DNA of 25,465 nt from a virus. This document shows, one piece after another, positions 1-25,465 of the stretch. The notes beneath the pieces were generated by a model, which saw only the letters and a list, made by a program, of their open reading frames with translations, had not been told where the DNA came from and searched no databases. The position numbers and the translations under genes were made by a program. Numbering within the stretch: the stretch's first letter is position 1; the number at the start of each line of letters is the position of its first letter. The stretch lies in IMG/VR virus record IMGVR_UViG_3300034190_001094, positions 1 through 25,465 of that record. One strand, given 5' to 3'.

Positions 1-687
1 TTCTTCCATTCTAATCTTACCAAGTTTATTTAAGTCGGCAGCTTTGTAATTATGTTTGGTCATAAGTCTAGTCATGGCCATTACTGATACAAATGGTATA
101 TCACCACCATATAATTTTTCTAATGCGTTCTTGTCTTTATCAAACTTGGTAAACATTGCACCTAATTTGTTTGCATTGTCAATAGAAATCTTCTTACCTC
201 TTAAAGGTTCGTATTGTTTCTGTAACTGTTTAATTTGACTATCTGAAAAACTTTCTTCTAGTTCTTCATTTGCATTATCTGGATTGTACTCCATGTAATC
301 TGAAACTGAATTGATATAGTCTTTTGCTTTTGTAATCTTAGATTGCACCCATGCTTCTAGTTGTGCATCATCTGTTTTACCTTGTAAGATAGAAGATAAC
401 TTTAATGCTTTATCAGATATAGCTTCTAGTTCTCCACGAGCCATAGAAATCTCATGGTCGGCAGCCTCTTTAATTCTTACATAAAATCTGTTATTAAACG
501 GAGATTGGTATACATCTGCATCTTTGCCCATTTCTTTATTAGCCTTGTCGGCCATTTTCTGTGCCAATGCTCTGTTTGGTAAAGCGTTACCTAATACCTT
601 AACACCGTTTTTTAATTTGCTTACTTCTTTTTCAGTCAGCGCTACTTGTTGCATCGCCTCTGTGAATGTTTGTCTATATCTGCTCAT
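1..687 (-). CDS. Unknown phage protein, C-terminus cut by window edge
   Basis: An open frame runs without a stop from the ATG at 687 to the left edge (229 codons seen), so the C-terminus is missing. I do not recognise the family. The protein is charged and helical-looking, with many Glu, Lys and Asp residues and no membrane segment or catalytic motif that I can see. The N-terminus MSRYRQTFTEAMQQV resembles the T4 capsid-targeting pattern (MKTYQEFIAEA in T4 internal proteins), notably the FTEA end. It starts one base after the TAA of the preceding gene (689-691) and is the most distal visible gene of the left operon. A virion or internal-head role is inference from the N-terminus and the operon. 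Confidence 0.85.
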   Translation of the reverse strand, partial: MSRYRQTFTEAMQQVALTEKEVSKLKNGVKVLGNALPNRALAQKMADKANKEMGKDADVYQSPFNNRFYVRIKEAADHEISMARGELEAISDKALKLSSILQGKTDDAQLEAWVQSKITKAKDYINSVSDYMEYNPDNANEELEESFSDSQIKQLQKQYEPLRGKKISIDNANKLGAMFTKFDKDKNALEKLYGGDIPFVSVMAMTRLMTKHNYKAADLNKLGKIRMEE

Positions 688-688
688 T

Positions 689-1036
689 TTAGTTGTCTAC
701 CTTTGCTCCCGCTCTCCATTGATAACACGACCAGTATCTAGCTTTCCATTTAGGACCTGGATTATCACAATTATGCCTAGCTCTAAAAGACTTTCTTCGA
801 GCTGGGTTATCTCTCTTAATACTTAATCCAGTTGTATCGCCGAATGACACTTTAACAATATTGCCTTGGTCATTCTTAACATAAACATAAAACTTCTTAC
901 TGCCACCTCTAATCGGGTCGTTTAATTTAACTTTCTTACCTTGATACTCAGCCTCTTGTAAACCCTCAAGCTCGTGCTCAAAGATACACTCTTCACATGC
1001 TTCATCAATATTTTCGAATTCTTTAAATGTTTTCAT
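689..1036 (-). CDS. Small Cys/Trp-rich phage protein with capsid-targeting-like N-terminus
   Basis: This 115-residue protein begins MKTFKEFENIDEACEE, very like the T4 internal-protein leader MKTYQEFIAE. The middle is a beta-rich segment (residues about 33-75). The C-terminus has a basic stretch with the pattern HNC...GPKWKARYWSCYQW, whose two Cys with aromatic and His neighbours suggest a small metal- or fold-stabilising motif. I have the impression that such tails recur in marine T4-like phage proteins, but I cannot check it. Its ATG overlaps the TAA of the 794-residue gene (TAATG), which implies translational coupling. No enzymatic function is assignable. An internal-head protein is the favoured inference. 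Confidence 0.85.
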   Translation of the reverse strand: MKTFKEFENIDEACEECIFEHELEGLQEAEYQGKKVKLNDPIRGGSKKFYVYVKNDQGNIVKVSFGDTTGLSIKRDNPARRKSFRARHNCDNPGPKWKARYWSCYQWRAGAKVDN

Positions 1037-3420
1037 TATAGTTTCTCTATCATCTTAGAAACGACATCCTCTAATCTAGTTCGCCATTCCTCTTTGTATC
1101 GTTCCCTATATTTATCAATTGTTTCAGCTGAAGAAGCCCATTCTTTTATATCTTTTTTGCCAATAGATTTAGGGTCGTTAGGTGTGCCTCTTAATTTAGC
1201 ATCTACTGGTGCTACATCTGGCGTTTCACCTGGTGTCATTTCTTTTGTATGATTAGCATAATCATGCCCAATTTCATAGGACTCAGGTACAAAACCCTCT
1301 ACTTTTTGTGCATCTTCTATACTCATCTCTTCAGGTACACAATTTGGTACCATCTTATCACCTTTTTTCTTCATGCCTACTTTTTTATAACCTACCCAAC
1401 AAGCATCTTGTAAATCTCTCTTAAACTCACCAAACATTTTCTTATACTTTGTTGTATGAATACTTGGTTTAGTCTTAGCATCTTTATCGCCTGGTGCTGG
1501 TTTATTATCGTTCTTTGTAGTATCTTTATTCTTAAAGTAGTCTGCTCTTTTGTCTTTAGTATCTTTCTTTAAGTCTTTGTAATACTTTTTAGGTTGTGTA
1601 CCTTTTTTCTTTTTGACATCTCTATCCTGTGGTTGAGCATCCATATCTTCTTGTACATCTGATACTGCTTCAAAACCATAGTCAACATCTAAGTTATATT
1701 CTCTCACTTGTGCCTCCCTATCGCTGGCTTCTGGAATGCAATCCCAAATCCACGCTTTATGCAAATTGTTTTTGTTATCTTCTACAACAATATAATTAGT
1801 ACCTTTTCTCACAATCTTACCTTCAATATTTTCTTTGATATACTTTACAGTATCGCCGATATTAAATATCTGTTCTCTGATATAGAGGTCTCTAATTTGT
1901 TGTTGTTCGAATTCATTTAAACTAGCAATTGGTTTCTGAGCAAGACCGATATGTGCGGCTGCACCACCGAATGAGGCAGCTAGTTTCATACCTCTTCTTA
2001 CTTGTTTCATAATAGTTGTTGCATCTGCATTTCCTGGTAAACCTTTTTTGAAACTTGCAAGGTCACCTTTGGCAGCTGCAGCTCTCATCTTAGAAGCACT
2101 CATACCTGTGGCACCCTCAGCATCGGGGTCCCTTTCACCGGCAGATACAACTTTAATACTTTGAAAATCATATAGACCATGTCTTGATTTTACACCATTA
2201 TATTTCTTTAAAATAGTGTCGAATTCTCTTACTCTATCTGAACCTGCAACCATAGTTACATCTGTATAACCTTTATTGTGTAGGTCAGTTGCAAGGTCAA
2301 GTACCATATTAGTAGGATTAATTTGAATATTTCTAGCATGACTAGGAAATAACTTCTTCATAATCGTTAACTTATCTCTAGGAGATAGTGGATTCTTTTT
2401 AGGATCCTCACTTCTACTTAGAAAGATTTTGTAATCATTTGTAGGTTGTGACTTGACTTTACTAATAAGTTTTTCGTGACCAATTGTAGGTGGATTAAAA
2501 CGACCAAATGCAAACGCAACAGACTTCTTAGTTGCCTCATGCATTTCTAAATCTTGTACTTCTTTATCAGTTACAATACCATCTTCTAAAATCTTTTTAC
2601 ACTTCTTGTAGAATTTTAGATAGTGATACTTCTCTAACATCTTATAGATAACATTTTTTGGTAGTCTATTCTTAACACCGTAATCTCTAATTTCATCTGG
2701 TGCCATATCTGTGTCAAATGCTTTTCTTCTTTCTGCATCAACACCGTCACCAATTCTAATGATAACTCGTAAGTCATCTTCGATTTCTTCTAACTTATCT
2801 TTAATTTTATCTTGTAAGTTTAGAACATCGTTTGATGATAAATCTTTTAATTCATTGTAGTCAATGATATCTCTTGTTAATTCACCTTTAACTACATCAA
2901 GTTCTTGGACTTTTCTAGTAAACTGACCAATGTACATGTCAACATCAAATACAAAATCTTCTGGTCTTTTTACAAACACATCTCTTTCAATATCAAAAAC
3001 GGCATCTGCCTTTCTGTTTTGGTCATCGTAAGTTGCTTTGTCTGTAATAAAATAATAGTTAATTGGATGTTCTGTACCAGGTATTACTTTACCTTGAATG
3101 TTATCAGGATTTGAGGCAGACAAATACTTCTTAGAAAGTCTAACTCTTTCGTCTTCTCTTTGACCTAATGGTACATCAAACAATACATTGATATCTAAAT
3201 CTGCATCATTTCTATATCGTTTAGTTAAAATAGAACCAATTAAAGAATACTGTAGTACAGGATATTCACTCTCAAATACCTTTAACTGTTTCTCTATCTG
3301 TGCCTTAACACTTGGTTTAATTTTAGGGTCATTGGTATCTGCATCATTGAATACAGCCGGTGCATATGTCCGTCTTGGTATATCAATAATACTTTCTATG
3401 ACTTCTCTAAACTTTTTCAT
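1036..3420 (-). CDS. Large fusion: pol-beta-type nucleotidyltransferase plus cytidylyltransferase-like domain
   Basis: A 794-residue multidomain protein. Near residues 60-80 the pattern GS...RNDADLDINV fits the pol-beta nucleotidyltransferase signature (hGS followed by DxD). A helical linker covers about 160-295. Residues about 300-460 look like a HIGH-type nucleotidyltransferase (NadR/NMNAT/cytidylyltransferase class): FGRFNPPTIGH contains the GH of the HxGH box, and GMSASKMRAAA resembles the downstream ISSTxxR box. Residues about 515-562 look like a small beta-barrel (FNIGDTVKYI...). A Lys/Asp-rich linker follows, then a motif DACWVGYKKVGMKKKGDK near 670. The N-terminus MKKFREVIESI resembles the shared capsid-targeting leader. 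The start ATG overlaps the upstream TGA (ATGA). Substrates are unknown. An NAD-related or RNA-modifying role is possible but not shown. Confidence 0.9.
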   Translation of the reverse strand: MKKFREVIESIIDIPRRTYAPAVFNDADTNDPKIKPSVKAQIEKQLKVFESEYPVLQYSLIGSILTKRYRNDADLDINVLFDVPLGQREDERVRLSKKYLSASNPDNIQGKVIPGTEHPINYYFITDKATYDDQNRKADAVFDIERDVFVKRPEDFVFDVDMYIGQFTRKVQELDVVKGELTRDIIDYNELKDLSSNDVLNLQDKIKDKLEEIEDDLRVIIRIGDGVDAERRKAFDTDMAPDEIRDYGVKNRLPKNVIYKMLEKYHYLKFYKKCKKILEDGIVTDKEVQDLEMHEATKKSVAFAFGRFNPPTIGHEKLISKVKSQPTNDYKIFLSRSEDPKKNPLSPRDKLTIMKKLFPSHARNIQINPTNMVLDLATDLHNKGYTDVTMVAGSDRVREFDTILKKYNGVKSRHGLYDFQSIKVVSAGERDPDAEGATGMSASKMRAAAAKGDLASFKKGLPGNADATTIMKQVRRGMKLAASFGGAAAHIGLAQKPIASLNEFEQQQIRDLYIREQIFNIGDTVKYIKENIEGKIVRKGTNYIVVEDNKNNLHKAWIWDCIPEASDREAQVREYNLDVDYGFEAVSDVQEDMDAQPQDRDVKKKKGTQPKKYYKDLKKDTKDKRADYFKNKDTTKNDNKPAPGDKDAKTKPSIHTTKYKKMFGEFKRDLQDACWVGYKKVGMKKKGDKMVPNCVPEEMSIEDAQKVEGFVPESYEIGHDYANHTKEMTPGETPDVAPVDAKLRGTPNDPKSIGKKDIKEWASSAETIDKYRERYKEEWRTRLEDVVSKMIEKL

Positions 3421-4112
3421 TTTCTTCTCTTGTTCCTTAGTTCAGTAGCAATCCATCTTTTAGCTGTATAAGATTTGATTGGATTGTTAAGCATTCTGTT
3501 AACTGCTTTACTTACTTTGGTCATTGTTTGTGTTGTTAATTCTTTATCTGATATATTGTTATCAATAATTACCATGTTACTAGGACCAAATAGGTTTTGA
3601 AACTTACCAATATTTGATTGTACATCATTCCAACTTCTAGTTACAATATATTCTGGTATTGTTCTACTTCTCATTTGATTTCTTTGCAAGGCAACATCTA
3701 AAGATGTGTTAACAAATATCATATGTGCATCGTAACCTAATTCTTTCAATGCTCTTACTTGATATGAAATCTTATCGAAATCTCTACCAGTACCATCAAC
3801 TACTAAACCTAAACGACCCGCTAATGCTAAGTCTAACATATTACTAGTTGTTGCCTTTGCTCTGGCACGAACCATATCTCTAGCATCTGCTTCACTATCA
3901 GGCATTTTCAATGACAGACCTGCCTTTTTAATACCTCTTTCAAATGCATTATCTGAATTTATAACTTTTAAACCTGAACCAGCAAATGCACTACCTGTTA
4001 CAAATGATTTACCAGAACCTGGACCACCAGCTAAAAAGAAAGCCTTAAAGATGTTCTTATCATAAACACCCTCTGTTAAGTCTTGATATCTTATCTGGTC
4101 AAATGTCTTCAT
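3417..4112 (-). CDS. P-loop kinase, zeta-toxin-like
   Basis: A 231-residue protein with a Walker A motif GGPGSGKS at residues 29-36, followed by a segment VINSDNAFERG that resembles the substrate-binding region after the P-loop in zeta toxins and polynucleotide kinases. Later, LVVDGTGRDF fits the Walker B-like strand of that class, and basic residues (NQMRSRTI) could form the lid. The N-terminus MKTFDQIRYQDLTEG matches the shared leader, and DLTE followed by G fits a T4 prohead-protease type site (hydrophobic-x-Glu). The gene overlaps both neighbours through ATGA junctions. The substrate could be a nucleotide, a nucleic acid end or a UDP-sugar. The assignment beyond P-loop kinase is inference. 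Confidence 0.88.
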   Translation of the reverse strand: MKTFDQIRYQDLTEGVYDKNIFKAFFLAGGPGSGKSFVTGSAFAGSGLKVINSDNAFERGIKKAGLSLKMPDSEADARDMVRARAKATTSNMLDLALAGRLGLVVDGTGRDFDKISYQVRALKELGYDAHMIFVNTSLDVALQRNQMRSRTIPEYIVTRSWNDVQSNIGKFQNLFGPSNMVIIDNNISDKELTTQTMTKVSKAVNRMLNNPIKSYTAKRWIATELRNKRRK

Positions 4113-4687
4113 TTCTTTACCTTGTTTATTATTTCTTTAGCAATACTTTCAGGCGTATCACCATATGCTTTAATATTTATTATTTCTTTCTTATAATACT
4201 GCAATAAAGGTCTAGTTTCTTTTTCGTAAGTCGCCAATCTCTTTTTAATAATATCTGGTTTGTCGTCTTCTCTACCTCTTGCTGTCAATCTTTTTATAAT
4301 TTCTTCTTCTGGTATAACAAGATTTATTACATAGTCATACTCAATACCTTGTTCTTCCATCATCTTTGCTTGTTCAACACTTCTAGGAAAACCATCAAAG
4401 ATATAACCTTTTTGTGCATCTGGTTTTTCTAATCTTTGTTTTACTATCTTAATTGTCAAAGGTGTTGGTGCAAATTTACCTTGGTCTAATAATCTTTTTA
4501 CTTCTTTACCATCCGGTGTATTTGTTTTTGAGATTGCTCGTAACATTTCACCTGTATAAATGTGTGGTATATTTAATTCTTTCTTAATAATATCTGAATA
4601 GGTAGATTTACCAGAACCAGGACCACCTATCATAATGATTTTAGGTCCGTTTATTGCCTCAAAATAGAAGTGTTTAAATGTCTTCAT
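4109..4687 (-). CDS. adk: Adenylate kinase with capsid-targeting-like leader
   Basis: A 192-residue nucleoside monophosphate kinase expected to interconvert ATP + AMP and 2 ADP. Walker A is GGPGSGKST (residues 21-29), the NMP site is YTGEMLR (about 44-50), DGFPR lies at about 98-102, and the lid arginines are in TARGREDDKPDIIKKRL. The lid is short and has no zinc cysteines. I chose the ATG at 4687 rather than the one three codons upstream: it forms a TAATG overlap with the preceding gene, and the protein then begins MKTFKHFYFEA, matching the leader of its neighbours. An adenylate kinase with a ten-residue extension of this type is unusual. Packaging in the virion is inferred, not shown. Cytosolic nucleotide supply is the plain alternative. 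Confidence 0.93.
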   Translation of the reverse strand: MKTFKHFYFEAINGPKIIMIGGPGSGKSTYSDIIKKELNIPHIYTGEMLRAISKTNTPDGKEVKRLLDQGKFAPTPLTIKIVKQRLEKPDAQKGYIFDGFPRSVEQAKMMEEQGIEYDYVINLVIPEEEIIKRLTARGREDDKPDIIKKRLATYEKETRPLLQYYKKEIINIKAYGDTPESIAKEIINKVKK

Positions 4688-5904
4688 TAATTCCAACCCT
4701 TTGGCATAGTAAAGTTTTGCCTACTAAATTCTAATCTATCTACAAATTTAACTGCACCTGCTGTACTGTTGATTGCAACATAACCCTCTGGTGCCGTTAC
4801 TCTGTAACCATTTTTTGTTCGTAAGAAGTGACCAATAGACTTAATCTGGTTCATCTTCTGTAGTAAAGTACCTTTTGCAATACCTAATGTAATGTGTGAG
4901 GCAATAGCAAAGTATAATGCTGATTGATTTCGGTCAATAATTTGTAAACCTTTTTTCAAAGCAACTTTGTATTTTTCTTTTCCTCGTTCTGTTTTCTTAC
5001 TATCAATTTCTTGTTGTAAGTAATTCTGGAAGTAATCTCTAAACTGTGCTTGCATGATTTTAACTTTAGCCATGCTTGAATTTGAATTTCTAATGTATGA
5101 GTTAAAGTATGTTTTTAATCTGTAACCTACAGATAGTTCATCGTTGATATTACCACTCATCAAATCTAAAATTGGTTTTGCTTTTGATAATGAACCTTGT
5201 GCCATTCTAAGTTGTGCATCAAACTTAGCTAACTCTGCTTGAGTGAATGTTGAAGTACCTGAAGTGTCTTGGTACTTTGCACTTGCCAACCATATATTTT
5301 TATTTGTAGAACCTGTTACTGAACCAAAACTAGCAGCTAAACTTGCCATAGTTTTACCATTGTATTGTGTATGAAACACGATACCCATTTTGGCAGCTGC
5401 AATCTTTTTACCAACTGCACTATTTTTTGGCATAGCATATGTGATTGTATTTGGTGTAAAAGAAATCATTGGTTCACCGTCTATAGTGATATTCTTTTTG
5501 TCATCACCTGTGAACAATAGGTCACCTTGTAAGATGCCTTTGATGTTTAATTTAGATAGATAAGCAAGACATACTTTTAATTTTTGTGCAACAACACCAC
5601 CATGGTTACTATCAATATCTCTATTGGTATAGTTTATCTTAGGTGTTTTATTGAATACTGATTTTGTGCCGACAAAGAATTTGCCGTTTTCTGGATTGAT
5701 ACCACAGATAATAGCAGGCGCACCGTCCCATTTAACCGTAATATTGACCTTACTTCTGGCAGAACCAGCAAGCATATCTCTTACAGTCATTAGGAAGTTT
5801 AACGCATTATCGCCACCTTGTGAACCACGGTTGATGATATCATCTTCCAGATGTTCTAGGTGTGTATTCGTATCTTGTGTTTGAAACCCTTTAAAACTAA
5901 ACAT
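4687..5904 (-). CDS. Phage protein with KxDG motif, ligase-like nucleotidyltransferase
   Basis: A 405-residue protein. It has VKWDGAPAII near residue 58, matching motif I (KxDG, the adenylated lysine) of the DNA/RNA ligase and capping-enzyme superfamily. GILQGDLLF near 123 could be motif III, and near the C-terminus APEGYVAI followed by GAVKFVDR could be motifs IV and V. The order and spacing fit an RNA- or DNA-ligase-like fold, but I cannot confirm this without a profile search. The N-terminus MFSFKGFQTQDTNTH is a looser version of the leader seen in the next genes. It is the first gene of the left operon, with both a sigma70-like and a T4 late promoter upstream and a GAGAGAGG ribosome site before the ATG. 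Confidence 0.9.
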   Translation of the reverse strand: MFSFKGFQTQDTNTHLEHLEDDIINRGSQGGDNALNFLMTVRDMLAGSARSKVNITVKWDGAPAIICGINPENGKFFVGTKSVFNKTPKINYTNRDIDSNHGGVVAQKLKVCLAYLSKLNIKGILQGDLLFTGDDKKNITIDGEPMISFTPNTITYAMPKNSAVGKKIAAAKMGIVFHTQYNGKTMASLAASFGSVTGSTNKNIWLASAKYQDTSGTSTFTQAELAKFDAQLRMAQGSLSKAKPILDLMSGNINDELSVGYRLKTYFNSYIRNSNSSMAKVKIMQAQFRDYFQNYLQQEIDSKKTERGKEKYKVALKKGLQIIDRNQSALYFAIASHITLGIAKGTLLQKMNQIKSIGHFLRTKNGYRVTAPEGYVAINSTAGAVKFVDRLEFSRQNFTMPKGWN

Positions 5905-5925
5905 TTGCCTCTCTCATTTTTGTCC

Positions 5926-5954
5926 ATTATACTATAAAAGTTGAGGTTTGGCAA
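5926..5954 (-). promoter_or_regulatory. Sigma70-like phage promoter for the left operon
   Basis: On the minus strand TTGCCA (5954-5949), a 17-base spacer, then a perfect TATAAT (5931-5926). Transcription would start about 15 bases before the ATG at 5904. It is the same promoter type found at six other places in the window. Confidence 0.85.
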
Positions 5955-5988
5955 GCCCTCTCAGTCAATCCATTAACAAATCCACTAC

Positions 5989-5996
5989 TATTTATA
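5989..5996 (-). promoter_or_regulatory. T4-type late promoter for the left operon
   Basis: TATAAATA on the minus strand, identical to the T4 late-promoter core read by the gp55 sigma factor. It lies about 85 bases upstream of the ligase-like gene and just downstream of the stop of the preceding gene, so the operon could be expressed late, when heads are assembled. Confidence 0.75.
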
Positions 5997-5998
5997 AG

Positions 5999-7273
5999 TT
6001 AATGGTCGTTTAGTCCATTATATTTTACGGCCAGGTTGAAGAATTGACCTAGTTTATGTTGAACACCGACCTTATTTGACCTTACAGCCATGTTCATGGT
6101 AGCAATTTTCTTACTACCTTGATATAAACAGAATGAAAAGTTCTGTTTTGAGGTGGTGGAAATCTCTACTTTTACACTAGTTGCCTTTGATAGGTAAGCA
6201 TTCAATCTGTTACCATCCTTTACTTCTCTGTATGTGTCGTTAACTGCCTTGATAATAGTAACTGGTACATCTGATTGTTTTAATATCTGAGCACGACACC
6301 AATCTGCAAATTTATGGTAATCTTGTACCATTAAATCTGAAAGCTCTTCACGAATACAATATAGACCTTTGTCATATAGTTCTTCATATTTTTTTAGATT
6401 ATCTCTTTCAAATTGTTCTAATACATCTAGTGTTTTATTTCTTTCAGCACCCTCATCATAGTTAGATGCTGTAATATCAATCTCATTGTAAACTTCTTTT
6501 AATAGTTTCTTTCTTAGTTTGATAGATTTGGTATTACCTCTATCAAAAAATTCATAGATTGGTTTTACATATGTGTTTAGCAATGGTTCTTTTGTGGACT
6601 CACCACCAGCTTTTAATGAAACACCTAATAGTGAACCATCATTAAAGAAGATAACAATATCAGCAGGTGAATTAGCTGGAACACCTACTGGTTTTGCACG
6701 ATATGTCCAATATACCGTATCTATTTTCTTATTATTGTTTGTATCTTTTAAATATTTTCTAATCGCCATTGCGTTAGTCATCTTCACACTATACAAAGAG
6801 GACTCTGGCATTTGTTCGATAAAATCTAAACCAGCCTTTAAGTCATTCTGTGTGACATAAGGTGGTTGTAACTTACTAGATAATCCTATAATTTTTTCAT
6901 ATAGTTTATCTATATTTGTTTCTGTAATGCCATTTAAAAATGCAAGGCAAGGTACAAGTTCTGTAATTGTGGAGTTTAAAGTGGTCTCTGTCATACCACC
7001 AGACATTGGTTTGTAAACTATTCGTACTGTTGTGCCGTCAATAGTTGTTTCGGTAATGTCTTCACTAGATAAAGATGTTTTCTTTTCTGTAACAGGTAGT
7101 TTTAGTGTTTTAAAATGATTGCCAAAATGTTTTCTAGCAGTAGGTCTACTAGCTGCTCTAGCAAAAAACACATCTGCACTTAATGTAGATTTCTTTTTTT
7201 CATAAGATATCTTAGCACCAGCTTTGGCAGCTGCTTGTTCTACAAGTTTATACTGTGTTTTAGTAAGTAACAT
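5999..7273 (-). CDS. Unknown 424-residue phage protein, possible nuclease-like fold
   Basis: I do not recognise this family with certainty. The middle of the protein reads NSPADIVIFFNDGSLLGVSLKAGG, an Asp strand followed by a turn and an S-x-K strand. That arrangement is seen in PD-(D/E)xK nucleases where the Glu is replaced, so a nuclease-like core is possible. The rest is a mix of helices and strands with no membrane segment. The N-terminal MLLTKTQYKLVEQAAAKAG is helical and basic. The start ATG at 7273 has a good ribosome site (AGGAG). It has its own promoter region with a late core and is separated from the left operon by promoters. Nuclease function is low-confidence inference. Confidence 0.88.
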   Translation of the reverse strand: MLLTKTQYKLVEQAAAKAGAKISYEKKKSTLSADVFFARAASRPTARKHFGNHFKTLKLPVTEKKTSLSSEDITETTIDGTTVRIVYKPMSGGMTETTLNSTITELVPCLAFLNGITETNIDKLYEKIIGLSSKLQPPYVTQNDLKAGLDFIEQMPESSLYSVKMTNAMAIRKYLKDTNNNKKIDTVYWTYRAKPVGVPANSPADIVIFFNDGSLLGVSLKAGGESTKEPLLNTYVKPIYEFFDRGNTKSIKLRKKLLKEVYNEIDITASNYDEGAERNKTLDVLEQFERDNLKKYEELYDKGLYCIREELSDLMVQDYHKFADWCRAQILKQSDVPVTIIKAVNDTYREVKDGNRLNAYLSKATSVKVEISTTSKQNFSFCLYQGSKKIATMNMAVRSNKVGVQHKLGQFFNLAVKYNGLNDH

Positions 7274-7289
7274 TTATCTCTCCTATACA

Positions 7290-7319
7290 TATTTATAACA
7301 CACCTAGGAAAGATGGCAA
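7290..7319 (-). promoter_or_regulatory. Overlapping early-type and late promoter
   Basis: TTGCCA (7319-7314) is followed after 16 bases by TATAAATA (7297-7290). The late core therefore sits where a sigma70 -10 element would be (TATAAA at a 16-base spacing). It drives the gene starting at 7273. One stretch may serve both the host polymerase and the late phage sigma factor. Confidence 0.65.
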
Positions 7320-7583
7320 CTAGTAATTCCAGAGCATCTTAGGAATACCACCATTAGGCAACCAAACTTTCTCTTTATTATGAAAGTCTGCAAGTTTCTT
7401 AGCGTCTTCTTCAAAAAAATATTTAGCAACAATATTGTTTGTCGGCTCCTCTCGGACACCCCATAAAATCTTCTTGCCTTCTTTAATCATCTCAGTAGTA
7501 TAACTCACAGTTTTTAAATCCTCCGGTGGTCGTTTATCGCCTTTATGAAATCTTACTTTTTGTTTTTTTCTAGTTCTTACCAT
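7320..7583 (-). CDS. Small basic hypothetical protein
   Basis: An 87-residue protein (from the ATG at 7583) with a basic N-terminus MVRTRKKQKVRFHKGDKR and a C-terminus ending GIPKMLWNY. I do not recognise it. The centre (ILWGVREEPTNNIVAKYFFEEDAKKLADFHN) resembles the small beta-plus-helix folds common in phage early proteins. A TTG two codons earlier could also serve, but the ATG gives a seven-base overlap with the stop of the oxygenase gene upstream, in keeping with the tight packing here. The stop is directly followed by the -35 element of the next promoter. Confidence 0.75.
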   Translation of the reverse strand: MVRTRKKQKVRFHKGDKRPPEDLKTVSYTTEMIKEGKKILWGVREEPTNNIVAKYFFEEDAKKLADFHNKEKVWLPNGGIPKMLWNY

Positions 7584-8128
7584 ATCCAACTTATAAATGA
7601 GTAACGAATACCTTTAGTTACTGGTTTTACGACATGTGGATAAATGAAATTACTAGGAAAAATTAGAATATCACCTTTTGAAAACTCTCTTTGTTTGTCT
7701 ATCATAAAGAATTCTCCACCCTCAAAATCATCATTAAGTAAACCTAACACACTTAGTATAGGAACACCTTTTCTTTCACCATCAAACATAGAATGTATGT
7801 GGTCACAATGAAGAGCCATCTCTTTACTCTCTTCATACTTATTAAATCTTACATGTGAGTAACCTTGATACTCACTAAACCAAGGCATATTTAAATCTTT
7901 AACATATTGGCTTGCTGTGTCATCAACAATTTTGTTTAGTTGATTTTTAGTTGGTACATTATCCCAACTCATAGATAATTCTTTATCTTCATCTCTAGGT
8001 TTAGTTTCACCTGTTGTTGCATTATAAAAATTATGTTTCTGAAAATTTATAGTACCCATGGCATGTACCGTATGTTCACATAGACTTTCAGATACAGCAC
8101 CTTTATATAATTTGGCGTATTGTTGCAT
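7577..8128 (-). CDS. 2OG-Fe(II) oxygenase
   Basis: A 183-residue prolyl-hydroxylase-like dioxygenase that would use 2-oxoglutarate, O2 and Fe(II) to hydroxylate an unknown substrate. The iron ligands are visible as HCD (His107, Asp109) and a distal His165 in FIYPHVV. Arg175 in KGIRYSF, ten residues on, is placed to bind 2-oxoglutarate. The strand pattern between them (GGEFFMIDKQREFSKGDILIFPS) is typical of the double-stranded beta-helix. Such oxygenases are frequent in T4-like marine phages; protein or nucleic-acid bases are possible targets. The start ATG overlaps the TAA of the helicase gene (TAATG). Confidence 0.93.
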   Translation of the reverse strand: MQQYAKLYKGAVSESLCEHTVHAMGTINFQKHNFYNATTGETKPRDEDKELSMSWDNVPTKNQLNKIVDDTASQYVKDLNMPWFSEYQGYSHVRFNKYEESKEMALHCDHIHSMFDGERKGVPILSVLGLLNDDFEGGEFFMIDKQREFSKGDILIFPSNFIYPHVVKPVTKGIRYSFISWIW

Positions 8129-9498
8129 TATACTTTAAAATCGCTAAACTTATCGTAAGCGTCCTCTTTCTTTTTAAAAGGTTGATTGGTTTGATTAGCG
8201 TCAACAATATCTTGTGCTGTTTGTTCTACATCATACAACCTCATTTTACTACGGTCAACACCCACAATGAATGCTCTGTTCGTACTAGGGTCATTATATC
8301 TGTTTTTCAACTGTTTGATTTTAATTTGACCTAGTTGTTCTAGTTCGTCATTTGAAATCAAAGCGAACATAAAGTCTGCCGTAGCAGGCAGACCAAAACT
8401 TTCTGAAGTATCTTCAAGACCAATATCTGTACTGACAAAACCAGTTCTTGTGGTTTGTGTTGCACTAAAGATTGGTACATCAAACTCTACAGCAAGACCT
8501 CTAAGTTCTTCTGCAATTGCTTTTACATAGAAGTATGATGATATATTACCACCTTTAAATCTACTTGAAGAACAAATGTTTAGATAGTCAATAAAGATTG
8601 CATCTGGTTTAAAACTCTTCTTCAATGATAACTCATTCAACAATGCTCTAAAGTGACCACTATGAGCAGAAGCTGTTGGATATTCTTTGATGATAAGTTT
8701 ACCTTTTGTCTTAGCTTGTATCTTATCCATCTTGTTATCATACAAATCTTTTGGCATGACATGTAAATCTTCCATAGATACATCAAGTAAGTTTGCATCA
8801 ATTCTTTCTGCAATTCTTTCCTCTGCCATCTCTAATGTGATATACAATACATTCATACCTTGTGTCAAATAAGATGATGCTACATGACACATGAATAGTG
8901 ATTTACCAACGCCTGTGCCTGCAAGAGCAATGTTCAAAGTTTTACTTGGAACACCACCTTTTGTAATTCTATTCATGTAATCAAGGTCGAATTGAAATCT
9001 TTTCTCTTTAGTATGGTACCAATCAAATCTGGATTTTGCATCTTCAATATAGTCATGGCCAACATGATTGTCAAACGACACGGCCAATGCATCTGATAAG
9101 ATACTTGGTATTGCCTCTGGCGTCATCGCCTTGTCTTTGCCATCCAAGATTTTAATACCAGACAATACAGCATTATGTACAGCACGGTCTTTACAAAACT
9201 TTTCAGTAGTATCAATCAACCACTGTTCATCACTCTTCTCATCTGATAAACCTACAACATATTCTTTTATTGCTGTATGTTCTTCTTCATTAATATCTTT
9301 ACGAGTATTAAGTTCAATTAAGATAGTTTCTTTTGTAGGAAGATTATTGTACTTATCAATAAACTTATACACTTCTTCAAATAGTAACTGTTCAGTTCTT
9401 GTATTGAAGTAATCCTTTTTAATAAAAGGTAATACTTTTCTAGTGTAATCTTCTCTGAAAAAGAGATTGCTCAGTATTGTGGTTTCTATTCTATTCAA
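8128..9498 (-). CDS. 41: DnaB-type replicative helicase, T4 gp41 homologue
   Basis: A 456-residue hexameric replicative helicase (T4 gp41 is 475). It would move 5' to 3' on the lagging strand with primase. Walker A is AGTGVGKS (193-200), NVLYITLEMAEERIAERI is the conserved strand-helix after it, and the Walker B strand is AIFIDYLNI (Asp about 304). The C-terminal SATQTTR and DTSESFGLPATADFMFAL segments are typical of DnaB-like cores. The start is a TTG: the codon immediately upstream in frame is a stop, there is no ATG nearby, and the first residues align by eye with the T4 gp41 N-terminus. The TTG lies within the end of the upstream gene (ATTGAATAG). The ribosome site is weak. Confidence 0.95.
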   Translation of the reverse strand: MNRIETTILSNLFFREDYTRKVLPFIKKDYFNTRTEQLLFEEVYKFIDKYNNLPTKETILIELNTRKDINEEEHTAIKEYVVGLSDEKSDEQWLIDTTEKFCKDRAVHNAVLSGIKILDGKDKAMTPEAIPSILSDALAVSFDNHVGHDYIEDAKSRFDWYHTKEKRFQFDLDYMNRITKGGVPSKTLNIALAGTGVGKSLFMCHVASSYLTQGMNVLYITLEMAEERIAERIDANLLDVSMEDLHVMPKDLYDNKMDKIQAKTKGKLIIKEYPTASAHSGHFRALLNELSLKKSFKPDAIFIDYLNICSSSRFKGGNISSYFYVKAIAEELRGLAVEFDVPIFSATQTTRTGFVSTDIGLEDTSESFGLPATADFMFALISNDELEQLGQIKIKQLKNRYNDPSTNRAFIVGVDRSKMRLYDVEQTAQDIVDANQTNQPFKKKEDAYDKFSDFKV

Positions 9499-9823
9499 TT
9501 ATTGCCGTCCCATTCTTTAGTTGTTCATCAAGTAATTCTACCAATATATCACCTATATAATTTATAAATTCTTGATTATCAAGCAGGTCTAAATCTCTTG
9601 GATTTTTTACTACTGTATAATCAAATGTCAAAGGTAATTTACCCTCAGCATCTTCTTCCACTTTTGGTGGTATGCCAACCTTACCATATTTGTAAATGGT
9701 ATCGGCAAATGGTCCTTCGGTCAACTTAATACAAGTATGGTCTTCGCCCTCTTTTTGAGCAAAGACATATCTTCTATTCGTCTTCGTCAGAGCCGTAGCT
9801 GAATTTTCTTTTTGTGTACTCAT
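9491..9823 (-). CDS. Small conserved phage protein between uvsX and gene 41
   Basis: A 110-residue acidic protein of unknown function. The core [19 protein letters not shown] and the C-terminal helix with [13 protein letters not shown] suggest a small folded domain. I believe small proteins of this type lie between uvsX and the helicase gene in marine T4-like phages, but cannot check it. The ATG at 9823 makes a 50-base out-of-frame overlap with the 3' end of uvsX. No later ATG exists in frame, so either this long overlap is real or a non-ATG start is used. The position implies a replication or recombination accessory role, by inference only. Confidence 0.82.
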
Positions 9824-10799
9824 CAATTTGGTCTAATACCTCTTTTGTAAAATATGTTTCAGGATTATCATTGATTGTTTTACCAAATTGTTTTGTACCA
9901 TCTGGCAATTCAATTCTTGTTGATACTTTCTTAAAGATACCAGCCTCTTCTGCAAGTTCTAACAAACCATAGTGTCTATCTAAACCATGTTTGTATGATA
10001 ATCTTACATCAATTTGTGCGTTCTCTTTAGTTATTCTGGACTTATAATTTTTACAATGTATAATATTACCTACTACTTCTGTACCCTCTTTTTCTTTTCG
10101 TTTACCTAAGTAGATGATTGATGAAGCAGCGTACTTCAAACCTGAACCGCCACCCATTTCTTTTTGTGGGAACATAGAACCAATAACATCATATGTGTGA
10201 TTGGTCATAATCATAGGAACACCTGCTTGACCTAGTTTCAGTGTCAATACTCTAAATGTTGACTTTACAATCTGACTTCTAGTCATATCTCTAGTTTCTT
10301 TACCAGCGGCTGTATCATCCATTTCTTTTGTAGTCGATAACATACCTAAACTATCTAAGACAAACATTATAGGTTTTCTCTCAGACTTATCTTGAGCAAT
10401 ATATTTGTCTAATACTGACAATGATTGTGTTCTAAATTCTTGTACTGTTGATACAGGCATTACAACTAATCGTTTACTATCAATGCCTCTACTTTCAACC
10501 ATAGATTTTGATACTGCACTTTCACTTTCAAAGTAGATAACACCAGCATCTGGATCCTTATCTAAGAAAGCCTTTACAATACCTAATGCGAAAAAGGTTT
10601 TACCTGTCGCAGCTTCACCGGCGATTGCCGTAATTCTACTATCTGGTAGTCCACCATAAATTGAACCACTTAGTAAGGCATTAAATGAATATGAACCTGT
10701 GTCAATGAAATTATCTACATCACCACCTGTGCCGTCACTTGCTAGTGAGGCATACTCATTGCCTGTTTGTTTGATTATATCTTTTAAAAAATCACTCAT
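9774..10799 (-). CDS. uvsX: RecA-like recombinase UvsX
   Basis: A 341-residue strand-exchange protein expected to form filaments on single-stranded DNA and start recombination-dependent replication. Walker A is GEAATGKT (about 61-68), the following strand [13 protein letters not shown] carries the catalytic-type Glu, and [15 protein letters not shown] is the Walker B region. [22 protein letters not shown] corresponds to the DNA-binding L2 loop region. The C-terminus is acidic (GSDEDE). Of the two tandem ATGs the second (10799) has better spacing to AAGGAG. It has its own TTGCCA/TATATT promoter upstream and overlaps the next small gene. Confidence 0.96.
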
Positions 10800-10820
10800 C
10801 ATTTCTCCTTAGTTTCATAT

Positions 10821-10849
10821 AATATACCATAGTTTAGTATGAATGGCAA
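10821..10849 (-). promoter_or_regulatory. Sigma70-like promoter for uvsX
   Basis: TTGCCA (10849-10844), 17-base spacer, TATATT (10826-10821) on the minus strand, about 22 bases before the uvsX start codon. The -35 lies just past the end of the preceding gene. Confidence 0.8.
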
Positions 10850-10851
10850 GC

Positions 10852-11955
10852 TTACCTGATAATATCAATTTCAGCATCTTTTGTCCATATTTCTAAATCA
10901 TTTCTGATACGGTTTTCTTCTTTTAATTTGTTGTATCTTTTGGTGGCTATTTTCTTCCACCATTCTACAACTCCAGGTACGGTATATCTATCATAGTTAT
11001 CTGCTTTGACAATCTTATCTGTCTTACCATTTATAATATCTATATAGTTTTCTATACCATAATTACTTGTGTAATATCTTTTTTGTTCGGTCAAATTCTT
11101 TGCATTTGCAATGGTAGTTTTAAACTTTTCTAGTTCATCACCATCAAGGGCTTTCTTTACAAGACCAATAATACCAGTGGTCATTTTAAGTTTACGACTT
11201 GATGCATCTACTTTTACTAGTTGACCTTTACCAATAATATTTTCAACATACTCTACCATATCTAGGTATGGTTTACCATGCATCATAGGAATAAAATCTG
11301 ACATAGTATTACCTTTGTATCTTAGAAATGGTTTCATTCCGTCATACATCGAAGCACCTTTTGTTTTCCCATATAAAGATGTGGTTTCAAATAGTACCAG
11401 GTTCATACCATACTTTTCATTCAACTTTTCCCTAACATAGTGTGAACAACAGATGCCAGCCAATAACTTACCACCGAGATAATTATAACCAAAGGGCTGA
11501 CAAGGCACAATAACAAAACCCATAATGGCTGTTTTGTTAAAAACAGTGAGATTAGGGACATTACCCAAGAGGTCATTCCTAGGTTTACAATTAATAACAG
11601 GACTACCAAAACGGATAAAGCCCAAAAACTTATTAGTAATCTTATCTTTGACGGCAAGTTTCAATGCCTTTCCTGGAATAGATACCATATTACTATGGGA
11701 AGAAATCATATTTATGCAACTGTCCCATGTGTGATTATCTAGTTCAACAATTTCAATGTCCATGTCTTGTGGTGATATGGTAAAATCATCAAACATATCA
11801 CTATCAAACCCCATACCAGGAAGAGAAGTCGGTAGACTTTCAATCTGAGCCATTTTCTGGTCACGCATGTATTGGTCTATTCTGTCAAACTGACCAAAGT
11901 AGTCATTAAATATATTAGCACAATGTAGTGCTTGTTCTCTACTTAGGGTCTTCAT
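10852..11955 (-). CDS. Unknown replication-module protein, possibly DUF4338/DruA-like
   Basis: A 367-residue protein. The N-terminal 80 residues are acidic (GFDSDMFDDFTI). Residues about 90-230 carry the recognisable pattern KFLGFIRFGSP, then GFVIVPCQPFGYNYLGGKLL, EKYGMNLVLFETTSLYG and a Tyr-Asp-Gly turn. This resembles the acetyltransferase-like DUF4338 family (which includes DruA of the Druantia defence system) as I remember it; I cannot confirm by search. The C-terminus is a basic helical tail ending in WKKIATKRYNKLKEENR. It has its own strong promoter and sits between gene 43 and uvsX, so a role in replication or recombination is likely by context. Defence or counter-defence is speculative. 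Confidence 0.85.
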   Translation of the reverse strand: MKTLSREQALHCANIFNDYFGQFDRIDQYMRDQKMAQIESLPTSLPGMGFDSDMFDDFTISPQDMDIEIVELDNHTWDSCINMISSHSNMVSIPGKALKLAVKDKITNKFLGFIRFGSPVINCKPRNDLLGNVPNLTVFNKTAIMGFVIVPCQPFGYNYLGGKLLAGICCSHYVREKLNEKYGMNLVLFETTSLYGKTKGASMYDGMKPFLRYKGNTMSDFIPMMHGKPYLDMVEYVENIIGKGQLVKVDASSRKLKMTTGIIGLVKKALDGDELEKFKTTIANAKNLTEQKRYYTSNYGIENYIDIINGKTDKIVKADNYDRYTVPGVVEWWKKIATKRYNKLKEENRIRNDLEIWTKDAEIDIIR

Positions 11956-11996
11956 TGTTCCACATCCATAATAAAATTGCCATCAATAATAAGGGT

Positions 11997-12025
11997 ATTA
12001 TACTATATAATATTGCTAATGGCAA
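11997..12025 (-). promoter_or_regulatory. Sigma70-like promoter for the 367-residue gene
   Basis: TTGCCA (12025-12020), 17-base spacer, perfect TATAAT (12002-11997) on the minus strand, in the 77-base gap after gene 43. The leader before the ATG at 11955 would be about 35 bases. Confidence 0.85.
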
Positions 12026-12032
12026 GCCAAAA

Positions 12033-14519
12033 CTATCCAAAGAATGCCTCCAGGTTGGCAGTTGGTTCTGCTTTCCAGTTTATTGCGTCTAATATAAATC
12101 GCATAGGGTCAAGAAAGGTCTTGTCAAACATCATATTGTAATCAACATACTCTTGTAATCTAAACTCTTCTGGTAATGTGGTCACATAACTAATCACATC
12201 AAACTTGAATGGATTGGCAGGTATTAATTTAATAAATTTAATCTTATCGCCTTCTTGTACAAGAGGATATTTGTTCTGCAATCCTAGTTCTTCAATCTTA
12301 TGATTATATATCAATGCACCTTTCACATGGATTGGTGTACCTTTAACAAAGATGTTACTTGCATCACGATATTTTCTAAGATTGTTACAAGACCTTGGAA
12401 ACGATACGGCTTCTGCTGGTAACTTCATAAATTCTTTTCTAAAATCTGAAATGTGTTTATGTAAGTCATGTTCTTCTTTGCCCATAATTACAGTAATCGC
12501 TTCTTTAATTTTACCACGACACACCTGAGGTGTACTAGACTTGACTGCTTCAATCCCCATAAGTTTCAACTTAGGGTTAGCAAGTCTTACGCCCTCTTCG
12601 TCTAGTACATTCAGCATGTATCTTTTCTTGGCAATCCAAATACCTTTGTTGGCGATAACTTCTCGTTTCATCACCATTGCATTTTTAAATGCGTTAGAAT
12701 AATCTGCTAGTTCAGTAAACCACTTTTCGATTTCTGGTTCAAACTTCTGTTCACAAACCTTGTTTAGAAAATCTACAATCTGGTCATCCGTTTTACCTTG
12801 GCATGTTGCATCAACTAATTTATCAAGTCGAACATAGATACTATCTGTATCTGAAGCAACAACATAATCTTCATTATCAGTTTTTAATATATTGTTTAGA
12901 TATTTATTCATGTGGTTTTCAACAAAACGAATGATAAACTGACCAGCAGTTGTGATACCAGCGGCCTGTCGTACATCATAATATCTAAAGTATTGATTAC
13001 CAACTGCACCATAAGCTGAGTTCAAGGCAATCTTTCTTGCCCATTGAATATTATGGCATCGAGCAATCTCTCTTTTAAGTGTGACATCACCAGTTTTTTC
13101 GAATTCAATCTTTGCCTTAATCATTCGTTTCTTGTAAATCACTCGTTCTTTGTACATCTTCTCCATCATCTCAGATAGAAAACCTTGACTATCTCGTTTG
13201 AACATTGCACCGTTTGGTGTCATGGTCAAATCATTCTCTTTAAGAAAATCTAAATCAAGTTTTTTGTGAAGCATCTTTTCAACACCAGGAATGGTATCGT
13301 GAGAACCATATAGTTTTTCTGGTGAGATATTGTATTGAATAAGAATATGTGGATATAGAGAGTTGATATCAAATGAAACCATCCACTTGTGTTGACCAGG
13401 TATAGGGTCTTTTACATATGCACCCTCATACTTGGAATCCTTTGTGTGTTCTTCTCTAGGTGGTACACATATCTTTCTCTCCATCAAATAGTTTGCAATC
13501 AAGGTATCCCACACTCTAACTTGTGAGAATATATCATCATAGTTTACCTTACTTTCATATGCAACAGTAAGTGACAGGTCAATAAGACCAAGTTTATCTT
13601 CTAGTTTATCAACAATCTCAACATCTTGTATGTTGTAATCGACAAACTTTTGAAAGTCTTTCTCATAAAATTCTTTGAATGTGCCGTAAGGGTTTTCATT
13701 CTTTGGTTGTTTTAGTTCTAGTTCGCCAATGAAATCTAGTTTGTAACTCTCTTGCCTTGTTGGTATAAACCACTTGTACAAGTCAAGGTAATCTAGTACA
13801 GCAACACCTTTGATATCATATACAGTTTGTACACGACCTTGTGTTCTGACTTCTTTTGCTTCTGCAATATTCCAAGGTGACATTTTGTTTGCCACTTCAC
13901 TACCTGCAATTGCTTTAATTCTGTTCATCAAGTATGGCATGTCAAAGAATTTACAATTCCAACCAGTGACAACATCTGGATAGTTTTTAATCCAGAATTT
14001 CATAAACTGAAATATTAATTCTTTCTCATGTTTACAATAAACATAAGTTACATCTGGTCTATCGTTCTTGTATTCGCCGATACCCCATGTAATGATTTGT
14101 TTGTTAGATTGATTTTTTACTGTAAGACAAATAATTGTTTCTTGTGGATTTTCTACATCAGGAAAACCTGCTTCACAAGTTGTTTCAATATCAACTGTGA
14201 AAATCTTAATCAAATCTTTTGACCACTCAATATCTTTAGGATATTCTTGACCAATATACTGATAGTGATATCTTTCTAAACCATAAACAGGCGACCTCAT
14301 CTCGGTCATCTCTTTACGAAAACGCCTAGCATCAAAGATATTATCTAAAGTAAAAGGTTTTAGGTTTTGACCTTGTAGATTTTTGTATGGTGATTTTTCA
14401 TTAGTAAGAGAATAATGAGTTGGCATAAAATCCATTCTCTGTTTATAATCTTTACCATTCTTAATACCTCGTACAAGAAGTTTACCACGGTGTTCTATAA
14501 CATTTTTATAAAAGTTCAT
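12033..14519 (-). CDS. 43: Family B DNA polymerase, T4 gp43 homologue
   Basis: An 828-residue replicative polymerase with 3'-5' exonuclease (T4 gp43 is 898). Exo I is FTVDIETT (Asp110, Glu112), Exo II is GWNCKFFDMPYL, and Exo III is around YNIQDVEIV (about 296-304). Polymerase motif A is SFDINSLYPHI (SLYP about 387-390), motif B is KIALNSAYGAVGN (about 496), and motif C is ASDTDSIYV (DTDS about 557-560). All catalytic acids are present. The C-terminus ends in LEAFFG, a short hydrophobic-aromatic tail suited to binding the sliding clamp. Two ATGs are adjacent; the second (14519) is better spaced from GAGG. The gene overlaps the end of the ferredoxin gene. RegA, two genes further upstream plus the RimK-like gene, is the expected translational repressor in T4. 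Confidence 0.98.
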   Translation of the reverse strand: MNFYKNVIEHRGKLLVRGIKNGKDYKQRMDFMPTHYSLTNEKSPYKNLQGQNLKPFTLDNIFDARRFRKEMTEMRSPVYGLERYHYQYIGQEYPKDIEWSKDLIKIFTVDIETTCEAGFPDVENPQETIICLTVKNQSNKQIITWGIGEYKNDRPDVTYVYCKHEKELIFQFMKFWIKNYPDVVTGWNCKFFDMPYLMNRIKAIAGSEVANKMSPWNIAEAKEVRTQGRVQTVYDIKGVAVLDYLDLYKWFIPTRQESYKLDFIGELELKQPKNENPYGTFKEFYEKDFQKFVDYNIQDVEIVDKLEDKLGLIDLSLTVAYESKVNYDDIFSQVRVWDTLIANYLMERKICVPPREEHTKDSKYEGAYVKDPIPGQHKWMVSFDINSLYPHILIQYNISPEKLYGSHDTIPGVEKMLHKKLDLDFLKENDLTMTPNGAMFKRDSQGFLSEMMEKMYKERVIYKKRMIKAKIEFEKTGDVTLKREIARCHNIQWARKIALNSAYGAVGNQYFRYYDVRQAAGITTAGQFIIRFVENHMNKYLNNILKTDNEDYVVASDTDSIYVRLDKLVDATCQGKTDDQIVDFLNKVCEQKFEPEIEKWFTELADYSNAFKNAMVMKREVIANKGIWIAKKRYMLNVLDEEGVRLANPKLKLMGIEAVKSSTPQVCRGKIKEAITVIMGKEEHDLHKHISDFRKEFMKLPAEAVSFPRSCNNLRKYRDASNIFVKGTPIHVKGALIYNHKIEELGLQNKYPLVQEGDKIKFIKLIPANPFKFDVISYVTTLPEEFRLQEYVDYNMMFDKTFLDPMRFILDAINWKAEPTANLEAFFG

Positions 14520-14856
14520 CATTCCTCAACATAACAACTAGACCATTATGGTCTTTATTTAATTCAATTTGACAGGCCAACCTGCTTACACCTGGCTTGT
14601 AACCTTTCTTATATTCCAATAAGTCGATTTCAGGAGTATTATAATCTATTTTACCAAGTTTGTCAAGCCACATATCTCCAATATAAACATGACAAGTACC
14701 ACACGAGCAAGTACCACCACAAGTTGCTGGTATTTCTTCAATGGGAGGATCCGAGTGAAATTTAGCGGCCTCCATGAGTGTCGTTCCTTCTGGTACTTTA
14801 ACTTTCTGGACATAAGTAACTTCCCCCACTTCTCTGTGAAAGAAAATGGTTATCAT
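14506..14856 (-). CDS. 2Fe-2S ferredoxin
   Basis: A 116-residue ferredoxin of the adrenodoxin/plant type. Cluster ligands are C-x5-C-x2-C in ATCGGTCSCGTCHV (Cys46, Cys52, Cys55) plus the distal Cys in SRLACQIEL. An extra Cys50 lies inside the loop. The N-terminal strands MITIFFHREVGEV and the helix TTLMEAAKF fit the beta-grasp fold. It would pass single electrons to a partner enzyme; the obvious candidates (host or phage ribonucleotide reductase, desaturase, haem oxygenase) are not in this window. The gene is joined to its upstream neighbour by ATGA and overlaps the polymerase gene, so its dose is tied to replication. Confidence 0.95.
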   Translation of the reverse strand: MITIFFHREVGEVTYVQKVKVPEGTTLMEAAKFHSDPPIEEIPATCGGTCSCGTCHVYIGDMWLDKLGKIDYNTPEIDLLEYKKGYKPGVSRLACQIELNKDHNGLVVMLRNDELL

Positions 14857-15179
14857 ACCTTCGGCAGTTTTGCTTCAGTTATAAGTTTTGATTGTGATGG
14901 TGTTGCTTTGATAAGACCTGAAGTATTTTCAGCATAGTTATCTGCAATATCTTTTTTAGGATTAATCATAGTAATAACTTTATCTTTATCTACTGTGATT
15001 TCGGCATCATCTGTATATGGTTGCCATGGTGACAACATCAATTGTACAGGTTGTCCTGGTGCCTGTTGTCTTGGTATCAATACGAAAGACTTTTTAACCT
15101 TAACTTCGGTATCCGTCACTTCGATATCACCAATTACATCTTCGCCTGTTGCCAAACGAATTATCTTAATATTCTTCAT
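14853..15179 (-). CDS. Small conserved phage protein, possible Sm-like barrel
   Basis: A 108-residue protein starting MKNIKIIRLATGEDVIGDIEV, a pattern of short strands with a G-E-(D/E)-V-I-(G/A)-D turn that recalls the first strands of Sm/LSm folds. The C-terminal third is flexible and polar and ends TEAKLPKV. No function is assignable. A GTG two codons upstream is possible, but the ATG at 15179 is five bases after AAGGAG-TGAGT and is preferred. It is the first gene after a strong promoter and is followed by ferredoxin and gene 43, so it heads that transcription unit. RNA binding is a weak inference. Confidence 0.82.
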   Translation of the reverse strand: MKNIKIIRLATGEDVIGDIEVTDTEVKVKKSFVLIPRQQAPGQPVQLMLSPWQPYTDDAEITVDKDKVITMINPKKDIADNYAENTSGLIKATPSQSKLITEAKLPKV

Positions 15180-15202
15180 ACTCACTCCTTCATTATTTAA
15201 AC

Positions 15203-15231
15203 ATTATAACACAACTGACCTAATTTGGCAA
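15203..15231 (-). promoter_or_regulatory. Sigma70-like promoter for the ferredoxin/gene 43 unit
   Basis: TTGCCA (15231-15226), 17-base spacer, perfect TATAAT (15208-15203) on the minus strand. The -35 lies inside the last codons of the RimK-like gene. Confidence 0.85.
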
Positions 15232-16617
15232 GCTGTATTTCGTTGTTATTACATATTTTCTTTGTGGGTTTACCATGACATTTAATGTATTCATAAATGC
15301 ACGGTCAAGAAGAATAGGAGACCTATCTTCTCTATCATCAATGGTAAATTCTACATCTTTGTAAAAACCACCAGCGAATTCTACATCTAGTTTTACGACA
15401 TATCGGTCTTCATCATAATCTCTTAGGCCACCAACTTTGATTTCTTCTTTACGAACAATATCAGAAGTTATTGTTTTGCCGAGAAGAGACCATCTAATTT
15501 GTCTACCAGATACCGAAAACTTATCACTATGTATGACAGGCATGCCTGAATTACCAGTGTCAAACTTAGCAACAATTTCTCCAAAAGGTTTGATTGTGAC
15601 CACTTCTTTGTAGCCACACTCCGTTGGAGTAGTATATCTATTTCTTTTATCAGCAAAATGCTGGATAACCTCACGAGATATGTTCTGATTACTCGCATCT
15701 TCAATTCCCTCAGTTCCAGGTGATGAGTTCACCTCTAGCATAAATGGCGGTTCTTTATCTCTATTCTTACTAGGTATAAAATCAACTGCCGACCATGTCC
15801 CGTTTACTGCTTTAGCAGCTCTAAGACTTTCTTCTATTTCTAATTCTGTTAATTCAATGTTTTCTGGTTCTGAACCTTGTGATACATTTGACCTGAAATC
15901 TCCTTCAATAACTGGTCGTTTCATAGCTGCAATAACTTTACCACCTAATACATGTACCCTAACATCATAGTCTGTTTTAATATATTGTTGTGCCAATAAA
16001 TCTGCGTCTTCATCTTGTTTGTGTATTAGTTGTACAATACTGTCTAATGACTTAGCACTTTCAACAAACAATACACCGACACCTTTACTACCTCTTAAAG
16101 TTTTTAAGATAAGAGGAAATTTAAGACCAGCATTCTCTACTTGTTCTACTGATTTTTCGGGGTCGTTTATTAAAAAGGTTTTTGGTTCTGTTAAACCATA
16201 ATCTGCAAGTCTTAATGAAGTTCTATACTTGTCAGCACAAATTGAAATACACTGTCTATTATTAACTAGACAAACTTCTTCTTTTTCTAAAATAGAAACA
16301 AAGTCCATCCAACTATCTTTTCTGGTAATACTACCACGAATAATAGCAACAGTTCTCTTGTCGATTTCAAAACCTTTTTTATCGTCTTGATTATGAAATC
16401 TACGAACACCGTCTTCTAGCGTTGTGTAACCACCAGTAAGTTTAAACAAGTAGTGTGGATATTTTAGTTTATCACACTCTTCTTGTAGTCTATCAGCTGT
16501 ATGAAAAGTCTTCGCCTCTTCAGGTTCATCTGTTACGATGAGTAATCTTAGAAAAGGTTGTTCTTTTTTTGCTTCTGATAAAAAATCTTTAAACTTTGGT
16601 ACTAACATTTCCGCCAT
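15220..16617 (-). CDS. RimK-like ATP-grasp ligase fused to aspartic-protease-like domain
   Basis: A 465-residue two-domain protein. Residues about 25-320 are an ATP-grasp ligase like RimK: FPLILKTLRGSKGVGVLF (nucleotide loop), QYIKTDYDVRVHVLGGKVIA, and FMLEVNSSPGTEGIE (metal-binding Glu/Asn). Residues about 335-465 match the ATP-dependent protease partner found next to RimK in some bacteria (retroviral aspartic fold), with AKFDTGNSG carrying the DTG and ILLDRAFMNTLNV the second half. RimK adds glutamate to the C-terminus of ribosomal protein S6; the partner is thought to reverse or tune this. The start at 16617 has AAGGA five bases before it; a TTG four codons earlier is less likely. The N-terminus MAEMLVPKFKDFLSEAKK resembles the capsid-targeting leader (FLSE/A). 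It overlaps regA. Confidence 0.93.
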   Translation of the reverse strand: MAEMLVPKFKDFLSEAKKEQPFLRLLIVTDEPEEAKTFHTADRLQEECDKLKYPHYLFKLTGGYTTLEDGVRRFHNQDDKKGFEIDKRTVAIIRGSITRKDSWMDFVSILEKEEVCLVNNRQCISICADKYRTSLRLADYGLTEPKTFLINDPEKSVEQVENAGLKFPLILKTLRGSKGVGVLFVESAKSLDSIVQLIHKQDEDADLLAQQYIKTDYDVRVHVLGGKVIAAMKRPVIEGDFRSNVSQGSEPENIELTELEIEESLRAAKAVNGTWSAVDFIPSKNRDKEPPFMLEVNSSPGTEGIEDASNQNISREVIQHFADKRNRYTTPTECGYKEVVTIKPFGEIVAKFDTGNSGMPVIHSDKFSVSGRQIRWSLLGKTITSDIVRKEEIKVGGLRDYDEDRYVVKLDVEFAGGFYKDVEFTIDDREDRSPILLDRAFMNTLNVMVNPQRKYVITTKYSLPN

Positions 16618-17035
16618 CAGTTCCTTCAATCTTTTTGCCTATGTTATATTTAGCAGTCAAGTTCCATTCATTTTTTTCTTTAAATGGTAATACTTTAATT
16701 TGGCTTAGTGGTGCTTTTTCTTCTACTTTTTTAGTATCAACAATTGCAACTAATGACCAATCTTGTAGTAATAATGCAATAGTGTTTCTTCGTTGAATAT
16801 CGTTTTCAACTAAAGTAGATTTTTTACCATCTAAGGCAAACAACTCTTTGAAGTGTGTAATGTAATACTTGCCTTGCTTGTGTAAAATATGGCATGATTG
16901 GTATAATGTTTTGTCTTTACGACTAGCAACACCAATCCTTGTTAATGTTTCTCTGATTTTTAAAAAATCATCTGGTTGTGAGATAGTGACCTCTAACATA
17001 TCACTAGCCGACCAACTTATAATTTCTTCGCTCAT
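16589..17035 (-). CDS. regA: RegA translational repressor
   Basis: A 148-residue homologue of T4 RegA (122 residues), an RNA-binding repressor that blocks translation of early phage mRNAs near their start codons. The diagnostic core is plain: QPDDFLKIRETLTRIG, KDKTLYQSCHILHKQGKYYI, THFKELFALDGK, then RRNTIALLLQDWSLVAIV and EWNLTAKYNIG, all near-identical in order to T4 RegA. A Lys/Glu tail of about 20 residues (KKIEGTDGG...) is extra. Its ATG overlaps the TGA of gene 62 (ATGA), and it overlaps the RimK-like gene at its 3' end. In T4 the order is 45-44-62-regA-43; here three genes separate regA from 43. Confidence 0.97.
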   Translation of the reverse strand: MSEEIISWSASDMLEVTISQPDDFLKIRETLTRIGVASRKDKTLYQSCHILHKQGKYYITHFKELFALDGKKSTLVENDIQRRNTIALLLQDWSLVAIVDTKKVEEKAPLSQIKVLPFKEKNEWNLTAKYNIGKKIEGTDGGNVSTKV

Positions 17036-17427
17036 TTTCTTTTTCTCCCACCCTTAGAAAGGTTTATTCTTATACTTTCAATTTGGTCGTTAGACAATAG
17101 GTTGAGAGCTTCTTTTGCTTTTGTGTTACTGTAACCATAATACTCTTTCACTATATCCATGTCCTTTAGTTTGGCTTGTGATAACCACTTGCCACCAAAT
17201 CGCTTCTTCTTTCGGATACTATTTATAAGATAATGAAATTGCATTGTTTTTGGTAAGAAATGATAACCATTCATTTCATTAGCATTCATCACGGTATCAT
17301 AATGCATAGATACACACTTGTTAATAATGAATGGTGCATACTTCTTAGTCCATTCGGTGTCTTCACTATCAAGTAAAGGTTCTTTACTGTAGTTGATAGA
17401 GTTTAGGTAATCTTTCAATTCATACAT
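17032..17427 (-). CDS. 62: Clamp-loader small subunit, T4 gp62 homologue
   Basis: A 131-residue protein, much shorter than T4 gp62 (187) but of the form I recall from marine T4-like phages: INYSKEPLLDSED, then NEMNGYHFLPKTMQFHYL and SIRKKKRFGGKW. It would join four gp44 subunits to load the gp45 clamp. The position next to regA matches the T4 order. The C-terminus is highly basic (SKGGRKRK). Its start overlaps the end of the preceding gene by eight bases. Primary support is order plus the sequence pattern; direct similarity to T4 gp62 is weak by eye. Confidence 0.85.
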   Translation of the reverse strand: MYELKDYLNSINYSKEPLLDSEDTEWTKKYAPFIINKCVSMHYDTVMNANEMNGYHFLPKTMQFHYLINSIRKKKRFGGKWLSQAKLKDMDIVKEYYGYSNTKAKEALNLLSNDQIESIRINLSKGGRKRK

Positions 17428-17875
17428 AATATTTAATCTCTTTCGGTTTGAAAGGCAATTTAGTCAATACAAAATTTACAACATCTTCTAGTTCATCATC
17501 TCTTATATTATATAGTTCTTGTTGATTTTGTGTTAACTGTATTCGTCTGCCTTTGTATAATTTTTTTACAATACCTTCCGCTTCATATGTTTCTAATGTT
17601 GAAGATAATACAATCTCTACATAACATCTGAAATCATTTCCTGGTTGGTTTCTACTTCGCATTACGGCACTAAGAAATTTGGCCTGACCGATTTTTAATT
17701 CACCTCTTGCAAGTACACCTGTTTCAAAATCTTTAATGTGTGACCTGCCAAAGTATAATACAAATCGTTCTTGACCAGCTTCTTCATAACCAGTGCCGTC
17801 TTTGGTCTTTTGAGTTCTATGGCCTTCATCTAGTCTATCTTTACAATAGTCTAGGTAACCAATGCCCTTTACCAT
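17420..17875 (-). CDS. Conserved phage protein, GIY-YIG/T5orf172-like
   Basis: A 151-residue protein between genes 44 and 62. The pattern RFVLYFGRSHIK, then GELKIGQAKFLSAVMRSRNQ and the later YEAEGIVKKLYKGRR...QQELYNI looks like the T5orf172 branch of the GIY-YIG nuclease fold: a Lys-Ile-Gly strand, an Arg on the next helix, a Glu on a later helix and a final Glu in QQELYNI. The Tyr-Ile/Tyr-Val signature itself is degenerate (VLYFG). So the fold is plausible, but catalytic activity is doubtful. The start has AGAGGGTG just before the ATG. A function linked to clamp loading is inferred from the position only. Confidence 0.85.
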   Translation of the reverse strand: MVKGIGYLDYCKDRLDEGHRTQKTKDGTGYEEAGQERFVLYFGRSHIKDFETGVLARGELKIGQAKFLSAVMRSRNQPGNDFRCYVEIVLSSTLETYEAEGIVKKLYKGRRIQLTQNQQELYNIRDDELEDVVNFVLTKLPFKPKEIKYYV

Positions 17876-17883
17876 TACACCCT

Positions 17884-18831
17884 CTATTTAAAATTACAGT
17901 TTGCCATAATCTCGGTAAGACATGCAACCATATTGATTTCTTGGTCAGCAACAAAGGCTGCTTTGTATTGATAACCTGCAATAATTAATACTGCTTGAGG
18001 TACTGATTTTTTTTCAAGTGCCTCGTATAGATTATTATAGATTGTAGAAAATAAAGATGATGGTTCTTTATCTAAGTTATTGATAACCCACTTTCGCATA
18101 TCATTAAACTTTTTGTCTTTTAAACTAGACATAAGTTCTTTGGTATTACTTTCAGATAAATTAAACAATACACCAGTGTCAATCTCACCTCGTACAGAAT
18201 ATCTTTGAAGTTCATTGATAGTTCTACGGAAGTCTGGATAATGTTTTTGTATTAGTTCTGCAAGAACCTTTGGGTCAAACTTAATCTGTTCATCTTTAAG
18301 AATACCAGATAGTCTAGTCATAAATGCCTTGGCAGTTTTAACCTTTTGACCATTCTTAATTGCAAAATCAATAACAGTACAACGACTATGTAAAGCAGGT
18401 ATAATCTTCATCTTATAGTTACAAGTAAATATAAATCTACAGTTCTTGTAAAATGTTTCAATGAAGTTACGCAAGGCAGGTTGAACGGACTCGGCATTCA
18501 TATAGTCTGCCTCATCTACAATCACCACTTTATGGTTTGATTGTTCTGTTAATGATACTGTAGAGGCAAAGTTTTTAATCTTGTGCCTTAATGTATCAAT
18601 CTGTCGGCCTTCATCTGAACCATTGATGATGATATAATCAGCACCCATTTCTTCACATAAAGCACGAGCAACAGTAGTCTTACCTGTACCGGCAGAACCA
18701 CTTAATAACAGATTTGGTATTTCGCCTTGTTTAAGAAACTCTGAAAATGTTTCTTTTAGACTTTCTGTAAGGATACAATCCTTAATTTTTCGTGGCCGAT
18801 ATTTCTCGACCCACAAATACTCTTCTGACAT
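17884..18831 (-). CDS. 44: Clamp-loader ATPase, T4 gp44 homologue
   Basis: A 315-residue AAA+ clamp-loader subunit (T4 gp44 is 319), the motor that opens the gp45 ring and places it at primer ends. N-terminal WVEKYRPRKIKDCIL is the classic clamp-loader start. Walker A is GSAGTGKT (about 45-52), Walker B is VVIVDEADYMN, sensor 1 is FIFTCNY, and the arginine finger motif SRC is at about 149-151. Sensor 2 is FRRTINELQRY. The C-terminal collar (about 230-315) is helical. The start has GAGGAG before the ATG. It follows gene 45 by 26 bases, so both probably share the gene 45 promoter. Confidence 0.97.
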   Translation of the reverse strand: MSEEYLWVEKYRPRKIKDCILTESLKETFSEFLKQGEIPNLLLSGSAGTGKTTVARALCEEMGADYIIINGSDEGRQIDTLRHKIKNFASTVSLTEQSNHKVVIVDEADYMNAESVQPALRNFIETFYKNCRFIFTCNYKMKIIPALHSRCTVIDFAIKNGQKVKTAKAFMTRLSGILKDEQIKFDPKVLAELIQKHYPDFRRTINELQRYSVRGEIDTGVLFNLSESNTKELMSSLKDKKFNDMRKWVINNLDKEPSSLFSTIYNNLYEALEKKSVPQAVLIIAGYQYKAAFVADQEINMVACLTEIMANCNFK

Positions 18832-18857
18832 AATATACTCCTCAATTGTTTCATAAT

Positions 18858-19523
18858 TTAAAATTCACTATCAGGTTCAACAGCAATCCAATATTGTACT
18901 TTTTGGTTTCTGTTTACAAAGTGTGAAATCTTCGCTTGAGAAATCGCCACATCATAGTCGCCCATAATCATTTTAAGGTTTTCAGTTTTGAAATATGCCT
19001 TAAAAGTTTTGTCTGATTGACCTACTTCAATTGAATAATCATTTGAAGATGGAGTTTTTTTGTCTAATGCAACCAACTTGATTGTACTACCATCGCCTTC
19101 AACGGCCACATCTGGTAGACCAAGTGTGTTAACACCTTTCATAAGTTTAGTAAACATCTCTTTGGTAAGTTGGAATGTTACAAACTTATCTGGCATTGTA
19201 ATAGGCTTTGTTGGCGCCACTACAACTGATTTATCTGCAAAATAATATTTGATTGATTGCTTACCATTAGCATCTTTAATAGTCAGTTTTTGACCACCAT
19301 TAAAGTTCAAACTTGCTTTGTCAAACAAGTCAACTGCTCGTAAGAATTCAGGCAAATCATAGATTGCAAATTCTTGTTCAAACTTCTCACCGATTTCAGC
19401 TTCTGCCAAAATATTTTTAAGTGTAGAGATAGTTTGAATTTTGTTACCAGGACTAACAACGATACCTTGGTTGATATCAGAAAAGTTCTTTAGAACGGCA
19501 ACTGTTTCACTACTTATATTCAT
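18858..19523 (-). CDS. 45: Sliding clamp, T4 gp45 homologue
   Basis: A 221-residue protein (T4 gp45 is 228) expected to form the trimeric ring that tethers the polymerase and, in T4, also activates late transcription together with gp33 and gp55. The repeated strand pattern is visible: FSDINQGIVVSPGNKI, then EFAIYDLPEFLRAVDLF, VTFQLTKEMFTKLMKG and IEVGQSDKTFKAYF. The identification rests on this pattern plus its place directly upstream of gp44. A strong ribosome site (AAAGGAG) precedes the ATG. Because TATAAATA late promoters are present in the window, a clamp-dependent late transcription system is likely. Confidence 0.95.
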   Translation of the reverse strand: MNISSETVAVLKNFSDINQGIVVSPGNKIQTISTLKNILAEAEIGEKFEQEFAIYDLPEFLRAVDLFDKASLNFNGGQKLTIKDANGKQSIKYYFADKSVVVAPTKPITMPDKFVTFQLTKEMFTKLMKGVNTLGLPDVAVEGDGSTIKLVALDKKTPSSNDYSIEVGQSDKTFKAYFKTENLKMIMGDYDVAISQAKISHFVNRNQKVQYWIAVEPDSEF

Positions 19524-19548
19524 AATATATTTCTCCTTTAAAAAATTA

Positions 19549-19577
19549 ATTATATATCATATCTCATCAAATGGCAA
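19549..19577 (-). promoter_or_regulatory. Sigma70-like promoter for the replication operon (gene 45)
   Basis: TTGCCA (19577-19572), 17-base spacer, perfect TATAAT (19554-19549) on the minus strand. The -35 overlaps the last codons and stop of the peroxiredoxin gene. Confidence 0.88.
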
Positions 19578-20100
19578 GTCCAAGATGCTTAGCCACATTT
19601 TCTGGAGATGTTTCACCATATGGGTCATTTTCACCACTATCTTTAGGTTCAATAAACCATTTCTCAATTACATTATCATTTACGATACATGCATAACGCC
19701 ATGACCGATTACCAAAACACACATCGGATTTATCTGTTATCATACCCATACCATTGGTAAACTCACCATTGCCATCAGGTATTACTTTAACATTTTTTAT
19801 GCCTAAGTGTTTTGCCCAAGCGTTCATAACGAAACTGTCATTAACAGATACTACATAGATTTCATCTATACCAGCATCTTTAAATTTTTGATAGTTCTCT
19901 TCAAAACCTGGTAGTTGATATGTACTACAAGTAGGAGTAAATGCTCCAGGTAATGAGAATAAAATTACTTTTTTACCACCAAACAATTCAGTTGATGATA
20001 GGCCAACATACTCACCACCAATAGGGCAACCACCTTCTTCTGGTTGTTCATCACCTACACGGCATTGGAAAGTTACATCGGGTATTCTTTTTGGTATCAT
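19567..20100 (-). CDS. Peroxiredoxin, Prx5-like
   Basis: A 177-residue thiol peroxidase expected to reduce H2O2 and alkyl peroxides. The peroxidatic Cys58 is in LPGAFTPTCS, with the catalytic Thr upstream, and the supporting Arg is in GNRSWRYACI. Other cysteines (13, 25, 128, 138) could act as resolving residues; I cannot tell which. The C-terminus KDSGENDPYGETSPENVAKHLG is typical of the Prx5 branch. The start at 20100 has AAGGA seven bases upstream. A longer reading from 20169 would run through the glycine tRNA and is rejected. It is probably cotranscribed with the two tRNAs from the promoter at about 20.3 kb. Confidence 0.95.
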   Translation of the reverse strand: MIPKRIPDVTFQCRVGDEQPEEGGCPIGGEYVGLSSTELFGGKKVILFSLPGAFTPTCSTYQLPGFEENYQKFKDAGIDEIYVVSVNDSFVMNAWAKHLGIKNVKVIPDGNGEFTNGMGMITDKSDVCFGNRSWRYACIVNDNVIEKWFIEPKDSGENDPYGETSPENVAKHLGLAI

Positions 20101-20124
20101 TCTATATCCTTCATAATTAAATAT

Positions 20125-20199
20125 TGGAGCGAGTAGGGAATTTCGCAATCCCGACCTCTTCGTTGGCAACGAAGCGCTCTACTTCTGAGCTATACTCGC
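20125..20199 (-). tRNA. tRNA-Gly (anticodon GCC), CCA encoded, non-canonical D/T loops
   Basis: A full cloverleaf can be drawn: acceptor GCGAGTA/TACTCGC (7 bp), D stem GCTC/GAGC, anticodon stem CTTCG/CGAAG with loop TTGCCAA (anticodon GCC), five-base variable loop, T stem GGGAT/TTCCC with a T-T clash at 53-61, discriminator U73 and an encoded CCA. Glycine identity bases expected for bacterial GlyRS (G1-C72, C2-G71, U73, C35, C36) are all present. The D loop AGAAGTA has A18-G19 instead of GG. The T loop TGCGAAA has G at 55 instead of U, while C56 and A58 remain. Confidence 0.88.
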
Positions 20200-20206
20200 A
20201 TAAATT

Positions 20207-20280
20207 TGGAGCGGAGTGATTGTACTGCCCAATCTTCTCTTGGTTGGAAACCAAGTGTGTTACTTTTATACTAACTCCGC
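20207..20280 (-). tRNA. tRNA-Gly (anticodon UCC), CCA encoded, strongly non-canonical T loop
   Basis: Acceptor GCGGAGT/ACTCCGC (7 bp), D stem GTAT/ACAC with one A-C mismatch, anticodon stem CTTGG/CCAAG with loop TTTCCAA (anticodon TCC), four-base variable loop, T stem GATTG/CAATC, U73 and an encoded CCA. G1-C72, C2-G71 and C35-C36 are kept. The D loop AAAAGTA lacks the GG pair. The T loop GGCAGTA lacks T54, U55 and A58, keeping C56. It lies seven bases upstream of the other glycine tRNA on the same transcript. Confidence 0.82.
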
Positions 20281-20298
20281 ATTTGTTCATTGTTTACA

Positions 20299-20327
20299 AT
20301 AATACACTAAAGGCGTCCTAATGTCAA
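20299..20327 (-). promoter_or_regulatory. Sigma70 promoter for the tRNA-peroxiredoxin unit
   Basis: TTGACA (20327-20322), 17-base spacer, TATTAT (20304-20299) on the minus strand, about 12 bases before the expected transcript start near the first tRNA. Its -35 lies in the loop of the hairpin that ends the hsp20 transcript. Unlike the other promoters it has TTGACA rather than TTGCCA. Confidence 0.8.
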
Positions 20328-20339
20328 GCCTAGGACGCC
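20312..20339 (-). terminator. Perfect 9-bp hairpin after hsp20
   Basis: GGCGTCCTA and TAGGACGCC form a perfect stem around a ten-base loop, 13 bases past the hsp20 stop, followed by only a short TTT. The weak T tract makes it a leaky terminator or an RNA-stabilising 3' hairpin. Confidence 0.65.
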
Positions 20340-20352
20340 AATAGCCTAATTA

Positions 20353-20805
20353 TTATTTAATGTTGATAGTTCTAGCTTTCTTATGGTCTGGAACAATCTT
20401 CTCTAAAGATACTTTTAAAAGACCATCTTTTAATTCAGCACCTTTAACTTCGATATCATCAGCAACTGTAAATGATTTAGAGAAGCTTCTCTTAGCAATG
20501 CCTTGATGTAATACACCATCATTGTCTTCCACTTCTTTTTCTTCTTTACTTTTTACTGATTGGATTTTAAGAATATTATCCTCAAAATCTACTGAGATAT
20601 CCTTTTTACCATAGCCAGCTAACGCCACTTCAATATCATATGTTAAAGAACCTGTCTTTACGATATTGTATGGTGGGTAGTTATTGGCTGTTAGACTAGG
20701 TAGATGATTAGTCATGTGGTCGAAATGTTCAAACATATCGTCAAACCCCACGGTAAACGGTCTTAGTCCTGTAAAAATTGAATGAATTGCTTTGTGATTT
20801 GTCAT
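20353..20805 (-). CDS. hsp20: Small heat-shock protein Hsp20
   Basis: A 150-residue alpha-crystallin family chaperone (IbpA-like) that would hold unfolding proteins. The N-terminal region has FDDMFEHFDHM. The alpha-crystallin domain begins at YPPYNIVKTGSLTYDIEVAL and includes the conserved LAGYGKKDI, FEDNILKI and AKRSFSKSFTVADDIEV. It closes with LKDGLLKVSLEK, and the C-terminal I-x-I motif is seen in ARTINIK. Hsp20 genes are common in T4-like marine phages and are suspected to help capsid assembly or host stress. AAGGAG precedes the ATG with good spacing, and a T4 late promoter lies about 60 bases upstream. Confidence 0.97.
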   Translation of the reverse strand: MTNHKAIHSIFTGLRPFTVGFDDMFEHFDHMTNHLPSLTANNYPPYNIVKTGSLTYDIEVALAGYGKKDISVDFEDNILKIQSVKSKEEKEVEDNDGVLHQGIAKRSFSKSFTVADDIEVKGAELKDGLLKVSLEKIVPDHKKARTINIK

Positions 20806-20863
20806 ATTAATCTCCTTTGTTAAGCAAGTTTATATTCGACACCTCTAATGAGCATGTCATAGT

Positions 20864-20871
20864 TATTTATA
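20864..20871 (-). promoter_or_regulatory. T4-type late promoter for hsp20
   Basis: TATAAATA on the minus strand, about 60 bases before the hsp20 ATG. A loose TTGAAA lies 18 bases upstream of the same TATAAA, so a sigma70 reading is also possible. Confidence 0.7.
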
Positions 20872-20897
20872 TAATCATTATCTATCATATTTCAAGT

Positions 20898-20935
20898 GGT
20901 AGTTTTTTGTATATTAGAGGCTATAAAAAACTACC
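20898..20935. terminator. Perfect 11-bp hairpin, T-rich arm
   Basis: GGTAGTTTTTT pairs perfectly with AAAAAACTACC around a 16-base loop (20909-20924). The T run is inside the stem, so this is not a standard terminator but could end an RNA coming from either side. The loop contains ATTAGAGG (20913-20920), the exact complement of CCTCTAAT at 20842-20849, which would allow a pseudoknot. Confidence 0.5.
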
Positions 20936-21250
20936 AAAATCGAGCCGCAGCTTAAGTTTGTTCAGAGTTAAAACCAGGCGCAAATGCCAAAACACTCATT
21001 CAGGTTAACGCTAGCGCCCCTGAATTCTGGTGGGCTGAGGTAGGTCTCACCCTCATTATACTAACTTATCTTACTAAGCCTATCACCGTAGTGCTACGAA
21101 GACCAATGAGCCCGAATTAGGTGGGGGTTTTGTTATCACAGACCCCCAAACTGTGGACTATTAGGTATTAAAACTCTGGCGTCACCCCTTCCTCGCAGTA
21201 GGTCTTACGATTTGCCTACTCCCCTATTTATCATTCTAGGCACAGGCGAG
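20936..21250 (-). ncRNA. Candidate structured non-coding RNA beside bS21
   Basis: There is no credible reading frame in this stretch, yet by hand count 141 of 300 bases (20941-21240) are G or C, clearly above the AT-rich coding sequence around it. On the minus strand several hairpins can be drawn: AGTAGG/CCTACT, TGGGGGT/ACCCCCA, CGTA/TACG, GGG-TGAG/CTCA-G-CCC, and ATTCAGG/CCTGAAT. The loop of the last holds GGCGC, complementary to GCGCC about 25 bases downstream, an H-type pseudoknot pattern. A late-promoter-like GATAAATA (21232-21225) lies at the upstream end and the 11-bp hairpin at the downstream end. I see no match to tmRNA, RNase P or group I intron cores. Strand and ends are inferred. 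Confidence 0.45.
21225..21232 (-). promoter_or_regulatory. Late-promoter-like element before the candidate RNA
   Basis: GATAAATA on the minus strand, one base from the TATAAATA late core. Followed by GGGGAGTAGG, where a transcript could begin. Weak on its own. Confidence 0.35.
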
Positions 21251-21261
21251 GGAAACTCTAG

Positions 21262-21462
21262 TTATCGCATCTGCTCTAACTTTTTCATCTTCTTTTTATA
21301 ATTCTTTATACCAGCCTTTTTAGCTTCACGCTTGATTTCACTAGGCTTCATATAGTGCTGACGGTCTCTAAGTTCTTTGAGAAGGCCTGACTTTTGTACT
21401 TTTTTCTTAAGCACTCTTAATGCCTTTTCTAAGTTACCGTTTCTTACTTCAACATATACCAT
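21262..21462 (-). CDS. rpsU: Ribosomal protein bS21
   Basis: A 66-residue homologue of bacterial ribosomal protein bS21, which sits at the 30S platform near the Shine-Dalgarno/anti-Shine-Dalgarno helix. The N-terminus MVYVEVRNGNLEKALRVLKKK and the central SGLLKELRDRQHYMKPSEIKRE are diagnostic; the basic tail NYKKKMKKLEQMR is usual. I chose the ATG at 21462 (AAAGGA upstream) because it gives the normal bS21 start. A longer frame from 21519 would cross the late promoter. Phage-encoded bS21 is known in Pelagibacter myophages. It could replace host bS21 and bias initiation to phage mRNAs. Confidence 0.96.
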   Translation of the reverse strand: MVYVEVRNGNLEKALRVLKKKVQKSGLLKELRDRQHYMKPSEIKREAKKAGIKNYKKKMKKLEQMR

Positions 21463-21491
21463 GTTGTCCTTTCCGTTAAATTGAGTAGTGT

Positions 21492-21499
21492 TATTTATA
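21492..21499 (-). promoter_or_regulatory. T4-type late promoter for bS21
   Basis: TATAAATA on the minus strand, 29 bases before the bS21 ATG. The next eight bases, ACACTACT, complement the loop of the terminator just upstream. Confidence 0.75.
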
Positions 21500-21507
21500 A
21501 TAAGGTT

Positions 21508-21531
21508 GGTGGGGGACACTACTCCCCCACC
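21508..21531 (-). terminator. Perfect 8-bp GC-rich hairpin after cobS-like gene
   Basis: GGTGGGGG and CCCCCACC form a perfect stem with an eight-base loop AGTAGTGT (minus strand), 25 bases after the stop of the AAA+ gene, followed by AACCTTATTAT. There is little T tract. It separates the cobS-like unit from bS21. Confidence 0.65.
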
Positions 21532-21556
21532 AGGACACTACTATGTTTTGATGATA

Positions 21557-22762
21557 TTAGATAACATCGTTGTCATCTGAGGCATCATCGTCCTCATCCA
21601 CTTGTGAAGATATATCAGCCTGTCTAGCCTCTTCGCTTATCTGCTCAGCAGTAGCGCCAGCATCGACTTTACTGTATAACTCCATAAATGAATTCTTAGT
21701 GTCATCATCGAACCTGTTTACACACACTTCAATAGCTTTCATTTTGTTCGCTTTGAAAATGTTGTAAGCCTGTACAATGTGTACTAGTCTTCTAGTTGAA
21801 ATAATCTCATCGACACCACCATCAAAGTAGGTCTTTCTGATTACATCAGCCCATGTTACTAGTTTCTGACAAAACTCTTTATCAACCTTACCGAATGTAC
21901 CCATAGTATTAACTAGGATTTTCTCTTCTACTTTAGCAGAAGGATAAGATTGTTCAAATGTAATTGGAAATCTTTCTAAGAAAGCTTCGTTAAGTACATT
22001 TGTACCGATGAATTTACCGTCATCACTACCTTGACCTTTTGTATTGGCAGTAGCAACAACTGTGAAACCATCAACTGGTTTTACAAACTTGTTAATCTTT
22101 TTAACATAGACACCGGATCCTTCTAAGATAGGTTGTAAACACATAATCTTATTAGACGCCAAGTCAATCTCATCGAGTAGAAGCACAGCGCCTCTCTCCA
22201 TGGCTTCGATTACAGGACCATTCTGCCAAACAGTTTGACCATCTTTAAGTCTGTAACCACCAAGCAAATCATCTTCATCGGTTTCGATAGTGATGTTCAC
22301 TCTGATTAATTCTCTTCTGTTCTCAGCACATGCTTGAGTAACACCAAAAGTTTTACCGTTACCAGAAAGACCAGTAATAAAAACAGGATAGAAAATCTTG
22401 CTTTTGATAATAGACTTTAAATCTGGATAGTTACCAAACGAAACGAATGTACTATCTTTTTGTGGTACGATATTACCAACTAGACTAGAAACAACATAAG
22501 CTGCTTCAGTATTTGAGGTTTGAGGTGCCAACACCTTTTCTGTAGGTGTAACTTTTGCTGTAGATACAGCGTTTTCGTTTTCAGTAGGCAATTTGAATAA
22601 AGACTTACCAACTTTATAGTCAGCATTCTTAATCAACCATTGTGGTGCATACTTGCAACCAAAATGTGAATTAGCTTCTTTAAGTTGAGCAGTAGTCAAC
22701 TCATTAGTGCCGAAAGTTTTTAGAGCGTAATCGACAAACTCTTTTTGTTTCAAGTTTAACAT
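21557..22762 (-). CDS. cobS: CobS-like AAA+ ATPase (MoxR class)
   Basis: A 401-residue AAA+ protein. Residues 1-60 form an N-terminal helical domain (VDYALKTFGTNELTTAQLKEA). Walker A is GLSGNGKT (131-138), DEDDLLGGYRL is the conserved loop of the CobS/MoxR group, Walker B is GAVLLLDEIDLA (about 191-202), and VATANTKGQG is sensor 1. FLERFPITFEQ carries the arginine finger region. The C-terminus is an acidic tail ending DEDDDASDDNDVI. CobS with CobT and CobN makes cobaltochelatase, but no CobN is seen here and the partner protein is the VWA gene just upstream. It may be a protein-remodelling pair rather than a cobalamin enzyme. The leader is near-identical to that of the VWA gene. Confidence 0.95.
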   Translation of the reverse strand: MLNLKQKEFVDYALKTFGTNELTTAQLKEANSHFGCKYAPQWLIKNADYKVGKSLFKLPTENENAVSTAKVTPTEKVLAPQTSNTEAAYVVSSLVGNIVPQKDSTFVSFGNYPDLKSIIKSKIFYPVFITGLSGNGKTFGVTQACAENRRELIRVNITIETDEDDLLGGYRLKDGQTVWQNGPVIEAMERGAVLLLDEIDLASNKIMCLQPILEGSGVYVKKINKFVKPVDGFTVVATANTKGQGSDDGKFIGTNVLNEAFLERFPITFEQSYPSAKVEEKILVNTMGTFGKVDKEFCQKLVTWADVIRKTYFDGGVDEIISTRRLVHIVQAYNIFKANKMKAIEVCVNRFDDDTKNSFMELYSKVDAGATAEQISEEARQADISSQVDEDDDASDDNDVI

Positions 22763-22824
22763 AGTGTATGTGTCCTTTTGTTAGTTAATAATATAAAATG
22801 TTTCTTTTCTCACTTTACGGTACC

Positions 22825-22853
22825 ATCCTACAGGTACTTTTATCAAATGGCAA
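22825..22853 (-). promoter_or_regulatory. Promoter of the cobS-like gene
   Basis: TTGCCA (22853-22848), 17-base spacer, TAGGAT (22830-22825) on the minus strand. The segment GTACCTGTAGGATGG is shared, almost letter for letter, with the VWA gene promoter at 25.25 kb. Confidence 0.78.
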
Positions 22854-22924
22854 GCGTTATTTTCACTTTTTTTAAAGTTTTTTTTCGTTGCCTGGTCTAG
22901 GTTTTGGACTAGAGGGTGCGACAT

Positions 22925-25219
22925 TTACGCCACCTCCTTGATAAATTTGTTTAGAACAACTCTGGAAACCAATCTTGATTGCATTGATTTACCAAATAGT
23001 CTTTTGAATTCTGAAGGAGTTGCCTTTTTAATTTCTGCATCATCGAAACTAAAGTTCTCAACATTCATTTTTTTGCCATCAAGTAAGAAGTATTTACTGT
23101 AACCACTTTTATTGATAGCAATTGCCTTATCTCTGGTCATTTCTTTTCTAAGTTTGTTGTATTCTTTTTCTCTTTGTAACCAATCACCCTCACAATACTG
23201 TTCAATATCCCATCTTCTAACTCTTTTAAGAATATAGAAACCAACATTGTTAGATTGATTTTTTACTTGAATAAGTTTTAACAGTTTACTAGTTAAAGTT
23301 TCATCAGTTAGTACAATCTTTTTCTTACCATGATTGATAACTTTTACACCATCATAACCAACATACTTTCTGTTTTCAATCTGACCATAGTCATCTAACA
23401 TACCAGTTGATTTGATATAACCTCTGAAGCAGTTAGCACCACCATCGGTCAAGGTAATAAATGTCAACTTCTCAATATTGTATTTTTGTTTAAACAATGG
23501 TATCAACTTGTCCATATATACAAGCGCTTCATTCAATGGTGTATTACCAAGGTACAATGAAGAAGGACAACCAAAGCTGTCGTATCTGTACATCTGAGCC
23601 TTTTCATTCCAGTTTTTAGTGTAAGTATAGTTGTGAGTAAAGTATTTACCAAAGTGGTACATATACATACATGCTTGTTCAAATTCTTGTTTTTTCATTC
23701 TGTGACTAAAACAGTTTACAAGATTGAAGTCATCAAACATCCAATCACCGTCTTTATAATTAAAAGACTTTTTAGCTTTTTCTTTTCTTTCAGAAGTAAA
23801 GAAGTAAACTTCAAAAGGTATGTTTACTTTTCTACAAAACTCAACAAGGTTTAGCAACTGTTCAACTGTATTACCAAGTGTATCAGACATGGATCCAGAC
23901 CAATCTAATAACATAATCATACCATGGTTTTTACCGTCAGGTATAATTGTCAATCTTTTAAAGATATCATCTGAAAATTTGTAGTCTTTAAGTTTTAATG
24001 GGTCAAGGACACCAGTTTTATCTTGCGATGCTCTCTTGTAAGCAGTAGCAGATTTTTTCATCTCAAATTCTTTTACAAGATACATAACAGTTTTCTTGTT
24101 ATCATTCTGAAATTTTTTGTATTCTGCTTTTAAGAATGTCATATACTTGGCATCTTTGTAAGAATAACCAGCCAAGTGAGTTCTTTGTTTCTGTATCAGT
24201 TTAAAGTATTCTTTGTAAGAAATAATACTATCAAGGTTTGCATCAGGCATATTAGCATAGTGATATGTTGAAGCGCCTTTGTCTAGTAACTGACTTTTTG
24301 CTCTCTCAAAGGCATCATCTGTAATTGCTCTAAGAGCTGGTAATTCTTTACTACCATCAGAACCTTTAGCAAAAGCTTTTGGTGTGTCATCATCATCTTC
24401 GACATCATCATCACCAGTTTTGTTAGAAGCGCTAGAAGATTTACTTTTTTCTTCTGATTTCTCTTCACTGTCAGGTTGATTGTTGTCATGGTCACCAAAG
24501 TTATTGAAATCATTTTTTTCATCGGCATCATTATCGTCACCGTCAGCACCTGAACCATCTTGGTCATTCTCATCATCAAAATCGTCTTCATCTGATAAGT
24601 CATAATTTTGTGCAATCTCTAAGTCATCGAAATTAGGTAACTTTTGCATCTGGTCAATTTGTTCTTTCTGCCATGCCAACATTTCATTAGCAAGTTTAAG
24701 AACATCATCAAAGGTAACAAGAGCATCAACTTTAGATAACCATTCATTGTCTTGGTCATTGAAGTCAAAAGGCAATCTGTTTAGAGATTTAGACCTTAGA
24801 TTAATCTTGTCAATAATCATAAGGTCAGTATTAATATTTTTACCTTTAAGACCAAAGAAATTCTTTTTTTCAAGGATTTCAAAACCATTCATATAGTTTT
24901 TCACAACACCAGGATACTTAGCTTGAATTAACTTATCAATTCTAGTATCTTCTAACACATTTACATAAGACCTCAACTCAGAAGAACCAATGCCTTCCCA
25001 CTCTTCATATGGAGTCCAAAGGGCATGAGAACATTCGTGAGCAATTAACATATCATAGACATCACCTTTTTGCTCTTCGAAAATAGGCAATGTTAATACT
25101 CTGTTCTTTACATCGAAAGAAGCAGTAGCAACTTTGTTATGTTGGATTGTAATATTCTCAGTAGCAAGTAATTTTGCTAGATTTGATTTGACTTCTAAAT
25201 TGATAGTGTTTTTTTTCAT
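22925..25219 (-). CDS. CobT-like protein: HExxH metallopeptidase-type N-domain plus VWA domain
   Basis: A 764-residue protein from the ATG at 25219. Near residues 61-65 AHECSHALW is a zinc HExxH motif; NVLEDTRID about 25 residues later supplies a likely third ligand. Residues about 208-282 are a long Asp/Glu/Ser/Asn-rich linker, as in CobT. Around 435-450 MLLDWSGSMSD is the MIDAS (DxSxS) of a von Willebrand A domain, and LTFITLTDGGANC gives the distal MIDAS Asp. This architecture pairs with CobS/MoxR ATPases. The start was chosen because AAAGGACACA-ACACTATG is the same leader as for the cobS-like gene; the longer frame from 25273 would start inside the promoter. Cellular target unknown. Confidence 0.93.
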   Translation of the reverse strand: MKKNTINLEVKSNLAKLLATENITIQHNKVATASFDVKNRVLTLPIFEEQKGDVYDMLIAHECSHALWTPYEEWEGIGSSELRSYVNVLEDTRIDKLIQAKYPGVVKNYMNGFEILEKKNFFGLKGKNINTDLMIIDKINLRSKSLNRLPFDFNDQDNEWLSKVDALVTFDDVLKLANEMLAWQKEQIDQMQKLPNFDDLEIAQNYDLSDEDDFDDENDQDGSGADGDDNDADEKNDFNNFGDHDNNQPDSEEKSEEKSKSSSASNKTGDDDVEDDDDTPKAFAKGSDGSKELPALRAITDDAFERAKSQLLDKGASTYHYANMPDANLDSIISYKEYFKLIQKQRTHLAGYSYKDAKYMTFLKAEYKKFQNDNKKTVMYLVKEFEMKKSATAYKRASQDKTGVLDPLKLKDYKFSDDIFKRLTIIPDGKNHGMIMLLDWSGSMSDTLGNTVEQLLNLVEFCRKVNIPFEVYFFTSERKEKAKKSFNYKDGDWMFDDFNLVNCFSHRMKKQEFEQACMYMYHFGKYFTHNYTYTKNWNEKAQMYRYDSFGCPSSLYLGNTPLNEALVYMDKLIPLFKQKYNIEKLTFITLTDGGANCFRGYIKSTGMLDDYGQIENRKYVGYDGVKVINHGKKKIVLTDETLTSKLLKLIQVKNQSNNVGFYILKRVRRWDIEQYCEGDWLQREKEYNKLRKEMTRDKAIAINKSGYSKYFLLDGKKMNVENFSFDDAEIKKATPSEFKRLFGKSMQSRLVSRVVLNKFIKEVA

Positions 25220-25251
25220 AGTGTTTGTGTCCTTTTTCATCTTATGTGTCC

Positions 25252-25280
25252 ATCCTACAGGTACTTTATCCAAATGGCAA
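25252..25280 (-). promoter_or_regulatory. Promoter of the CobT-like gene
   Basis: TTGCCA (25280-25275), 17-base spacer, TAGGAT (25257-25252) on the minus strand, about 33 bases before the ATG. Paired in sequence with the promoter at 22825-22853. Confidence 0.78.
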
Positions 25281-25312
25281 GCGTTTATTCGCTTTTTTTT
25301 GAATTATTTTTT

Positions 25313-25325
25313 GTTACCTGGTAAC
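25313..25325. promoter_or_regulatory. Perfect palindrome upstream of the CobT-like promoter
   Basis: GTTACC-T-GGTAAC, a 6+1+6 perfect inverted repeat, 33 bases upstream of the -35. The cobS promoter has the half-similar GTTGCCTGGT (22887-22896) at almost the same distance (34 bases). Possible operator or activator site. Confidence 0.4.
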
Positions 25326-25376
25326 GGTTTCCGACTATCTACGAAAAAAAGTTATAAAAAGTACAGCTTGTCGCAG

Positions 25377-25465
25377 CTATTTTCTATGAATATCGTCTTC
25401 TGAGCAGTCGGATCCGTATTGAATTTCTAAGATTTTAAGTGGTACATGTTCTTCATTGGTCAACT
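25377..25465 (-). CDS. C-terminal end of an unknown gene, cut by window edge
   Basis: A frame is open from the right edge to a TAG at 25377-25379, giving 28 visible residues. They end in LEIQYGSDCSEDDIHRK, an acidic, hydrophilic tail. The reading has no rare features and is followed by T-rich non-coding DNA, which fits a true gene end. Too little is visible to name it. Other minus-strand frames here close at once. Confidence 0.5.
   Translation of the reverse strand, partial: LTNEEHVPLKILEIQYGSDCSEDDIHRK

What the first reader, a model, noticed from the sequence alone, without database searches (positions are those of the whole stretch)
1..5904. Shared capsid-targeting-like N-termini across a whole operon of enzymes
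Consecutive genes begin MKTFKEFENIDEA, MKKFREVIESI, MKTFDQIRYQDLTEG, MKTFKHFYFEA and, more loosely, MFSFKGFQTQD and MSRYRQTFTEA. T4 internal proteins start MKTYQEFIAEA, a signal that sends them into the prohead and is cut by the gp21 protease after a hydrophobic-x-Glu site; DLTE/G and FYFE/A resemble such sites. Here the leader sits on an adenylate kinase, a zeta-like kinase and a double nucleotidyltransferase. The operon also has a late promoter. The inference is that these enzymes are packaged and injected with the DNA to act on the host at once.
Basis: partly seen in the sequence, partly recalled or inferred. Interest (0 to 1): 0.82.

Follow-up and report, generated by a model that had tools for sequence, protein, structure and literature searches.

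The report
Capsid-address tags on phage enzymes
A row of enzymes in an ocean virus of bacteria each begins with the same kind of short, cleavable address tag that phage T4 uses to load proteins into its head, so these enzymes are probably packed with the DNA and delivered into the next host cell, which would explain why metabolic enzymes keep turning up inside purified relatives of this virus.

Summary
A score matrix built only from marine contigs ranks T4 internal proteins IPIII, IPII and IPI first, second and third of 1158 T4 reading frames. The motif sits on 53 unrelated protein bodies; a swapped control motif is at least 24 times rarer.

Published virion mass spectrometry of three related cyanophages supports packaging. 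All seven leader carriers of 200 residues or more are virion proteins, including the unexplained NMNAT-like enzymes (x3), APH kinase, SAM hydrolase and Cas9-like nuclease. DUF6267 homologues without a leader were not detected.

The window's adenylate kinase has a 14-residue extension that cellular adenylate kinases lack. A T4-type late promoter before the operon is conserved in relatives.

Corrections: DUF6267 has no cleavage Glu here. The zeta-type kinase's Glu-Gly is also kept inside fused proteins, so it is ambiguous. Packaging, cleavage and injection are not shown for this phage itself. Verdict: a T4-type capsid targeting sequence on an enzyme operon; a known principle in a new and broad use.

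The parts
4109..4687 (-). Adenylate kinase, 192 aa; leader MKTFKHFYFE|A at 4658-4687
   Evidence: Pfam ADK 1.3e-45; leader score 18.0; solved adenylate kinases align from query residue 16/17 to their residue 2/3; leader kept in relatives down to 66% identity
3417..4112 (-). Zeta/PNK-type P-loop kinase, 231 aa; leader MKTFDQIRYQDLTE|G at 4071-4112
   Evidence: Pfam; E14-G15 invariant with variable residues before it; residues 1-12 low confidence in model; fold nearest polynucleotide kinase 4gp7
1036..3420 (-). Nucleotidyltransferase plus NMNAT/cytidylyltransferase-like protein, 794 aa; leader MKKFREVIE|S at 3394-3420
   Evidence: Pfam; relatives carry different leaders ending hydrophobic-x-E before [SA] and IDIPR
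689..1036 (-). 115-aa protein of unknown function; leader MKTFKEFENIDE|A at 1001-1036
   Evidence: PHROG 7595; leader score 7.5; same long form as T4 IPI
1..687 (-). Unknown protein cut by the window edge; leader MSRYRQTFTE|A at 658-687
   Evidence: Leader kept in relatives while the downstream protein changes
4687..5904 (-). DUF6267 protein; extension MFSFKGFQTQ at 5875-5904, aromatics but no cleavage Glu
   Evidence: Pfam DUF6267 6.6e-123; extension absent from most cyanophage homologues; cleavable forms in Melnitz, HTVC008M and L042
15220..16608 (-). RimK-like ATP-grasp plus Zn_protease-like fusion; leader MLVPKFKDFLSE|A at 16573-16608
   Evidence: Pfam RimK 5.2e-36, Zn_protease 4e-06; Mosig homologue starts MQVQPFKNYLEEA; start at 16608
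5989..5996 (-). T4-type late promoter TATAAATA upstream of the operon
   Evidence: Present upstream of the homologous operon in 14 of 17 distinct relatives of 59% identity or more
5926..5954 (-). Sigma70-like promoter TTGCCA (5949-5954), 17-base spacer, TATAAT (5926-5931)
   Evidence: Read from sequence; similar elements in several relatives

Best explanation
The leaders are capsid targeting sequences of the T4 internal-protein type. The tagged enzymes are made late; aromatic residues near positions 4 and 7 dock them into the prohead core; the gp21-type prohead protease cuts after the Glu of a hydrophobic-x-Glu site; the mature enzymes stay in the head and leave with the DNA at the next infection. 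Shown here: the leader, its spread over unrelated proteins, its match to the T4 internal proteins, its absence from cellular adenylate kinases, and its association with published virion proteomes of relatives. Inferred: docking, cleavage and injection in this phage, and the task of each enzyme.
For: T4 control: IPIII, IPII, IPI rank 1-3 of 1158 frames. T4 mutagenesis puts targeting at residues 4 and 7 and processing at 8 and 10, site L/I-x-E (PMC9026906); position 8, left free in my search pattern, is I/L/V/M/C in 101 of 112. 53 unrelated bodies. Swapped control motif 5 vs at least 120. Virion proteomes: 9 leaders vs 0.21 expected, 6 in virion, p=0.0019; 7/7 carriers of 200 aa or more in virion, p=0.0016; top 5 scores of S-CREM2 all virion. 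S-CRM01 virion kinase starts MISFDQFLSEK. Capsid protein and a leader protein on one contig share the junction E|AAPTNS. 14-residue extension on ADK. Late promoter conserved. Prohead protease annotated in HTVC008M and Mosig.
Against: No virion data for this phage or any pelagimyophage. The virion studies used CsCl-purified stocks and their authors allow for carry-over. Three small carriers of 105-165 aa were not detected. Many virion proteins of the same cluster have no leader. DUF6267 lacks the Glu; some relatives of the 115-aa protein lack it too. HTVC008M's cytidyltransferase (MKTLKELLRKK) has a poor leader. Regexes were written after seeing data.
Confidence: 0.8

Rival explanations
1. The tag is a genuine prohead-core address, but the proteins serve head assembly or are degraded in the prohead; nothing useful is injected.
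For: T4 core proteins gp22, gp67 and gp68 are processed in the prohead, and IPIII also helps head assembly. Three small carriers are absent from mature virions.
Against: Seven larger carriers, most of them annotated enzymes, persist in mature virions. [quoted passage not shown]
Confidence: 0.12
2. The shared start is an mRNA or translation-initiation signal, or the A-rich start bias of an AT-rich genome, not a protein signal.
For: MKK/MKT starts suit AT-rich genes; the genes are packed with overlapping starts and stops.
Against: Codons vary freely at conserved residues, and position 8 keeps its hydrophobic character through unrelated codons. The swapped pattern with the same ATGAARACNTTY start is rare. 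Leaders track virion presence.
Confidence: 0.04
3. The N-termini are parts of each enzyme's own fold, and the Glu-Gly or Glu-Ala is structural.
For: The zeta kinase LITEGVYD also occurs inside fused NMNAT-kinase proteins and as VTEG in Atu_ph07. Leader scores of three operon genes are modest.
Against: Straboviridae homologues of the kinase lack EG yet start MKKFSEFIKLEE or MNFKEFCQLDEA. Solved adenylate kinases lack the extension. NTase relatives swap the leader and keep the site. Kinase residues 1-12 are modelled with low confidence.
Confidence: 0.04

Closest known systems
[quoted passage not shown]
   Same: N-terminal position, length, aromatic 4 and 7, hydrophobic 8, Glu 10, removable by a gp21-type protease; matrix ranks the T4 IPs 1-3
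   Different: Cargo here is enzymes in an operon (ADK, PNK-type kinase, NTase-NMNAT), with more variable leader length; cleavage not observed
T4 Alt, an injected ADP-ribosyltransferase
   Same: A head-packaged enzyme with an N-terminal propeptide that enters with the DNA
   Different: A 7-residue propeptide and an unrelated enzyme
Virion-associated NMNAT, kinases and SAM hydrolase of cyanophages S-SCSM1, S-CREM2, S-SZBM1, S-CRM01
   Same: Homologous NMNAT-like enzyme with a leader; cluster between gp41 and gp61 in S-SCSM1, S-SZBM1 and S-CRM01; detected by mass spectrometry
   Different: Those papers as read do not mention a leader and offer packaging or carry-over; host and enzyme sets differ
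Ejection proteins of giant phages such as SPN3US and phiKZ
   Same: Head-packaged proteins with propeptides removed by a prohead protease after a short motif ending in Glu
   Different: Other propeptides and cargo; not compared in detail here

Membership tests
T4-type capsid targeting sequence | N-terminal leader of about 10-19 residues with aromatic residues at 4 and 7 | tested here: met
   Met fully by ADK and the 115-aa protein; partly by zeta (F4), NTase (F4), 229-aa (Y4) and RimK (shifted register)
T4-type capsid targeting sequence | Hydrophobic-x-Glu processing site at the end of the leader | tested here: met
   Met in 5 of 6 operon genes and RimK, not in DUF6267. P3 is Y or F in ADK relatives, I in some, where T4 prefers L/I
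T4-type capsid targeting sequence | Portable: carried by unrelated proteins | tested here: met
   53 unrelated bodies; DUF6267 with and without leader
T4-type capsid targeting sequence | Recognised by a model that also recognises the T4 IPs | tested here: met
   IPIII, IPII, IPI rank 1-3 of 1158
T4-type capsid targeting sequence | Phage encodes a gp21-type prohead protease | tested here: inconclusive
   Annotated in HTVC008M and Mosig; the window is a fragment without the head genes
T4-type capsid targeting sequence | Carrier is present in virions | tested here: inconclusive
   Met for related cyanophage carriers, 7/7 of 200 aa or more; no data for this phage
T4-type capsid targeting sequence | Leader is removed in the virion | not testable with these tools
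   Needs semi-tryptic mass spectrometry or N-terminal sequencing
T4-type capsid targeting sequence | Protein enters the host with the DNA | not testable with these tools
   No injection data found for these phages

The most novel reading that the evidence does not exclude
Marine T4-like phages use one portable, protease-removed head-address tag as a general delivery system for a swappable set of enzymes (NMNAT-like, adenylate kinase, PNK-type kinase, RimK, SAM hydrolase, protein kinase, Cas9-like nuclease) that act on the host before any phage gene is expressed. Fused NMNAT-kinase forms may be polyproteins, cut inside the head at the internal LITE|G site into two injected enzymes.
Probability: 0.4. 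Interest if true: 0.88.

Novelty: new variant of a known kind. Interest (0 to 1): 0.76.

Why it matters
Metabolic enzymes have repeatedly been found in cyanophage virions and left unexplained or suspected to be carry-over. A sequence tag that marks the packaged ones makes the question directly testable, lets injected cargo be predicted from genomes of uncultured viruses, and suggests that some auxiliary metabolic genes of abundant ocean phages act at the moment of entry rather than after expression. It also gives the RimK, kinase and NMNAT-like genes a concrete time and place of action.

Tried and rejected
(1) Counting TATAAATA in the window as promoter evidence: rejected, not above chance; replaced by conservation upstream of the operon. 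(2) The invariant Glu-Gly of the zeta-type kinase as proof of cleavage: withdrawn after finding it inside fused proteins. (3) The YerA41 'structural protein' label on a RimK homologue as virion evidence: rejected; its N-terminus has no leader and the same record also flags ribonucleotide reductase as present in particles. (4) ADP-ribosyltransferase identity of some leader proteins: only sub-threshold PARP/ART matches in one of several. (5) My RimK query had its first residues mistyped; leaders were re-read from the DNA. (6) The fixed-register matrix misses shifted leaders such as S-SZBM1 MRFRQFIIEA, so regexes were added afterwards and their p-values are indicative only. (7) Carry-over contamination as the source of virion enzymes: disfavoured, because presence follows the leader and leaderless DUF6267 homologues are not detected. 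(8) Solved structures by sequence for the zeta-type kinase: none; fold search gave polynucleotide kinase. (9) Paper searches for a prior description of this leader in marine phages found none among the papers held. (10) Searches failed on input limits and on report format. Rfam, tandem-repeat and composition tools were not used.
Full report
What the window is. It is a 25,465-base virus record from IMG/VR. Its nearest named relatives are T4-like marine myoviruses (Kyanoviridae): Pelagibacter phage HTVC008M by DNA, Pelagibacter phage Mosig by the RimK-like protein, and Methylophilales phage Melnitz with HTVC008M by the zeta-type kinase. The genes in question follow the gp41-type helicase gene on the minus strand. 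In HTVC008M, S-SCSM1, S-SZBM1 and S-CRM01 the corresponding cluster lies between gp41 and gp61.

The observation. All six quoted N-termini are present. Pfam confirms adenylate kinase, a zeta/AAA_33 kinase, a pol-beta-type nucleotidyltransferase plus a cytidylyltransferase-like domain, and DUF6267. The 115-aa protein matches a PHROG of unknown function and the 229-aa one has no match.

Is the motif more than chance? The same pattern with Glu and the second Phe exchanged has equal degeneracy and gave 5 matches in the whole collection. In 112 non-redundant leaders, positions the pattern left free are far from random: position 8 is I/L/V/M/C in 101, position 6 is Q/E in 85. Without the first 11 residues the 120 proteins fall into 53 clusters with no detectable similarity; the representatives include adenylate kinase, an NMNAT-kinase fusion, DUF6267, an acetyltransferase, a glucosaminidase and many unknowns. 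On the fetched stretch 78 of 120 loci carry a T4-type core gene, against 0 of 5 control loci. Synonymous codons vary at conserved residues, so selection acts on the protein. A few of the 120 are likely chance matches (for example an 11-residue frame in L037).

Is it the T4 capsid targeting sequence? A review of the T4 work (PMC9026906) states that the first 10 residues of IPIII are enough for incorporation, that targeting depends mainly on residues 4 and 7 and processing on 8 and 10, that the gp21 site is L/I-x-E, and that IP propeptides are 10-19 residues long. The marine leaders have this architecture. As a control I scored every ATG-initiated frame of at least 60 codons in T4 with the matrix trained on marine contigs: the first three of 1158 are IPIII, IPII and IPI, with a wide gap to the fourth. 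T4 IPI has a long leader, MKTFKEFTSTTTPVSTITE|A, the form seen on the window's 115-aa protein (MKTFKEFENIDE|A) and its kinase (MKTFDQIRYQDLTE|G).

Are leader-bearing proteins in virions? Three cyanomyoviruses have published virion mass spectrometry: S-SCSM1 (PMC9602691), S-CREM2 (PMC10665884) and S-SZBM1 (PMC9146016). In S-CREM2 the five best leader scores of 217 genes are all virion proteins: cytidylyltransferase, APH kinase, SAM hydrolase and two unknowns; the virion Cas9-like protein has the leader displaced by 16 residues. The S-SCSM1 NMNAT and the S-SZBM1 cytidylyltransferase carry it and are in the virion. Over the three phages a start-anchored regex finds 9 leaders against 0.21 expected from internal sequence; 6 are virion proteins, Fisher p = 0.0019. 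Among proteins of at least 200 residues, 7 of 7 carriers are virion proteins against 102 of 252 overall, p = 0.0016. The three undetected carriers are 105-165 residues long. Leaderless DUF6267 homologues were not detected in any of the three. As an out-of-sample case, a kinase reported in S-CRM01 virions (PMC10665884) starts MISFDQFLSEK, and several neighbours carry leaders too. The authors of these papers allow for both packaging and carry-over; the leader argues for packaging.

The window's own families. Adenylate kinase: the leader is kept in relatives down to 66% identity, and solved cellular adenylate kinases lack these residues. NTase: relatives carry quite different leaders, but those read end in hydrophobic-x-Glu or a close variant before [SA] and the conserved IDIPR. 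The 229-aa gene: the first 11 residues persist while the downstream protein changes. RimK-like protein: window MLVPKFKDFLSE|A, Mosig MQVQPFKNYLEE|A. DUF6267: the window has MFSFKGFQTQ without the Glu, whereas Melnitz (INFSKYITE|D), HTVC008M (MYNDLLVE|D) and L042 (MKTFAQFISE|A) have cleavable forms. T4 work reports that Asp at position 10 blocks processing but allows targeting, so the window's DUF6267 might be targeted without being cut; this is inference.

A caution. In the zeta-type kinase family Glu14-Gly15 is invariant in 26 sequences while the residues before it vary. In some marine phage proteins the kinase is fused behind an NMNAT-like domain, with one N-terminal leader, and the junction LITE|GVYD (once LINE|GVYD) is still there. 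That is either an internal cut site, making the fusion a polyprotein split in the head, or a constraint of the kinase fold. Straboviridae homologues lack the EG but still start with a leader (MKKFSEFIKLEE, MNFKEFCQLDEA). The model of the window kinase has low confidence over residues 1-12 and a confident core.

A junction shared with the capsid protein. In locus L102 the major capsid protein reads FLSE|AAPTNSTNSG at the expected end of its propeptide, and a small leader protein on the same contig reads MKTFGDFLGE|AAPTNSVGNGG. Mosig's capsid protein reads FLSE|AAPTNATGS. The predicted cut after the leader thus resembles the capsid protein's own likely maturation site in this group.

Expression. 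A T4-type late promoter octamer lies upstream of the first operon gene (5989-5996) and is conserved upstream of the homologous operon in 14 of 17 distinct relatives of 59% identity or more, although the count of octamers in the window is not above chance. A sigma70-like promoter lies between it and the gene. Late transcription fits packaging; the second promoter would allow earlier expression too (inference).

What the enzymes may do. The kinase fold is closest to bacterial polynucleotide kinase. The cytidylyltransferase-like domain shows the GRFNPPTxGH motif of NMNAT-like enzymes (read from the sequence). Packaged NMNAT-like enzyme, adenylate kinase and PNK-type kinase could restore NAD or adenylates, or mend RNA ends, right after entry; packaged RimK could modify host ribosomal protein. 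These functions rest on family knowledge and were not tested.

Verdict. The principle is known from T4. Its use as a broad tag on metabolic enzymes, and its fit to virion proteomes, were not described in the papers I could search; most subscription papers were out of reach.

Noticed in passing
window 15220-16608: RimK-like ATP-grasp ligase fused to a C-terminal Zn_protease-like domain, with a clean leader; Mosig has an 80% identical homologue annotated as glutathione synthetase, and some cyanophages have RimK domains.
   Followed up: partly
L009, L017, L048, L099, L114: NMNAT-kinase fusions with one N-terminal leader and an internal LITE|GVYD or LINE|GVYD junction, a possible internal prohead-protease site.
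   Followed up: partly
L131 7704-10313 (S-CREM2 gp12), L229 10216-13149, L228 10422-10973: Leader displaced behind about 16-18 residues (SRWxxW...), conserved in three cyanophages, one of them on a virion Cas9-like protein.
   Followed up: partly
L126 44215-44535 (S-SCSM1) and L136 13312-13629 (S-SZBM1): Small homologous leader proteins (SVNISGDFNGN) and a neighbouring 165-aa carrier in S-SZBM1 not detected in virions; possibly core proteins that are degraded.
   Followed up: no
L013, L060, L107, L118: Leader-bearing proteins with an HGT...GF start that looks ADP-ribosyltransferase-like; only weak PARP/ART hits below cut-off for L118.
   Followed up: partly
window 10852-11955: Protein with a match to DruA of the Druantia defence system (Pfam PF14236, 2.7e-07) inside a phage replication cluster.
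   Followed up: no
window 20125-20199: A tRNA-Gly(GCC) overlaps the 5' end of the longest peroxiredoxin frame (19567-20169), so the true start is probably further downstream.
   Followed up: no
window 21262-21519: Small frame whose sequence reads like ribosomal protein bS21; HTVC008M and Mosig also annotate an S21 gene.
   Followed up: no

Follow-up and report, generated by a model that had tools for sequence, protein, structure and literature searches.

A pair of glycine tRNA genes of a probable pelagiphage, with A18 and G55 at the elbow, bases also seen in tRNAs of SAR11 bacteria

Reviews describe Psi55 as universally conserved and regard the 18-55 contact as an invariable element of tRNA architecture (PMC4810234, PMC7912444), and a word search of three reviews returned no mention of A18. 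Glycine tRNAs with deviating elbows are described from staphylococci, where the non-proteinogenic tRNA-Gly species have G18G19 replaced by UU or CU, and where the A49-U65 and A51-U63 pairs of S. aureus tRNA-Gly weaken EF-Tu binding (PMC4052509). Phage tRNAs with anticodon-loop changes predicting nuclease resistance have also been published; a word search of that paper returned no mention of T-loop, D-loop or elbow (PMC10264068). A literature search on pelagiphages and tRNA-Gly found no paper, and papers on Pelagibacter and truB contained single passing mentions only. Here we describe two tRNA-Gly genes, with anticodons GCC and UCC, from a 25,465-nucleotide stretch of viral DNA (IMG/VR record IMGVR_UViG_3300034190_001094; hereafter the window).

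The window is a 25 kb piece of a T4-like phage genome. Its DNA polymerase shares 75% identity with the polymerase of Pelagibacter phage Mosig EXVC030M, the next best matches being cyanophages at near 50%, and this relatedness to Mosig makes SAR11 (Pelagibacterales) the likely host. The tRNA pair sits on the minus strand between two genes of the same strand: upstream hsp20, encoding a small heat shock protein (20353..20805; ORF list, Mosig annotation and relatives), and downstream a gene (19567..20100; ORF list and homologues) that we take from its sequence to belong to a peroxiredoxin-like family. The listed TTG start of the latter, at 20169, falls within the GCC tRNA, so translation more likely begins at the ATG at 20100. 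Near the pair, an ORF at 21262-21519 resembles a Mosig gene annotated as ribosomal protein S21; one N-acetyltransferase is also annotated in Mosig. An Rfam match to TtnuCD10 at 24299-24414 scored far under the cut-off and was taken as chance.

Both tRNA genes align as full-length cloverleaves to Rfam model RF00005 (gathering cut-off 29), the GCC gene at 20199-20128 with 55.8 bits and the UCC gene at 20280-20210 with 42.6 bits, while ARAGORN run on the window detected the GCC gene and missed the UCC one. In each, U73 is followed by an encoded CCA (20127-20125 and 20209-20207), giving total extents of 20125..20199 and 20207..20280; direct reading agrees. The D-loop and T-loop read AGAAGUA and UGCGAAA in the GCC gene, AAAAGUA and GGCAGUA in the UCC gene. 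Numbered from the Rfam alignment, both have A18 and G55 where canonical tRNAs have G18 and U(Psi)55, and G19-C56 of the canonical elbow is retained in both as well as in the related sequences of our alignment A2. They thus share cloverleaf, glycine identity elements and encoded CCA with canonical bacterial and T4-like tRNA-Gly but differ in A18/G55, and the UCC type differs further in having G54/G58 and A15/A48, the latter where a Levitt pair is expected. The bacterial tRNA-Gly identity set (G1-C72, C2-G71, G3-C70, U73 and C35-C36) is present in both. The T-stem has G49-C65 and G51-C63 in the GCC gene, G49-C65 and U51-A63 in the UCC gene, and the GCC copy of the window has U53/U61 in place of G53-C61, a mismatch that could weaken it. 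A preliminary description of this DNA had listed A18 and G55 with G19 and C56 kept in both genes, the loss of T54 and A58 from the UCC gene, and the retention of G1-C72, C2-G71, U73 and C35-C36; these readings are borne out by the sequence, the elbow bases also by the Rfam alignment.

Related loci were taken from IMG/VR as stretches around hsp20, and a covariance model built from 14 tRNAs gave 87 matches in 76 of them, comprising 34 distinct sequences. A18, G19, G55 and C56 are held together by 32 of the 34, including all type-2 tRNAs (those with a UCC or ACC anticodon adjoining hsp20). The sole exceptions to A18/G55 are the canonical GCC tRNAs of three loci (L073/L075 and L074; two distinct sequences), which form one clade outside the remaining loci in the hsp20 tree. 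Across the relatives 96.4% of stem cells are paired and both partners have changed in 173 cells, well beyond what shuffled and shifted controls gave, the pairing figure being somewhat favoured by an alignment fitted to the structure. The first three acceptor pairs and C35/C36 are invariant, and positions 54/58 vary (U-A, G-G, C-A, A-U) while 18, 19, 55 and 56 stay constant. Stem covariation together with this constancy indicates that the genes were selected as folded tRNAs and that the elbow bases were fixed; the A18/G55 feature is therefore neither sequencing error nor decay. The preliminary description had argued that the same 18-55 change in both genes spoke against random decay, and had named canonical loops in related phages as the finding that would undo this; its argument stands, canonical loops being confined to the three outgroup GCC loci.

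The two genes appear to have reached A18/G55 separately, from a T4-type and a host-type lineage, as judged from sequence similarity. The tRNA-Gly(UCC) of T4 is canonical, and an acceptor and D-arm stretch, GCGGATATCGTATAA..GTATTAC, is common to it and to the type-2 gene of Mosig. The GCC-type phage gene resembles SAR11 tRNA-Gly(GCC), which is itself canonical. The Pro, Arg and Leu tRNAs of Mosig are also canonical. As a separate observation, tRNA-Gly(UCC) genes of other phages, reached through a peroxiredoxin query (L106:4722-4796 and L109:5159-5233), carry A18/G55 too.

SAR11 genomes were reached by a 16S probe. They carry canonical tRNA-Gly genes, which shows that a SAR11 glycine tRNA can do without the swap. 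A18/G55 was nevertheless found in SAR11 tRNA-Val(GAC) and tRNA-Phe(GAA), which share the swap with the phage genes but serve other amino acids and lie on the host chromosome. The elbow pattern was matched in 106 of 197 genomes of the SAR11 order; a looser pattern run on a 385-genome sample of the class gave three matches, all in SAR11 genomes already found by the order search. In a closed SAR11 genome (G005; a single contig of 1,199,990 bases) there were 33 tRNA matches, and the only tRNA-Phe found among them has A18/G55, therefore the elbow must work in translation. A tRNA-Phe pattern was matched in 20 of 28 genomes checked, once each, in swapped or canonical form. In addition, the T-arm of SAR11 tmRNA reads GUGGG-GGCAGUA-CCCAC in three genomes (L625-L627), the usual T-loop being UUCRANN, and its loop GGCAGUA is identical to that of the phage UCC/ACC tRNA.

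Within the order this elbow goes with the absence of TruB, the Psi55 synthase. The TruB domain PF01509 was not found in the SAR11 genomes G002, G005 and G007; another pseudouridine synthase family was present in all eight SAR11 genomes tested. Among 78 genomes of the order, A18/G55 tRNAs occur in 0 of 37 TruB-positive and 26 of 41 TruB-negative ones (Fisher p 1.8e-10, a value that overstates independence as the genomes are related and some incomplete, the clean separation being the main point), and the remaining 15 TruB-less genomes gave no match to the strict elbow pattern. To judge from gene content, SAR11 lacking TruB are unlikely to form Psi55 in the usual way. The association with TruB is correlative, comes from a single order and is confounded by descent.

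The coupling between positions 18 and 55 extends to other viruses. We collected 457 distinct viral tRNAs, none itself matching the search patterns; of the 65 with G55, 62 have A18 and none has G18, whereas among the 389 with U55, G18 is present in 369 and A18 in a single one (position 18 could be placed at any of three sites in the loop, which may have misassigned a few tRNAs without altering the trend). In all ten viral tRNAs lacking C56, a base complementary to the one at 56 can be placed at 19. In a wider pattern scan the swapped elbow appeared in most isotypes of other phages, and one viral contig of 62% GC (L617:474-4842) has 27 tRNAs of many isotypes, all of which carry G55 rather than U55 and apparently lack an encoded CCA. 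Among 97 tRNAs of T4, CcrColossus, DSS3_MAL1, JustBecause, XacN1, Atu_ph07 and Phosso the swapped elbow was not found, all having U55 and C56. With similar elbows in many unrelated phages, loss of TruB may not explain the swap in general. Two narrower ideas fell away at this stage: a glycine-only effect, suggested by a first survey in which all 60 distinct viral tRNAs of other isotypes had U55, was ruled out by the wider scan, and the elbow-contacting domains of AlaRS and GlyRS, considered as a reason why tRNA-Gly and tmRNA are affected, were dropped once Val, Phe, Met, Arg and other tRNAs appeared. In several phage tRNAs G19-C56 itself seems to be replaced by A19-U56, U19-A56 or C19-G56 (L508, L512, L521, L530, L534, L570, L115 and L142), so that covariation would extend to this other elbow pair.

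Codon use bears on what the tRNAs do. In the window 78% of glycine codons are GGU and in Mosig 69%, compared with 37% in SAR11 loci; GGA accounts for 7-15% in the phages and 42% in SAR11. No related phage combines the anticodons ACC and GCC (17 loci with ACC in the type-2 gene and at least 3 kb downstream vs 20 GCC+UCC loci; p 3e-5, to which relatedness among the loci applies), and either arrangement adds a reader of GGU. Codon use and the alternation of anticodons thus support a ribosomal role, and the job of the phage tRNAs would be to increase the reading of glycine codons, chiefly GGU, during infection.

We consider it probable that both genes encode working tRNA-Gly that a T4-like pelagiphage uses in translation, with G18-U(Psi)55 swapped for A18-G55, as in TruB-less SAR11. 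A18 would still lodge between T-loop bases 57 and 58 and pair with G55, and the L-shape would be kept through this pair without pseudouridine. Both genes have a purine at 18 matched to the base at 55, which is the "specific purine trap" reportedly described by Doyon and co-workers in J Mol Biol in 2004, where functional E. coli suppressor tRNAs are said to have had either G18 with U55 or A18 with G55. The proposed contact would fit those laboratory-selected suppressors; the A18+G55 match is the same, but the phage pair is natural, conserved and tied to a lineage. SAR11 without detectable TruB have this elbow in their own tRNA-Val(GAC) and tRNA-Phe(GAA), and SAR11 tmRNA has the T-loop of the UCC gene; the phage tRNAs probably follow the form of this host lineage. 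Both are presumed to be expressed and charged. The canonical GCC tRNAs of the outgroup phages and the canonical Pro, Arg and Leu tRNAs of Mosig are counterpoints. As for how it came about, we tentatively suggest, at somewhat less than even confidence, that TruB loss in a major SAR11 clade allowed or drove the change from G18-Psi55 to A18-G55 in several host tRNAs, and that the phages independently rebuilt a T4-type and a host-type tRNA-Gly in the same way.

Two other readings address the swap itself. It might let phage tRNAs evade host or rival nucleases, or other defence factors, directed at the canonical elbow (U55/Psi55, G18), just as the published anticodon-loop variants are predicted to resist nucleases; those tRNAs are likewise altered relative to the host, though the changes reported for them lie in the anticodon loop. 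The recurrence of elbow changes in many phages and isotypes, up to the contig with 27 of 27 tRNAs swapped, and the matched changes at 19-56 suit such an escape, yet it would not predict the same elbow in SAR11's own chromosomal tRNAs, and the other Mosig tRNAs are canonical, hence we regard it as unlikely. A slightly poorer candidate is that A18-G55 is a nearly neutral structural alternative spread by compensatory drift and unlinked to host modification. Positions 18 and 55 are almost perfectly coupled in whatever isotype or phage, as a pair needing only to match would be, and the 97 canonical tRNAs of the seven known phage records indicate that the swap is not generally favoured. However, drift explains poorly why the swap recurs in two phage tRNA lineages and in host tRNA-Val and tRNA-Phe of one bacterial order, alongside a changed tmRNA T-loop, and why no elbow match was found in TruB-positive members of that order.

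The remaining two readings would deny the genes an ordinary function. The preliminary description had likened them to the staphylococcal cell-wall species and proposed a non-ribosomal role through EF-Tu avoidance, as decoys or as glycine donors. The likeness is real in that both phage genes combine a deviating elbow with retained glycine identity, and staphylococcal cell-wall tRNA-Gly has G at position 55 too. Yet the phage genes keep G19, have neither UU nor CU at 18-19 and lack the weak A49-U65 and A51-U63 pairs, their anticodons track the dominant glycine codon and so point to decoding, and the elbow is shared by host tRNA-Val(GAC) and by the sole tRNA-Phe found in the closed SAR11 genome; we therefore judge this role very improbable. 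That description was right about glycine identity, the parallel change at 18 and 55 and the absence of random decay, and adaptation to phage conditions, one of the options it offered, agrees with our reading, whereas its non-ribosomal role is not supported. The UCC copy scores low with Rfam and the GCC copy has the U53/U61 mismatch, which might point to decaying or misassembled genes; this is hardly credible given the encoded CCA, the compensation in the stems and conservation over 87 matches, and for the A18/G55 feature the reading is refuted.

If the translational reading is right, SAR11, among the most abundant bacteria of the sea, and its phages provide a natural lineage in which the 18-55 contact has been replaced by a different matched pair, and as the Psi55-making enzyme is undetected in part of SAR11, the constancy of Psi55 and of the 18-55 contact elsewhere becomes testable. 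A phage tRNA that has lost GG and TUC does not for that reason have to be non-ribosomal, and A18/G55 may serve as a sequence mark for matching phages to hosts.

The pair is preceded by a candidate promoter, a sigma-70-like element TTGACA-17-TATTAT (20299..20327, minus strand; 11 of 12 consensus matches) that ends 19 bases before the UCC tRNA. Its -35 box TTGACA lies inside a terminator-like hairpin following hsp20 (20312..20339, minus strand; a 10-pair stem from a scan), an arrangement also present in most relatives with differing hairpin sequences. Of 44 distinct upstream stretches in relatives, 24 have a strict TTGACA plus TA...T, and most others have near-matches. Three minor observations concern phage RNAs. 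A34 occurs in 21 loci of alignment A2, which have anticodon ACC (e.g., L047:5525-5595) and belong to phages related to the GGU-rich Mosig. In phage tmRNAs a G is found at the position of U55, within GUGCAA or GUGCGA (L313:12568-12906, the Mosig tmRNA, and L147, L149 and L154). Finally, a tRNA-Gly(ACC) missing from the Mosig annotation overlaps Mosig_000011, which is listed there as a "hypothetical protein" (L160:4863-4936; 7774-7869 of the Mosig record).
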